This document shows, one piece after another, positions 1 to 64,000 of a DNA stretch of 64,000 nucleotides. The notes beneath the pieces are model-generated. The model saw only the letters and a program-made list of their open reading frames with translations. It was not told where the DNA came from and did not search any database. The stretch covers positions 420,818 through 484,817 of the forward strand of contig NZ_CP059209.1 of assembly GCF_014252075.1 (NCBI RefSeq). The letters are read 5' to 3'. Within the stretch, counting starts at the first letter, position 1; each line of letters starts with the position of its first letter. The stretch comes from Blattabacterium cuenoti. Its GTDB lineage: Bacteria > Bacteroidota > Bacteroidia > Flavobacteriales > Blattabacteriaceae. The translations under genes were made by a program, and so were the position numbers.

Positions 1-691
1 GTTCATTTCTGTTGATTAAAATTCCATTTTTTATGGCTTCTGTCACAAATTTCAAAATAATATTTATAGATTTGGATGAATCATCATTAGAAGGAATAGG
101 ATAATGAATTCCATTAGGATCCGTGTTTGTATCTACCATAGCAAATATGGGAATACTCAATTTTTTAGCTTCTGTCAATGCTATTTTTTCTTTATTTGGA
201 TCTACTAAAAAAATACCACCTGGTATATGACTCATGTTTGAAATACTCCCTAAATTTTTATGTAATTTTTCATGCAATCGATTAATTAATAGTCTTTCTT
301 TTTTGGACAAAGTGTTAAAAGTTCCATTCTTTTTCATTTTTTCTATACCATTCATCTTTTTAACAGATTTCCGAATGGTTGTGAAATTCGTCAACAATCC
401 ACCTAACCATCTTTCTGTTACACAAGGCATATTTATACTTTTCGCATAAGAAGAAACTTTTTCTTTAGCCTGAGCTTTAGTTCCTACCAACAATATTTTT
501 TTTCCAGTTGTTGCTATTTTTTTTAATCCATTACAAGCTTCTTCCAATTTAGAAATTGTTTTTGATAAATCAATAATATGAATTCCCCTTTTTTTCATAA
601 AAATAAAAGGACGCATATTTGGATTCCACTTTCGTGCAATATGTCCAAAATGAACACCAGCTTTCAACAAATCTTGAGTATTAATTTTCAT
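1..691 (-). CDS. rpsB: 30S ribosomal protein S2 (3' end cut by window edge)
   Basis: Small-subunit ribosomal protein S2, which binds near S1 on the solvent side of the 30S subunit. The minus-strand frame opens at an ATG at 691 and stays open to base 1, giving about 230 codons of a protein usually near 250 residues, so only the C-terminus is missing. The N-terminus reads MKINTQDLLKAGVHFGH and is followed by the RKWNPNMRPFIF block, both typical of S2. It lies downstream of rpsI and rplM on the same strand, the normal bacterial order rplM-rpsI-rpsB(-tsf). tsf would be expected just outside the window. Confidence 0.95.
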   Translation of the reverse strand, partial: MKINTQDLLKAGVHFGHIARKWNPNMRPFIFMKKRGIHIIDLSKTISKLEEACNGLKKIATTGKKILLVGTKAQAKEKVSSYAKSINMPCVTERWLGGLLTNFTTIRKSVKKMNGIEKMKKNGTFNTLSKKERLLINRLHEKLHKNLGSISNMSHIPGGIFLVDPNKEKIALTEAKKLSIPIFAMVDTNTDPNGIHYPIPSNDDSSKSINIILKFVTEAIKNGILINRNE

Positions 692-724
692 TTTTATTTT
701 TCAGTTTTTTCTATTTATAATGTT

Positions 725-1102
725 TTAACGTTTTGAAAATTGGTATTTTTTTCTAGCTTTTTTTTGACCAAATTTTTTTCTCTCAACTTCTCTAGAATCG
801 CGAGTTAATAATCCTTTATCTTTTAATTTACTTCTATGTTTTAGATCAAATTGACAAAGGGCACGAGATATCGCAAGGCAAATTGCTTCTGCTTGTCCAT
901 TAAACCCTCCACCAATAACTTTTATATTCATATCAAATTGATCCAACTTATCAATAATCTTAATAGGATATAAAACTTTTTGGTGAACATATTTTGGAAA
1001 ATACTGATCCAATTTTTTGGAATTAATAGTTATTAATCCATTCCCTATTTTCAAATAAACACGAGCAAGAGATCTTTTTCTTCTTCCTATAGTATGTATC
1101 AT
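725..1102 (-). CDS. rpsI: 30S ribosomal protein S9
   Basis: Ribosomal protein S9 of the 30S head; its C-terminal tail reaches towards P-site tRNA. The 125-residue frame starts MIHTIGRRKRSLARVYL, carries the GGGFNGQAEAICLAISRAL core and ends in the basic KKARKKYQFSKR tail whose final Lys-Arg is the conserved tRNA-contacting end. The length is close to the family norm. It is 6 bases downstream of rplM and 33 bases upstream of rpsB, so the three are probably co-transcribed. Confidence 0.97.
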   Translation of the reverse strand: MIHTIGRRKRSLARVYLKIGNGLITINSKKLDQYFPKYVHQKVLYPIKIIDKLDQFDMNIKVIGGGFNGQAEAICLAISRALCQFDLKHRSKLKDKGLLTRDSREVERKKFGQKKARKKYQFSKR

Positions 1103-1108
1103 AAATTT

Positions 1109-1555
1109 TTAATTATCTTTAAATAAGATAGGTTTTTGAGCTTCATGTTTGTGAATGGATTTCTGATATACATGAAGATTTTTCAAAATTGAACGACCTA
1201 AACGATTTTTAGGAAGCATTCCTTTTACTGCTTTGTATATCAAATTCCTTGAATCTTTATTAAACAAATTCTTAACAAGAGTTACTTTTTTTCCTCCAGG
1301 ATATCCAGTATAACGGATATATTTTTTCTGATCCCATTTTTTTCCAGTGAGTCTAATATTATTAGAATTGATAACAACTACATGATCTCCGCACTCTACA
1401 TGTGGAGAAAAAAAAGGTTTATGTTTTCCTATTATAATAGAAGCTATTCTAGAAGAAAACCTCCCAAGAATTTGATTGGTCGCGTCCATTATTACCCATG
1501 ACTTTACTATCGATTTTTTTTTGGACGAAGTAGTTTTTAAACTTAACGGATCCAT
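1109..1555 (-). CDS. rplM: 50S ribosomal protein L13
   Basis: Ribosomal protein L13, an early-assembling 50S protein. The 148-residue frame contains WVIMDATNQILGRFSSRIA near the N-terminus, GKHKPFFSPHVECGDHVVVIN in the middle and the GMLPKNRLGRSILKNLHVY signature. It is the first gene of the rplM-rpsI-rpsB group and is divergent from dnaK across a spacer of 196 bases that must hold both promoters. The N-terminus (about 15 residues before SWVIMDA) matches the usual flavobacterial start, so I keep the ATG at 1555. Confidence 0.96.
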   Translation of the reverse strand: MDPLSLKTTSSKKKSIVKSWVIMDATNQILGRFSSRIASIIIGKHKPFFSPHVECGDHVVVINSNNIRLTGKKWDQKKYIRYTGYPGGKKVTLVKNLFNKDSRNLIYKAVKGMLPKNRLGRSILKNLHVYQKSIHKHEAQKPILFKDN

Positions 1556-1601
1556 ATTTTTTATTTTCTGTAATATAAGAAATTTTAAAAATATTCATAA
1601 A

Positions 1602-1616
1602 ATGACTTTTTGTCAT
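1602..1616. promoter_or_regulatory. Inverted repeat ATGAC-N5-GTCAT upstream of dnaK
   Basis: Perfect 5-base arms (1602-1606 and 1612-1616) around five T. The same half-sites with the same spacing recur at 20892-20906, before miaB and the sigma-54 activator gene. It lies about 90 bases upstream of a sigma-54-like element at 1694-1709. A role as an activator-binding site is inference; chance is possible in so AT-rich a spacer. Confidence 0.35.
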
Positions 1617-1661
1617 AAAAAGAATTTTTTTGAAAAGCTTTTTATTGTCATACATTCTTCT

Positions 1662-1679
1662 CCCTTTATTTGTAAAGGG
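1662..1679 (+). repeat. Hairpin CCCTTT-N6-AAAGGG in the rplM/dnaK spacer
   Basis: Six-base perfect arms with a 6-base loop, followed on the plus strand by a T-rich run (1680-1688), which gives it the look of an intrinsic terminator. No plus-strand gene lies upstream for it to terminate. It could be a leader hairpin of a longer dnaK transcript or an operator. The GC content of the arms stands out locally. Confidence 0.35.
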
Positions 1680-1693
1680 TTTTATTTTCATTG

Positions 1694-1709
1694 TGGCATA
1701 ATGATTGGA
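1694..1709 (+). promoter_or_regulatory. Possible weak sigma-54 (-24/-12) promoter of dnaK
   Basis: Reads TGGCATAATGATTGGA. The -24 half TGGCA is intact, but the -12 half is TTGG rather than the consensus TTGC, with the correct 10-base spacing between GG dinucleotides. It would start transcription near 1720, about 30 bases before the dnaK ATG. It is weaker than the related element before groES. Functional assignment is inference. Confidence 0.3.
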
Positions 1710-1751
1710 GAGCTATTGGTTGATTAATTAATATGAAAAAACGTAATAAAA

Positions 1752-3647
1752 ATGAGTAAAATTATAGGAATAGATTTAGGAACAACAAATTCTTGTGTTG
1801 CGGTCATGGAAATTAATGATCCTATTGTTATACCTAATTCAGAAGGAAAAAGAACTACTCCATCTATAGTTGCTTTTGTAGATGGAGGAGAAAGAAAAAT
1901 AGGAGATCCAGCAAAAAGACAAGCGGTTACTAATCCACAAAAAACTATTTTTTCAATTAAACGATTTATGGGAAGAATGTATTCCGAAGTTACAGAAGAA
2001 TTAAAACATATCCCATACAAAGTCATAAAAGGAGGAAATAATACGCCTCGTGTAGATATAGAAAAAAGATTGTATGCTCCTCAGGAAATATCAGCAATGA
2101 TTTTACAAAAAATGAAAAAAACAGCTGAAGATTATCTTGGAGAAGAAGTTAATAGAGCAGTAATCACTGTTCCAGCTTATTTCAACGATGCGCAAAGACA
2201 AGCTACTAAAGAAGCAGGAGAAATAGCAGGATTAAAAGTAGAACGAATTATCAATGAACCTACTGCAGCGGCATTGGCTTATGGGTTAGACAAAACCAAT
2301 CAAAATAAAAAAATAGTCGTATATGATTTAGGAGGAGGAACTTTTGATGTTTCTATTTTGGAATTAGGAGATGGAGTTTTTGAAGTTCTTTCTACAAACG
2401 GGGACACTCACTTAGGTGGAGATGATTTCGATCAAGTAATAATTGATCATCTTGCAAATGAATTTAAATCTAAAGAAGGGTTGGATCTTAGAAAAGATCC
2501 TATGGCTTTACAACGTTTAAAAGAAGCTTCTGAAAAAGCAAAAATAGAATTATCTTCTTCTAATCAAACAGAAATCAATCTTCCATATATCACAGCAACT
2601 GGATCTGGTCCTAAGCATCTAGTTATTCCCTTAACTAGAGCAAAATTTGAGCAACTATCAGAAAAATTAATACAACGTTCTATAAATCCTTGTTCTAAAG
2701 CTTTAAAAGATGCAAATTTAAGTACTAAAGATATAGACGAAGTTATTTTAGTAGGTGGGTCTACTCGCATTCCTAAAGTACAAGAAGAAGTAGAAAGATT
2801 TTTCAAAAAAAAACCGTCTAAAGGAGTAAATCCAGATGAAGTCGTTGCTATTGGAGCTGCTATACAAGGAGGTGTTTTAACTGGAGATGTACAAAATGTA
2901 TTGTTATTAGATGTAACTCCTTTATCTTTAGGAATTGAAACCTTAGGAGGTGTCTTTACGAAACTTATTGAATCTAATACAACGATTCCTACTAAAAAAT
3001 CTGAAACTTTTTCTACAGCTTCTGACAATCAATCAGCAGTCACTATACGTGTTGGACAAGGAGAAAGACCAATGTTTAATGATAATAAAGAGATAGGTCG
3101 ATTTGATTTAGTTGATATTCCACCAGCTCCTAGAGGAATCCCTCAAATAGAAGTAACTTTTGATATAGACGCTAACGGCATACTTAATGTATCTGCAAAA
3201 GATAAAGGGACAGGGAAAGAACAATCTATACGTATTGAAACTTCTTCAGGGTTGAATCAAGAAGAAATAGAAAAAATGAAAAGAGAAGCGGAAGAAAATT
3301 CTCAAAAAGATGATAAAATAAAAAAAGAAATAGAAAAATTAAATTCTGCTGATAATCAAATATTCCAATCTGAAAAACAGTTGAAAGACTATGGAGATAA
3401 ATTATCAGAAGATAATAGAAAGAATATAGAAATTTCGTTAGAAGAATTAAAAAAAGCTCATTCTAAAAAAGATTTTGTTTCTATTGATAAATACATGAAA
3501 AAACTGAATGAAGCTTGGACTAATGCTTCTCAAGAACTTTATACAAAAAAAAATAATAGTGAATCAGACAAAAAAGAAAATGATAAAAAAAGTAACAATA
3601 AAGGAAATGAAAATGTACAAGATGTAGATTATGAAGAAGTAAAATAA
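1752..3647 (+). CDS. dnaK: Molecular chaperone DnaK (Hsp70)
   Basis: ATP-dependent Hsp70 chaperone that works with DnaJ and GrpE. The 631-residue protein has the phosphate-1 motif [16 protein letters not shown] at the start, [14 protein letters not shown] (phosphate-2) near residue 195, the [14 protein letters not shown] adenosine motif near 335 and the interdomain linker [17 protein letters not shown] near 385. A substrate-binding domain follows, then a charged lid. The tail ends DVDYEEVK, a flavobacterial variant of the usual acidic end. It is transcribed alone, divergent from rplM and convergent with psd. The upstream spacer holds a palindrome, a hairpin and a sigma-54-like element, listed separately. 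No truncation is seen. Confidence 0.98.
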
Positions 3648-3668
3648 AAAATTAATAAAGGGAGTTGA

Positions 3669-4337
3669 TTATAACGGGATAATGGAAATTATAGTTTCCC
3701 CTCCAGAAACTTTTTCTCCCTTTTTCACTAAAATTACAGAATTTAAAGGGAGAAAAACATCAATTCTAGATCCAAATTTTATAAATCCAAATTCTTCTCC
3801 CTTTTTTGCTATAGAATTTTTTCTTGCATAAAGAATAATACGTCTAGCTAAAAATCCAGCTATTTGCCTAAATAATATTTTTTTCCCTTTATTTGTTTTT
3901 ATAACAATGGTTGTACGCTCATTGTTCAATGATGACTTTTTAAACCATGCTATCAAGTATTTTCCTGGATGATATTTGGTATAAATCACCCTTCCAGAAA
4001 CAGGAAATCTATTAACATGCACATTAAAAGGAGACATAAAAATAGAAATACATATACAATTTTTCTTTAAAAACTCAGTTTCAAAAATATTTTTTATTTC
4101 CACAATTTTTCCATCAGCGGGAGAAATAACTATTTCTTTTTCTTTATCACAATTTTTTTCATGAAAAAACTTTTTTGGATTTCTAAAAAAAAAGATCAGA
4201 AAAACATAAAAAATTATTAAAAAAATAGAAGTGAAAAAAGAAATGAGATTAGAAAATAAAAAAAAAGAAACAAATATTAATAATAATATTATTATAAAAG
4301 CATAAACTAAAAATAAAACTCCTTCTCTATGAATCAC
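3669..4337 (-). CDS. psd: Phosphatidylserine decarboxylase proenzyme
   Basis: Makes phosphatidylethanolamine by decarboxylating phosphatidylserine with a self-generated pyruvoyl cofactor. The 222-residue protein opens with two hydrophobic segments (about residues 7-55), then FRNPKKFFHE, the conserved ISPADGKIVEI and the MSPFNVHVNRFP motif. The cleavage site is the FGSR tetrapeptide near residues 188-191, where Ser190 would become the pyruvoyl group. This is the short PSD-A type form, not the longer E. coli form. It is downstream of cdsA, so the two phospholipid steps are adjacent, in the usual flavobacterial order ftsH-cdsA-psd. Confidence 0.93.
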   Translation of the reverse strand: MIHREGVLFLVYAFIIILLLIFVSFFLFSNLISFFTSIFLIIFYVFLIFFFRNPKKFFHEKNCDKEKEIVISPADGKIVEIKNIFETEFLKKNCICISIFMSPFNVHVNRFPVSGRVIYTKYHPGKYLIAWFKKSSLNNERTTIVIKTNKGKKILFRQIAGFLARRIILYARKNSIAKKGEEFGFIKFGSRIDVFLPLNSVILVKKGEKVSGGETIISIIPL

Positions 4338-4350
4338 TTTGAATATTATT

Positions 4351-5169
4351 TTAAAGTAGATAACTAATACTAGTTACTATTGTAGCTATAATTGGAATTA
4401 CAAAAATAAAACTGTCTAACCTATCTAAAAATCCACCATGTCCGGGAAACCAAATTCCAGAATTTTTTACGTTGTAAGATCTTTTAATAGTAGATTCAAA
4501 AAGATCTCCAATAGTAGAAAATATAGGAACCATAAAAGATAGAATAAACCAATATTTTTTCCCCCATATTTTATATAGAAAAAACCCCAATATTAAACAA
4601 AAGAAGAAACCTCCAATAAAACCTTCTACAGATTTTTTTGGAGAAATAGAAATAGCTATTTTTATTTTTCCCCATTTTTTTCCAATTAAATAGGATAAAG
4701 AATCATTTGTCCATATTAAAATAAAAATACCTAAAATTAATTCTTTTCCATGATGGATTGTGGTATATATATAAGAAGCTAAAAAAAAAGGAATTATAAT
4801 GTAGACTAACCCAAAAGTTAAATGACTAACTTGTGTGATTTTTTCTTGATGAGAATACTTTTTAGAAAACAGTTGAATAATAAAAAAAATTATAGAATAA
4901 GGAATTAAACAGATGATATATGGAATAAGCCCTTTTTTTATGAAAATATCCATTAAAATAGAAAATAAAAAAAACAAAGAAGCTACTTTAATTAAAATTA
5001 TATCAGTCCCTGACATAATCAAAAATTCAAATAGACAAAGAAAGGACAACATCATCATTACGATTCTGAATATTTTTTCTCCTTTCTCAATAGAAAAAAT
5101 AATCAAAAAAACATAAATAAAACCAGTAAAAAATCTTATTAGAAAGTTTAAATCTTTCTTTTTTTTCAT
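4351..5169 (-). CDS. cdsA: Phosphatidate cytidylyltransferase
   Basis: Integral membrane enzyme that makes CDP-diacylglycerol from phosphatidate and CTP, the branch point for phospholipids. The 272 residues are mostly hydrophobic, with several transmembrane segments. The C-terminal signature is present: SPKKSVEGFIGG near residue 180, then GDLFESTIKRSYNVKNSG and FPGHGGFLDRLDS. The usual KDSG appears as KNSG. It sits between ftsH and psd, 13 bases before psd, and feeds the phosphatidylserine branch that Psd completes. In free-living flavobacteria a LUD-domain gene often lies between ftsH and cdsA; it is absent here. Confidence 0.93.
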   Translation of the reverse strand: MKKKKDLNFLIRFFTGFIYVFLIIFSIEKGEKIFRIVMMMLSFLCLFEFLIMSGTDIILIKVASLFFLFSILMDIFIKKGLIPYIICLIPYSIIFFIIQLFSKKYSHQEKITQVSHLTFGLVYIIIPFFLASYIYTTIHHGKELILGIFILIWTNDSLSYLIGKKWGKIKIAISISPKKSVEGFIGGFFFCLILGFFLYKIWGKKYWFILSFMVPIFSTIGDLFESTIKRSYNVKNSGIWFPGHGGFLDRLDSFIFVIPIIATIVTSISYLL

Positions 5170-5204
5170 CTATTGTAAGTTTTTTTAAAATGAAAAAAAA
5201 TTAA

Positions 5205-7178
5205 TTAAGAAGAGGATATGTTTCCTAACATATCTCCAATCTCATCAGGATAAGGTCTCTCTCCAAATATTTTTTTCAAGTCTTCTCTAAAGATAACTTC
5301 TTTTTCCAAGAGTTCATTAGCTAACATAGATAATTTCTTTTCATTGTTTTTCAATATTTTTTTAGCTCTTTGATATTGTTCCGTAATAATTTTCGATATT
5401 TCTTCATCTATAATCTGAGCTGTTTTTTCACTATAAGGTTTTGAAAAAGAAAATTCATTCTGCCCTGAAGAATCATAATAAGAAACATTTCCAATTCTTT
5501 CATTTAAACCGAAAATAGCCACCATAGATTGTGCTTGTTTAGTCACTCTTTCTAAATCATTCAACGCACCGGTAGAAATACTACTAAAAATAATTTCCTC
5601 TGCTGATCTCCCTGCTAATAATGCGCAAATTTCATCTTTCATTTGTTCTGGAGTAGTTAATTGTCTTTCTTCTGGAAGATACCATGCAGACCCCAAAGAT
5701 CTTCCTCTTGGAACTATAGTCACCTTAACTAAAGGAGATGCGTGTTCTAGCAACCAACTTATTGTAGCATGTCCAGCTTCATGATAGGCTATTCGTTTCT
5801 TTTCATTTGGTTTTATAATCTTGTTCTTTTTTTCTAACCCTCCTATAATACGATCTATTGCATCCAGAAAATCTTGGTTCTCTATCATAGATCTATCTTT
5901 TCTTGCTGCAATAAGAGCAGATTCATTACAAACATTTGCTATATCTGCACCACTAAAACCTGGAGTTTGCCTAGCTAAAAAATCTATATCTACATTACTA
6001 GATAACACCAATCTTTGAAGATGAACTTTAAATATTTCTTTTCTTTCATTTAATTCAGGAGGATCAACTAATATAGTGCGATCAAAACGTCCAGGACGAA
6101 GTAATGCTTTATCCAAAATATCTGATCTATTTGTTGCTGCTAATACAATCACATTTGTGTGAGTTCCAAATCCATCCATTTCTGTTAATAATTGATTCAA
6201 AGTATTTTCTCTTTCATCATTTGATCCAGCTATACTACTTTTTCCTCTAGCTCTTCCTATAGCATCTATTTCATCAATAAATATTATACATGGAGATTTT
6301 TCTTTAGCTTTTTCAAACAGATCTCTTACTCGGGAAGCCCCTACTCCTACAAACATTTCCACAAAATCTGAACCAGACAAAGAAAAAAATGGAACTCTAG
6401 CTTCTCCTGCTACCGCTTTTGCTAGCAAAGTTTTTCCTGTTCCTGGAGGTCCTATTAATAAGGCCCCTTTAGGTATTTTTCCCCCAAGTTTAGTATATTT
6501 TTGGGGGCTTTTTAAAAATTCTACTATTTCTTGAACTTCTTCTTTTGCACCTTCTAATCCAGCTACATCTTTAAATGTAACTTTTACATTATCATTTTCA
6601 TCAAATAATTTTGCTCTAGATTTTCCTATATTAAATATCTGTCCTCCTGGACCTCCTCCTGTAGTCCCTATTTTTCTAAAAAGAAAAATCCAAAAAATTA
6701 TTAATAATATAAAAAATATACCATAATCAAAGAAAAATTTAGTTATTGTATATTCTGGTTGATTCTTAAAATCAATAATGGTATTCAGATTATACTTTTT
6801 TTTATATTCTTCAAATTTTTTCTGAAAAAATTGCAAATCTCCTATTTCAAATTCGTACTGTAATGGTAATGGTTGCGTAAGAAATCTTTTATCATTATCA
6901 TTTTTAGGAGAAATTGTAGTATTTGTATTGATTTCATCAGGAAATAAGAATTTTTTCTTTAAATAAACATGAACTATTTCTCTATGTTTGACTATAATTT
7001 TTTGAACTTCTCCTTTTAACAGGATATCAAAAAAAGTATCCTGATCTATTTTTCTAGGGTTAGAAAAAGAAGATTTAAAAAAAAATATCCCTATCAATAT
7101 AGCAAATATAACTGCATATACCCAAAAAAAATTATTTTTGCTTTTGGATTTTTTATCTATCATATTAGGTTTCTTCAT
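5205..7178 (-). CDS. ftsH: ATP-dependent zinc metalloprotease FtsH
   Basis: Membrane-bound AAA+ protease that degrades misfolded membrane proteins and selected soluble ones. The 657-residue protein has an N-terminal membrane segment (about residues 17-34), a periplasmic stretch, a second membrane segment near 150-168, Walker A GPPGTGKT, Walker [12 protein letters not shown], the second region of homology ending LLRPGRFDR, and the zinc site HEAGH near residue 465 in the protease domain. All catalytic motifs are intact. It is 40 bases downstream of rsfS. Confidence 0.98.
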
Positions 7179-7218
7179 TATCGAATTTAAATAAAAACCA
7201 AATTTCCTGTTATAAATT

Positions 7219-7530
7219 TTAATTCCAAAGAATTTCTATATTATAATGCGATCTCACCTCTTTTTGAAAAATATGGACAACAATTGAAACATAATCTACT
7301 AATATCCATTCTCTCTTTTTTAATCCTTCTATATGCCAAGGTTTTTTCTTTAATTGTTTGATTGTAGTTCTTTCTATAGACTGGGAAATGGCATAAACTT
7401 GATTATGAGAATCTCCATTACAAATAACAAAATAATCACAAATAAAATTTTCTCTATTTTTTAAGTTTATAACAGATATATCTTTTCCTTTAACCATTTG
7501 AATCCCTTCTATGATTTTTTTTAGTAACAA
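7219..7530 (-). CDS. rsfS: Ribosomal silencing factor RsfS
   Basis: RsfS (YbeB/Iojap) binds L14 on the 50S subunit and blocks subunit joining under starvation. The 103-residue protein has the family core CDYFVICNGDSHNQVYAIS and the KKPWHIEGLKKREWILVDY block, ending with HIFQKEVRSHYNIEILW, all typical. It is the first gene of the rsfS-ftsH-cdsA-psd run and is divergent from the broken birA gene; the birA/rsfS divergent pair is standard in Flavobacteria. Confidence 0.93.
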   Translation of the reverse strand: MLLKKIIEGIQMVKGKDISVINLKNRENFICDYFVICNGDSHNQVYAISQSIERTTIKQLKKKPWHIEGLKKREWILVDYVSIVVHIFQKEVRSHYNIEILWN

Positions 7531-7725
7531 AACGAAAGTTATTTTTAATATTGTTAAATAAGTATTTTTTTTTAAATTTCAAAAAAAACAAAAATAAGAT
7601 TTTCGCTTTAAAGGAAGTTAAATTACCCAATATAAAACATTTTGAAAAAACTTATTTGGCCTATAGATTTAGTTCTATTAAAAAAAGTAAATTCCACAAA
7701 CCAATATGCAAGGAAATATACTTAT

Positions 7726-7735
7726 AAAAAAAAAA
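7726..7735 (+). other. 10-A tract, first frameshift site in birA
   Basis: Ten consecutive A. Upstream BirA coding is in the frame of 7642; downstream coding (WIVIWALNQTQG) is in the frame reached by adding one A. A run of this length can cause RNA-polymerase slippage and is also error-prone in sequencing. Confidence 0.8.
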
Positions 7736-7928
7736 TTGGATAGTTATTTGGGCTCTGAATCAAACTCAAGGTATAGGATTTGAGAATAATTTATGGCATT
7801 CAGAAAAAGAAAAGAACTTAACTTTCAGTATCATTTTTAAACCTATAAATCCTTTTCCTATAAATAAAAAATATTTGATAAACATTATCACAAGTAATGG
7901 AATTCATAAAGCTTTATTAAACTATAAT

Positions 7929-7940
7929 AAAAAAAAAAAA
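7929..7940 (+). other. 12-A tract, second frameshift site in birA
   Basis: Twelve consecutive A just before the conserved KWPND motif. As in the first tract, one extra A joins the two coding frames. Without it the upstream frame reads KKKKFGLNGLTI and stops. Confidence 0.8.
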
Positions 7941-8407
7941 TTTGGATTAAATGGCCTAACGATATGATTTCATATAGTAAGAAAATAGGAGGAATTTTAA
8001 TAGAAAATAGTATTTTTCTAAAAAAAATTCATTCTTCTATTATTGGAATCGGTTTGAATGTACATCAAACTAAATTTGAAAAGGAATGGAATGCTACTTC
8101 TTTGAAAAAAATTTTCAATCTAAATTTTGAATTAGATAATCTATTTTATAACATTATATATTCTATTCAAAAAGAATATTTTCTTTTCACAATTCATGGG
8201 GAAAATTTTTCACGAAAATATTATATTAATCATCTTTATTTGAAAGATAAAATTTCTCTTTTTTATATTCACAAAATAAATGATTTTGTTAAAGGAATAA
8301 TACGATCTATAACAGATCAAGGGTTTCTAATAATTGAATTTAATAAGAAATTCTATTCTTTCTATCAAAAAGAAATCAAATTTATTGAATAATTTTTTTT
8401 ACATCTA

Positions 8408-10144
8408 TTATTGAATCTTTTTTTGATTATGTTTTATCAGTTTTTTTTCTTGAATTTTCATAAGAATTTTTTTCTCATCCAACATAAATTCTTTGATAAA
8501 AAATAAAAAACCAATATTGATCATATTAGAAGTAAAATAATATAGAGATAAAGCAGAAGCATAACTATTTATAAATAATAACATAATAATAGGCATCAAA
8601 TATAATATGAAATTCATATCTGGAATAGAGCTATTTTCATCTTGAGAAAATTCCTTTTTTCCATTGTTACTTAATTTCGTGTAACCCAACAAAGCAAATG
8701 AATACAATAAAGTAAGTAAACTCACATGATTTCCGTAAAAAGGAATAAAAAAAGGCAATTCTAGAATTGAATCATATGAAGTGAGATCTTCTACCCATAA
8801 AAAAGATTTTCCTCTCAAATTGATTATAGTAGGAAAAAATTTAAATAATGAGTAAAAAATAGGAACTTGAAATAGTGTAGAAATACATCCGGACATTGGA
8901 TTTACTCCTACTTTACGATATAATTCCATCATAACTCTTTGTTTTTTTAAAGCATCTTCATTCTTTTTATATTTGTTATTTAATTCTTCTATTTCCGGAC
9001 GAATTAATTTCATTATAGCACTTAATTTATATTGTTTATAAGTAATTGGAGATAATAGAAGTTTCACCACTATGGTCATCAAAATAATAATAACTCCATA
9101 ATTTAAATTTGTTTTTTCCAGAAATTGAAAAATTATCAGAAAAAAATATTTATTAATCCATTTTAAGAAACCCCATCCAAATGGAATAATATTTTCAAAT
9201 CCATTTTTATATTCTTTTAATAAATTAAAATCTAAAGGCCCAAAATAAAAACGAAAAGAAAAATGAAATTCTTCATTTTTTTTCGTTTTTACAAACGTTT
9301 TGAATTGAATTTTCTTCAGAAAACTTCCTGAAGAAAAATTTTCTGATTGAACAAAAGTATTTCTTAATATTTTTTCCGGAATAAATATAGAAGCAAAAAA
9401 TTGTTGTTTATAAGCTATCCAATTTATGTTGGATATATTTTTTTCTTCTGTTTTTCTTTCGGATAAATATTTTACAGATGCAGAATTTTTATTAAAAATA
9501 GAATAATACGCTTGAGTATAAGAATTTTCCCAATTTCTATCCTTTTCCATGGATAAAATTTTTTGCTCCAGATTGATGGAAACTAATTTTCTAAAAGGAT
9601 AAAAATTTATTGTTTTTACGGAAAAACCAATATCATATTGATTTTCTTTTCCAATTGTATATATATAATCCAAAAACCCTTTTCCATAAGGATTTTTAGC
9701 TCTCATTATAAGGATTTTAATTCCTTTTTTTTTGTTCTCCAATGAAAAAGGTTGAAAAAGCAAATTTTTTGTATCAATATTTAACCCTTTTTCATTAGAA
9801 AAGGACATTTTGTATAAAAAACTAGAATTTTTTACTAAATAAAGATTTTTCGCATGATATGATAATGAAGGATCATATGCTTTATATTTTTTTAAAAAAA
9901 CTTCACTTATTATTCCTCCTACATTAGATATTTTTAATCTTAAAACATTATTTTCCAATAAAAAGAAATTATTTTTTTCTTTTTGGCTTTTTTCAAAAAG
10001 AGGAACTTTTTTTTTATCAAAAAATTCTTTATTTATCTTGAATTTTTTCTCTTTTTCATTATTCAAATACGTAAAAATCGTTAAAATTAACAATATAAGA
10101 AATAGTCCTATCATAGAACTATAATCTAAATTTTTATCCTTCAT
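8408..10144 (-). CDS. yidC: Membrane protein insertase YidC
   Basis: Inserts and folds inner-membrane proteins, alone or with SecYEG. The 578-residue protein has an N-terminal membrane anchor (about residues 9-26), a large periplasmic domain to about residue 330, then the conserved insertase core with membrane segments from about 348. The core includes the MKLIRPEIEELNNKYKKNED cytoplasmic hairpin and PMSGCISTLFQVPIFYSLF. The C-terminus is strongly basic, as expected for ribosome contact. Its ATG overlaps the pyrG stop by 4 bases, so the two are translationally coupled; pyrG-yidC is the usual flavobacterial order. Confidence 0.96.
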   Translation of the reverse strand: MKDKNLDYSSMIGLFLILLILTIFTYLNNEKEKKFKINKEFFDKKKVPLFEKSQKEKNNFFLLENNVLRLKISNVGGIISEVFLKKYKAYDPSLSYHAKNLYLVKNSSFLYKMSFSNEKGLNIDTKNLLFQPFSLENKKKGIKILIMRAKNPYGKGFLDYIYTIGKENQYDIGFSVKTINFYPFRKLVSINLEQKILSMEKDRNWENSYTQAYYSIFNKNSASVKYLSERKTEEKNISNINWIAYKQQFFASIFIPEKILRNTFVQSENFSSGSFLKKIQFKTFVKTKKNEEFHFSFRFYFGPLDFNLLKEYKNGFENIIPFGWGFLKWINKYFFLIIFQFLEKTNLNYGVIIILMTIVVKLLLSPITYKQYKLSAIMKLIRPEIEELNNKYKKNEDALKKQRVMMELYRKVGVNPMSGCISTLFQVPIFYSLFKFFPTIINLRGKSFLWVEDLTSYDSILELPFFIPFYGNHVSLLTLLYSFALLGYTKLSNNGKKEFSQDENSSIPDMNFILYLMPIIMLLFINSYASALSLYYFTSNMINIGFLFFIKEFMLDEKKILMKIQEKKLIKHNQKKIQ

Positions 10145-11778
10145 ATATAAGAAGAATTCTGATAATTAAAAGATTTGTAATTTTTGGTTACTTTTACAAA
10201 GTAAGTGAATAAAGGATGTGGATTAGTTACCGTACTTTGATATTCTGGATGATATTGAACTCCCAAGAAAAAAACATGATTTTCTAATTCAAAAGCTTCT
10301 ACTAATCCTGTCTCTGGATTAATTCCAACGGCTTTCATTCCAGCATTAGAAAAATGTTCTAGATAATTATTATTAAATTCATATCTATGACGATGTCTTT
10401 CTAAAACTTCTTTTTTTCCTCCATAAATAGAAAATATTTTTGATCCTTCTGAAAAAGAACATTTCCAATTTCCTAAACGCATAGTTCCTCCTTTGTTAGT
10501 TAATTTTTTTTGTTTTTCCATTAAACAGATTACTGGATGAAAAGTATATGGATTTGTTTCATAACTTTCTGCTTTTTTTAATCCCAAAACGTTTCTAGCA
10601 AATTCTATTACGGCAATTTGCATTCCTAAACAGATACCAAAAAATGGAATTTTTTTCTCTCTTGCATACTTTGCTGCAAGAATTTTTCCTTCTATTCCTC
10701 TATTTCCAAATCCTGGTGCGACTAAAATTCCTGAAATTCCTTCAAAATATTCCTTTATATTTTTTTCTTTTATCATTTCCGAATAAATCCATTTTATATT
10801 AACGTAAGTTTCATTTTCAGTCCCTGCATGAATTAACGCTTCAGTAATTGATTTATAAGAATCATGTAAAGAAACATATTTTCCAACTAATGCTATTTTA
10901 GTTTCATATTTTGGTTTTTTATATTTTTTTATAAAAAACTTCCATTTTTTTAAATCAGGAGAAATAATAGTGGATAAATTTAAATGATTTAATACTACTT
11001 TATCAAAATTTTGCAAATGCAACAAACAAGGAATTTCATATATAATTTTAGTATCAATCGATTCTATAACATGTTTAGGTTTTACATTGCAAAACAAAGC
11101 TAATTTTTCTCTAATTTTTTTAGAAATATGTTTTTCTGTTCGACATACAATAATATCTGCTTGTATTCCATTTTCCATTAAATTACGAACAGAATGTTGT
11201 GTTGGTTTTGTTTTTATTTCTCCAGTAACTGTAATATATGGGAGCAATGTTAAGTGAATTACTAATCCATTGAATTTTCCTAATTCCCACTTTAATTGAC
11301 GTACTGATTCAATATATGGCAAACTTTCTATATCTCCCACTGTTCCTCCTATTTCAGTAATAATAATATCGTAATTTTTTGATTCTCCGAGTATTTTAAT
11401 GCGTCTTTTAATTTCATTAGTAATGTGAGGGATGACCTGTACCGTTTTTCCTAAGTAATTTCCTTTTCTTTCGTTATCTATAACTGTTTTATATATTAAT
11501 CCAGATGTCACATTATTCTCTTTAGCAGTGGGTTGGTTTAAAAATCGTTCATAATGTCCTAAATCTAAATCTGTTTCTGCTCCATCTTTAGTAACAAAGC
11601 ACTCTCCATGTTCATAAGGATTTAAAGTTCCTGGATCTATATTAAAATAAGGGTCTAGCTTCAAAATTGAAACTTTATACCCTCTAGCTTTCAATAACAT
11701 GCCTAATGAAGCTGAAACTATTCCTTTTCCCAAAGAAGAGGTCACTCCTCCTGTAACAAAAATATATTTTATTTCCAT
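10141..11778 (-). CDS. pyrG: CTP synthase
   Basis: Converts UTP to CTP using ATP and glutamine-derived ammonia. The synthetase domain begins YIFVTGGVTSSLGKGI and contains DPYFNIDPGTLNPYEHGE. The class I glutaminase domain holds the nucleophile in FFGICLGMQIAV and the His-Glu pair in GVQYHPEYQS. I choose the ATG at 11778 (MEIKYIFVTGG) because the family starts only a few residues before the P-loop; an upstream ATG at 11793 would add five residues. It is followed by yidC with a 4-base overlap. Confidence 0.97.
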   Translation of the reverse strand: MEIKYIFVTGGVTSSLGKGIVSASLGMLLKARGYKVSILKLDPYFNIDPGTLNPYEHGECFVTKDGAETDLDLGHYERFLNQPTAKENNVTSGLIYKTVIDNERKGNYLGKTVQVIPHITNEIKRRIKILGESKNYDIIITEIGGTVGDIESLPYIESVRQLKWELGKFNGLVIHLTLLPYITVTGEIKTKPTQHSVRNLMENGIQADIIVCRTEKHISKKIREKLALFCNVKPKHVIESIDTKIIYEIPCLLHLQNFDKVVLNHLNLSTIISPDLKKWKFFIKKYKKPKYETKIALVGKYVSLHDSYKSITEALIHAGTENETYVNIKWIYSEMIKEKNIKEYFEGISGILVAPGFGNRGIEGKILAAKYAREKKIPFFGICLGMQIAVIEFARNVLGLKKAESYETNPYTFHPVICLMEKQKKLTNKGGTMRLGNWKCSFSEGSKIFSIYGGKKEVLERHRHRYEFNNNYLEHFSNAGMKAVGINPETGLVEAFELENHVFFLGVQYHPEYQSTVTNPHPLFTYFVKVTKNYKSFNYQNSSYI

Positions 11779-11912
11779 CACAAAATCAAACAAAAATTAA
11801 AATGAAATAATACGAAGAAATAAACAATTAAAATTATGATAATACAAAAATTTTTTATTTCACAGAATGTGAATTTTTATTTAGAAAAAATGAGAATTTA
11901 TGATTTTTTTTT

Positions 11913-11920
11913 TATATTTA
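11913..11920 (+). promoter_or_regulatory. Possible Bacteroidetes -7 box before the SRP RNA
   Basis: TATATTTA matches 7 of 8 positions of the Bacteroidetes -7 element TAnnTTTG and ends 9 bases before the SRP RNA 5' end, the right distance for a start near 11930. I see no good TTTG -33 box at the standard spacing, so confidence is low. Confidence 0.35.
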
Positions 11921-11929
11921 CCAACCTAT

Positions 11930-12030
11930 GGAGCAAGTTCTACACAATCAGCTCCCTAAGAATCCTCCAGGGTGGGAACACAGCAAAGGTAATAAGGTTG
12001 TAGCGATGTGATGTAGTTTCAGCTTGCTCC
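11930..12030 (+). ncRNA. ffs: Signal recognition particle RNA (4.5S type)
   Basis: A 101-base RNA whose ends pair perfectly: GGAGCAAG (11930-11937) with CTTGCTCC (12023-12030). The next helix pairs CTACAC (11939-11944) with GTGATGTAG (12008-12016). The apex has the SRP domain IV layout: a CCAGG strand, a GTG-GGAA-CAC hairpin with a GGAA tetraloop at about 11971-11980, then AGCA on the 3' side of the symmetric loop. This RNA binds Ffh and targets nascent membrane proteins to SecYEG and YidC. It lies just upstream of clpX on the same strand. Confidence 0.85.
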
Positions 12031-12066
12031 TATATATATGTGAAAGATGGAATAGGAAAAAAATTT

Positions 12067-13271
12067 ATGGAAGACTTATTGAAATGTAATTTTTGTGGAA
12101 GAAAAAAAAATGATATTACTTTTCTTATATCGGGAATCAGCGGACACATATGTAATTTTTGTATAGAAAAAACTTATTCCATAATTCATAGAGATTTTTT
12201 GTCTAAAAAAATAGAAAAAAAAAAAATGAGTTTATACAAATAAAAAAACCTAAAGAGATCAAGTTTTTTTTAGATAAATATGTTGTGGGACAAAATGAAG
12301 CAAAAAAAATCATTTCCGTTGCTGTATATAATCATTATAAAAGAATACATCATAATTTTTACAAATCAGAAAATCAAGATGTAGAAATAGAAAAATCTAA
12401 CATATTATTAATTGGAAAAACAGGAACAGGAAAAACTTTATTAGCGAAAACCATATCAAAACTTTTAAAAGTTCCTTTTGCTATAGCTGACGCTACTACT
12501 TTAACTGAAGCTGGATATGTAGGAGAGGATGTTGAATCAATATTGTCTAGACTTTTACAATCAGTAAATTATGATATAAATTCTGCTGAAAAAGGAATTA
12601 TTTTTCTAGATGAAATTGATAAAATATCTAGAAAAAGTAATAATCCTTCTATTACTAGAGATGTTTCTGGAGAAGGAGTGCAACAAGCGTTGCTTAAAAT
12701 ATTAGAAGGATCAGTCATCAATGTCCCTCCACAAGGAGGAAGAAAACATCCAGATCAAAAAATGATACAAATTAATACTGAAAACATATTATTTATAGCT
12801 GGAGGAACATTTGATGGAATAGAAAAAATTGTTTCTGATAGAATAGAACAAATTTCAATAGGTTTTTTAACTCAAGAGAAAAGAGAAAAAAATACCTATA
12901 AAAATTATTTAAAAAATATTATTTCTACAGATTTAAAAAGTTTTGGATTAATACCTGAATTGATAGGGAGGTTTCCTGTTACCACTTATTTAAATCCATT
13001 GAATAAAAAAATGTTGAAAAAAATTTTGTTGGACCCCAAAAATTCCTTAATCAAGCAATATCAAAAATTATTTGATATGGATAATATATCTATGAATATA
13101 ACAGATGAAGCTTTAGATATCATAGTAGATAAAACTTTTCAAGTAGGTATTGGAGCTAGAGGCTTACGAACTTTTTGTGAAAAAATATTTTTGGATTATA
13201 TGTATGATGTAGAAAACACTCATTCCGTTTTGAATATAGATAAAGATATTGTAATGAATAAGCTAATATAA
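12067..13271 (+). CDS. clpX: ClpX ATPase subunit, frame broken at a 12-A tract
   Basis: ClpX unfolds substrates for ClpP. Two frames make one full-length protein. The first carries the N-terminal C4 zinc domain (CNFCG and CNFC). It runs into twelve A at 12215-12226 and stops at 12241-12243. The second frame resumes with [18 protein letters not shown], the usual junction. It then has Walker A GKTGTGKT, the GYVGED pore loop, Walker [19 protein letters not shown] and the GIGARGLR sensor-2. One extra A joins them into about 400 residues, the normal ClpX length. I choose the ATG at 12067 ([13 protein letters not shown]) over a GTG at 12040 that sits 10 bases from the SRP RNA. Every motif is intact, so a functional gene rescued by slippage, or a base-call error, is more likely than decay. 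Confidence 0.88.
12215..12226 (+). other. 12-A tract, frameshift site in clpX
   Basis: Twelve A between the zinc domain and the AAA+ domain. The upstream frame terminates 15 bases after the run. Adding one A restores a continuous ClpX reading frame. The tract sits in the poorly conserved linker, so extra lysines would be tolerated. Confidence 0.85.
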
Positions 13272-13274
13272 ATC

Positions 13275-14261
13275 TTAAATTTTAATTAATTTCCACAACT
13301 TTATTTTTAATTCCATTAATCCTTCTTTAGTGAAAGAAGAAATAAAAAGAATATTTTCTTTTAAACTTAAAAATATTTCTCTTATTTTTTCTTTTTTTTT
13401 ATCATTAATCAAATCTGATTTGGAAATCGCCAACAAACGTTTTTTATTTAAAAAATTTGAGTTAAATTTATTGAGTTCTTTTAACAAGATTAAATACTCT
13501 TTTATTTTATTTTTTGTTTCTGAAGAAATTAAAAATAATAAAACAGAATTTCGTTCTGCATGTCTAAGAAAATGATGTCCTAACCCTTTTCCTTCAGATG
13601 CTTTTTCAATAATCCCAGGAATATCTGCAACTAAAAAAGAATCAAAATTCATCTTGACAACGCCCAAATTTGGAGTCTTGGTTGTAAAAGAAAAATTAGC
13701 TATCTTAGGTTTTGCTCTTGTGATCACAGAAAGTAAAGTTGATTTTCCAGTATTTGGAAATCCTATTAATCCTACATCTGCCAAAATTTTCAATTCTAAA
13801 AAAATCCAATAACCTTTTGTTTTTATCCCTTTTTGTGCATGAATAGGAGATTGATATATTGAATTTTTAAAAAAAGCATTTCCTTTTCCACCCTTTCCTC
13901 CTTCAAATAAAATTTTTTTTTCATGGTTTTTAGTAATTTCTGTTATTGCATTTTTTTTTTCATCTTTTACCACAGTTCCGATAGGAACTTCTATTAATAG
14001 ATCTTTTCCACTGGATCCAGTAATATTATTCTCTTTTCCAGAAGATCCTGATTCTGCAATCCAATGTTTATTATATCTTAAATGAAGAAAAGTATGAATA
14101 TGAGAATTTCCTTGAATAATAATATCCCCTCCTTTCCCCCCTGATCCTCCATCTGGACCTCCTCTAGTTATATATTTATCTCTATAAAAATGAATGCATC
14201 CAGCTCCTCCATTACCACTTTTGCAGTAAATTTTTATAAAATCAACAAAACAATTTTCCAT
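13275..14261 (-). CDS. obgE: GTPase Obg (ribosome assembly)
   Basis: Obg GTPase, involved in 50S assembly and stress signalling. The 328-residue protein starts with the glycine-rich Obg fold (GNGGAGCIHFYRDKY, GGPDGGSGGKGGD). The G domain has the P-loop GFPNTGKSTLL, G3 DIPGII and a G4 motif reading SKSD where NKxD is canonical, a variant common in Bacteroidetes. It is 4 bases downstream of adk and convergent with clpX, with three bases between the stops. There is no long C-terminal extension. Confidence 0.96.
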   Translation of the reverse strand: MENCFVDFIKIYCKSGNGGAGCIHFYRDKYITRGGPDGGSGGKGGDIIIQGNSHIHTFLHLRYNKHWIAESGSSGKENNITGSSGKDLLIEVPIGTVVKDEKKNAITEITKNHEKKILFEGGKGGKGNAFFKNSIYQSPIHAQKGIKTKGYWIFLELKILADVGLIGFPNTGKSTLLSVITRAKPKIANFSFTTKTPNLGVVKMNFDSFLVADIPGIIEKASEGKGLGHHFLRHAERNSVLLFLISSETKNKIKEYLILLKELNKFNSNFLNKKRLLAISKSDLINDKKKEKIREIFLSLKENILFISSFTKEGLMELKIKLWKLIKI

Positions 14262-14265
14262 GAGG

Positions 14266-14856
14266 TTAATTTTTGTTTAAAAAATTTTTTATTTTTTCTT
14301 CTATGAGAAGAGAAATACTATTTACAGATAAAGAAGCATTTAATTTGATTATATTATTTTTCCATTTAGGATCGCTATTCCAAATCGAAGAAGTTTCTTT
14401 GTTATATTCTTCTATTCTTCTTTGAACCGTTATGATATTTGTATCATCGTTACGATGACTTTTTTTTCCTCTTTTTAATAATCTATCTATTATTAAATTT
14501 TTTTGAATATAAAAATAGAAAATTATATTTATTGTTCCCAAACAAAATTTTTTTAAAGCTTTTTCTAAAGAAAAAATTTGATTTCTGGTTCTGGGATATC
14601 CATCATAAATAATTCCTTTTTCATAAAAATGTTTTTGAATTTCTATGTTTAACATATTTGTGGTAATCATATCAGGAACTAATATTCCTTTATTAATATA
14701 AAAACTAGCAGTTTTTCCTAAATCCGTTTTTCTTTTCATATGATTTCTGAATATCATTCCAGTAGATAAGTGGGAAAAACCAAACTTAGTTGCAATAATT
14801 TTAGCCTGAGTTCCTTTTCCACATCCAGGTGGTCCAAACAATATAATATGTATCAT
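14266..14856 (-). CDS. adk: Adenylate kinase
   Basis: Interconverts ATP + AMP and 2 ADP. The 196-residue protein has the P-loop FGPPGCGKGTQA at residues 7-18, the AMP-binding STGMIFR, and DGYPRTRNQ near 80. It is the short-lid form: the lid RLLKRGKKSHRNDDTN has no zinc cysteines. It lies directly upstream of obgE (4-base gap), a pairing seen in Flavobacteria, and 132 bases downstream of lpdA. Confidence 0.96.
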   Translation of the reverse strand: MIHIILFGPPGCGKGTQAKIIATKFGFSHLSTGMIFRNHMKRKTDLGKTASFYINKGILVPDMITTNMLNIEIQKHFYEKGIIYDGYPRTRNQIFSLEKALKKFCLGTINIIFYFYIQKNLIIDRLLKRGKKSHRNDDTNIITVQRRIEEYNKETSSIWNSDPKWKNNIIKLNASLSVNSISLLIEEKIKNFLNKN

Positions 14857-14988
14857 AAAATAATAAAATAATGAATCTTATGCAAAGAGTAGATGTAAAA
14901 AGGTAATTTATTAGTATACAATTAAATATATATAAAATAAATATGCGTTTTTGGATAAAAAATACAGAAGATATGTAAAAAAAGTAGT

Positions 14989-16386
14989 TTACAAATGAAT
15001 AGATCTCCCATAAGCGTTAGATACAGATTCTAAAATAGCTTCACTCAATGAAGGATGAGGGTGTATAGTTCCTATAATTTCGTAACTGGTCGCTTCCAGT
15101 TTTCTTGCAACTACTACTTCTGAAATTAGGTCTGTTACATTGTTTCCAATCATATGACACCCTAACCATTCATCATATTTAGCATCAAAAATTACTTTAA
15201 CAAAACCGTTAGTATTTTCATCGGAAATAGCTCTTCCAAGAGCACTAAATGGAAACTTAGCTACTTTAATCTGAAATCCTTTTTCTTTGGATTCTTTTTC
15301 AGTATATCCTACTGAAGCTATCTCAGGAGAAGAATATACACATTTTGGAACATTGTTATAATCTATTTTTTGACAATTTAATCCTTTTATATTTTCAATA
15401 CAGTTAATTGCCTCATGAGAGGCAACATGAGCCAAAGAAGGAGTCTGAATTACATCTCCAATAGCATAATATCCATCTATGTTTGTACGATAATTTTCAT
15501 CTACAAGAATAAATCCTTTCTCTATTTGAATTCCTATCTCTTCCAATCCAATATGTCTGATATTAGGAATAATTCCAATAGCGTAAAGAACTATATCTGT
15601 TTCTAAAACAACATTTCCTACAGAAGATTTCATTTCCACAATTATTCCATTATTAGAATTTTTTTTCCTTATAGAAGAAATAGAAGAAGATGTATAGATT
15701 TTAATTCCCATTCTTTCAAAAGAGGATTTCAAATAATCAGATATTTCATCATCTCCATTTGGAAAAAGTTTTGTACAAATTTCTATAATGGTAATATCTG
15801 TTCCCATAGAATGATAAAAATAAGCAAATTCTAATCCTATAGAACCAGACCCTATAATAATCATTTTTTTTGGTAAAGAGGATAAAGAAAGAGCTTCTTT
15901 ATATGTTATAACTTTTTTCCCATCATATTGAAATTTATCTTCAATTTTAGGAAAAGCTCCAGTAGAAATAACAATATGTGAAGCAGAATATTCTCCTAAA
16001 TTTTTTTCCTCTTGAAAAATTTCAATTTTTTTTTCCTTTTTTAATATTGCATTTCCATGAATGACATGGATTCCATTTTTTTTCATTAAAAATGAAATCC
16101 CTTTTCTCATTTTTTCTACCACATTTCTACTTTTATTAACTATTTGAGAATAATCTATTTTAATTTGATCTTTTTTTATTCCAAAAAGTTTTCCATTTTT
16201 TTTTATGGATTGCAGAATTTTGGCACTGTTTAAAAGAGATTTAGTAGGAATACATCCCCAATTTAAACAAACACCACCAAGAGATTCTTTTTCAATCAGA
16301 GCTGTTTTCATTCCAAGTTGTGATGATCGTATGGAAGCTACATAACCCCCTGGTCCACTTCCCAAAATAATAACATCAAAATGCAT
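14989..16386 (-). CDS. lpdA: Dihydrolipoyl dehydrogenase (E3)
   Basis: FAD enzyme that reoxidises dihydrolipoamide in the pyruvate and 2-oxoglutarate dehydrogenase complexes and in glycine cleavage; gcvT is also in this window. The 465-residue protein has the FAD motif VIILGSGPGGYVASIR, the redox disulfide GGVCLNWGCIPTKSLL, the NAD-binding IIGSGSIGLEFAYF near residue 178 and the catalytic His-Pro region GTIHPHPSLSEAI near the end. All catalytic residues are present. It is a lone unit with spacers of 132 and 153 bases on either side. Confidence 0.96.
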   Translation of the reverse strand: MHFDVIILGSGPGGYVASIRSSQLGMKTALIEKESLGGVCLNWGCIPTKSLLNSAKILQSIKKNGKLFGIKKDQIKIDYSQIVNKSRNVVEKMRKGISFLMKKNGIHVIHGNAILKKEKKIEIFQEEKNLGEYSASHIVISTGAFPKIEDKFQYDGKKVITYKEALSLSSLPKKMIIIGSGSIGLEFAYFYHSMGTDITIIEICTKLFPNGDDEISDYLKSSFERMGIKIYTSSSISSIRKKNSNNGIIVEMKSSVGNVVLETDIVLYAIGIIPNIRHIGLEEIGIQIEKGFILVDENYRTNIDGYYAIGDVIQTPSLAHVASHEAINCIENIKGLNCQKIDYNNVPKCVYSSPEIASVGYTEKESKEKGFQIKVAKFPFSALGRAISDENTNGFVKVIFDAKYDEWLGCHMIGNNVTDLISEVVVARKLEATSYEIIGTIHPHPSLSEAILESVSNAYGRSIHL

Positions 16387-16539
16387 AGCCTAATATGTAT
16401 GTTGGTTGTATGTGTAAAACGTATTTTTATTTTATAAATTTACAGATTTTTCTACTCAAAAATTTATTTATAAAAGAAAAACAATAAAATTCGTTCTCAA
16501 AAAATATTTTAAATTTGCATTCAAAATGATATATGGATT

Positions 16540-17202
16540 ATGAAATTTTTTGTAGATACAGCAAATTTGAAAGAGATTAATGAAGCAAGATCACTCGGGA
16601 TATTAGATGGAGTTACAACAAATCCGTCTTTAATTTCCAAGGAATCTCTTTCTAGTCAGAAAGAAATTCAGGATCATTATATGTCTATATGCAGTCTTCT
16701 AAGAAATGAAGAAGATGTTAGTGCAGAGGTAATTAGTACTAATTATAGAGATATGATTAAAGAAGGAGAAAAACTTTCTTTTATACATCCAAGAATTGTT
16801 GTAAAAATTCCAATGACTCAAGATGGAATCAAAGCAATTAAATATCTTTCTAATAAAAAAATTAAAACAAATTGTACTCTCGTTTTTTCTACAGGTCAAG
16901 CCATTTTAGCAGCTAAAGTTGGATCTAATTATGTTTCTCCTTTCATAGGAAGAGTAGATGATGTTTCTTACGATGGCTTGGATTTGATACGAGAAATCAA
17001 AAATATATATAATAACTATCATTTTAGAACCAAAATTTTGGGGGCATCCATACGTCATTCTTTACATATTATAGAATGTTCAAAAATAGGAATATACGCA
17101 GTGACTTCTCCTATGAAAGTTATTTATTCTCTACTGAATCATCCATTAACAAATATAGGTTTGGAAAAATTTTTAACGGATTATAAAAATAAAATGAATT
17201 AA
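16540..17202 (+). CDS. tal: Transaldolase (FSA/TalC-like)
   Basis: Short transaldolase of the TalC/fructose-6-phosphate aldolase group, moving a dihydroxyacetone unit in the non-oxidative pentose phosphate pathway. The 220-residue protein begins MKFFVDTANLKEI, with GVTTNPSLISKE and the Schiff-base lysine in VVKIPMTQDG. FIGRVDDVSYDG and TKILGASIRH follow. Whether it is a transaldolase or an F6P aldolase cannot be told from sequence alone; transaldolase is the usual assignment in Bacteroidetes. Its last 4 bases overlap the end of rpoZ on the other strand. Confidence 0.9.
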   Translation: MKFFVDTANLKEINEARSLGILDGVTTNPSLISKESLSSQKEIQDHYMSICSLLRNEEDVSAEVISTNYRDMIKEGEKLSFIHPRIVVKIPMTQDGIKAIKYLSNKKIKTNCTLVFSTGQAILAAKVGSNYVSPFIGRVDDVSYDGLDLIREIKNIYNNYHFRTKILGASIRHSLHIIECSKIGIYAVTSPMKVIYSLLNHPLTNIGLEKFLTDYKNKMN

Positions 17203-17513
17203 GTTTTTATTTTTTCATCCAGTAAATATTGAATGGATATAGATGTAGATTTTGGAAGATTTTCATAAAACCTTGATAGCTCTATTTGTTCTTTGTTCTC
17301 AAAAATTTCTTCTAAATTATTTTTGTTCATAAAATTAAATTCTTCTAATTTTTTATCCAAATCAACTTTAATATCGTTGCTAATTTTATGACTTATTTTT
17401 TCCAAAATACATATAGTTTCATATATGTTTTTTCCTGATTTTTCTTCTAATTTTACACGATCTATAGTTTCAGTGTTTATTGGAACATGATTAATTTCTC
17501 TCAAAAAATTCAT
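17199..17513 (-). CDS. rpoZ: RNA polymerase omega subunit (Bacteroidetes type)
   Basis: Small RNA polymerase subunit that helps assemble beta-prime. The 104-residue protein lacks easy similarity to E. coli omega but matches the flavobacterial version: PINTETIDRVKLEEKSGKN, NIYETICILEKIS, then LEEIFENKEQIELSRFYENLPKS. The family is known to be divergent in Bacteroidetes. It is convergent with the transaldolase gene (4-base overlap) and lies downstream of the ferritin gene across a 265-base spacer. In free-living relatives bamD commonly neighbours rpoZ; it is not recognisable here. Confidence 0.8.
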   Translation of the reverse strand: MNFLREINHVPINTETIDRVKLEEKSGKNIYETICILEKISHKISNDIKVDLDKKLEEFNFMNKNNLEEIFENKEQIELSRFYENLPKSTSISIQYLLDEKIKT

Positions 17514-17596
17514 AACTTTATAAGTTTTTTATGACAGAATTTTTATGCATTATAATAGAGTGGAAAACATTTCATATAATTTGAAAAAATCTTCCT

Positions 17597-17621
17597 TATC
17601 AACTTTTCTAGAAAGTTGATA
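17597..17621. repeat. 10-bp inverted repeat in the ferritin/rpoZ spacer
   Basis: Perfect arms TATCAACTTT (17597-17606) and AAAGTTGATA (17612-17621) around TCTAG. Read on the minus strand it is followed within a few bases by a run of six T, so it may be a terminator after ferritin or a leader hairpin for rpoZ. Confidence 0.4.
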
Positions 17622-17693
17622 TAGAGATACACAAATTTTGTACAAAACTTTTTCCTTGATAAGAATCAGCTATGCAATAATTTTTATTTTCTA

Positions 17694-17719
17694 TTGTTAA
17701 TTAACAAATTGTTAAACAA
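17694..17719. repeat. Overlapping TTGTTAA palindromes upstream of rpoZ
   Basis: TTGTTAATTAACAA (17694-17707) is a perfect 14-base palindrome. It is followed by TTGTTAAACAA (17709-17719), which forms a second palindrome with its flanks. It could be an operator or the decayed remains of a gene; no reading frame of interest crosses it. The rest of the 17514-17778 spacer shows nothing I can name. Confidence 0.3.
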
Positions 17720-17778
17720 TTTTCAAAAAAAAGTTATGAATATTACCATCAAAAAAATAGATTTGATATTCATAATTT

Positions 17779-18273
17779 TTATTGTTTATGAAAATTTTTT
17801 ATGTCTTTATCAAATAAATACAATCCTACTTTGTCTTCTCCTACTAGTTCAATCTTATCTAAAATCATTTTACTTAAAGTTTCTTCTTCCATCTGTTCTT
17901 CAACATACCATTGCAAAAAATTATATGTAAAATAATCTTTTTCTTGTAAAGATAATTCTACTAAAATATTAATTTCATTAGAAATTTTCTTTTCATGTTC
18001 AAATAATATTTGAAATAATTCTTTCAAAGATCCATATGTTTTTTTTCTAATAAAAATGTTATCCAAAATAGCGGAACCTCCTCTCTTGTTAATATACCTT
18101 ATTAACTTTAACATATGCATCCTTTCTTCATGTGAATGATCATATAAAAATTCGGATATTCCTTCAAAACCTTTCTTTTCTACCCAAGAAGCCATAGACA
18201 AATACAATTGAGAGGATTCTGATTCTCTATTTAATTGTTTCGTTAATCCTATTTGTATTTTTTCGCTAAACAT
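17779..18273 (-). CDS. ftnA: Ferritin (bacterial non-haem, FtnA-like)
   Basis: Iron-storage protein forming a 24-subunit shell with ferroxidase sites. The 164-residue protein is a four-helix bundle with ferroxidase ligands visible as Glu17 (in NRESESSQLYLSM), Tyr24, and Glu49/Glu50 and His53 (in HSHEERMHML). QWYVEEQMEEE supplies further ligands in helix C-D. The length and residue numbering match E. coli FtnA. It starts 11 bases after the dapA stop on the same strand, so it may be co-transcribed with dapA. An iron store is notable in so reduced a genome. Confidence 0.93.
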   Translation of the reverse strand: MFSEKIQIGLTKQLNRESESSQLYLSMASWVEKKGFEGISEFLYDHSHEERMHMLKLIRYINKRGGSAILDNIFIRKKTYGSLKELFQILFEHEKKISNEINILVELSLQEKDYFTYNFLQWYVEEQMEEETLSKMILDKIELVGEDKVGLYLFDKDIKNFHKQ

Positions 18274-18284
18274 AATATCAATTT

Positions 18285-19169
18285 CTATGAGTTGATTTGC
18301 TTCAATAAATTTATCATTTTATTTTTTAAATAGGGACTTCCAATTATCAGAGGTAATCTGACATATGGATTACATATTCCTATTATATTTAGGAAAGTTT
18401 TAATCCCTGTAGGATTTCCTTCTTCATAAATGAGATCTATCATTTGAATAATTTTATAAAAAATAGAAAAAGATTTTTCTACTTGATTCTTCCTAGCTAA
18501 AGAAACCATCTTAGAAACCTTATCAGGAAATCCTTGAGCGATTACAGAAATAACACTTTCTCCACCTCCTAATATAACAGGCAAAGTGATAAAATCATCT
18601 CCTGATATCACGCTAAAATTTTTTGGTTTTTTTTCAAGAACTTTATAAGTTTGTAAAACATCTCCAGATGCTTCTTTTATTCCTATTATATTCTTAAAAT
18701 TATTAGCTAAACGTAAAATAGTATCTGGCATAACATTAGAACCTGTTCTCTTAGGTACATTATAAACAATTATGTTGGCTTCAGTACAATTCACAATAGA
18801 TTTAAAATGTTCATATATTCCTTCTTGAGAAGGTCTATTATAATAAGGAGAAACTGAAAGAATAGCATAAAAAATTGATAAATTTTTTATGCTATTGATT
18901 TGATCAACAATATCTCTTGTATTGTTTCCTCCCACTCCTAGTATTAAAGGAAGTTTTTTATAATTTGCACTTTGAATACATTCAACAATATCTTGTTTTT
19001 CTTCTTTTTTTAAAGTAGCTGTTTCAGCTGTAGTTCCCAATGCTACCAAATAATCAACTTCATTATCTAAAACATATTTTACGAGTTTTTCAAGTCCATT
19101 AAAGTCGATTTTTTCATCCTTTTTAAAAGGAGTAACTAACGCTACACCTGTTCCATATAATTTTTTCAT
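18285..19169 (-). CDS. dapA: 4-hydroxy-tetrahydrodipicolinate synthase
   Basis: First committed step of the diaminopimelate/lysine pathway: condenses pyruvate with aspartate semialdehyde. The 294-residue protein starts GTGVALVTPFKKDEKID, with GTTAETATL in the active site. The catalytic tyrosine is in IIVYNVPKRTG and the Schiff-base lysine in IIGIKEASGD, near residue 163. It supplies peptidoglycan precursor and lysine, which fits an endosymbiont that provisions amino acids. It heads a short run with the ferritin gene. The 115-base upstream spacer is AT-rich and holds no further gene. Confidence 0.96.
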   Translation of the reverse strand: MKKLYGTGVALVTPFKKDEKIDFNGLEKLVKYVLDNEVDYLVALGTTAETATLKKEEKQDIVECIQSANYKKLPLILGVGGNNTRDIVDQINSIKNLSIFYAILSVSPYYNRPSQEGIYEHFKSIVNCTEANIIVYNVPKRTGSNVMPDTILRLANNFKNIIGIKEASGDVLQTYKVLEKKPKNFSVISGDDFITLPVILGGGESVISVIAQGFPDKVSKMVSLARKNQVEKSFSIFYKIIQMIDLIYEEGNPTGIKTFLNIIGICNPYVRLPLIIGSPYLKNKMINLLKQINS

Positions 19170-19284
19170 AGATATGTGATATTAAATATCGTTGTTATTT
19201 CATATATAGATATCATTAATCGTTATTTTTTTCAAAAAAACAAAAAAACAGATGTAGGCGTGCATAAATAATGAAAAATAAAGA

Positions 19285-19557
19285 CTAATAATCTTTTCTT
19301 GTTCTTGGTCTAGCTGCAGATACAATAATGTTTCTCCCCATAAATTCTGTTCCATTTAATTTTTCTATAGCTTGTTTTGCATATTCTTCATTAGACATCT
19401 CTATAAATCCGAAGCCTTTACTTCTTTTGTTAGATGTAGATTCGTCAAAAATTATCTTAGCATGAGTTACTTCCCCTATAGATTCAAAATATTTCTTTAA
19501 TTCTTGTTCTGTCATATCATAAGATAAGTTACCTACGTATAATTTCGTATTGTCCAT
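19285..19557 (-). CDS. RRM-type RNA-binding protein
   Basis: A single RNA recognition motif of the kind found in Bacteroidetes and cyanobacterial glycine-poor RNA-binding proteins. RNP2 is KLYVGNLSY at the start and RNP1 is KGFGFIEM near residue 46; the tail is short and basic (RPRTRKDY). I use the ATG at 19557 (MDNTKLYVGNL, 90 residues) because the frame upstream of it to 19632 is low-complexity and not part of the domain. Its target RNAs are unknown. It is divergent from pncB, with palindromes in the spacer. Confidence 0.9.
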   Translation of the reverse strand: MDNTKLYVGNLSYDMTEQELKKYFESIGEVTHAKIIFDESTSNKRSKGFGFIEMSNEEYAKQAIEKLNGTEFMGRNIIVSAARPRTRKDY

Positions 19558-19624
19558 ATTAAAAATAAATTGTTTTAAAAGCAAATTTAGAGAAATATTT
19601 TTTCTAAAAAAGAAAAATATACTA

Positions 19625-19670
19625 CATAACAAGTTATGACTTATTTATCAAAATGGAAATTTTCCATTTT
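19625..19670. promoter_or_regulatory. Two adjacent palindromes between the RRM gene and pncB
   Basis: CATAAC-AA-GTTATG (19625-19638) and the 21-base AAAATGGAAA-T-TTTCCATTTT (19650-19670) lie back to back in the divergent spacer of 138 bases. They could be operators for one or both genes. A T-rich run follows the second one on the plus strand, but no gene precedes it, so a terminator is less likely. Confidence 0.35.
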
Positions 19671-19695
19671 TTTATTTTAAATTAGGAATTTTTTT

Positions 19696-20895
19696 ATGAA
19701 AAGATTGATTTCAATGAATAAATTGAATAATTTTTCTATTATATCATCATTATTAGACAATGATTTTTATAAATTTACTATGCAAAATGCTGTTATTAAA
19801 TTATTCCCATTCGCAAAAGCTGAATATGAATTTATTAATAGAGGGAAACATTCTTTTCCAAAAAATTTTGATAAAATATTGAAAGAAAATCTAAATAGAA
19901 TGGCATATTTAAAACTTTCAAGTGAAGAAAGAATTTATTTGGAAAAATATTGCCCTTATTTAGATTCTTCTTATTTAGATTTTTTAAATAAGTATCAATA
20001 CAATCCAAAGGAAGTGAATATATATCAAAACGGAAAAAATATAAAAATGAATATAGAAGGATTATGGAGCAGTACTATCTTATGGGAAGTTCCTTTAATG
20101 GCAATTATATCTGAGTTATACTACAAATTAACAGGAGCAAAACGGATTTCTGATAAAAAAATTGTAATCCTAACTAAAGAAAAATTGAAAAAATATAAAA
20201 AACTAAAAGTTAAAATTGGAGAATATGGGACGAGAAGAAGATATTCTTATCAAGTTCATAAATTAGTTTTAAAAATACTCATAGAAGAAGGTTCTCCATT
20301 TTTTATAGGAAGTAGTAATGTCCATCTATCTCATTTTTTCTCAATTAAACCGATAGGAACCCAAGGACATGAATGGATAATGTTTCATGCAGCAAAACAT
20401 GGATTCAAAAAAGCAGATCGTATAGCTATGGAAAATTGGTTGAATATTTACAAAGGTAAATTAGGAATTGCTTTATCTGATACATATACATCTTCAGTTT
20501 TTTTCAAGAACTTTAATAAAAAACTTTCTGAAACTTTTAAGGGAGTTAGACATGATAGTGGAAATCCTCTTTTTTTTACTCAGGAAACTATAAAACATTA
20601 TAAAAAGTTTCAAATAAATCCTATCAAAAAAAAAATTATATTTTCGGATAATCTGGATCCATGTAAAGTGTCTTACATTTCTTCTTTTTGCCAAAAAAAA
20701 ATTAATCCTTTTTTTGGGATAGGAACCAATTTTACTAATGATGTAGGAGTTCCTTCTATGAATATAGTAATAAAAATGGTTAAAGCTATTCCAGAAAAAA
20801 ATTGGATTTCAGTAGTAAAACTTTCTAATGTAGAGGAAAAATCAACTGGAAAAAAAAACATGATTTTTTTAGCAAAAAAAATTCTTCATTTATGA
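19696..20895 (+). CDS. pncB: Nicotinate phosphoribosyltransferase
   Basis: Makes nicotinate mononucleotide from nicotinate and PRPP, the entry to NAD salvage. The 399-residue protein has DNDFYKFTMQNAV near the N-terminus, EYGTRRRYSYQVH with the region of the phosphorylated His, RHDSGNPLFF and IIFSDNLD for phosphoribosyl binding, and FGIGTNFTNDVG near residue 337. It begins MKRLISMNKLNNF; the ATG seven codons in (19714) is an alternative start. It carries an uninterrupted 10-A run (20626-20635) that is in frame, a useful comparison with the frameshifted runs in birA and clpX. Confidence 0.95.
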   Translation: MKRLISMNKLNNFSIISSLLDNDFYKFTMQNAVIKLFPFAKAEYEFINRGKHSFPKNFDKILKENLNRMAYLKLSSEERIYLEKYCPYLDSSYLDFLNKYQYNPKEVNIYQNGKNIKMNIEGLWSSTILWEVPLMAIISELYYKLTGAKRISDKKIVILTKEKLKKYKKLKVKIGEYGTRRRYSYQVHKLVLKILIEEGSPFFIGSSNVHLSHFFSIKPIGTQGHEWIMFHAAKHGFKKADRIAMENWLNIYKGKLGIALSDTYTSSVFFKNFNKKLSETFKGVRHDSGNPLFFTQETIKHYKKFQINPIKKKIIFSDNLDPCKVSYISSFCQKKINPFFGIGTNFTNDVGVPSMNIVIKMVKAIPEKNWISVVKLSNVEEKSTGKKNMIFLAKKILHL

Positions 20896-20906
20896 CATAA
20901 TGTCAT
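20892..20906. promoter_or_regulatory. Palindrome ATGACATAATGTCAT between pncB and miaB
   Basis: A perfect 15-base palindrome overlapping the pncB stop codon, 39 bases before the miaB ATG. It has the same ATGAC-N5-GTCAT layout as 1602-1616 before dnaK. The bases that follow on the plus strand are T-rich (TTTGTTTTT), so a weak terminator for pncB is the main alternative to an operator. Confidence 0.4.
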
Positions 20907-20945
20907 TTTGTTTTTACCTTTATTCACTAATAAATTCTATTTTAG

Positions 20946-22319
20946 ATGGAAAAAAATCAAAAAAAATTAAATAAAAGTTTTTATATAGAAACCTATGGTT
21001 GTCAAATGAACGTTGCTGATAGCGAGATAGTTACTTCTATTTTGTGTAATGATGGTTTTTTTTTATCTGAATATTTAGAGGAAGCGAATATAATATTATT
21101 CAATTCTTGTTCTGTTAGAGAAAAAGCAGAATTAACCTTAAAAAAAAGATTAGAACAATTACAATTTGTCAAAAAAAAGAAAAAAATTTTATTTGGCGTT
21201 ATAGGGTGTCTGTCAAAAAAAGTAAGAGATCTTCTTTTAAAGGAAAAAAAAATAGATTTTTTTGTAAATCAAAATTCTTACAAAGAATTGTCGAATTTTA
21301 TTCGTTATGCTTCAATTGGGAAAAAATACTTGTACTTTAATCCTCAAGTTAATCATCAAAAAAAAGAAACATATGCAGATATAAGTCCATTTATCAAAAA
21401 AAAGAAAATAACAACTTTTTTAAGTATAACCAGAGGATGTGATAATATGTGTACATTTTGTATTGTTCCTTTTACCAGAGGAAGAGAAATAAGCAGTAAC
21501 CCATATTACATCATTGATGAATGTAAACGTTTGTATAAAAATGGATATAAAGAAATTACTCTTTTAGGACAAAATGTTGATTCTTATAAATGGAATAAAG
21601 GATTAATTACTATAGACTTTTCAGATCTTTTGAGTCTTTTAGCTATAGAAATACCCTTAATGAGAATAAGGTTTTCTACATCTAATCCTCATGATATGTC
21701 TGATAAAGTTCTAAAAATTATTTCTAAACATTCAAATATTTGTAAGCATATTCATTTACCCGTTCAATCTGGAAGTAACAAAATACTGAAACTAATGAAT
21801 AGAAAATACACACGTGAAAAATATCTTTCTTTAGTTAAGAAGATTAGAACCATAATTCCTGAATGTTCTATCTCACATGATATCATGACTGGATTCTGTA
21901 ATGAAGAAGAAAAAGATCATCAAGATACTATTGATTTAATGAATCAAATTCAATATAATTACGGTTATATGTTTTCTTATTCTCCTAGACCTGGTACTTA
22001 TGCATATAGAAAATTAGAAGATAATGTTCCTAAAAATGTGAAAAAAGAACGATTAAAAGAGATTATTGATTTACAAAAAAAACATTCATTATTTAGATTG
22101 AAAGAATATTTGGGAAAAGTTCAAGAAGTTTTGATAGAAGGGGAATCAAAAAGAAACAATCAATATTGGTATGGAAGAAATACACAAAATTTAGTTGTAG
22201 TATTTCCTAAAGAATCCTATAAAATGGGAAATATCGTTTCTGTGAAAATTACAGATTCTACATCTGCAACTTTGATAGGAAAAATTTATAAAAAAACATG
22301 GAATCTATCCAAAATATAA
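20946..22319 (+). CDS. miaB: tRNA-2-methylthio-N6-dimethylallyladenosine synthase
   Basis: Radical-SAM enzyme that adds the methylthio group at A37 of tRNAs reading U-starting codons, acting after MiaA (also in this window). The 457-residue protein has the N-terminal cluster cysteines in ETYGCQMNVADSE, FNSCSVREKAE and IGCLSKK. The radical-SAM CxxxCxxC is in RGCDNMCTFCIVPF, then LLGQNVDSY, HLPVQSGSN and a C-terminal TRAM-like domain. Its 3' end overlaps the next gene by 22 bases, indicating one operon with the sigma-54 activator, lptE and secG. Confidence 0.96.
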   Translation: MEKNQKKLNKSFYIETYGCQMNVADSEIVTSILCNDGFFLSEYLEEANIILFNSCSVREKAELTLKKRLEQLQFVKKKKKILFGVIGCLSKKVRDLLLKEKKIDFFVNQNSYKELSNFIRYASIGKKYLYFNPQVNHQKKETYADISPFIKKKKITTFLSITRGCDNMCTFCIVPFTRGREISSNPYYIIDECKRLYKNGYKEITLLGQNVDSYKWNKGLITIDFSDLLSLLAIEIPLMRIRFSTSNPHDMSDKVLKIISKHSNICKHIHLPVQSGSNKILKLMNRKYTREKYLSLVKKIRTIIPECSISHDIMTGFCNEEEKDHQDTIDLMNQIQYNYGYMFSYSPRPGTYAYRKLEDNVPKNVKKERLKEIIDLQKKHSLFRLKEYLGKVQEVLIEGESKRNNQYWYGRNTQNLVVVFPKESYKMGNIVSVKITDSTSATLIGKIYKKTWNLSKI

Positions 22320-23539
22320 AACAAAAATTTGGAATCATTGGATATGATTATGCTTTACATCGAGCTTTAGAAAAAACAGTGCAAGTGGCTCCTACTGATA
22401 TTTCTGTATTAGTTCTTGGAGAAAGTGGTGTAGGAAAAGAGTTTATTCCAAAAATTATTCATCAATTCTCTTCCAGAAAACATAATTCTTATATTGCAGT
22501 AAATTGTGGGGCTATTCCAGAAGGAACTATTGATAGTGAACTTTTTGGACATGAAAAAGGATCTTTCACAGGGGCTACAAGTATGCGAAAGGGTTATTTT
22601 GAAGGAGCTAATGGAGGGACTATATTTTTAGATGAAGTAGGAGAGCTTCCTCTGACTACACAAGTACGTCTTCTTAGGATTTTAGAATCAGGAGAATTCA
22701 TTAAAGTTGGTTCTTCTAAGATTCAAAAAACCGATATACGAATTGTTGCTGCTACTAATTTAAATATGATAGAATCTATACAAAGAGGAAAATTCAGAGA
22801 GGATTTATATTATCGTCTTAATACAGTACAAATTAATGTTCCTCCTTTGCGATTTCGTAAAAATGATATCAAATTTTTGTTCAAAAAATTCTCTAATGAT
22901 TTTTCTGAAAAGTATCATATGCCTCCGATTTTTCTTACTGAAGAATCTTTGAAATACTTAGAAAATTATTCTTGGCCAGGGAATATCAGACAATTAAAAA
23001 ATATTACAGAACAAATTTCTGTCGTGGAAAAAAAACGTGAAATTTCTATAGAAAAATTAAAAGAATATATTCCAGAAAATATTCCTTCAATATCATTTTC
23101 TCACAATGAAACTTTCTTTCAAGGATTTTCTAGGGAAAGAGATTTACTGTATAAAATTTTGTTTGATATAAAGAAAAATTTAAATGATTTGAAAAATATT
23201 ACTTTTCAATTGGTTAAAAATCATCCAAATCCAAGATTTATTAAAGATAATCAACAAATTATGGAAAAAGTTTTTGGAAAAATGATTTATAAGAGAGATG
23301 ATTCAATTTTTCAATTGGAAGATTCATCTAAACCTTCTTCTGAGGAAGATTTTGATTATGAAGAAATAGAAGAAGATTCATCAAAAAATGAATTTTCTTC
23401 TTTTTCTTTACAAAAAAAGGAAATAGAATTTATTAGAAAAACTTTAAAAAAAAATAATGGAAGAAGAAGGAAAACAGCAACGGAATTAGGAATTTCCGAA
23501 AGGACACTATATAGAAAAATTAAACAATATGGCTTGTAA
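22298..23539 (+). CDS. Sigma-54-dependent transcriptional activator, no receiver domain
   Basis: AAA+ bacterial enhancer-binding protein that opens sigma-54 promoters. The 413 residues start almost directly with the AAA+ domain: Walker A LGESGVGKE near 42-50, the sigma-54 contact loop GSFTGAT near 90 (GAFTGA family), Walker B TIFLDEVGEL and the arginine-finger region FREDLYYRLN. An acidic linker follows (about residues 340-370), then a Fis-type helix-turn-helix ending RRKTATELGISERTLYRKI. There is no N-terminal receiver, GAF or PAS domain, so its input is unclear. The miaB-activator-lptE-secG order is standard in Flavobacteria. It overlaps miaB by 22 bases and lptE by 11. sigma-54 itself (rpoN) is not in this window. 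Confidence 0.93.
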   Translation: MESIQNIKQKFGIIGYDYALHRALEKTVQVAPTDISVLVLGESGVGKEFIPKIIHQFSSRKHNSYIAVNCGAIPEGTIDSELFGHEKGSFTGATSMRKGYFEGANGGTIFLDEVGELPLTTQVRLLRILESGEFIKVGSSKIQKTDIRIVAATNLNMIESIQRGKFREDLYYRLNTVQINVPPLRFRKNDIKFLFKKFSNDFSEKYHMPPIFLTEESLKYLENYSWPGNIRQLKNITEQISVVEKKREISIEKLKEYIPENIPSISFSHNETFFQGFSRERDLLYKILFDIKKNLNDLKNITFQLVKNHPNPRFIKDNQQIMEKVFGKMIYKRDDSIFQLEDSSKPSSEEDFDYEEIEEDSSKNEFSSFSLQKKEIEFIRKTLKKNNGRRRKTATELGISERTLYRKIKQYGL

Positions 23540-24011
23540 TAAAATTATTTTTACTTTTATGTTTTTTGTTTTTACTAGTTGCTACCATCCTTCTATTTCT
23601 TCATTTTTTGATATAAAGAAAACGATAGAAATAGGAGAATTTTCAGAAAAAATAGATCTACCTAGAAGATCTATTGCTTTTGATTTTAGAAAAAATCTTG
23701 AAGAATATATTATGACACACAATCCTTCTAATTTAGTATTGAAAGATGGAGATGTTATTTTAGAAGGAAAATTTTTGGATTATATAATTATCTCAAATAT
23801 AAATAATCCAATAAGAAAAATTCAAGTAACGGCTCAAATATCTTATAAAGATAATTTTGAACCAGAGAAAAATTGGGAAAAATGTTTTATAATATCAGAA
23901 GATTTTTATTATAAAAAAGAACTTTTTTTAGAAAAACCCATTGATAAGATCATAGAAAAACTTACTATTCAAGTGTATCAAAAAATTTTTAATGAAAATA
24001 ATGATTGGTAA
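23529..24011 (+). CDS. lptE: LptE-like outer-membrane lipoprotein
   Basis: Probable LptE, the lipoprotein that plugs LptD and places LPS in the outer membrane. The 160-residue protein begins with a short basic-hydrophobic signal ending in the lipobox FTSC (Cys18). It keeps the family pattern of small beta segments (DGDVILEGKFLDYII) and ends QVYQKIFNENNDW, like flavobacterial LptE. Sequence conservation in this family is low; the assignment rests on the lipobox, the ending and the position between the sigma-54 activator and secG. It is processed by LspA, also in this window. Confidence 0.75.
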   Translation: MACNKIIFTFMFFVFTSCYHPSISSFFDIKKTIEIGEFSEKIDLPRRSIAFDFRKNLEEYIMTHNPSNLVLKDGDVILEGKFLDYIIISNINNPIRKIQVTAQISYKDNFEPEKNWEKCFIISEDFYYKKELFLEKPIDKIIEKLTIQVYQKIFNENNDW

Positions 24012-24257
24012 ATGGAAACAACACCTATAACCATATTTGGATTTCTTATTATTATAATGTGTCTTCTTCTTATATTGGTTATACTAATACAAAATCCTAA
24101 AAAAGAAAGTATTAATCAAACTTTTATGGAAAAAAATTTTAGATTTTTTGGAGTAAAAAGAACAAATACATTTCTAGAAAATTTTACTTGGTTTTTATCC
24201 ATTATTATATTCTTTTTAACTTTATTTTTCAATTTTTTCCTAAAATCAAAACATTAA
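24012..24257 (+). CDS. secG: Protein translocase subunit SecG
   Basis: Small subunit of the SecYEG translocon. The 81-residue protein has two membrane helices (about 7-26 and 60-77). Between them is the conserved loop: ILIQNPKKES in place of the usual QxxKGGG, then FFGVKRTNTFLENFTWFLS, which matches the family. The ATG directly abuts the lptE stop. It is the last gene of the miaB-activator-lptE-secG run. SecE (minus strand near 56.1 kb) completes part of the same complex. Confidence 0.88.
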   Translation: METTPITIFGFLIIIMCLLLILVILIQNPKKESINQTFMEKNFRFFGVKRTNTFLENFTWFLSIIIFFLTLFFNFFLKSKH

Positions 24258-24263
24258 AAATGT

Positions 24264-24278
24264 ATGTCATAATGACAT
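24264..24278. promoter_or_regulatory. Palindrome ATGTCATAATGACAT upstream of groES
   Basis: A perfect 15-base palindrome 42 bases before the start of a sigma-54-like promoter (24320) and 98 bases before the groES ATG. That is a plausible place for an enhancer-type activator site. It uses GTCAT/ATGAC units like the sites before dnaK and miaB, but in inverted order. It also lies 7 bases after the secG stop and could be a weak terminator. Confidence 0.4.
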
Positions 24279-24319
24279 TTAATATTGCTTAAATGAAAAA
24301 AATTCAAACATTTTTCATT

Positions 24320-24335
24320 TGGCATGTTTTTGGCT
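24320..24335 (+). promoter_or_regulatory. Candidate sigma-54 (-24/-12) promoter of groESL
   Basis: TGGCATGTTTTTGGCT matches the sigma-54 consensus TGGCAYGNNNNTTGCW at all fixed positions except one (TGGC for TTGC), with the exact GG-N10-GC spacing. Transcription would begin near 24346, about 31 bases before the groES ATG. The G/C positions stand out in this AT-rich spacer. The gene for a sigma-54 activator lies just upstream. Function is inferred, not shown. Confidence 0.5.
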
Positions 24336-24376
24336 TTGGACGTTTAGTATCGTAAACTTTAAAAATTATTTAAAAT

Positions 24377-24655
24377 ATGGTGGAAGTAAAGATTAAACCT
24401 TTAGCAGATCGCGTTCTCGTACAGCCTGATCCTGCTGAAACAAAAACAGCTTCAGGTATAATTATTCCTGATACAGCAAAAGAGAAACCACAAAAAGGAA
24501 CCATAATAGCAGTAGGAAGAGGAAAAAAGGATGATCCTATGATTTTAAAAAAAGGAGATAGAGTTTTGTACGGAAAATATTCTGGAACAGAATTAAAATG
24601 GGAAGGAGAAGAATATCTTATTATGCGAGAATCTGATGTAATAGCTATTATATGA
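24377..24655 (+). CDS. groES: Co-chaperonin GroES
   Basis: Heptameric lid of the GroEL folding chamber. The 92-residue protein contains [15 protein letters not shown], the mobile loop [19 protein letters not shown] and the C-terminal [16 protein letters not shown]. The length is normal. It is 39 bases before groEL and certainly co-transcribed with it. The 119-base leader after secG holds a palindrome and a candidate sigma-54 promoter. Confidence 0.97.
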
Positions 24656-24688
24656 TCATATAACTTGTTTATTCATTAAAAAAATTAA

Positions 24689-26338
<1,650 letters not shown>

Positions 26339-26352
26339 AGAAATGAATTGAA

Positions 26353-26388
26353 AAAAAAATAGTGTCCTTAAAAAGACACTATTTTTTT
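26353..26388. terminator. Bidirectional terminator of groEL and kdsC
   Basis: Perfect 14-bp stem AAAAAAATAGTGTC (26353-26366) with GACACTATTTTTTT (26375-26388) and an 8-base loop. The T run follows on the plus strand and, by symmetry, on the minus strand. It sits between the convergent groEL and kdsC-like stops, so it can end transcription both ways. Confidence 0.85.
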
Positions 26389-26391
26389 GGT

Positions 26392-26892
26392 TTAAAACCA
26401 ATTCTTTTGAATTTTCAAAGTTTGTTCAATTACATCTCTCACGCACCCTCTTCCTCCTTTTCTCGGAGAAACATATTTAGATATGTTTTTAACTTCTTGA
26501 ACTGCATCTATTGGAGAACAAGGTAAAGCTACAGATTTCATAATTTCAATATCTGGAATATCATCTCCCATGTAAAGAACTTTCCTTTTTGCAATATTAA
26601 ATATATTACAATACTCATCCAGATATTTCTTTTTGTCATCAACTCCTTGGTAAATATAACGGATATTCAAACCTCTTAAACGTCTAAAAACCATTAAATC
26701 AGAACCACTTGTAATAATACACAAATTATAACCTTTTTTTTTTGCTAACTGCATAGCATATCCATCCTTAGCAAACATTTGACGAACCATATTTCCATCT
26801 GGAAATAAATTCAAGGTACAATTTGTTAATACTCCATCTACATCAAATATAAAAGTATTAATATCATTCATTATATTCATATAGTTCTCCAT
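26392..26892 (-). CDS. kdsC: KdsC-like HAD phosphatase (KDO-8-P phosphatase)
   Basis: C0-type HAD phosphatase expected to release KDO from KDO-8-phosphate for LPS core synthesis. It has the nucleophile motif FIFDVDGVLTN, the motif II Ser/Thr in IITSGSD, the conserved lysine region YIYQGVDDKKKYL, and motif IV YMGDDIPDIEIM. The C-terminal RGCVRDVIEQ segment is typical. I use the ATG at 26892 (MENYMNIMNDINTF); a frame from 26940 adds 16 poorly conserved residues, and the ATG at 26880 is also possible. It lies downstream of the PUR gene. KdsC is hard to separate from other small HAD phosphatases; the presence of lptE supports the LPS role. Confidence 0.8.
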   Translation of the reverse strand: MENYMNIMNDINTFIFDVDGVLTNCTLNLFPDGNMVRQMFAKDGYAMQLAKKKGYNLCIITSGSDLMVFRRLRGLNIRYIYQGVDDKKKYLDEYCNIFNIAKRKVLYMGDDIPDIEIMKSVALPCSPIDAVQEVKNISKYVSPRKGGRGCVRDVIEQTLKIQKNWF

Positions 26893-26982
26893 TTCTGTTA
26901 TCTTCTTAAAAAAAACAACTTTAACCTTAAACTTTAACAAAATAAACAGTTGTCACTCCACTCCACTATCAATCCATTCCAC

Positions 26983-27387
26983 TTAAATATCCTCAAAATT
27001 AATATTTGTGAAATCCTTTATTTCTGACGTTTTTTTTTGACTCTCTTTTGCCTCTTGACCCTGATTTTGATTATATGTTGTATGATTCTTAAAATCTTTC
27101 TGATGACGTTCCGAAATTACTTCTCTTCCTTTCTCATTAATAATAAATCGAATCATATCATCAAGTATACTTTGGAATTTTGAAAAATCCTCTTTATACA
27201 AATAGATTTTGTGTTTTTTATAAGTAACTTCTCCTGTTTCAGAAAAGCTTTTCTTACTTTCAGTGATGGTCAAGTAATAATCTCCTGCTCTTGTTTCTCT
27301 CGCATCAAAAAAATACGTGCGACTACCAGTTTTTAGAGTCCGTGAACAAATTTCATTTCTCTCTTTGATATTTTCTTTTTCGTCCAT
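26983..27387 (-). CDS. PUR-family nucleic-acid-binding protein (DUF3276)
   Basis: Small Bacteroidetes protein with one PUR repeat, a fold that binds single-stranded DNA or RNA. The 134-residue protein has an acidic start (MDEKENIKERNEI). The PUR core spans about residues 16-95 (SRTYFFDARETRAGDYYLTI, then KIYLYKEDFSKFQSILDDMI). The tail is polar and low-complexity. Its cellular role is not established. Retention in a reduced genome suggests an important job. It lies between the ABC transporter and kdsC on the same strand. Confidence 0.85.
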   Translation of the reverse strand: MDEKENIKERNEICSRTLKTGSRTYFFDARETRAGDYYLTITESKKSFSETGEVTYKKHKIYLYKEDFSKFQSILDDMIRFIINEKGREVISERHQKDFKNHTTYNQNQGQEAKESQKKTSEIKDFTNINFEDI

Positions 27388-27473
27388 TTCAAAAAATATT
27401 ATAATCCTAATAAAGCAAATCTAAATAAAAAAAATGTAGGATGATTATTCAAAATCAATTTTTTTAAAAAATT

Positions 27474-29204
27474 CTATAACAAAATATTTTGACTTTCTAT
27501 TCTTGATATTTTTCCATCTTTTAAAACAATAAATAAATCAAAATCAGAAACATATGAAGTATCATGAGTGATAATAATAATGGTACTATTTCTCATTCCT
27601 TTTTTTATATAATTAATAATTAACTTTCTAGTTTTCTGGTCTATAGCGGAAAAACTATCATCAAATATAAGAATTTTTGGATTTCTTATAAGAGCTCTTG
27701 CTATGCATATTCTTTGTTTTTGTCCTCCAGATAAAGTAATACCTCTCTCTCCTATAACTGTTTCGTATCCATTTTTAAAATTTAAGATTTCATCTTCTAT
27801 CATAGCTTTCCTTGCCGCTTCATATACTTTACATTGAGTTACTTTTTTTCTGCTTCCCAAAGCAATATTATTGTAAATTGAATCTGAAAAAAGAAAAGAT
27901 TCTTGAGGAACATAACCTATATTGTTTCTGAAATCAGATAAATTATGATTTTTCAAAGATAAATTATCTATTAATATTTCTCCTTTATGAGGATCATATA
28001 AACGTGATATTAATCTTCCTATAGTTGTCTTTCCTGATCCTGTTTCTCCCGTTAAAATCAAAGTTCCTCCTTTCATGAGACTAAAAGAGATTTTACTAAT
28101 TGTATGATTTTGATTTTTTGTATCATTTTTATTTTTATAATAAATGAAGCTAACATCTTTAAACTGAACTTTTCCAAAAATTTTTGTTTTTATCAAGTTA
28201 TTATTGAAAATTTCTGGTTTTTCTTTTAAAAATTCACTTATGCGAATTTGTGATACTTTAGCCCTTTCTACAATAGAAACGACCCATCCCAACATAATGA
28301 AAGGAAAAATCAATACATTAATGTATGTAAAAAATTCAGCAATGGTTCCTATCTCTCTTATCTCTCCTTCAAAATATTTTTTTCCTCCAAAAAAAAGAAT
28401 TAACAAATGACTGGTTCCTATGAAAAATATTATAACAGAAGATAAAATAGTATTTATTTTTGCTAATTCTATATTTCTTTTTTTATATTCAGATATAATT
28501 CTCTTATGTTTATTTTGAAAAAAAGATTCTGCTACAAATGATTTAACAACATGAATTCCAGAAAAAGTATCTTGAATAAAAGAACATATAAGTGATTGAT
28601 ATCTTTGAACTTTTTCACTTTTTTTAGTAATATAAACACTTATATAATAAATAGAAACAAAAAGAACAGGAATCGGCAAAATCACATAAAAAGTGATGAT
28701 TTTGTTAATTCGTAACATTTGTACAAAAACCATGAAAAAAAGAACAAAAAGGTTTACAAAATACATTATTCCAGGACCTATGTATTGTCTTATAAAAGAA
28801 ACATCTTCCGTAAGTCTGTTCATTAAATCTCCTGTTGAATTTTTCTTATAAAAAGACAAACTCAATCTTTGATAATGTGAAAAAATTTCATTCTTTATAT
28901 CAAATTCTATCATTCTAGATGTTGTTATAATACATTGTCGCATATGATATTTAACAAAACCTCCTATGATTGGAACTATTAGTATAATGCTAGTATAAAT
29001 ACAGATCTCTTTTTTTAAATAGAAAGAATTTGATGCATTTGAAAAACTGATAAATAAATTTTTAATTGTGTTAATAGATTTTCCGATATAAGGAATAGGG
29101 AGAAGAGTTAAAATATTTGATATTAGAATCAATAAAAAACCTATACACAAACGTAATTTGTATCTTTGACAATATTTTTTGCTAAAAGCAAATAAACCAC
29201 TCAT
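27474..29204 (-). CDS. ABC exporter, fused membrane and ATPase (MsbA-like)
   Basis: A half-transporter of 576 residues that would work as a dimer. The N-terminal half has about six membrane helices. The C-terminal half has Walker A LTGETGSGKTTIG, the Q-loop YVPQESFLF, the signature TLSGGQKQR, and Walker B ILIFDDSFSAID, where Asp stands in for the catalytic Glu as in many members of this group. The H-loop reads IIIITHDTSYV. It resembles MsbA/lipid-flippase or multidrug exporters; substrate cannot be read from sequence. Nearby kdsC and lptE make lipid A-core export a reasonable guess. Confidence 0.9.
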   Translation of the reverse strand: MSGLFAFSKKYCQRYKLRLCIGFLLILISNILTLLPIPYIGKSINTIKNLFISFSNASNSFYLKKEICIYTSIILIVPIIGGFVKYHMRQCIITTSRMIEFDIKNEIFSHYQRLSLSFYKKNSTGDLMNRLTEDVSFIRQYIGPGIMYFVNLFVLFFMVFVQMLRINKIITFYVILPIPVLFVSIYYISVYITKKSEKVQRYQSLICSFIQDTFSGIHVVKSFVAESFFQNKHKRIISEYKKRNIELAKINTILSSVIIFFIGTSHLLILFFGGKKYFEGEIREIGTIAEFFTYINVLIFPFIMLGWVVSIVERAKVSQIRISEFLKEKPEIFNNNLIKTKIFGKVQFKDVSFIYYKNKNDTKNQNHTISKISFSLMKGGTLILTGETGSGKTTIGRLISRLYDPHKGEILIDNLSLKNHNLSDFRNNIGYVPQESFLFSDSIYNNIALGSRKKVTQCKVYEAARKAMIEDEILNFKNGYETVIGERGITLSGGQKQRICIARALIRNPKILIFDDSFSAIDQKTRKLIINYIKKGMRNSTIIIITHDTSYVSDFDLFIVLKDGKISRIESQNILL

Positions 29205-29301
29205 ATAACATGCAAAAATACAAACTTTTTAAGTTTGATTTTTATTTATATAATTGTACAAAAATCTCCTCCTGTATAAAAATTAACACCATGAATAAAA
29301 A

Positions 29302-30231
29302 ATGTCAATAAGACGACACTTCAGAATAAGAAGTTTGCAATTTTTATATGCTCAACATTTATCTAAAATGGATTCAAATAAAGTTGAAAAAAACATGCTT
29401 CAAAGCATTGAAGAATTGCATAATTTATATATCTCTCTTCTTTTTTTAATCTTGAAAATTAGAGAAAATGCTCTGAAAATAAATCTATACAATGGAAAAA
29501 ACACAGATCCAATAAAAAAATTTGCATATAACTCCGTAATTAAAATACTGTCTAATAATAAATATTTGATCGAAGAATATAGTTCTACAGAAAATTCAGG
29601 AAAAATTTTATGGAAAAAACAAGACGAATATATTTTTATTTTATTACAAGAGATGCAAAAATCAATTGTCTGCAAAAAATATTTTGATAAACCTTGTACT
29701 TCTTTTGAAGAAGAAAAAAAATTTCTTATAAAGTATTATAAAAACATCGTGATTCCCAATAAAAAACTGATAGGATACATAGAAGATCTATATATTAATG
29801 GAAAAGAAAATTTATGTATAGCTCATACCATGGTTTGCAAAACTTTACGGTTTATAAAACATTCTACTCCTCAAAATTTTAAATTATATAACATTTACAA
29901 AAATAATGAAAATAAAAAATTCATTATTGATTTATATAGAAATACTATTTTTCACAAAAATGAATTTAATAATTTAATTAATGATATATCAAATAACTGG
30001 GATATAAAAAGAATAGCTATTATAGATTTAATTATATTGCAAATGGCTATTTGTGAGTTCTTATATTTTCCAAATATACCTCCGAAAGCCACTATGAATG
30101 AATATATAGAAATAACAAAAATATTTTGTATGGAAAAAAGTAAAATTTTTATTAATGGGATATTAGATCAAATATTTAAACTTTTACATAAAAAAAATAA
30201 AATATTCAAAATAGGAAAAGGACTTATGTAA
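29302..30231 (+). CDS. nusB: Transcription antitermination protein NusB (long form)
   Basis: NusB binds boxA RNA with S10 and supports rRNA antitermination. At 309 residues it is about twice the E. coli length, as is usual in Bacteroidetes, with an extra N-terminal region. The start RRHFRIRSLQFLYAQ resembles the NusB N-terminus. The NusB domain proper is at the end: WDIKRIAIIDLIILQMAICEF, then NEYIEITKIFC and FINGILDQIFK. It heads a nusB-yajC-coaE-THX group on the plus strand, a normal flavobacterial arrangement. Confidence 0.92.
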   Translation: MSIRRHFRIRSLQFLYAQHLSKMDSNKVEKNMLQSIEELHNLYISLLFLILKIRENALKINLYNGKNTDPIKKFAYNSVIKILSNNKYLIEEYSSTENSGKILWKKQDEYIFILLQEMQKSIVCKKYFDKPCTSFEEEKKFLIKYYKNIVIPNKKLIGYIEDLYINGKENLCIAHTMVCKTLRFIKHSTPQNFKLYNIYKNNENKKFIIDLYRNTIFHKNEFNNLINDISNNWDIKRIAIIDLIILQMAICEFLYFPNIPPKATMNEYIEITKIFCMEKSKIFINGILDQIFKLLHKKNKIFKIGKGLM

Positions 30232-30273
30232 ATAAGTCTGACAATCTCATTTCTAAACTTTAAATGTTATTTT

Positions 30274-30603
30274 ATGTTTTTTTTATTGCAACAAAATTCT
30301 ATTGCAAATACTATTTGGATGTTTGCATTGATTTTTATTATATTCTATTTTTTTATGATACGCCCTCAAATACGAAAACAAAAAATTGAAAGAAAATTTC
30401 AGGACAATCTAAAAAAAGGAAATTATATAGTAACCAATTCGGGAATGCACGGAAAAATCATAGAAATTGCAGATAACTTTTGTATCCTAGAAACTGTTAC
30501 AGGAAAAATAAAACTTGAAAAAAATACAGTTTCAAAGGAACTTACTCAATTACGTTATAATGAAACTTTGAATAAACAAGATGAAAAACAGGAAAAAAAA
30601 TGA
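30274..30603 (+). CDS. yajC: Preprotein translocase accessory subunit YajC
   Basis: Small SecDF-associated membrane protein. The 109-residue protein has one membrane helix (about residues 14-31) followed by FFMIRPQIRKQKIERKF, the family hallmark. A small beta domain follows (KGNYIVTNSGMHGKIIEI) with a lysine-rich end. The final 4 bases overlap the coaE ATG, so the two are translationally coupled. It is 42 bases after nusB. Confidence 0.93.
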   Translation: MFFLLQQNSIANTIWMFALIFIIFYFFMIRPQIRKQKIERKFQDNLKKGNYIVTNSGMHGKIIEIADNFCILETVTGKIKLEKNTVSKELTQLRYNETLNKQDEKQEKK

Positions 30604-31223
30604 AATTTTTTTTGATAGGAATAACGGGAAAAATGGGATCTGGAAAAAGTTTATTTTCTTCTTTCTTCAAAAAAAAAGGAATCCCTGTTTACTGTTCAGA
30701 TAAAAGGGGGAAAATATTAATGAATCAAACAAAAATTATCAAAAAAAATGTTATTAAACATTTTGGAAAAGACTCTTATAAAAAAGAAAAAATTAATACA
30801 ACCTACTTATCTAAAATTGTTTTCAACAATTCTTCTGCATTAAAATTACTATGTTCTATCGTCCATCCATGGATTTCAATTGATTTTAAAAATTGGATTT
30901 CTTCTGTACAGAAAAAAACTCTATATGTTATAAAAGAATCTGCTATATTATTTGAAAGTGGAAGTTATAAAGAATGTGATATTATTATCACTGTAACTTC
31001 ATCCGTAGAAAATATGATTGAAAGAATCATAAAAAGAGATAATTTAAATGAAAATCAAATTATAAATCGTCTAAAAAATCAAATTTCTAACAAGAAAAGA
31101 GAAAAAAAATCTCATTTTATTATTAATAACTATTCATCTGCAACTTTTTTACAAAAAAAAGCAGATATAATACATAAATTACTCGAAAATTTATACAAAA
31201 ATCAATATGGGAAAAGGAGATAA
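30600..31223 (+). CDS. coaE: Dephospho-CoA kinase
   Basis: Last step of coenzyme A synthesis, phosphorylating the 3'-OH of dephospho-CoA. The 207-residue protein has the P-loop GITGKMGSGKSLFSSFF at the start, then GIPVYCSDKRGK (the Asp of the CoA site), AILFESGSYKECDIIITV, and RIIKRDNLNENQIINRL in the lid. The length is normal. It overlaps yajC by 4 bases and the downstream THX gene by 17 bases. Confidence 0.94.
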   Translation: MKFFLIGITGKMGSGKSLFSSFFKKKGIPVYCSDKRGKILMNQTKIIKKNVIKHFGKDSYKKEKINTTYLSKIVFNNSSALKLLCSIVHPWISIDFKNWISSVQKKTLYVIKESAILFESGSYKECDIIITVTSSVENMIERIIKRDNLNENQIINRLKNQISNKKREKKSHFIINNYSSATFLQKKADIIHKLLENLYKNQYGKRR

Positions 31224-31314
31224 AAAAACTAAAAAAGGAAAAATAAGAAACAAAACTTATGGAAAACTTCGTCCAAATCCAAGAAACGCTAGAAAAAAGA
31301 AAAAAAACAATTAG
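31207..31314 (+). CDS. Small ribosomal protein THX (bTHX)
   Basis: A 35-residue, very basic protein beginning MGKGDKKTKKGKI and containing TYGKLRPNP. It matches the Thermus/Bacteroidetes THX peptide that fills a cavity in the 30S head. It is below the usual ORF size cut-off and would be missed by many annotations. The start overlaps the coaE 3' end by 17 bases, which argues for coupled translation. The stop TAG overlaps the convergent peptidase stop by 3 bases. Confidence 0.88.
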   Translation: MGKGDKKTKKGKIRNKTYGKLRPNPRNARKKKKNN

Positions 31315-32015
31315 ATCTGTTCATCTTTTCTACTTGTATTTGTGAAAAAAGATAAAAAATATATCAGTTGAGCTAAACTGCCTAAAGCAGAAACCACATA
31401 AGTCATAGCAGCCCAATTTAAAGATTCCTTTGCCTTATTATATTCTTGATAATTAACTATATTTTTGTTTCTCATCCAAGTCAAGGCTCTATTGCTTGCA
31501 TCAAATTCTATTGGTAAAGTTATAAAAGAAAAAAGAATTACGAATAAAAACAATCCTATTCCTAATTTAAGAATAAAAGAATCTTTTCCTCCTGAACTGT
31601 AAAAAATAGTTAAACCCGACATTATGGCTAAATTAGTGAATTTAGAACTAAAATTCAGAATAGACACTAAATGATTCCGTATCTTTAATAAATTATAACC
31701 TAACTTGTGTTGTATCGCGTGCCCACATTCATGAGCTGCTACAGCCGCGCAAGCTGCTGATCTTCCATTGTAAACTTTTTCACTTAAATTTATTGTTTTG
31801 TTTAGAGGATTATAATGATCAGTCAGATCTTCTTCGACTGAAAGAACATGAACATCAGTAATTCCATTGTCTGTTAACATTTTTTTCGCTACTTCTTTTC
31901 CACTCATACAAGAATGCAAATGAATTTTAGAATATTCTTTGAATTTCTTTTTTAAAATTGCATTAACAATAACACTTACTAAAAAAGTAGTGCCAATAAT
32001 TAAATAGTAAGTCAT
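31311..32015 (-). CDS. Membrane zinc metallopeptidase, YugP family
   Basis: Predicted integral-membrane neutral zinc metallopeptidase. The 234-residue protein has an N-terminal membrane helix, then the zinc motif AAHECGHAIQHKLGY near residue 95 (HExxH form HECGH), and three further hydrophobic helices (about 130-160, 160-185 and 205-225). The family is widespread, but its substrates and role are unknown. It is a stand-alone gene between convergent THX and divergent NDH-2. Confidence 0.88.
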   Translation of the reverse strand: MTYYLIIGTTFLVSVIVNAILKKKFKEYSKIHLHSCMSGKEVAKKMLTDNGITDVHVLSVEEDLTDHYNPLNKTINLSEKVYNGRSAACAAVAAHECGHAIQHKLGYNLLKIRNHLVSILNFSSKFTNLAIMSGLTIFYSSGGKDSFILKLGIGLFLFVILFSFITLPIEFDASNRALTWMRNKNIVNYQEYNKAKESLNWAAMTYVVSALGSLAQLIYFLSFFTNTSRKDEQI

Positions 32016-32101
32016 TAGAATCTTTTTTTTAACAAAATTATTAATCCATCAATTAAAATGAAAATATATATAAATTTAGCTTATGTGTCAAATTTTTGAC
32101 T

Positions 32102-33379
32102 ATGAATATTCCAAAAATAAATAATCTAAAAAGAGTCGTGATTATTGGAGCCGGATTTTCTGGTTTGCAAGTCGCAAAAAAACTAAGAAGAGATAAATTT
32201 CAGGTTATTCTTATAGATAAGAATAATTATCATACTTTTCAGCCATTGCTATATCAAGTAGCTACAGCAGGGTTAGAACCGGATTCTATAGCACATTCTA
32301 TCAGAAATATTATCAAAAAGACAAAAAACTTTTTTTTCAGATTAGCTTATGTTCATTATATCAATACAGAAAAGCAGAAAATCTATACCAACGTAGGCGA
32401 TTTGTCTTATGATTATTTAATTATGTCTACAGGATCTGTTACCAATTACTTTGGGAATAAAAACATTGAATCTTTCTCTTTGCCAATGAAATCAATTCCA
32501 GAAGCTCTAGATCTTAGAAGTCTCATTTTGCAAGATTTTGAATCTGCTCTGCTAACAAAAGATGATAAAGAAAAAGAAAGACTTATGACTTTTGTTATTG
32601 TAGGAGGAGGCCCTACAGGTGTAGAACTTGCTGGAGCTTTAGCTGAAATGAAAAAATATGTACTTCCACATGATTATCCTGATTTAAATATTCAATCTAT
32701 GAATATTCACTTGTTGCAAGCTTCTCCCAGGCTTTTAGATGGAATGTCTGAAAAATCAGCAAAACAAGCTTATAAAAATTTAAAAGAATTAGGGGTAATC
32801 ATTTGGTTAAATTGTTTAGTTAAAGATTATGATGGAAAAGTAGTTTTTATAGAAAAAAATAAAAGAATAGAATCTTCTAACGTTATATGGGCTGCAGGGG
32901 TCAAAGGAGCTATAATAAAAGGATTTTTAAAAGAAGACATAAAAGGACATAGGATATTGGTCGACAACTACCTTAAAACTATAAAATACAAAAATATTTT
33001 TGCTATTGGAGACGTTGCTTATATGAAGTCATATCCTAACGGTCATCCTATGACCGCTCAACCTGCTATTCAACAAGGGAATTATTTATCTGAATATTTT
33101 AATCATTTTTCAGATCAAAAAAACATTCCTCCTTTTATTTACAAAAATTTAGGATCTATGGCCACTATTGGGAGAAATAAAGCTGTATGTGATTTTCCCT
33201 ATTTTAAATTAAAAGGTTTTTTAGCATGGATTGTATGGATGTTTATTCATCTAGTCAGTTTAGTTGGTTTTAGAAATAGAACAATAGCCTTAACAAATTG
33301 GATTATTCAATATTTCCATTATAATAAAAGCGTACGTTTAATTATAAGGCCTTTTCATAGAAAGAAAAAAATTATTTAA
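32102..33379 (+). CDS. ndh: Type II NADH:quinone oxidoreductase (NDH-2)
   Basis: Single-subunit, non-proton-pumping NADH dehydrogenase feeding electrons to menaquinone. About 425 residues, with the FAD motif VVIIGAGFSGLQVAKKL at the start, NYHTFQPLLYQVATAG, the NADH-binding FVIVGGGPTGVELAGAL near 160, and AIGDVAYM near 300. The membrane-anchoring, hydrophobic C-terminal region contains WIVWMFIHLVSLVGF. I choose the ATG at 32102; an in-frame TTG two codons earlier is possible. It overlaps the end of the convergent isochorismate synthase gene by 8 bases. Confidence 0.95.
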   Translation: MNIPKINNLKRVVIIGAGFSGLQVAKKLRRDKFQVILIDKNNYHTFQPLLYQVATAGLEPDSIAHSIRNIIKKTKNFFFRLAYVHYINTEKQKIYTNVGDLSYDYLIMSTGSVTNYFGNKNIESFSLPMKSIPEALDLRSLILQDFESALLTKDDKEKERLMTFVIVGGGPTGVELAGALAEMKKYVLPHDYPDLNIQSMNIHLLQASPRLLDGMSEKSAKQAYKNLKELGVIIWLNCLVKDYDGKVVFIEKNKRIESSNVIWAAGVKGAIIKGFLKEDIKGHRILVDNYLKTIKYKNIFAIGDVAYMKSYPNGHPMTAQPAIQQGNYLSEYFNHFSDQKNIPPFIYKNLGSMATIGRNKAVCDFPYFKLKGFLAWIVWMFIHLVSLVGFRNRTIALTNWIIQYFHYNKSVRLIIRPFHRKKKII

Positions 33380-34406
33380 AAATAAGTTGAGATAAAATAT
33401 TTTTGACTTTTTTTTCTGTTTCTATATATTCTTGATCTATATTACTATCCATAGTGATTCCGCTTCCAGCATACAAAGTTATTTCTTTTTTATCTTCTTT
33501 AATTCTTGCACATCTCAAATTAAGATATAACTCCATGTTCTCTTTATTTACGGGACCAATGTATCCTGTATAAAAATTTCTTTTATATCCTTCATATTTT
33601 TGAATAAAATCTAAAGATTCTTTTTTAGGGAATCCACATATAGAAGGAGTAGGATGTAGTCTATCTAATATTTCATAATAATCAGGTTCTTCCAAAAAAG
33701 AAAAAAAAATTGGAGTTTCCAAATGTTTTAAACGACCCATTTCTACTGTTTTAGTTTTTTCTAATAAAATGGATCCTTTATAAAACTTTAATAAATGAGT
33801 AATATATTTTATTACAATTTTATGCTCTTCTATTTCTTTTTTAGTCCATTTTTTTTGATCCCAAACAGTACCTGCTAAAGGAACTGTTTTAAATTTATTT
33901 TTATGAGATTTCATTAGCAATTCTGGAGAACATCCTATCCAAAATCCATGATGAACATTATACCAAAGACTGATTAAAGCATTTGGATAAGAAAAAATTA
34001 ACTTTTGAAAAGTTTTCTTAAAATAAAAATTGTGAAAAGAAATTTTTATAGATCTGGATAAAACCACTTTTTTAAAGTGCCCTTTTCTAATTTCTTCTAC
34101 TGCTTTTTGAATTAAATTTTTATACTCTGAAGAGTAAGTTAAAAGGAAATAATTATCTTTATAAGTTTCTTTTACAGAAGAGGGACTCTGTATATCTGCA
34201 TAATAAACTTTTTTTGGAACGATTTTGATTGTGCAATTATGATCAAAATCTTGAATTAGGAAAAATATTTTTCCTTTAGAATTATAATGAGAATAAAAAA
34301 AAACTTTCCTTTCGTAAGGCTTTCTAAATAGAACAAATTGATTTTGGTCCCAATAATTTTTTATAACTTTTTTATATAAAGAAAAAAGACTGATTTTTTG
34401 AAACAT
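33372..34406 (-). CDS. menF: Isochorismate synthase (menaquinone)
   Basis: Chorismate-utilising enzyme that makes isochorismate, the first menaquinone step. The 344-residue protein has the conserved C-terminal catalytic region: KKVVLSRSIKISF, GCSPELLMKS, PLAGTVWDQKKW, LHPTPSICGFPK, and the final LYAGSGITMDSNIDQEYIE. Menaquinone would be the electron acceptor of NDH-2, whose gene is convergent next door. It starts 2 bases after a hotdog thioesterase gene on the same strand, a pairing seen in flavobacterial menaquinone loci. An anthranilate- or aminodeoxychorismate-type role is less likely. Confidence 0.88.
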   Translation of the reverse strand: MFQKISLFSLYKKVIKNYWDQNQFVLFRKPYERKVFFYSHYNSKGKIFFLIQDFDHNCTIKIVPKKVYYADIQSPSSVKETYKDNYFLLTYSSEYKNLIQKAVEEIRKGHFKKVVLSRSIKISFHNFYFKKTFQKLIFSYPNALISLWYNVHHGFWIGCSPELLMKSHKNKFKTVPLAGTVWDQKKWTKKEIEEHKIVIKYITHLLKFYKGSILLEKTKTVEMGRLKHLETPIFFSFLEEPDYYEILDRLHPTPSICGFPKKESLDFIQKYEGYKRNFYTGYIGPVNKENMELYLNLRCARIKEDKKEITLYAGSGITMDSNIDQEYIETEKKVKNILSQLIFK

Positions 34407-34408
34407 AT

Positions 34409-34858
34409 TTATTTCTTTTTAATTATAATATTAGTCATTTTACAAAAACTAATGAGATTTTTTTTTTCATTATAAACATCAATTTTAATAACATGTAAAG
34501 TTTTTCCTTTATGAAAAATTTTAGCTTTAGCAAGTAAAATTCCTTTTTTTATACATAGAATATGATTGGCAGCAATTTCAATGTTAAAAACATTAAAATT
34601 GTTTTTTTCTGCATTTTTTGTTGCATTTTTAAGATTGATAAAAGATAAAGAACACCCTACACTTTCAGCCAAAGTGATTGTAGCTCCTCCATGCAAAAAA
34701 CCAAAAGGTTGTAGAATTTTATTATTTATTGGCATTTTTGCTATTAAAAAATCTAACTCTGTAGATAAAAAAATAAACTGAATGCGCATTTCACTTATCA
34801 ATGTTTTTTTTTTTAAATTATTTAATTCATTTAATAATTCTTTAATTCTTTTTTTCAT
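34409..34858 (-). CDS. Hotdog-fold acyl-CoA thioesterase, PaaI family
   Basis: A 149-residue single hotdog domain with the family motif FGFLHGGATITLAESVGC near residue 50, a beta-sheet core and IIIKKK at the end. It is 2 bases upstream of menF and likely co-transcribed, which suggests DHNA-CoA hydrolysis in menaquinone synthesis (MenI-like). That function is inferred from position only; the fold is common to many acyl-CoA thioesterases. Confidence 0.82.
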   Translation of the reverse strand: MKKRIKELLNELNNLKKKTLISEMRIQFIFLSTELDFLIAKMPINNKILQPFGFLHGGATITLAESVGCSLSFINLKNATKNAEKNNFNVFNIEIAANHILCIKKGILLAKAKIFHKGKTLHVIKIDVYNEKKNLISFCKMTNIIIKKK

Positions 34859-34937
34859 CGTCGAAAATAAATTAAAGATAATCTTTTGGTCTAATTTTCC
34901 ACATTACATTATTTTGTTTAAATAAGAATTAAAATTA

Positions 34938-35486
34938 ATGAATATGAAGGATAAAAATAAAATACTAGATGAAGACTTTATTCCTTTGATAGGAAAAGAA
35001 AATCAGATTATTGGATTTGAAAAAAAAGAAAAAATTCACTCAGAAGGACTTTTTCATAGTGCTGTTTCTGTATTTATTTTTAATCCAAAAAATGATTTAA
35101 TGTTACAAAAAAGATCTTCAATAAAATATCATTCTTCTTTACTTTGGACTAATACATGTTGTAGCCATCCTAGAAAGAATGAATCGGTCTTAACAGCAGC
35201 TCATCGTTGTTTAATAGAAGAAATGGGTTTTGATTGTTTTTTAGAACAAAAATTTTGTTTTACTTATTATGAATATTTTAGTAATGGTTTGATAGAAAAC
35301 GAATTAGATCATGTTTTTGTTGGTTGTTATGAAAAATCTCCAATTATAAATTGGAAAGAAGTTGATAATTGGAAATGGACTTCTTTAAATGAATTAATTA
35401 AAAATGTTCATATTTATCCAGATTCTTATACAATTTGGTTAAAAATTATTCTGAAAAATTATATAAATCAGTTAAATATTCATTAA
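34938..35486 (+). CDS. idi: Isopentenyl-diphosphate delta-isomerase, type I
   Basis: Interconverts IPP and DMAPP for isoprenoid (menaquinone side chain, undecaprenyl, tRNA i6A) synthesis; it supplies DMAPP for MiaA. The 182-residue Nudix-fold protein has HSAVSVFIFNPKNDLMLQKR, the active-site cysteine in NTCCSHPRKNE, AAHRCLIEEMGF with the metal-binding glutamates, and ENELDHVFVGCY. It begins a plus-strand run, 3 bases before queD. Confidence 0.95.
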   Translation: MNMKDKNKILDEDFIPLIGKENQIIGFEKKEKIHSEGLFHSAVSVFIFNPKNDLMLQKRSSIKYHSSLLWTNTCCSHPRKNESVLTAAHRCLIEEMGFDCFLEQKFCFTYYEYFSNGLIENELDHVFVGCYEKSPIINWKEVDNWKWTSLNELIKNVHIYPDSYTIWLKIILKNYINQLNIH

Positions 35487-35489
35487 ATC

Positions 35490-35900
35490 ATGAAAGCAAC
35501 CATAAGCAGAAAAGGATATTTTAGTGCGGCACACAGACTTTACAATAAACATTGGGATTATCAAAAAAATATAGAAATATTTGGAAAATGTGCATATTTA
35601 AATTATCATGGACACAATTATGAATATATAGCCAGTGTCACAGGAGAAGTTGATATAGAAACAGGATTCGTTCTTAATCTGCATAAATTAAGGGATATTC
35701 TTCGTGATGAAATAGAAGAACTTTTTGATCATAAAAATATCAATTTAGATTTGAAAGAATTTTCTTCTGTAAATCCAACTGCAGAAAATATTGTTATTTT
35801 CATGTGGAATAAAATAAATAAAAGAATATCTTCTAATTTTGATTTGAAAATCACTTTATACGAAACGGAAAATAATTTTGTAGAATATGATGGAAAATAA
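35490..35900 (+). CDS. 6-pyruvoyl/6-carboxytetrahydropterin synthase family
   Basis: T-fold pterin enzyme of 136 residues. Zinc ligands are visible as His in FSAAHRL and His-x-His in NYHGHNYEY, and the catalytic cysteine as GKCAYLNYHGH. LFDHKNIN and the late Glu in TLYETENNFVEY complete the motif set. In Bacteroidetes such proteins serve queuosine (QueD) or can replace FolB in folate synthesis; sequence alone does not decide. It is 3 bases after idi and overlaps gcvT by 14 bases. Confidence 0.85.
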   Translation: MKATISRKGYFSAAHRLYNKHWDYQKNIEIFGKCAYLNYHGHNYEYIASVTGEVDIETGFVLNLHKLRDILRDEIEELFDHKNINLDLKEFSSVNPTAENIVIFMWNKINKRISSNFDLKITLYETENNFVEYDGK

Positions 35901-36999
35901 TTTGAAAAAAACAGTTTTGTATGAAAATCACATACGTTTAGGCGCTAAAATGATTGATTACTCTGGATTTTGCATGCCTCTTCAATATACTTCTTCTTTA
36001 ATAGAGCATATGGCTGTAAGAAATACTTCTGGAGTTTTTGATGTTAGTCATATGGGAAAGTTCATTTTGAATGGAAAAAATTCCATGGATCTAGTTCAAT
36101 ATTTAACCACAAATGATTTGTCCAAAATAAAAATAGGACAAGCTCAATATAGTTGTTTCACTAATAATCATGGAGGAATTATAGATGATTTAGTGATTTA
36201 TAAGATTTCTGAAAAAAAATTATTACTTATAGTTAATGCAGTTAATATCGAAAAAAATAAAAAATGGATAAGTCATCATATAAAAAAAAATGCTTATAAC
36301 ATAGAATTCATAGATTCTTCTCAAGATTATTCACTGTTGGCTGTTCAAGGGCCACTATCATTAGTTTATATTCAAAAATTAACTAATATACCATTGAAAA
36401 TGATTCCTTTTTATAATTTCGAAATAGGAGAATTTTCAGGAATTCAAAACGTATTGATTTCTTGTACTGGATATACAGGATCTAAAGGTGTGGAAATTTA
36501 TATTCCTAATGAATATGCGGAAAAAATATGGAATGATATTCTAGAAATCGAAAAAAATAAAATAATTCCTTGCGGAATAGCAAGCAGAAACTCTTTAAGA
36601 TTAGAAATGGGATATCGTTTATATGGACAAGATATTTCTGAAGAAATAACTCCTATAGAAGCCGGTTTATCTTGGATCATAAAATTTGAAAAAGAATTTC
36701 TTTCAAGAGAAATACTACAAAAACAAAAAAAGAAAGGAGAACATAAAAAATTTATATCTTTTGTTGTAGAAGAAAAAGGAAAAATTCCAAGACAAGGATA
36801 CTCGTTAATAGATAAAGATGATAATATTATTGGAAATGTAACTTCTGGAATTTTTTCTCCAGTTTTAAAAAAAGGTATTGGATTAGGATATTTGTGGAAT
36901 CAAACACCAAAAACTGGTTCTATTTTTCTTTCAATAAGAAAAAAGAAGATTCCTATTAAAATAGTAAAATCCCCCTTTATAAATATTAAAAATAATTAA
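35887..36999 (+). CDS. gcvT: Glycine cleavage T protein (aminomethyltransferase)
   Basis: Transfers the methylene group of glycine from lipoylated H protein to tetrahydrofolate. The 370-residue protein has GAKMIDYSGFCMPLQY near the start, VFDVSHMGKFIL with the conserved Asp, the YSLLAVQGPLS region, SCTGYTGSKGVEIYI, and EAGLSWIIKF. LpdA, the L protein, is also encoded in this window. The start ATG at 35887 overlaps the upstream gene by 14 bases; the next codon is also ATG (35890). Confidence 0.95.
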   Translation: MMENNLKKTVLYENHIRLGAKMIDYSGFCMPLQYTSSLIEHMAVRNTSGVFDVSHMGKFILNGKNSMDLVQYLTTNDLSKIKIGQAQYSCFTNNHGGIIDDLVIYKISEKKLLLIVNAVNIEKNKKWISHHIKKNAYNIEFIDSSQDYSLLAVQGPLSLVYIQKLTNIPLKMIPFYNFEIGEFSGIQNVLISCTGYTGSKGVEIYIPNEYAEKIWNDILEIEKNKIIPCGIASRNSLRLEMGYRLYGQDISEEITPIEAGLSWIIKFEKEFLSREILQKQKKKGEHKKFISFVVEEKGKIPRQGYSLIDKDDNIIGNVTSGIFSPVLKKGIGLGYLWNQTPKTGSIFLSIRKKKIPIKIVKSPFINIKNN

Positions 37000-37047
37000 T
37001 TTTTATTCAATTCATAATCAACATTTCTAAGAATTCAAAAATGAATC

Positions 37048-38424
37048 ATTTCAAATATTAGTTTTATCAAAAAAAACGAAACATATTCAATACATATTAA
37101 AAAAAATTTTTTGTTAGCAACTCCTGTGTTTTTTACACAATTAGGAGTTATATGTGTAGGTTTATCTGATAATATTATGGTTGGGTTTTTGGGGAAAAAA
37201 GCTTTATCTTCAGTTTCATTAGCCAATGCTGTTTTTTTTATTACAGTCATTTTTGGATTGGGAATATCTACTGCTATTTCTTCTCTAATAGCATCCATAG
37301 ATGCTAAACAAGAATATAAAAAAGGTGCTATTATTTTTTATCATGGATTAATTATCAATTTTTTTTTATCCATATTTATGTATGGGATAATACACGTTTT
37401 TTCTTGTATTCTCCCTTATTTAGGACAACCTAAAGAAATATTGAGTGAAACTATATCTTTTTTAAAAATAATAGCTGTTTCTTTTATTCCATGGATGATA
37501 TTTGAAGTTTTTAGAAAATTTTCGGAAGGTTTATCCTTAGTATTTCCAGGTCTTTTCGTTACTTGGGGCGCAGCTTTTATTAACATTATATTAAATTATG
37601 CATTTCTTAACGGTTTCTATGGTTTTCCTAAATTAGGAACTGTAGGAGTAGCTTATTCAACCTTAATATCTCGTATAATTATGTTAATAGGAATTCTGGT
37701 TTTATTATATAGACATAGAAAAGTCCATAATTACTATAATCATTTTAAATATTTTTTTTTGAAAAAAAAATATTTAAAAAGAATACTCAAAATAGGGATT
37801 CCTTCTGGATTGCATATGTTATTTGAAATGAGCGCTTTTTCTGTTTCTTCTTTTATATCAGGAAAATATGGAATTAAAGTCTTGGCGGCGCATCAAATTG
37901 TTGTCAGTTTAGTATCGTCTACCTTTCTTCTAAATACAGGTCTTTCTGTAGCTGCCACAGTAAGAATAGGAAATCAGTTTGCTTTAAAAAATTATTCTGA
38001 GTTAAGAAGAATAGGAAAATCTATTCTTTTCATGGGAGTTGTTTTTATGTTAATTTGCAGTTTTTTCTTTTTTTTATTTCGGGAATATATTCCTTATATC
38101 TATATAAAAAATGATTACGAGGTAATTCAAATTGCAGAAAAAATGATTGTTATTGCTAGTTTTTTTCAATTGTCTGATGGATTACAAGGAATCATTACTG
38201 GTGCTTTAAGAGGGTTACAAGATGTTCATATTCCTATGTGGATTAGTTTTTTTTCCTATTGGATTATAGCTTTGCCTACAGCTTGGTTTTTATCTGTTCG
38301 AATAGGAGGGATCGGAATATGGATTGGATTAGGATTAGGACTTACTGTATCAGCTATATTACTTTTTATAAGGTATGAAACTATAACTAAAAAACTCGCG
38401 AGAGAAAATATAATAAACAACTAA
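37048..38424 (+). CDS. MATE-family efflux transporter, non-canonical start
   Basis: Twelve-helix Na+- or H+-coupled exporter of the MATE/NorM family. The main coding region gives 437 residues from a TTG at 37111, with two homologous six-helix halves and conserved segments LATPVFFTQLGVICVGLSDN, GLGISTAISSLI, FPKLGTVGVAYSTLI and SGKYGIKVLAAHQI. The frame stays open and matches the family further upstream (YSIHIKKNFLLATPV) to a stop ending at 37044. No ATG, GTG or TTG lies in that part. The start is therefore either a rare ATT near 37048, or the TTG at 37111 with a shortened first helix. Substrate is unknown. Confidence 0.85.
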   Translation: MSNISFIKKNETYSIHIKKNFLLATPVFFTQLGVICVGLSDNIMVGFLGKKALSSVSLANAVFFITVIFGLGISTAISSLIASIDAKQEYKKGAIIFYHGLIINFFLSIFMYGIIHVFSCILPYLGQPKEILSETISFLKIIAVSFIPWMIFEVFRKFSEGLSLVFPGLFVTWGAAFINIILNYAFLNGFYGFPKLGTVGVAYSTLISRIIMLIGILVLLYRHRKVHNYYNHFKYFFLKKKYLKRILKIGIPSGLHMLFEMSAFSVSSFISGKYGIKVLAAHQIVVSLVSSTFLLNTGLSVAATVRIGNQFALKNYSELRRIGKSILFMGVVFMLICSFFFFLFREYIPYIYIKNDYEVIQIAEKMIVIASFFQLSDGLQGIITGALRGLQDVHIPMWISFFSYWIIALPTAWFLSVRIGGIGIWIGLGLGLTVSAILLFIRYETITKKLARENIINN

Positions 38425-38483
38425 TATTCAATTAAATAATCATAGTTAATAATAATTATCTATATTTGTTGATATAATAAGTG

Positions 38484-38514
38484 AAAAATTAAAAAATATC
38501 ATTTTTTAATTTTT
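38484..38514. repeat. 14-bp all-AT inverted repeat before deaD
   Basis: Arms AAAAATTAAAAAAT (38484-38497) and ATTTTTTAATTTTT (38501-38514) pair perfectly around ATC, 60 bases after the MATE stop and 14 bases before the deaD ATG. It may be a weak terminator for the MATE gene or a leader hairpin of the RNA helicase mRNA. Pure-AT stems arise easily in this genome. Confidence 0.4.
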
Positions 38515-38527
38515 TAACCATTCTTTT

Positions 38528-40159
38528 ATGAAAAAAACATTTAAAGAATACAATTTTTTTAACAACAATATTCTTAAAGCTTTAGAAGATATTGGCTTTA
38601 AATATCCTACACCTGTACAAGAAAAAGTTATTCCATTCTTACTTTCTTCAGAAAGAGATATCATAGCATTAGCTCAAACAGGAACTGGAAAAACAGCCGC
38701 TTTCGGATTACCAATCATTCAAAATGTAAATTTTGATCAGAGTATCCCTCAAGCTTTTATTTTATGTCCTACAAGAGAGCTTTGTATACAAATTACTCGT
38801 GATCTCTGTCGTTTTTCTAAGTTTTTATCGTTAATTAAAATTATTCCTTTGTATGGAGGAGCAAATATCGATTATCAAATTAAATCCTTGCAAAATAAAA
38901 CACACATTATAATAGGAACTCCTGGTAGAATTATTGATTTAATAAAAAGAAAGAAATTGCATCTTGAAAAAATTAAATATTTGATTCTTGATGAAGCGGA
39001 TGAAATGCTAAATATGGGGTTTAAAGAAGAGTTAGATTACATAATAAATATGTTACCAAAAAAAAGACAAAGTCTTCTTTTTTCAGCAACAATGTCCAAA
39101 TATATGAATGTCATTGCTCATACTTATTTAACGGATCCCGTGGAAATAATTACAGGTCAAAAAAATATTGGATCTGATGATGTAAAGCATATTTATTATG
39201 TAGTAGGTCATTTAAACAAAAAATATTTAGCTTTAAAAAGAATTGTAGACATTAATCCTGATATTTATGGAATTATATTTTGTAGTACAAAAAAAGAAAC
39301 TAAAGAAATAGCTGAACTACTCATAAAAGATGGTTATAATGCTGACGCTTTATATGGAGATCTCTCACAAACACAACGTGAATCTGTAATGAATAGATTT
39401 AGAAACAAAAATTTGCAATTTCTCGTTGCTACGGATGTAGCGGCACGTGGATTAGACATTCATAATATAACTCACGTAATAAATTATAACATTCCAAAAG
39501 AAAGTGAGATTTATCTACATAGAAGTGGTCGTACTGGAAGGGCTGGAAACTCTGGAATTTCTGTTTGTATTATACACACCAAAGAAACTAGAAATTTAAA
39601 AGAGTTTGAAAGAAAAATTGGAAAAACTTTTGAACGAGTTATGGTTCCTAATGGAAAAGAGATTTGCGAAAAACAACTTCTTTATTTTATAGAAAAAGTC
39701 AAAAAAGTAGTTGTAGACGAACAATTAATAAAAAGATTTCTTCCTGAAATACAAAAAAATTTAGAGTTTTTTGACAAAGAAGAGTTGATAAAACGTTTTT
39801 CTTGGATTGAATTTAATCGTTTTATAAATTATTATAAAAATTCTAAGGATATAAATCCTAATAATAATATTACTGTTAATTACAAAAAAAAACTTTTTTC
39901 AAGGTCAAAAAAATCAAGAAAAGAATCTTTTTCCAAACTATTTTTGAATAGAGGCTCTAAAGACAATTTAACAAAATTAGGATTAATCAATCTAATTAAT
40001 CAAGCAGTTAAGAATTCACGTATTCATATTGGACATATAGAAATTTTATCAAATTCTTCATTGTTTGAAGTAGAAAAACGTTATAGAAATAAAATATTAA
40101 TAGGAATGAGTAGAATCAATCATTTAGGAAGACCTATTTCTATAGAGATTAAAAACTAA
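38528..40159 (+). CDS. deaD: DEAD-box ATP-dependent RNA helicase
   Basis: Cold-shock/ribosome-biogenesis type RNA helicase. The 543-residue protein has the Q motif region (GFKYPTPVQEKVIP), motif I LAQTGTGKTAAFG, PTRELCIQ, TPGRIID, motif II LILDEADEMLNMGF, motif III FSATMS, and motif VI HRSGRTGRAG. After about residue 370 come a spacer and a basic C-terminal region with a DbpA/CsdA-like RNA-binding fold (about 465-535, NSRIHIGHIEI). It resembles DeaD/CsdA. An AT hairpin lies just upstream. Confidence 0.94.
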   Translation: MKKTFKEYNFFNNNILKALEDIGFKYPTPVQEKVIPFLLSSERDIIALAQTGTGKTAAFGLPIIQNVNFDQSIPQAFILCPTRELCIQITRDLCRFSKFLSLIKIIPLYGGANIDYQIKSLQNKTHIIIGTPGRIIDLIKRKKLHLEKIKYLILDEADEMLNMGFKEELDYIINMLPKKRQSLLFSATMSKYMNVIAHTYLTDPVEIITGQKNIGSDDVKHIYYVVGHLNKKYLALKRIVDINPDIYGIIFCSTKKETKEIAELLIKDGYNADALYGDLSQTQRESVMNRFRNKNLQFLVATDVAARGLDIHNITHVINYNIPKESEIYLHRSGRTGRAGNSGISVCIIHTKETRNLKEFERKIGKTFERVMVPNGKEICEKQLLYFIEKVKKVVVDEQLIKRFLPEIQKNLEFFDKEELIKRFSWIEFNRFINYYKNSKDINPNNNITVNYKKKLFSRSKKSRKESFSKLFLNRGSKDNLTKLGLINLINQAVKNSRIHIGHIEILSNSSLFEVEKRYRNKILIGMSRINHLGRPISIEIKN

Positions 40160-40170
40160 AATTGTGATAT

Positions 40171-41256
40171 ATGGCAGGAAACATTTTTGGTAAATTATTT
40201 AGAATTAGTACTTTTGGAGAAAGTCATGGGTCGGCTTTAGGAGGTGTTATTGATGGATGTCCAGCTGGTTTGGAATTAAATTTTGATGAAATTCAATATG
40301 AATTAAATCGGAGAAAACCGGGGCAATCATCTATAGTGACTCAAAGGAATGAACCTGATCAAGTAAATTTTTTATCTGGAATTTTTGAGAATAAAACAAC
40401 AGGGACTCCTATTGGTTTTATTATTTATAATAAAGATCATAAATCTGATGATTATAAACATATTCAGAATATTTATCGTCCATCTCATTCAGATTTTACA
40501 TATGAAAATAAATATGGAATCAGAGATTATAGAGGAGGAGGACGTTCTTCTGCCAGAGAAACAATATGTAGAGTGGTGGCTGGAGCTATAGCAAAACAAT
40601 TAATAAAAGATATAAAAATTACATCTTATGTTTCTTCTGTAGGAGATATTTCCATTAATAAATCTTATAAAGAATTAGATTTATCCAGAAAATCCATAGA
40701 AAGACATCCTATAAGATGTCCTGATCCATCTATTGCGGAAAAAATGATATATAAAATTCAAAAGATAAAAAATAAAGGAGATACAATAGGTGGAACTATT
40801 ACTTCTGTGATTCAAAATGTCCCAATAGGGATAGGAGAACCAGTTTTTGATAAATTACATGCTGAATTGGGAAAAGCGATGCTTTCAATTAATGCAGTGA
40901 AAGGGTTTGAATATGGAAGTGGATTTTATGGAACTAAATTAACCGGTTCTCAACATAATGATCTATTTTATAAAAATGGAAAAACTAAAACAAACTTATC
41001 AGGAGGAATACAAGGTGGAATATCAAATGGAATGGATATTTATTTTAGAGTAGCTTTTAAACCTGTAGCGACAATAATGCAAAAACAAAAAACTATAGAT
41101 AGGAATGGTAATTTTGTCCTTATGGAAGGAAAGGGGAGACATGATCCTTGTGTTTTACCAAGAGCCATTCCCATTGTTGAATCTATGATTGCTTTAGTTT
41201 TAGCAGATTATTGGATGTATACTAAATTATCTAAATTAAATACACCTCAATATTGA
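40171..41256 (+). CDS. aroC: Chorismate synthase
   Basis: Final step of the shikimate pathway, an FMN-dependent 1,4-elimination giving chorismate, which is also the substrate of MenF in this window. The 361-residue protein has the signatures [19 protein letters not shown] at residues 14-32, NRRKPGQSS and [25 protein letters not shown] and [16 protein letters not shown] follow in the FMN region. It is 11 bases after deaD, and its stop overlaps the TTG start of miaA by 4 bases. Confidence 0.97.
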
Positions 41257-42194
41257 ATAAAAAATTTGTTATTTTTATTTTAGGGCCAACATGTGTTGGA
41301 AAAACTTTTATTTCATTATTTTTGGCTGAAAAATTAAAAACTGAAATTTTATCTTGTGATTCTAGACAATTTTATAAAGAACTCAGGATAGGGACTTCAA
41401 TGCCTACAGAAAAAGAACTTTCTAAAGTTCCTCATCATTTTATAGGACATTTAAATATTCATCAAATTTATAATGCAAAACTTTTTGAAATAGACTGTTT
41501 AGAAAAAATTTATAAATTATTTGAAAAATATTCTATTTTGATTCTGGTAGGAGGTTCTGGATTGTATGAAAAAGCTATAACAGAAGGTTTATCTTATTTA
41601 CCTGAAATAAACTTAAATATTAGAAATGATTTGATTTTTCATTTTAAAAAAAAGGGAATATCTTTTTTGCAAAATGAATTGAAAAAATTTAAAAAACAAG
41701 ATAAATTAATAATAGATATTCATAACCCCAGACGTATAATACGATATTTGGAAATAGTAAAGTCTACAGGTTTTTCTCCTTCCTTTTTTTTGAAAAAAAG
41801 ACTAAAAAAAAGAAATTTTTTGATTATTAAAATAGGATTGATCATGTCTAGATATGAAATCTATTCTAGAATAAATGATAGAGTAGAAAATATGATTAAA
41901 AAAGGTCTTTTAGATGAAGCAAAACGCTATTACTGTTATAGAAATTTAAATAGTTTACAAACTATAGGTTATAGAGAAATTTTTGAATTTTTTTATAAAG
42001 AAAAAAATTGTTTAAATGAAACCATAGAGAAAATAAAAATAAATACTAGGAGATATGCAAAAAGACAATTAACTTGGTATAGGAAAGATTCTTCTGTTAC
42101 ATGGTTTCATCCAAAAGAAAAACAAAAAATTTTTAATTTTATTTTAAAAAGAGTGGGCAATACTGGATTTGAACCAGTGACCCCCTGCTTGTAA
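41253..42194 (+). CDS. miaA: tRNA dimethylallyltransferase MiaA, read through into tRNA-Val
   Basis: Transfers a dimethylallyl group to A37 of tRNAs reading UNN codons; MiaB then thiomethylates it. The frame starts at a TTG (41253) overlapping the aroC stop by 4 bases. It has the P-loop [10 protein letters not shown], the [18 protein letters not shown] block, [22 protein letters not shown] and a C-terminal RQLTWYRKD. The last residues ([14 protein letters not shown]) are the antisense of the tRNA-Val gene: the stop at 42192-42194 lies inside it. The normal stop seems to have been lost, adding about 13 tRNA-derived residues. The catalytic part is complete. Confidence 0.92.
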
Positions 42195-42229
42195 AACAGA
42201 TGCTCTAAACCAAACTGAGCTAATTGCCC
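42154..42229 (-). tRNA. tRNA-Val(UAC)
   Basis: A 76-base cloverleaf: acceptor GGGCAAT, D arm TAGCTC...GAGC, anticodon loop TTTACAA giving anticodon UAC, T arm with GGTTCAAAT, and acceptor ATTGCCC plus A. CCA is not encoded. It lies 10 bases past the folC stop in the same orientation, and 41 bases of it overlap the end of miaA on the other strand. Confidence 0.95.
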
Positions 42230-42239
42230 TTCTATTCAC

Positions 42240-43538
42240 TTACTCAAATGTAAGAAAAAAATTTTTATAATATAATAAAACTTCAGATACAATAAACGTA
42301 CTTCCACTTATTAGGATTAGATCATTTTTATTAGCTTTTCTTTTAGCAGATAAAAAAGCTTTTTCTACAGAATCATAAAAATTTATTTTTCTGCGATCTT
42401 GGAACATTTGATATACCAATATTTTTAGATCATAAATAGGAAATTTTCTATCAATTTTAGGTTGACAAAAATAATAGAAAGATTCAATTGGAAAATGTTT
42501 TAATAATTTTCCTACTTTTTTCTCTCTCACAAAACCTAAAACCAAATGCAATTTATCATAAGATTCTTTTTTTAATTGATGATTGATCATATATATCCCT
42601 TTTTCATTATGAGCTATATCACAAATAATCTTTGGATAGTCTTTCTGTAAAATATGCCAACGTCCTTTAAAATTTGTATTTTTTATTACATTTTTTAATC
42701 CTTTTTTTATAGATTGATCAGATACAAATATATTTTTCCTACTATTTAGAATAGTCACAATTTTTAATACAATACTTCTATTTAAATCCTGATAATCTGC
42801 TTCAAAAGGCATTTCATACTTAAAATCCTCCTTTTTTTTTACAGAAAAATAAATGGGAGCGTTCTTTTTTAAAGCTTCTTTAATAAAAAGGAATTGTATA
42901 TTTTTTGATATTTGACTTCCTATTATTACTGGGACATTTTTCTTAATGATTCCTGCTTTTTCCAAAGCAATTTTTAATTTGCTATTTCCTAGAGTTTCTG
43001 TATGGTCTATGCTAATATTGGTGATGACAGATATTTCGGGAATTATAAGATTAGTGGAATCTAAGCGCCCCCCCATACCTACCTCAATAATTGCTATATT
43101 TACTTTTTTTTCTTTAAAATATTGAAAAGCCAAAGCTGTATTCATTTCAAAAAATGAAATTTTTTCTTTTTCTATAAATTTTTGATTTTTTCTAACGAAA
43201 TCAATAATAAAATCTTTTTCTATTAAAACTCCATTACAGGTAATTCTCTCTCTAAAGTCTATTAAATGAGGAGAAGTAAATAACCCAATTCTATATTCTT
43301 CTTCTTGAAGAATAGAAGATAACATGTGTACTGTAGAGCCTTTTCCATTTGTTCCGCCTACATGTATGCTTTTAAAAAAATTTTGAGGATTTCCTAAATG
43401 AGAACAAAAATTTTGTATTCTTTTCAAACCTGGTTTGTATGATTTCAATCCTGATGTTTGATAAATTGGAAGACGTTTAAAAATCCATTGAACAGTTTCT
43501 AAATAATTCAAGTTCCAACTATTAAAATAACACGACAA
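42240..43538 (-). CDS. folC: Folylpolyglutamate/dihydrofolate synthase
   Basis: Adds glutamate to dihydropteroate and folates. The 432-residue Mur-ligase-type protein has the P-loop VGGTNGKGSTVHML near residue 60, GLFTSPHLIDFRERI, EVGMGGRLDSTN, ISIDHTETLGNS and GRWHIL near 290, with ICDIAHNEKG near 310. FolC-family bifunctionality cannot be resolved from sequence. It is convergent with miaA across the tRNA-Val gene and divergent from glnS. Confidence 0.94.
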   Translation of the reverse strand: MSCYFNSWNLNYLETVQWIFKRLPIYQTSGLKSYKPGLKRIQNFCSHLGNPQNFFKSIHVGGTNGKGSTVHMLSSILQEEEYRIGLFTSPHLIDFRERITCNGVLIEKDFIIDFVRKNQKFIEKEKISFFEMNTALAFQYFKEKKVNIAIIEVGMGGRLDSTNLIIPEISVITNISIDHTETLGNSKLKIALEKAGIIKKNVPVIIGSQISKNIQFLFIKEALKKNAPIYFSVKKKEDFKYEMPFEADYQDLNRSIVLKIVTILNSRKNIFVSDQSIKKGLKNVIKNTNFKGRWHILQKDYPKIICDIAHNEKGIYMINHQLKKESYDKLHLVLGFVREKKVGKLLKHFPIESFYYFCQPKIDRKFPIYDLKILVYQMFQDRRKINFYDSVEKAFLSAKRKANKNDLILISGSTFIVSEVLLYYKNFFLTFE

Positions 43539-43597
43539 AAATATATCTTTTTCAAAAAATTAATTATATTCGCATTAGAATTGATTTCTAATTATTT

Positions 43598-45253
43598 ATT
43601 GGGATAGAATTACATCTACATTTTATTGAAAGAATTATAGAGGAAGATATAAAAAAAGGGTTTCCTATTGAGAAAATTAGATTTCGTTTTCCTCCTGAAC
43701 CAAATGGATATCTTCATATTGGACATGTGAAAGCTATATGTCTCAATTTTGAGTTGGGGAAAAAATATAAATCACCAGTTAACTTAAGATTTGATGATAC
43801 TAATCCGATTGTAGAAAATCGGAATTTTATAGAATCTATAAAAAGAGACATTCTTTTTTTAGGATTTAAATGGGATATGGAAAGTTATGCTTCAGATTAT
43901 TTTTATCAACTTTATAAATGGGCAGTGATCTTAATTAAGAGAAATCAAGCTTATGTGGATGATCAATCTCAAAAAATCATCCAATTTCAAAGAAAAAGTC
44001 CTTTTGAGACTGGAATCAATAGTAATTATAGAAATAGATCTACAGATGAAAATTTGTATTTGTTCGAAAGAATGAAAAACGGCTTTTTTAAGGAAGGATC
44101 TTGTGTTTTAAGAGCTAAAATTAATATGGATTCTCAAAATATGAATATGAGAGATCCGATTATGTATAGAATTTTGCAAAAAAAACATCACAGAACTGGA
44201 TATCAATGGTGTATTTATCCTACTTACGATTGGACTCATGGTCAATGTGATTATATTGAACAAATATCACATTCTTTATGCTCATTAGAATTTGAAAATA
44301 GACGTCCATTATATAATTGGTATTTAGATCAAATTTATGATAATGAGAAAATAAGACCTAAACAAATAGAATTTTCAAGATTAAATTTAAGTCATACTAT
44401 AACTAGCAAGAGAAAAATTCAATATTTAATTGAAAAAAAAATAATTCAATCTTGGGATGATCCACGTATATTAACAATATCTGGATTACGTCGGAAAGGA
44501 TATACTTCAACATCTTTAAAAAATTTTGTTCATAAAGTAGGAATTACAAAAAGAAATAATATCATTGATATATCTCTTTTAGAATTTTGGATTAGAGAAC
44601 ATTTAAATAAAATAGCTCCTAGAGTGATGGTAGTTTTTCATCCAATTAAATTAATTATTGATAATTATTCCATGAATACTACCGAATGGATAGAATCAGA
44701 AAATAATCCGGAAAATCCTAATTTCGGAAATAGAAAAGTCCCTTTTTCTAAATTTTTATATATTGAAAAAGACGATTTTTTAGAGAAACAAAGGAAAAAT
44801 TTTTTTCGTCTTAGTATTGGAAAAGAAGTAAGACTTAAAAATGCTTACATTATAAAGGCTAATTCAATAATCAAAAATTATAAAGGAGAAATCAAAGAAA
44901 TACACTGCTCTTATGATCCAAAAAGCAAATCTGGAAAAAAAGAAAAAACAAAAGAAAGAGGAAGAACAAAAAGCACTTTACACTGGGTTTCTATAAAACA
45001 TTCTTTCCCTATAGAAATTAATTTGTATAATCCTCTTTTTTTGAAAAGAAATCCGGATATAGATTTTGATACATGTATCAACCCAAAATCAAAAGATAAA
45101 ATCATAGGATATGCAGAACCTTATTTAAAAAAGGCGAAAAAAGGAGACCATTTTCAGTTTCAAAGAATTGGTTATTTTTATGTAGAAGATTCAACCATTA
45201 ATAAAATTATTTTCAATAAAACAGCATATATAAAAAATCAATGGAAAAAATAA
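43598..45253 (+). CDS. glnS: Glutaminyl-tRNA synthetase, no ATG/GTG/TTG start
   Basis: Charges tRNA-Gln directly with glutamine. Class I synthetase motifs: FRFPPEPNGYLHIGHVK near the N-terminus, DDTNP, YPTYDWTHGQCDYIE, a KMSKS-equivalent SKRK in SHTITSKRK, then the anticodon-binding beta-barrels. The first GTG in the frame (43727) lies inside the HIGH motif and cannot be the true start. Upstream the frame stays open and matches the family (HFIERIIEEDIKKGFP) back to a TAA at 43589-43591, with no ATG, GTG or TTG. ATT at 43598 or ATA at 43604 are the remaining candidates; I mark the ATT. The gene is convergent with rpoC, with 7 bases between stops. Confidence 0.85.
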   Translation: MGIELHLHFIERIIEEDIKKGFPIEKIRFRFPPEPNGYLHIGHVKAICLNFELGKKYKSPVNLRFDDTNPIVENRNFIESIKRDILFLGFKWDMESYASDYFYQLYKWAVILIKRNQAYVDDQSQKIIQFQRKSPFETGINSNYRNRSTDENLYLFERMKNGFFKEGSCVLRAKINMDSQNMNMRDPIMYRILQKKHHRTGYQWCIYPTYDWTHGQCDYIEQISHSLCSLEFENRRPLYNWYLDQIYDNEKIRPKQIEFSRLNLSHTITSKRKIQYLIEKKIIQSWDDPRILTISGLRRKGYTSTSLKNFVHKVGITKRNNIIDISLLEFWIREHLNKIAPRVMVVFHPIKLIIDNYSMNTTEWIESENNPENPNFGNRKVPFSKFLYIEKDDFLEKQRKNFFRLSIGKEVRLKNAYIIKANSIIKNYKGEIKEIHCSYDPKSKSGKKEKTKERGRTKSTLHWVSIKHSFPIEINLYNPLFLKRNPDIDFDTCINPKSKDKIIGYAEPYLKKAKKGDHFQFQRIGYFYVEDSTINKIIFNKTAYIKNQWKK

Positions 45254-45260
45254 ATGAATT

Positions 45261-48200
45261 TTATAAAATCTCTGTCGAAATATTTTCATATTCTCTTAAT
45301 CCAGTTCCTGCAGGGATTTTATGTCCCACTATAACATTTTCCTTTAATCCATATAAATAATCTGTTTTACTACTTATAGCTGCTTCACTTAGAACTTTTG
45401 TTGTTTCCTGAAATGAAGCTGCAGATATAAAAGATTTAGTCTGTAAAGCCGCTCTTGTTATTCCTTGTAATATTGGTCTAGCTGTAGCAGAAGTAGCATT
45501 TCTAGTTTTTATCAATTTTTTATTTTTATATTTTAAAACGGAGTTTTCATTTCTTAAATCTCTATAATTAATAATATCTCCATTTTTAAAAATTTTTGAA
45601 TCTCCATAATCTTCAACTACTTTCATACGAGAGATTCTATCATTTTCTTCTATAAAATCATCTTTATATTCAATATTTCCTTCTAAAAACTTAGTATCAC
45701 CCACATCTATAACCTCTACCTTTCTCATCATTTGTAAAACAATAACTTCAAAATGTTTATCATTAATTTTCACTCCTTGCAAACGATATACTTCCTGTAT
45801 TTCTTTAACTAAATATTCTTGAACAGCTCTAGGTCCTCTTATATTTAAAATATCATTAGGAGTTACAGCACCATCGGATAAAGGCATTCCTGCTTTTACA
45901 TAATCATTTTCTTGAACAAGTATTTGATTAGATAATTTGACAAGATATTTCCTGACTTCACCTGTTTTAGATTCTACAATAATTTCTCTATTTCCTCTTT
46001 TAATTTTTCCGTGGCTTACTATTCCATCCATTTCTGAAACTACAGCTGGATTAGAAGGATTACGTGCTTCAAATAATTCAGATAAACGAGGTAATCCACC
46101 TGTAATATCTCCAGATTTTGCTGATTTTCTGGGAACTTTAACCAAAATTTTACCTACATCTATTTTTTCTTCGTCTTCTACCATTAAATGAGCTCCTACC
46201 GGAAGATTATACACTTTCAATTCTTCGTTTTTATCATTCAATATTTTTAATGTTGGAACTAAATTTTTATTTCTTACCTCTGTGATTACTTTTTCTTGAA
46301 AACCAGTTTGTTCATCTATTTCTACTTGAAAAGTAACACCTTGTTCTAAATGCTGATAAGATATAATTCCAGAAAATTCTGCAACAATAACTGCATTGTA
46401 TAAATCCCATTTACAAATTATATCTCCTGTCTTTAATTGATCTCCATGCTTTACATATAAAGAAGCTCCATAAGGAATATTGTTAACCATTAAAATAGAT
46501 GATTTTTTTTGATTAAAAAGCTTCATTTCTGTAGATCTAGAAACAACTATTCTTATTTTTTTAGAATTTTTTTTTGTTCTTACAAATTTTAAGTCTTCAA
46601 ATTCTATAATTCCATCATATTTAGCTCTTATTTGTGAAGATTCCGTTATATTTCCTGCTGTTCCTCCAACATGAAAAGTACGCAATGTTAACTGAGTCCC
46701 TGGTTCTCCAATAGATTGTGCTGCTATAACACCTACAGCTTCTCCCTTTTGAATTATTTTTCCTGTTGATAAATTACGACCGTAACATTTAGAACAAATC
46801 CCCATTTTTGCTTCACAAGTTAAAGGAGATCGGACTTCCACCATTTCAATTCCAGATTTATCAATTGTTCTCGCTATTTTTTCATCAATCATATCCCCAG
46901 AAGAGACTATCAATAGATCATCTTTTGGATGATAAACATCATTTAAAGATATACGACCTAAAATTCTATCAAACAAAGTTTCTACTATTTCTTCATTTTT
47001 TTTCAATGCAGATATTTCTAATCCACGTAAAGTGTTACAATCTTCCATTTTAATAATTACATCTTGCGCAGCATCAACTAAACGTCTTGTAAGATACCCA
47101 GCGTCTGCTGTTTTTAATGCTGTATCAGCTAATCCTTTTCGAGCACCATGAGTGGATATAAAATATTCCAAGATAGAAAGACCTTCCCTAAAATTGGATA
47201 AAATAGGGTTCTCAATAATTTCTCCTCCAGAAGATCCCGCTTTTTGAGGTTTTGCCATTAATCCACGCATTCCAGAAAGCTGACGTATTTGTTCTTTAGA
47301 ACCTCTTGCTCCAGAATCTAACATCATATATACAGGATTAAATCCTTGTCTATCTTCCCGCATATATTTCATTACTTTTTCTGTAAGCATAGCATTAGTA
47401 TTTGTCCATATATCAATAACTTGATTATAACGCTCATTATTTGTTATCAATCCCATATTGTAATTCATTTTTACATTATCTACCTGTTTGATTGCATGAT
47501 ATACCATATCTTTTTTATTATCAGGAATAATAATATCACCCAATCCAAAAGAAAGACCTCCTTTGAATGCGTTATAAAAACCTAACTCTTTAATATCATC
47601 TAGAAAATTGGCAGTAGTAGGAACGTCTGTAAGATGCAATATTTTTCCTATGATTTCTCTTAATGATTTTTTTGTAAGAGATTCATTGATAAAACCTACC
47701 TGACTGGGAACGACTTGGTTAAATAAAATTCTACCGACAGTAGTTTCTATTAATTTGTTAGAAAATTTATCTTCTTCACGAATATTGACTTTTACTTTAA
47801 CCAAAGCATGCAAATCAACTACTCCTTGATTATATGCAATTTCAACTTCTTCTGGTGAATAAAAAACAAGTCCTTCTCCTTTGACTTTATTTTTAGAATC
47901 TGATAATAAAGGTTTCGTCATATAATATAATCCTAATACCATATCCTGAGAAGGAACTGTAATTGGAGAGCCATTAGCAGGATTTAATATGTTTTGAGAA
48001 GCTAACATTAAAAGTTGAGCTTCCAAAATTGCTCCATATGACAAAGGCAAATGAACTGCCATTTGATCTCCATCAAAATCTGCATTAAAAGCAGCACAAA
48101 CTAAAGGATGCAATTGAATAGCTTTTCCTTCTATTAATTTTGGTTGAAAAGCTTGAATACCCAATCTATGTAAAGTAGGAGCTCTATTCAATAATATGGG

Positions 48201-49493
48201 ATGTCCTCTTAAAACATTTTCCAAAATATCCCATATCATAGGATCTCTTTTATCAATAATTTTTTTAGAAGATTTTACTGTTTTCACTATTCCTCTTTCA
48301 ATTAATTTACGTATAATGAAAGGTTTATAAAGTTCCGCAGCCATATCTTTAGGAAGACCACATTCATGCAACTTCAAATGTGGTCCAACTACAATAACAG
48401 ATCTCGCAGAATAATCTACCCTTTTTCCAAGAAGATTTTGTCTAAAACGACCTTGTTTTCCTTTTAAAGAATCTGATAAAGATTTTAAAGGACGATTAGC
48501 TTCCGATTTTACGGCAGAAACTTTTCTTGAATTATCAAAAAGAGAATCTACTGCTTCCTGAAGCATTCTTTTTTCATTCCTCAAAATAACTTCTGGTGCT
48601 TTAATTTCTATAAGTCTTTTTAAACGATTATTTCTTATAAGTACACGACGATATAAATCCGTCATATCAGAAGCAGCATAACGTCCTCCATCTAAAGGGA
48701 CCAAAGGTCTTAATTCAGGAGGAATTACGGATAATACATGAATAATCATCCAAGATGGATTTCCTCCATTTTTTTTACCTTCCCGAAAAGACTCCACTAC
48801 TTGTAAACGTTTTAATGCTTCAATACGTCTTTGTTTAGAAGTTTCGTTATGAGCTTGATTTCTTAATTCAAGTGATAATAGATTCAAATCAATACGATTT
48901 AAAAGATCTTCTATACACTCTGCTCCCATTTTAGCAATAAACTTGTTCGGATCTAAATCTTCCAATTGTTGATTTCCTTTTGGAAGTTTATTTAAAACAT
49001 GTAAATATTCTTCCTCAGTTAGAAAATCGCCTTTTTGAAAAGAAGATCCATCTGAACGAAATGCTAATCCTCCTTGAATAACAACATATCGTTCATAATA
49101 AATAATCATTTCAAGTTTTTTAGAAGGTAATCCCAATAAATACCCAATTTTATTGGGAGAAGAACGAAAACACCAAATATGAACAACAGGAACAACAAGA
49201 CTAATGTGCCCCATACGTCCTCTTCTGACCTTTTTTTCAGTTACTTCTACTCCACATCTATCACAAACAATTCCTTTATAACGAATTCTTTTATATTTTC
49301 CACATGCACATTCATAATCTTTAACCGGTCCAAAAATACGTTCGCAAAAAAGTCCATCTCTTTCTGGTTTATGAGTTCTATAATTTATAGTCTCCGGTTT
49401 CAATACTTCACCATGAGATTCTTTCAATATTATTTCTGGAGAAGCCAACCTAATAGTTACTTTATTAAATTTGTTATTTTTATTTCTATTCAT
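45261..49493 (-). CDS. rpoC: RNA polymerase beta-prime subunit
   Basis: Catalytic half of RNA polymerase. The 1410-residue protein has the N-terminal zinc site [20 protein letters not shown], the active-site aspartates in [14 protein letters not shown], the bridge-helix and trigger-loop region ([19 protein letters not shown]), and the second zinc site [13 protein letters not shown]. It follows rpoB by 35 bases. No insertions or breaks are seen despite the length. Confidence 0.98.
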
Positions 49494-49528
49494 TGTTTTT
49501 AAATAAATAAAACATATAATGACAAAAA

Positions 49529-52500
49529 TTACTCTTCTAGACGGACATCCAATCCCAATCCTTTTAATTCATAACAAAGAACATTAAAAGATTCAGGGTT
49601 ATTAGGTTCAGGCATTGGTTCTCCCTTCACTATGGATTCATAAGTTTTAGCTCTTCCCACTACATCATCAGATTTAACGGTTAATATTTCACGTAAAATA
49701 TTGGATGCTCCAAAAGCCTCCAAAGCCCATACTTCCATTTCTCCAAAACGTTGACCTCCAAATTGAGCTTTCCCACCTAAAGGTTGTTGAGTGATTAAAG
49801 AATAAGGTCCTATTGAACGAGCGTGCATTTTGTCATCTACCATATGTCCCAATTTTAACATATATATAACTCCAACAGTAGCAGGTTGATCAAATCTTTC
49901 TCCTGTTCCTCCATCAAACAAATAGGTAGTTCCAAAACGAGGAATTTCAGCTTTATCTGTATACTCACATATTTGTTCTATAGTAGCTCCATCAAATATA
50001 GGTGTTGAAAATTTCATATTTAATTTTTGTCCAGCCCATCCTAGTACCGTTTCATAAATTTGTCCTATATTCATTCTGGAAGGAACACCTAATGGATTTA
50101 AAACAATATCAACAGGACTTCCATCCTCTAAAAAAGGCATGTCTTCTTCTCTAAGTATACGAGCTACAACCCCCTTATTTCCATGTCTTCCTGCCATTTT
50201 ATCTCCTACTTTTAATTTTCTTTTTTTCGCAATATATACTTTTGCCATTTTAATAATGCCCGAAGGTAGTTCATCTCCAACTGTAATAGAAAATTTTTTA
50301 TGTTTTAAAGAACTAATCAAATCACAAACTGCTATTTTATAATTATGTAAAATTTCAGAAACTAAACGATTGATTTCAGGATCATCAGTCCAATTATCAG
50401 AATGAATTCCTATATAATCCGATATTTTATCAAGTATTTTTATGTTAAATTTACTTCCTTCATTTATTATTTCCTTCTCTTTTTCATTAAAAACGGAATT
50501 ATAACATGATTTTCCATTCAAAACAGATAACAATTTTTCTAACAAAATATTTCTAAGATCTAAAAATCTTTTTTCATATTCTTTTTCCAAAGACTCTATT
50601 TTAATTTTATCCTGAATTCTAGTTTTCTTATCTTTTATGCTTCTGGTAAAAAGTTTTGTATCTATAACTACTCCAAATAAAGAAGGTTCTGCTCTTAAAG
50701 ACGCATCTTTTACATTTCCTGCTTTATCTCCAAAAATAGCTCTTAATAATTTTTCTTCTGGAGTTGGATCAGACTCTCCCTTCGGTGTTATTTTTCCAAT
50801 AAGAATATCACCAGGTTTTACTTCTGCTCCAACTCTTATAATCCCATTTTCATCTAAATCTTTAGTAGCTTCTTCACTAACATTAGGGATATCATTGGTT
50901 AATTCTTCCATTCCTAATTTTGTATCACGCACATCTAAAGAATATTCATCTATATGTATAGAGGTAAACCAATCCTCACTAACTACTTTTTCAGAAATTA
51001 AAACAGCATCTTCAAAATTATACCCATTACACGGAATAAAAGCTGCTTTCAAATTTCTTCCTAAAGCTAACTCCCCATTCTCTGTAGCATAACCTTCACA
51101 TAAAATTTGTCCTTTCACAACCCTCATTCCTTTTTTGACAATAGGTTTTAAATTAATGCATGTATTTTGATTAGTTTTTCTAAATTTAATCAAATCGTAA
51201 ATCTGAAGATTAGATTCAAAACTGACTAAAGATTCTTTATCAGTTTGATCATAACTAATAATAATCTTTCTTGAATCAAGATATTCTACTACTCCATTTT
51301 TTTTTGCATTAATTAAAATACGAGAATCCCTTGCTACTTGTTGTTCCAATCCAGTTCCTACAATAGGAGATTCAGGTTTTAATAATGGAACAGCTTGACG
51401 CATCATATTAGAACCCATAAGCGCTCTATTAGCATCATCGTGTTCCAAAAAAGGAATTAAGGAAGCAGAAATAGAAGCTATTTGATTTGGAGCTACATCT
51501 ATATAATCCACTTGATTTGCTTTTACTATCGGAAAATCTCCATCTTCACGAACTATAATTCTGTCAGACAAAAAGTTCCCATTTTGATCAATAGCATTAG
51601 CTTGTGCAATAATTCTCCCTTCTTCTTCTTCTGCACTTAAATATTTTACTTTAGATTTCAAATCTACTTTTTTATGACGAACTATTCTGTAAGGTGTCTC
51701 TACAAATCCCATATTGTTTATTTTTGCAAATACAGAAAGAGAAGAAATTAATCCTATGTTAGGACCTTCCGGAGTTTCAATTGGGCACAATCTCCCATAA
51801 TGAGAATAATTAACATCTCTAACTTCAAAACCAGCTCTTTCCCTAGATAGACCTCCAGGACCTAAAGCTGAAAGTCTTCTCTTATGAGTAATTTCAGATA
51901 AAGGATTTGTCTGATCCATAAATTGAGATAACTGATTTGTTCCAAAAAAAGTATTTATCACTGATGATAAAGTTTTAGCATTAATAAGATCTACAGGCAT
52001 AAAAACTTCATTATCACGAACATTCATTCTTTCTCTTATAGTTCTAGACATTCTTGCTAAACCAATACTAAATTGAGTATAAAGTTGTTCTCCTACAGTT
52101 CTAACACGTCTGTTCGACAAATGATCAATATCATCAACTTCTCTTTTCGAATTAAACAAAGCGTTCAAATGTTCTACAATAGAAATAATGTCTTCTTTTG
52201 TTAAAACTAAATGATTTGGATCTATATTTAACCCAAGACGTTTATTTAACCGATATCTTCCTACAGGACCTAAACTATATCTGGTATCAGAAAAAAAAAG
52301 TTTATCAATAACACTTCTGGCTGTTTCCTCATCTGGAGGCTCAGTGTTTCTGAGTTGTCTGTAAATATATTCGACAGCTTCTTTCTCTGAATTCGTTGGA
52401 TCCTTGTGTAAGGTATTATAAATGATTGAATAATCTTTTTTTCTTCCTCCTTCTTTATGCAACAAAATAGTTTTTATTTCATGATGAATCATAAGATCAA

Positions 52501-53344
52501 TATGTTCTTCTTTTAAAAAAACATCTCTGTCTATAAGTATTTCATTCTTCTCTATAGAAACTACTTCTCCTGTATCTTCATCCACAAAATCTTCATGCCA
52601 AATTTTTAAAATTCTAGCTGCTAAAGTTCTATTCAAAATGTTTTTTACATTATCTGTAATCTTGATTTCTTCAGCTAAATCAAAAATTTCCAATATATCT
52701 TTATCTCTTTCGTATCCTATAGCACGCAATAAAGTTGTCATCGGTAATTTTTTCTTTCTATCGATATATGCATACATAACATTATTAATATCCGTAGCAA
52801 ACTCTATCCATGACCCCTTAAATGGAATAATTCTAGCAGAATAAAGTTTAGTTCCATTAGCGTGATAAGATTGACCAAAAAAAACGCCTGGAGAACGATG
52901 TAATTGAGAAACAATAACCCTTTCAGATCCATTAAAAATGAAAGATCCAGAAGGGGTCATATAAGGACATGTTCCTAAATAAACATCTTGATACACTGTT
53001 TCAAAATCTTCATGTTCAGGATCTGTACAATACAATTTTAATTTAGCTTTCAAAGGAACACTATAAGTTAATCCTCTTTCAATACATTCTTCTATAGAAT
53101 ATCTAGGAGAATCTATAGAATAGCCTTTAAATTCTAAAACAAAAGAATTCCTCGCATCAGAAATTGGAAAATTTTCTGTAAAAGCTTTGAATAAACCCTC
53201 GTTTTTTCTATTTTCAGGTTTTGTATCTAATTGAAAAAATTCTTTAAATGATTTTATTTGAATATCCAAAAAATCAGGATACTCGACTTGTTTTGCTACT
53301 GAAGCAAAAGTAATTCTTTCTGATATTTTTTCCGTATTCACCAA
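49529..53344 (-). CDS. rpoB: RNA polymerase beta subunit
   Basis: Large catalytic subunit of RNA polymerase. The 1271-residue protein contains the rifampicin region [20 protein letters not shown]...[33 protein letters not shown] and [13 protein letters not shown] follow, then [18 protein letters not shown] and the C-terminal [20 protein letters not shown]. The rifampicin-contact residues look wild-type. It lies between rplL and rpoC in the standard order. Confidence 0.98.
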
Positions 53345-53391
53345 TTTTAATTTAATGGATATTTATAAAATTTTAAAACAAACTATATATA

Positions 53392-53769
53392 TTATTTCAA
53401 TTCAACTTCAGCTCCTATTTCTTCAAATTTATTTTTTAAATCTTCCGCTTCTTTTTTGTTTACAGATTCTTTAAGAATACTAGGAATGTTATCTACTAAA
53501 TCCTTAGACTCTTTAAGTCCCTTTCCAGTTATTTCTTTCACCAGTTTTACCACGGATAATTTAGAATTACCGGATGATTTCAAAATTATATTAAAAATAC
53601 TCTTTTCCTCTTTTTTGTTTTTAGATATTTTCTCTTCAAGAAGAGAAATATTTTCAGATTTTTCCAAATTAGATGGCTCTATTCCATATTCTCTTTTTAA
53701 AATTGAGGCTAATTCATTAACTTGTTTAACAGTTAAATTCACTAATTGTTCTGCCAGCTTTTCTATCAT
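53392..53769 (-). CDS. rplL: 50S ribosomal protein L7/L12
   Basis: Stalk protein that recruits translation GTPases such as EF-Tu. The 125-residue protein has an N-terminal dimerisation region (LVNLTVKQVNELASILK), a flexible acidic linker and the conserved C-terminal domain (SKLSVVKLVKEITGKGLKES, then DLKNKFEEIGAEVELK). The linker is more lysine/serine-rich than the usual Ala/Gly-rich hinge, in line with AT-biased codon use. It is upstream of rpoB and downstream of rplJ. Confidence 0.95.
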   Translation of the reverse strand: MIEKLAEQLVNLTVKQVNELASILKREYGIEPSNLEKSENISLLEEKISKNKKEEKSIFNIILKSSGNSKLSVVKLVKEITGKGLKESKDLVDNIPSILKESVNKKEAEDLKNKFEEIGAEVELK

Positions 53770-53811
53770 ATTATTATTTTTTAATAGTTCTTTAAAGGAA
53801 TTCCCAGATTT

Positions 53812-54363
53812 CTATTCTTTTATCATGGAAGAATTAGAAGATAAAGTTTCTAATATTCCACATATTTTCTGTTTTGTTGAGTTTAAAAAAGATAAAATAA
53901 TATCTTTCATTGGAAATTGTAAAATATGTAATATCTCAACGAGAATATCTTCTTTGGATTTAATGTTTATCAGAAGATCCAAGTCTTTATTTCCAAAATA
54001 AAAAGATTCCTGGACATAAGCTCCTTTTAAATATGGTTTTTCTATTTTTTCTTGAATATGAAAATTTTTTATAATTTTTGAAGCCATATTTTTCTTTCCA
54101 AAATTTGTAAATAAAATAGTAGTATTTCCATTCAAGATAGAAAAAAATGAATCAAATTTTTTGTTTTTTGTATTTTCTAAAGCTTTTTTCAACAAATTAT
54201 TTTTTACTACTTTCATTTTAATATTGAACTCATGAAAATTTTTTCTAAGAACAGATATCTGATTAGAATTTAAATTGGATATATCAAGAAAATATATAGT
54301 TTCATTATTGTATAATATAGAAACTAATTCCAACAGTTCTTTTTCTTTTCTTTTTTTATTCAT
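53812..54363 (-). CDS. rplJ: 50S ribosomal protein L10
   Basis: Stalk base protein that carries L7/L12 dimers. The 183-residue protein has the globular N-terminal domain (YFLDISNLNSNQISVLRKNF, then MKVVKNNLLKKALEN), NGNTTILFTNFG and a C-terminal helix for L12 binding. Its ATG overlaps the rplA stop by 4 bases, which points to translational coupling. The sequence is more divergent than its neighbours but the position fixes the identity. Confidence 0.93.
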   Translation of the reverse strand: MNKKRKEKELLELVSILYNNETIYFLDISNLNSNQISVLRKNFHEFNIKMKVVKNNLLKKALENTKNKKFDSFFSILNGNTTILFTNFGKKNMASKIIKNFHIQEKIEKPYLKGAYVQESFYFGNKDLDLLINIKSKEDILVEILHILQFPMKDIILSFLNSTKQKICGILETLSSNSSMIKE

Positions 54364-55055
54364 GCGTTAAAAAAACTTTTTGAATCCAATGAAATACTAT
54401 TACTCATTGTAGTAGATAAATGAATACTCTTAATGTAAACACCTTTGGAAGTGGAAGGTTTATTCCGAATAATTGTTATCATAAATTCTTTTATGTTATC
54501 CAGCAAATATTGATTCGAAAAAGAAACTCTTCCTATTGAAGAATGAACAATTCCATAACGATCTGTTCTAAAAGAAATTCTACCAGACTTAATCTCTTTA
54601 ATGGATTTTCCTGGATTTGTAGAAACGGTATCCATTTTAGGATTAGGCATCAAACCCTTTGGACCTAATATTTTCCCTATAGATCCTAATTTATTCATAA
54701 CAGAAGGAGTAGCGATAATAATATCAATATCTGTCCATCCAGATTTTATTTTCTCAATAAAATCTAATCCTACATAATCTGCTCCAGCTTCTTTAGCTTC
54801 TGATTCTTTTTCTTTATTTACCAAAGCTAAAATACAAATATTTTTACCTGTTCCATGAGGCAATTTTACCGTTCCTCTAACCATTTGGTTGGGTAAACGA
54901 ACATCTATACCAAGATGTACAGAAATATCAACAGATGCATCAAATTTTACAAAATTTATTTCCTTGATAAAAGGAACTGCTTCTTCCAAAGAATATTTCT
55001 TTTTAGAAATTTTTTCTATAATTTTTTTTCTATTTTTAGTTAATTTTTTTGACAT
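54360..55055 (-). CDS. rplA: 50S ribosomal protein L1
   Basis: L1 stalk protein, mobile at the E site and in many bacteria a repressor of its own operon. The 231-residue protein starts MSKKLTKNRKKIIEKISKKK. It contains DASVDISVHLGIDVRLPNQ, RGTVKLPHGTGKN and the signature GPKGLMPNPKMDTVS, typical of L1. It overlaps rplJ by 4 bases and lies 22 bases after rplK. No leader structure was tested. Confidence 0.96.
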   Translation of the reverse strand: MSKKLTKNRKKIIEKISKKKYSLEEAVPFIKEINFVKFDASVDISVHLGIDVRLPNQMVRGTVKLPHGTGKNICILALVNKEKESEAKEAGADYVGLDFIEKIKSGWTDIDIIIATPSVMNKLGSIGKILGPKGLMPNPKMDTVSTNPGKSIKEIKSGRISFRTDRYGIVHSSIGRVSFSNQYLLDNIKEFMITIIRNKPSTSKGVYIKSIHLSTTMSNSISLDSKSFFNA

Positions 55056-55077
55056 ACGAAAATAAATGGAATATTTT

Positions 55078-55515
55078 TTAGAGATCTACTTCTATTCCCA
55101 TAGATCTTGCAGTACCAGAAACCATAGATATGGCAGATTTAATTGAAATACAATTCAAATCTTCCATTTTATTTATTGCAATCATCTTAATTTTATCCAA
55201 ACTTATTTTTCCAATTTTGGATCGATTAGATTCTTTAGATCCTTTTTCTTTTTTCATCATGTTCAGTAATTGAACAGAAACCGGAGGTTTTTTGATTATG
55301 AAAGAAAATGATTTATCTTCATATACAGTGATCACAACAGGACATATTTCTCCTTTTTTCTCTTGAGTACGAAAATTGTATTGTTTACAAAATTCCATTA
55401 TATTGACTCCTGAACTCCCAAGAATAGGACCAATTGGTGGAGCAGGACTAGCTTTTCCTCCATTGATCTTTTGAATTTTAATTTTTTTTATAATTTTTTT
55501 GTTTTCTTTAACCAT
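55078..55515 (-). CDS. rplK: 50S ribosomal protein L11
   Basis: GTPase-centre protein needed for stringent-response sensing. The 145-residue protein has the N-terminal region KASPAPPIGPILGSSGVNIM with the flexible proline switch, KSFSFIIKKPPVS, and the C-terminal RNA-binding segment ending GTARSMGIEVDL. The length is typical. It lies 9 bases after nusG and 22 before rplA. Confidence 0.96.
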   Translation of the reverse strand: MVKENKKIIKKIKIQKINGGKASPAPPIGPILGSSGVNIMEFCKQYNFRTQEKKGEICPVVITVYEDKSFSFIIKKPPVSVQLLNMMKKEKGSKESNRSKIGKISLDKIKMIAINKMEDLNCISIKSAISMVSGTARSMGIEVDL

Positions 55516-55524
55516 GATTCAATT

Positions 55525-56079
55525 TTAAATTTTTTCTATTTGTGTAAAATTTAATTCCAACGGAGTTTTTCTTCCAAAAATCAAAACAGCTAATTCTAAT
55601 TTTCTTTTTTCTTCATTAATTTTTTCAATTGTCCCATTAAAACCAGTAAAAGGGCCATCTATAACTTTAATTGTTTCTCCAACAATGAAGGGAATATTAA
55701 TATTTTCGTAATTTTCAGATAGTTGATCTATTTTTCCCAACATTTTATTGACTTCTTCTTTTCTCATCGGAATAGGAACTGCGTCGCTTCCCTTTCCTTC
55801 ACTTAAAAAATTAATAACTCCAGGAACATTTTTAATTGCATGAACAGCTTCTCCTTCTAAATTTGCTTCCACCATGACATATCCTGGAAAATGAACTTTT
55901 TCTCTGTGAATTTTTTTTCCTTTTCTCATTTGTATAACTTTTTCAATAGGAACCAAGACTTGCCCTATATATTCTTGAAATCCGTTGTCCCTAACTTCAT
56001 TCTCTATATATAATTTAACTTTGTTTTCTTGTCCACTAACAGTTTTAATTACATACCATTTTCTTTCCAAAACACTCAT
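55525..56079 (-). CDS. nusG: Transcription termination/antitermination factor NusG
   Basis: Binds RNA polymerase and couples it to ribosomes or Rho. The 184-residue protein has an N-terminal NGN domain (KWYVIKTVSGQENKV, then FPGYVMVEANLEG) and a C-terminal KOW domain (IVGETIKVIDGPFTGFNGTI). It is between secE and rplK in the universal bacterial order. Confidence 0.96.
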   Translation of the reverse strand: MSVLERKWYVIKTVSGQENKVKLYIENEVRDNGFQEYIGQVLVPIEKVIQMRKGKKIHREKVHFPGYVMVEANLEGEAVHAIKNVPGVINFLSEGKGSDAVPIPMRKEEVNKMLGKIDQLSENYENINIPFIVGETIKVIDGPFTGFNGTIEKINEEKRKLELAVLIFGRKTPLELNFTQIEKI

Positions 56080-56088
56080 ATAATTTAT

Positions 56089-56274
56089 TTATAAAGAAAA
56101 CAATCTCTTAATTAAAAAAATAAAAAAAACATCTACTCCATATAAAAATATGGATAGAAATATAGAAAAAATAGAGACTATCATTGTTGTTGATTGTAAA
56201 TCATTCCATTTTGTCCATGTAATACGATGAAAAAATTCATCATAAATTTCCAAAAAAAAATTATTTTCTTTCAT
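56089..56274 (-). CDS. secE: Preprotein translocase subunit SecE
   Basis: Single-helix SecE that clamps SecY. I choose the ATG at 56274 (MKENNFFLEIYDEF, 61 residues); the frame opens at 56316 but its first 14 codons reach the tRNA-Trp 3' end, so that start is unlikely. An amphipathic segment contains ITWTKWNDLQSTTMIV, the family core, followed by one membrane helix (about residues 33-55). The position next to nusG supports the call. Confidence 0.9.
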   Translation of the reverse strand: MKENNFFLEIYDEFFHRITWTKWNDLQSTTMIVSIFSIFLSIFLYGVDVFFIFLIKRLFSL

Positions 56275-56313
56275 AGTCGTTATATATACGATTTCTTTCC
56301 GTAAAAACTCATG

Positions 56314-56386
56314 CACGGACGGTAAGAATCGAACTTACGACCTTCGGTTTTGGAGACCGACGCTCTACCAACTGAGCTACATCCGT
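56314..56386 (-). tRNA. tRNA-Trp(CCA)
   Basis: A 73-base cloverleaf: acceptor ACGGATG paired with CGTCCGT, discriminator G, D arm TAGCTC...GAGC, anticodon loop CTCCAAA giving CCA, T arm with AGTTCGATT. CCA end not encoded. It lies between tuf and secE, the classic place for tRNA-Trp. Confidence 0.96.
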
Positions 56387-56402
56387 ATCAAAAATAAGAA
56401 TA

Positions 56403-57590
56403 TTAATCCATTATACGAATTACTTGTCCTGCTCCCACTGTTTTTCCTCCCTCACGAATGGCAAAACGTAAATTTTCACTCAATGCAACAGGCTGATGTA
56501 ATTCCACTTCTATAGAAACATTATCTCCAGGCATTACCATTTCTACTCCATTTGGAAGATGAATTTCTCCTGTAACATCTGTTGTTCTTAAATAAAATTG
56601 AGGACGATATTTATTATGAAAAGGAGTGTGTCTTCCCCCCTCTTCTTTTGTAAGAACATACACTTCAGATTTAAATTTTTTGTGAGGTTTTACAGATCCT
56701 GGCAATCCAATAACCATACCTCTTCGAATATCTTTTTTTTCTATTCCCCGTAATAATAGACCAACATTATCTCCAGCTTGACCTTTATCCAATATTTTCC
56801 TAAACATTTCAACACCAGTTACAGTAGAAGATAGTTTTTTATCTCCCATTCCTATAATATCCACTAAATCTCCTGTGTTAATAATTCCACACTCTATACG
56901 ACCTGTTGCCACGGTCCCTCTTCCCGTTATGGTGAAAACATCTTCTACAGGCATAAGAAATGGTTTATCCATTTCACGAACAGGTTCAGGAATATAATCA
57001 TCTAATATCTTCATAAGATCTTTTACCTTATCTACCCACTTTTTTTCTCCATTTAAAGCGCCCAAAGCTGATCCCTGAACAATAGGAATATTTTCTCCAT
57101 CATATTCATATTTTGAAAGTAATTCTCTAATTTCCATTTCTACTAATTCCAATAATTCAGGATCATCTACCTGATCCACTTTATTCATAAATACTACAAT
57201 TTTAGGGACTCCTACTTGACGAGCTAATAATATATGTTCTCTAGTTTGAGGCATAGGACCATCTGTGGCTGCTACAACTAAAATAGCTCCATCCATTTGA
57301 GCTGCTCCTGTTATCATATTTTTTACATAATCTGCATGTCCAGGACAATCTACATGAGCATAATGTCGTTTCATTGTCTCATATTCAACATGAGATGTAT
57401 TAATAGTAATTCCTCTAGCTTTTTCTTCAGGAGCATTATCTATGGCATCAAAACTTTTCTCTTCCGCTAATCCTATCTCCGATAATACTTTTGTTATAGA
57501 AGCAGTTAAAGTCGTTTTTCCATGATCAACATGACCTGTTGTTCCTATATTTAAATGTGGTTTGTCTCGTTTAAATTTTTCTTTTGCCAT
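56403..57590 (-). CDS. tuf: Elongation factor Tu
   Basis: GTPase delivering aminoacyl-tRNA to the ribosome. The 395-residue protein has G1 [11 protein letters not shown] near residue 19, switch [12 protein letters not shown]3 DCPGHADY, G4 NKVD, and domains II and III ([12 protein letters not shown], then FRIREGG-like [15 protein letters not shown]). It is flanked by tRNA-Thr(GGU) upstream and tRNA-Trp downstream. The gene is conserved end to end. Confidence 0.99.
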
Positions 57591-57621
57591 GATAAAATTA
57601 TTATAATAAGTTCAAAAAAAA

Positions 57622-57693
<72 letters not shown>

Positions 57694-57715
57694 CATGACG
57701 ATTGATTTTTTTTAG

Positions 57716-57788
57716 AGCGGAAGACGGGATTCGAACCCGCGACATTCAACTTGGAAGGCTGATGCTCTACCAACTGAGCTACTTCCGC
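57716..57788 (-). tRNA. tRNA-Gly(UCC)
   Basis: A 73-base cloverleaf: acceptor GCGGAAG/CTTCCGC, D arm TAGCTC...GAGC, anticodon loop CTTCCAA giving UCC, T arm with GGTTCGAAT, discriminator T. CCA not encoded. It belongs to the Thr-Tyr-Gly-Thr cluster. Confidence 0.95.
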
Positions 57789-57805
57789 TTTATGATTTAT
57801 GAAAA

Positions 57806-57889
57806 TGGGGAGAGCAGGATTCGAACCTGCGAAGGCAAAGCCAACAGATTTACAGTCTGTCCTCGTTAACCAAACTTGAGTATCTCCCC
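57806..57889 (-). tRNA. tRNA-Tyr(GUA)
   Basis: An 84-base class II tRNA with a long variable arm: acceptor GGGGAGA/TCTCCCC, anticodon loop CTGTAAA giving GUA, T arm with GGTTCGAAT, discriminator A. CCA not encoded. Confidence 0.95.
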
Positions 57890-57900
57890 TCCCCTAAAAA

Positions 57901-57974
57901 AGCCGGTAGAGGGATTCGAACCCACGACCCCGAGATTACAAATCACGTGCTCTGACCAACTGAGCTACACCGGC
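57901..57974 (-). tRNA. tRNA-Thr(UGU), anticodon stem with a U-U mismatch
   Basis: A 74-base cloverleaf: acceptor GCCGGTG/TACCGGC, D arm TAGCTC...GAGC, loop TTTGTAA giving UGU, T arm with GGTTCGAAT. The anticodon stem CGTGA/TCTCG has a U-U mismatch at position 29-41, and the T stem GTGGG/CCCTC has another at 50-64. It still folds and is the first tRNA of the cluster. Confidence 0.92.
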
Positions 57975-58013
57975 AAATCAAATTTATTCCTCACAATGGA
58001 AATCAGGGGAGTA

Positions 58014-58044
58014 CAAATCTATAGAGATTTTTATAATTCTCAAA
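58014..58044 (-). promoter_or_regulatory. Promoter of the tRNA-tuf-secE-nusG-rpl-rpoBC cluster
   Basis: On the minus strand TTTG (58041-58044), 19 bases, then TAGATTTG (58014-58021). This is an exact match to the known Bacteroidetes consensus TTTG-N19-21-TAnnTTTG. Transcription would start near 58007, about 33 bases before tRNA-Thr(UGU). It is the clearest vegetative promoter in the window. Confidence 0.75.
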
Positions 58045-58058
58045 GAAAATAATAAATG

Positions 58059-58703
58059 TCACAAAATTTTTGCATTTTTGATTCTGTTTTTAAATATGAA
58101 TAATAAAATAACACCAATAAATATAGACATGTCGGATAGATTAAAAACTGGTTTGAAAAATTGAAAATTTGTTCCTCCCAAAAAAGGAATCCAGTTAGGA
58201 AAATGAGTGTCTATTATAGGAAAATAAAACATATCGACTACACATCCTTTCATAAAGGATGCATATCCACCACCAACAAAAAAATTATTGATTTTAGATA
58301 TTCCTAAATAAGGAATCCATTTATGATATTCTTTACTATAAACTGTCCCTGTGTTAAATAACAATCCATATAAAGCACTATCTAAAAAATTCCCCATGGC
58401 TCCTGATAAGATCAAACCAGTAGGAATAGTTAAATAACTAGAAGATCCCTTTTTTACATTTTTATAAAGAAAAAGAAATATTAAGCTAACTAAAAAAAAA
58501 CGAAAAAAACTTAATAATATTTTTCCATAATATCCAGTTCCAAGATAAAAACCATAAGCCATTCCAGGATTTTCCACAAAAAAAATACAAAAAAAAGGAA
58601 AAATGAATACTCCACTCCCCAATTCAAAATGGGTTTTGATATAAATTTTTAAAATTTGATCTATTAATAAAATAGAAAAAACAACTAAAAAAATTTTTTT
58701 CAA
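58059..58703 (-). CDS. lspA: Lipoprotein signal peptidase
   Basis: Aspartic protease that cleaves prolipoproteins before the lipidated cysteine (for example LptE). The 214-residue protein has four hydrophobic helices. It carries FVENPGMAYGF and the two catalytic aspartates in GNFLDSALYG and GCVVDMFYFP. A loop insert before the second aspartate makes it longer than E. coli LspA (about 165), as usual in Bacteroidetes. It is last in the ileS-dksA-like-lspA run. Confidence 0.94.
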   Translation of the reverse strand: MKKIFLVVFSILLIDQILKIYIKTHFELGSGVFIFPFFCIFFVENPGMAYGFYLGTGYYGKILLSFFRFFLVSLIFLFLYKNVKKGSSSYLTIPTGLILSGAMGNFLDSALYGLLFNTGTVYSKEYHKWIPYLGISKINNFFVGGGYASFMKGCVVDMFYFPIIDTHFPNWIPFLGGTNFQFFKPVFNLSDMSIFIGVILLFIFKNRIKNAKIL

Positions 58704-58704
58704 A

Positions 58705-59100
58705 TTACTTATCTCTTTTTTCTACAAGTCTTTTTCCTTCTATACTTAAAGTAGTATGGGGGACAGCCATAAGACGTCCTTTAGGAATTAATTTTTTTGT
58801 TATCCGGCAAATTCCATAATCTTTATTTTCTACTCTAATTAAAGCAGCATTTAAACTTTTTATAAATTTTTGTAAGTGTTCCATAATTTGAGCATTCTGT
58901 TCCTTACTTAAAGTTTCCGATCCTTCCTCAAAAGCTTTAAAAGTAGGATAAGTATCATCTGTTCCATTATCCTGACTATTAGAAAAAGAATCTTGAAGAA
59001 TCAAGAAATCTTTCTTTGCTTTTTCTAATTTTTCAAGTATAAGTTTACGAAACTCTTTTCTCTCTTCCATAGAATACCTTTTTTCTCTTTTTTCCTCCAT
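58705..59100 (-). CDS. DksA/TraR-like protein without zinc cysteines
   Basis: A 131-residue protein with an N-terminal coiled coil (about residues 10-95) and the C-terminal globular end YGICRITKKLIPKGRLMAVPH. Only one cysteine of the four of the DksA zinc finger is left, a form common in Bacteroidetes. Members bind the RNA polymerase secondary channel; whether this one does is unproven. It is 1 base from lspA and 20 from ileS, the usual flavobacterial order. Confidence 0.85.
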   Translation of the reverse strand: MEEKREKRYSMEERKEFRKLILEKLEKAKKDFLILQDSFSNSQDNGTDDTYPTFKAFEEGSETLSKEQNAQIMEHLQKFIKSLNAALIRVENKDYGICRITKKLIPKGRLMAVPHTTLSIEGKRLVEKRDK

Positions 59101-59120
59101 TTCCTATATATTTTCAACTC

Positions 59121-62100
59121 CTATATATTTTCGACTTTTCGAATTTGTATATATAACATTAATTTTTCTCCAAAATTTTCTACGAAAAAAAATTCCATTT
59201 CCTTTCTTCTCATATTTTTTTCTTGTAAAAAAATATCAACAGAAAGAGTTTCTTGACAAAGAAAATCTTTGTTTTTTTGTACAATCGATTGTATTTTTTG
59301 AACAGTTTTTATATATATAAATATTTTTTGAACCACATCATAGTTACGTTTTTTTCTCAATCTTTGTATATACCTAATTAATTCTCTTATAAAGCCTTCC
59401 TCCAAAAGAGAATCTGTAATACGTAAATCTAATGCTATTGTTAATTCGTGATCAAATAAAATAGACCAGTTTTTAATATATTCAGTAGTAATTTTTACAT
59501 CTTCTAAAAAAAGATGAATTTTTTGATTTTGCAAAAAAATCACACATTTTTTATTCTTTTCTACTTCTCTAATTTTTTCTTGAGTAAATTTTTCTATAAT
59601 ATTGGAAATACTTCTAGTTAATTTTCCAAATTTAGGTCCCAAAGATTGATAATTCGGTTTAATATGTTTCACCAATTCCAAGTTTTTATAAGAATCAGAA
59701 AATTCTATTTTTTTCACATTAGCTTCTTTCATAAGAATTTCGGATGATTTTTCCAATTGAAAACGTATTTTTTCATCAGAAATAAGAATGATTCCCTTTT
59801 GCAAAGGCTGACGAATTTTAATTCTATTTTTTTTTCGAATAGAAAAAACCATGCTAATTATTCTTTGAATCAAAAACATTCTATTTTCTAATTCTATATC
59901 AATTAAATTTGGATTATAGTTAGGAAAACTAGTTAAATGAACGCTTTTCCAATTTTCTTTATTAGTAATAGAATTTAAATCCAAATACAATTTTTCAGAA
60001 AAAAATGGAATAATAGGAGAAGTCAACTTTGCTACAACAATCAAACATTTATAAAGTATTTGATATGCAGAAATCTTATTTTCTGTGTATTTCTCTTTCC
60101 AAAATCTTCTTCTACACAATCTTATGTACCAATTACTCAATTTATCTAATACAAAAGATGAAATCAAACGAGCAACTTTAGTTGGATTATAATTAGCATA
60201 ATAATCATCTGATTTTTTTATCAAATTGTTTAATTCAGAAAGAATCCAAAGATCTAATTCCGTATAATTTAAGCTCTCTTCTTCTTTGTATGAAAACCCA
60301 TCAATATTAGCATACAAAGCGAAAAAAGAATAGATATTATATAATGTTCCGAAAAATTTGTTAATTACGGTATAAATTTTCTCTACATTAAATTTGAGAT
60401 TATCCCAAGGTTCAGAATTAAATATAATATACCAACGTATTGCATCAGGACCATAATTACTGATTAAATCAAAAGGATTTATAGTGTTTCCTTTACTTTT
60501 AGACATTTTATGTCCATGTTTATCCAAAACTAATCCTGTTGATATTACATTTTTATATGATATAGAATTAAACAACATACTACTAATAACATGCAAAGTA
60601 AAAAACCATCCCCTTGTTTGATCTATCCCTTCAGAAATAAAATCAGCAGGGAATAACAAATTTTTATCGATATATTCTTTATTTTCGAAAGGATAATGAA
60701 ATTGAGCAAACGGCATAGCTCCAGAATCAAACCATACATCTACTAAATCTGACTCTCTTTTCATAGCTTCACCTTTGGAAGACACTAATATAATTTCATC
60801 TAGAATATGTTTATGTAAATCTATCTTATCATAATTCTCATTACTCATATCATCCAATATAAAATCTTTAAACACATTAGAAGACAAGAATCCATATTTA
60901 ATAGATTTTTTAATTTCCATAATCAATTCTTTAATTGATCCAATAACGATTTCCTCGTCTCCTTTCTCTGTCCTCCAAATAGGAAGTGGCGTTCCCCAAT
61001 ATCTAGTACGAGATAAATTCCAATCTTTTGTATTTTTTAACCAAGAATCAAAACGTTTTTTACCCGTAAATCCAGGATGCCATTTTATTTTTTGATTTAA
61101 AAGAATCATTTTACTTTTTATCTCTGTAGTTTTGAAAAACCATGAATTTAAAGGATAATATAATATTGGTTTTTCTGTTCTCCAACAATGTGGATAAAAA
61201 TGAACATGCTTTTCTGTTCTAAATATTTTTTGTTTTTTTTCCAAAAAAAGGATTATTTCTTGGTCTGCTGAAAAAAGATTTTCTCCTTCTGGATTCAAAT
61301 CTCTTTTCACATATTTCCCACCAAATCCATGAGGAAAATTTTTTAAAAATCGACCTTGCAAATCTACTAAAGGAACAGCTACATTTTCTTCATTTAAAAC
61401 TAACATTGGAGGAACTTTATATTTTTTAGCTATCATAAAATCTTCTATCCCAAATGTAGGAGATATATGAACAATTCCTGTCCCTTCATCTACGTTTACA
61501 AAATCTCCATCTATAACTTGAAATGCATTTTTTTCATTATAATAAGGTTTAAACCAAGGTAATAATTGTTCATACTTACTAAAGATTAATTTTTCTCCTT
61601 TAAATTCTTCCACTATTAGATAAGGAATTTTATTATGTTTTTTATCATTTGATATATCTATGTCTAATTCAAGATTATTTGAAACAGAATAAAATTTATT
61701 TGATGGTAGTATTCTATGAATTAATTTTTTAGAAAAGACGATGTTTTCTTTACAATAAGTATAAGCATTATAGGTACTGACTAAAACATAATCTATATCA
61801 TATCCAACGGCTAATGCTGTATTTGAAGGGAGAGTCCATGGAGTAGTCGTCCATGATAAGAAATAGATATCCCCTAAAACATTATTTAATTTTTTTGGTA
61901 AAGTATTTTTTTTAGCTTTAAATTTTAAAAATGGAGATATTTGTTCCACTTTTTTGTAGCTTCCAGGCATATTTAATTCATGGTGACTCAGTCCTGTTCC
62001 TGCAGCAGGAGAATAAGGTTGAATAGCAAGCCCTTTATAAATAAAATTTTTATAATAAAAATTTTTAATCAACCACCATACACTTTCTATATATTTTGCA

Positions 62101-62567
62101 TCACAAGTTAAAAAAGAATCATCTAAATCTATCCAATAACCTATTATTTCTGTAAATAATAACCATTCTTTTAATGATTTATCGACAAAATTTTTGCAAA
62201 TTTGATTATATTCTTTTACACTAATTTTTTTTCCTACATCATTTTTAGTAATTCCCATTTCTTTTTCAACATTCAGTTCTATAGGAAGTCCATGAGCATC
62301 CCAGCCTGCTTTTTTAAATACTTTTTTCCCTTTTAAAGTATGATATCTGCAAAAAATATCCTTTATAGTTCTAGATAATATGTGATGTATTCCTGGTTTC
62401 CCATTTAAAGAAGGAGGCCCTTCATACAAAACATATAAAAATGATTCTTTTTTATTAGAAAAATTAAAGTTATTTTGAATAATCTTATTTTTTTTCCAGT
62501 ATTGAGATATTTCTATGGTTATCTTATTAAGATCCAGCTTTTTATATTCTCTAAATCTTTTTAACAT
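59121..62567 (-). CDS. ileS: Isoleucyl-tRNA synthetase
   Basis: Charges tRNA-Ile and edits misacylated valine. The 1148-residue protein has YEGPPSLNGKPGIHHILSRT (HIGH-type), the CP1 editing domain, WFDSGAMPFAQ, EGIDQTRGWFFTL, KMSKSKGN, and an anticodon-binding region with a long C-terminal extension. This is the large, eukaryote-like IleRS class common in Bacteroidetes. It is the first gene of its run and is divergent from mutS. Confidence 0.97.
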   Translation of the reverse strand: MLKRFREYKKLDLNKITIEISQYWKKNKIIQNNFNFSNKKESFLYVLYEGPPSLNGKPGIHHILSRTIKDIFCRYHTLKGKKVFKKAGWDAHGLPIELNVEKEMGITKNDVGKKISVKEYNQICKNFVDKSLKEWLLFTEIIGYWIDLDDSFLTCDAKYIESVWWLIKNFYYKNFIYKGLAIQPYSPAAGTGLSHHELNMPGSYKKVEQISPFLKFKAKKNTLPKKLNNVLGDIYFLSWTTTPWTLPSNTALAVGYDIDYVLVSTYNAYTYCKENIVFSKKLIHRILPSNKFYSVSNNLELDIDISNDKKHNKIPYLIVEEFKGEKLIFSKYEQLLPWFKPYYNEKNAFQVIDGDFVNVDEGTGIVHISPTFGIEDFMIAKKYKVPPMLVLNEENVAVPLVDLQGRFLKNFPHGFGGKYVKRDLNPEGENLFSADQEIILFLEKKQKIFRTEKHVHFYPHCWRTEKPILYYPLNSWFFKTTEIKSKMILLNQKIKWHPGFTGKKRFDSWLKNTKDWNLSRTRYWGTPLPIWRTEKGDEEIVIGSIKELIMEIKKSIKYGFLSSNVFKDFILDDMSNENYDKIDLHKHILDEIILVSSKGEAMKRESDLVDVWFDSGAMPFAQFHYPFENKEYIDKNLLFPADFISEGIDQTRGWFFTLHVISSMLFNSISYKNVISTGLVLDKHGHKMSKSKGNTINPFDLISNYGPDAIRWYIIFNSEPWDNLKFNVEKIYTVINKFFGTLYNIYSFFALYANIDGFSYKEEESLNYTELDLWILSELNNLIKKSDDYYANYNPTKVARLISSFVLDKLSNWYIRLCRRRFWKEKYTENKISAYQILYKCLIVVAKLTSPIIPFFSEKLYLDLNSITNKENWKSVHLTSFPNYNPNLIDIELENRMFLIQRIISMVFSIRKKNRIKIRQPLQKGIILISDEKIRFQLEKSSEILMKEANVKKIEFSDSYKNLELVKHIKPNYQSLGPKFGKLTRSISNIIEKFTQEKIREVEKNKKCVIFLQNQKIHLFLEDVKITTEYIKNWSILFDHELTIALDLRITDSLLEEGFIRELIRYIQRLRKKRNYDVVQKIFIYIKTVQKIQSIVQKNKDFLCQETLSVDIFLQEKNMRRKEMEFFFVENFGEKLMLYIQIRKVENI

Positions 62568-62630
62568 AAGGGGTTTATTGTAATAATAAATTAAAAATCT
62601 TCTATTTTACTCTAAATAAATACATTTTGT

Positions 62631-64000
62631 ATGAATAAAAATAAAAACGATAACTTTTATTGTGAAAAAAAAGAAGAAACACCATTAATCAAGCAATATA
62701 ATGATATAAAAAATAAATATCCAAATACAATTTTATTATTTCAAGTTGGAGACTTTTATGAAATTTTTGGAAAAGATGCTGTTAAATGTTCTAAAATATT
62801 AAATATTATTTTAACGAAGCGATCTTCTATTCATCTAGCAGGGTTTCCTTATCATTCATTAAATACTTATTTACCAAAATTAATACGTTCAGGATTACGC
62901 GTAGCAATTTGTGATCAATTAGAAGAACCAAAAAAAGGAAAAAATATAGTTAAAAGAGGAGTTACTGAACTTGTAACTCCGGGTATAGCTATAAATGAAA
63001 ATATTCTAAAAACAAAATCGAATAATTTTTTAGCTTCTATTCACGTGGGGATAAACAACTTAGGATTAAGCTTTTTAGATATTTCTACAGGAGAATTTTT
63101 TATAACGGAAGATAAAAAAAATAATGTATTACAATATTTAAAACTTTTTAACCCCAGCGAAATTCTTTTTCAAAGAAAAGAAAAGAAATTTTTTGAACAA
63201 TTATTAAAAAATAAGTATTATACTTTTTTAATGGAAGATTGGATATTTGATTATAGATTCGCATATGAAAAATTAATATCCCATTTTAAAACCAATTCTC
63301 TAAAAGGGTTTGGAATTGATGATTTAAAATTGGGCATTGTTTCTTCTGGAGTAATATTGTCTTATTTACATAATACACAACATTTTAAAATTAAACATAT
63401 TTCTAACATACGAAGGATAAAAAAAGAAGAACATATGTGGATTGACGACTTTACTTTTCAAAATTTAGAAATATTTCATTCTTTGAACAAAGAAGGAGTC
63501 CCTTTAATTAACGTTCTTGACCATACAATCACACCCATGGGAGGAAGATTATTGAAAAATTGGATTATTTTCCCTTTAATAAATGTATTTCATATAAAAA
63601 AACGTCATAAAATAGTTCAAGAATTATATTCCAATAATTCTATCCGAAATTTTATAAAAAAAAAACTTAAAGAGATTCATGATATCGAAAGAATGATTTC
63701 TAAAATGGTTATTGGGAAAGTCTCTCCTCGTGAGATATATGCACTTCATAAATCTTTGATTTCTATCTCTAAAATAAAAAAAAATTTTTTATCTCAGAAA
63801 TCAAAAGTCCTTGTAGATCTTGCAAATTCTTTTCAAGAATGCAATATTATATCTGAAAAAATCGTTAATACCATACAGAAAAATCCTCCACATCAAATTG
63901 AAAAAGGAAAAGAAAATGTAATCATTAAAGGGTTTTCTAAAGAATTAGATGAAATTCGTCTTCTATATTTTTCGCAAAAAGAATATTTGGAAAAACTTTG
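62631..64000 (+). CDS. mutS: DNA mismatch repair protein MutS (3' end cut by window edge)
   Basis: Mismatch-recognition ATPase. The frame runs without a stop for 456 codons, to the window edge. It covers the mismatch-binding domain (VGDFYEIFGKDA, with the Phe-x-Glu motif in FYEIF), the connector, and the start of the core/lever domain (LDHTITPMGGRLLKNWI). The ATPase domain would follow outside the window. It is divergent from ileS across 63 bases. The start MNKNKNDNFYCEKKEETPL is reasonable; no better ATG is seen. Confidence 0.95.
   Translation, partial: MNKNKNDNFYCEKKEETPLIKQYNDIKNKYPNTILLFQVGDFYEIFGKDAVKCSKILNIILTKRSSIHLAGFPYHSLNTYLPKLIRSGLRVAICDQLEEPKKGKNIVKRGVTELVTPGIAINENILKTKSNNFLASIHVGINNLGLSFLDISTGEFFITEDKKNNVLQYLKLFNPSEILFQRKEKKFFEQLLKNKYYTFLMEDWIFDYRFAYEKLISHFKTNSLKGFGIDDLKLGIVSSGVILSYLHNTQHFKIKHISNIRRIKKEEHMWIDDFTFQNLEIFHSLNKEGVPLINVLDHTITPMGGRLLKNWIIFPLINVFHIKKRHKIVQELYSNNSIRNFIKKKLKEIHDIERMISKMVIGKVSPREIYALHKSLISISKIKKNFLSQKSKVLVDLANSFQECNIISEKIVNTIQKNPPHQIEKGKENVIIKGFSKELDEIRLLYFSQKEYLEKL

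Follow-up and report, generated by a model that had tools for sequence, protein, structure and literature searches.

Frameshifts maintained in insect symbionts

Frameshifts in poly(A) tracts of Buchnera and Blochmannia genes are rescued by polymerase slippage, as was reportedly shown by Tamas et al. in PNAS in 2008, and Wernegreen, Kauppinen and Degnan, writing in MBE in 2010, are said to have found ancient homopolymer frameshifts in Blochmannia that are maintained by selection. Eight frameshifted genes were described in Blochmannia vafer, with a frameshift in dnaX that is common to B. floridanus (PMC3017870). In aphid and ant symbionts poly(A) slippage corrects 12-50% of transcripts (PMC5009743).

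The biotin-protein ligase gene (birA) of Blattabacterium cuenoti resembles the Buchnera and Blochmannia cases in belonging to an AT-rich, reduced insect symbiont and in being a needed gene that is broken only at long A runs and is otherwise intact, such that slippage could restore the frame. It differs in that Buchnera and Blochmannia are Gammaproteobacteria whereas the host of this gene is a Bacteroidota symbiont of cockroaches, and in that slippage is here deduced from sequence. As with the ancient frameshifts of Blochmannia, the same break is present in several species and there is selection on the joined frame, although the gene affected is birA and in one genome a second tract of the same gene is also broken. 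With the B. vafer genes (PMC3017870) it has in common single-base indels in A tracts, no acceleration of rate and a break that is shared between species, but in B. vafer there is a single break per gene, and host and bacterial phylum differ. No report of a slippage-rescued frameshift in Blattabacterium was found in the literature searched. We regard birA as another case of the Buchnera and Blochmannia phenomenon, to which the double break adds a twist that is as yet unproven. The range of slippage-maintained frameshifts would thereby reach beyond gammaproteobacterial symbionts to one of the Bacteroidota; the break that is shared across species hits an enzyme required by the fatty-acid pathway, and the case carries a warning for annotation that such genes are not to be labelled pseudogenes.

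Structure of the birA locus

The window (the whole stretch of 64,000 nucleotides that was analysed) belongs to a genome of 636,273 bp in one contig, referred to below as G000. A preliminary description had reported a complete ligase split at two A tracts with its coding sense kept over three frames and with no other stop inside the segments, and this is confirmed at exact coordinates (Table 1). The coding sense passes from the frame of the start codon to the third frame and then to the second with a shift of -1 at each tract, both tracts being one A below the in-frame length. The indels lie only in long homopolymers and the gene is otherwise open; the joined segments encode 250 residues with zero internal stops and carry the STN, QTQGIG, KWPND and KIGGILIEN motifs. 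When read through, the product scores 120.3 bits against TIGR00121 (birA_ligase; cut-off 83.1) and aligns with solved biotin ligases (PDB) over most of its length. Its TTG start is conserved in 44 of the 49 Blattabacterium-type genomes (one per species) that formed the comparison set, which would fit low expression. The neighbours of birA are rsfS and yidC and it is alone on its strand, so that premature termination would be without effect on downstream genes.

Table 1. Coordinates in the window of birA, its frame breaks and clpX
Feature	Position	Strand	Remarks
birA, whole gene	7642..8392	+	three successive reading frames
birA segment 1	7642..7725	+	residues 1-28; begins with TTG, contains STN motif
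A10 tract, first frame break (-1)	7726..7735	+	exactly 10 A; A11 in intact orthologues; common to G028, G030, G036
TAG closing uncorrected first frame	7741..7743	+	ORF 7642..7743; shortly past A10
birA segment 2	7736..7928	+	QTQGIG region; third frame
A12 tract, second frame break (-1)	7929..7940	+	exactly 12 A; this genome only
TGA closing uncorrected second frame	7965..7967	+	ORF 7875..7967
birA segment 3	7941..8392	+	KWPND, KIGGILIEN, C-terminal part; stop TAA 8390-8392
clpX	12067..13271	+	-1 break at private A12 (12215-12226)

Biotin that is imported still requires a ligase for its attachment. In this analysis there was no match to bioB above cut-off, and the biotin pathway is reported to be absent from both partners of the symbiosis (PMC9603385), so biotin must be imported. 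birA is single-copy in all 49 species searched and is the sole gene for a biotin-attaching enzyme in this genome. An acceptor for a BirA of the ligase-only type is present: BCCP with its EAMKL biotinylation site is intact, together with AccC, in each of the four species that carry the A10 break.

Distribution of the breaks

Related genomes do, for the most part, keep birA intact, a point on which the preliminary description had asked for a check. The gene lies at the same place, full-length and in one frame, in 43 of the 49 genomes, so that the broken birA is no chance assembly of frames. The six exceptions are G034, G025 and the four species (G000, G028, G030 and G036) in which an identical TAT-A10-TTGGATA is accompanied by the frame change. 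The A10 break is common to several species without decay; the A12 break occurs in G000 alone.

Two further breaks were seen in the gene, both at other tracts. In G034 birA has a -1 break at an A12 about 160 nt into the gene (L066), and in G025 there is a +1 break at an A10 that lies some 36 residues short of the C-terminus (L057).

If the true lengths were A11 and A13, birA would simply be intact and the breaks would be errors of sequencing or assembly. The private nature of the A12 is in keeping with this, as is the genus-wide rise of breaks with tract length (about 0.2% at A9, roughly 15% at A12), which errors would also produce. At A10, however, four genomes agree on the length, and independent errors at one site are very unlikely; moreover, A11 is reported at this same tract, with an intact gene, in three other species (G042, G003 and G027). 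Other A10 and A11 coding tracts of the same genomes are in frame: within the homologous 64-68 kb regions of G028, G030 and G036 this holds for the other coding A/T runs of at least ten, A11 included, and the birA A10 is the sole broken run of that length in each. A genomic count of 11 A at the first tract, an outcome for which the preliminary description had allowed, is thus improbable, and we judge error to be a decidedly unlikely explanation of the locus. The A12 break of G000 could be a recent mutation, a rescued frameshift or a sequencing error; clpX in this genome is likewise broken at a private A12.

In a tree of ftsH and yidC, strong support (100/99) unites G000, G028 and G030, whose proteins are well separated. 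G036 clusters with G006 and G024 (100/98), two species in which the tract is interrupted and the frame kept. A flanking-gene tree in which the four A10 species were held together was borderline (p-AU 0.052). One loss with regain and two losses both fit the tree. Parsimony places the loss of one A, from a tract that was originally A11, in the common ancestor of G000, G028 and G030; the A10 of G036 would be either a second independent loss or the trace of a single deeper loss, after which G006 and G024 regained the base.

Selection on the joined frame

The preliminary description had proposed dN/dS of the joined frame in relatives as a check, and this was estimated with a codon model of the GY94 type with F3x4 frequencies (our own script) on 236 codons from nine species, tract codons being excluded. 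Purifying selection acts on the joined frame in the broken lineages. In the A10 branches omega is 0.227 against a background of 0.119, and omega = 1 can be rejected, the difference being 23.8 log units (lnL -3453.86 vs -3477.61). With G036 added omega is 0.209 and the rejection amounts to 32.5 log units (-3453.77 vs -3486.28), and for the G000 tip alone the values are 0.175 and 10.0 log units (-3453.48 vs -3463.46). Segments 2 and 3 give 0.25 and 0.19 respectively in the A10 branches, or 0.20 and 0.17 with G036. Simulated neutral evolution along branches of these lengths predicts 8-11 stops per sequence against the zero observed, and none of 2000 runs was free of stops. The notion of a long-dead birA, against which the preliminary description had argued, is refuted by these results (omega about 0.21-0.23 in the broken lineages), and where that description had named neutral decay in related strains as a refuting outcome, the A10 species show purifying selection.

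Could the inactivation instead be real but recent, birA being a young pseudogene? There are two breaks in one gene, and the A10 branches show a mild relaxation of selection (a one-omega model is worse by 3.4 log units), with no such relaxation seen in yidC or ftsH. The A10 break is nevertheless older than the divergence of G000, G028 and G030, whose proteins are far enough apart to count as well separated. Since that break birA has acquired no stop and no frameshift outside the tracts, its expected substrate is intact, and the stops, indels and omega near 1 that a pseudogene would show after its first lesion were not found. Recent inactivation is accordingly very unlikely for the gene as a whole; only in the G000 lineage, once the A12 had arisen, might it have taken place. 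Of the two alternatives offered in the preliminary description, slippage rescue is favoured at A10 by the sharing across species, the selection and the lack of decay, and very recent loss is refuted there; at A12 both remain compatible with the data, as does error.

Translation might also restart past A10, with a shortened BirA being sufficient. In-frame codons for this exist in G028 and G030 (GTG35 or ATG39), and constraint before the tract is weak: over the 27 codons preceding A10 none was detectable in the A10 branches, where omega is 0.78 and, with too few sites, not separable from 1. G036, by contrast, has no in-frame ATG, GTG or TTG after the tract, and the first usable codon of G000 is at residue 79 and would give a product without the active site, so that restart cannot explain selection in these two species. 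The STN motif binds biotin in known ligases; it is unchanged in all four A10 species, and a restart product would lack it. We consider restart extremely unlikely.

The uninterrupted state of the A10 was considered as a sign of selection for slipperiness and dropped. Of the conserved Lys codons some 70% read AAA throughout the four A10 species, which makes the conservation of the tract unremarkable, and chance yields it about one time in three.

Probable restoration of the frame during expression

Taken together, the sharing of A10 across species, the purifying selection, the single copy, the intact BCCP and the lack of a usable restart in two species predict, by comparison of genomes, that birA very probably works and that its frame is restored during expression. 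More specifically, we think it probable that the break is present in the DNA and that the working gene depends on polymerase slippage on the A10. RNA polymerase would slip on this tract and add an A to part of the transcripts, and the in-frame fraction of mRNA would be enough for full-length biotin-protein ligase to be made. In G000 the full-length fraction would drop further through the private A12, where a second A is missing, unless that tract is an error. The gene would have survived through a continued need for biotinylation of BCCP, for which little ligase may suffice. Transcription errors at A runs in Buchnera are mainly single-base insertions (PMC5574713), and slippage by RNA polymerase is preferred here since it is documented in insect symbionts and since an insertion would make up for the missing A. 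That study of A-run errors did not, however, find the restored frame in Buchnera (PMC5574713), which counts against rescue by slippage.

A different route would be for ribosomes to slip by -1 where the A run codes for lysine, thereby joining the frames on a faithful mRNA. Each of the three breaks in the window (birA A10 and A12, clpX A12) requires a -1 shift, and the run offers A AAA AAA, a classical slippery heptamer. In its slippery A run and -1 direction birA is like the programmed ribosomal frameshifting of E. coli dnaX, but it differs from dnaX in having no function for two products and no downstream stimulator that could be found: a folded RNA, stronger than chance as a programmed -1 cassette would require, was sought downstream of A10 and not found in the four species (z-scores -0.27 to -0.87). 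The precedent in insect symbionts is, furthermore, transcriptional. A ribosomal shift therefore seems rather unlikely, and by analogy the addition of A by RNA polymerase would be the likelier of the two at birA.

The preliminary description had pointed out that double slippage would yield little full-length protein, and this still stands. If the 12-50% correction held at both tracts, full-length birA mRNA in G000 would amount to roughly 1-25%. With its one substrate BirA is presumably needed in few copies, so that a low full-length yield may be tolerable. A bolder reading is that two successive slippages are needed per birA transcript and that ligase supply is set across the genus by changing A tracts, slippage acting as a low fixed dimmer and not as a tolerated accident. 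Four different birA tracts are broken among the 49 species; we hold this reading to be quite doubtful.

clpX and other frame breaks in the genus

With clpX the phenomenon recurs in a second gene of G000. The tract broken there is in frame elsewhere, as A13 in G030 and G042 and as A15 in G028. Purifying selection is strong on the portion of clpX that follows the tract, with an omega of 0.024 on the G000 branch.

A survey of 41 genes of a 40-kb region in the 49 genomes (1967 gene-genome pairs) revealed about 14 separate internal frame breaks, almost all of them in A runs at least nine long. Intact coding runs numbered 982 (A9), 331 (A10), 83 (A11) and 22 (A12), and broken ones 2, 6, 2-3 and 4 respectively. 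birA alone accounts for four break sites (the shared A10, the A12 of G000, the A12 of G034 and the A10 of G025) and looks unusually tolerant of frame breaks. An apparent bias towards -1 breaks (about nine against four at A runs) involves too few events to count.

Several of the remaining breaks may be noted individually. A putative dephospho-CoA kinase gene, named coaE from its sequence, has -1 breaks in G031 (L163) and G034 (L169), which belong to one clade; the breaks, at an A9 and an A10, lie near the same residue. On the opposite strand, the gene that comes downstream of clpX has +1 breaks in G041 and G046 (L180-L181, L188-L189), at an A9 in the former and at a run of nine G in the latter; such a run of G is odd in so AT-rich a genome and may be a sequencing error. 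In G026 (L156-L157, matching G042 22982-24343) there is a break beside an A13/A14, within an apparent local tandem duplication of about 100 bases. The stretch just upstream of clpX, 11924-12033 (+), matches Rfam RF04183 at 87.8 bits and is a gene for a small SRP RNA of Bacteroidales type.
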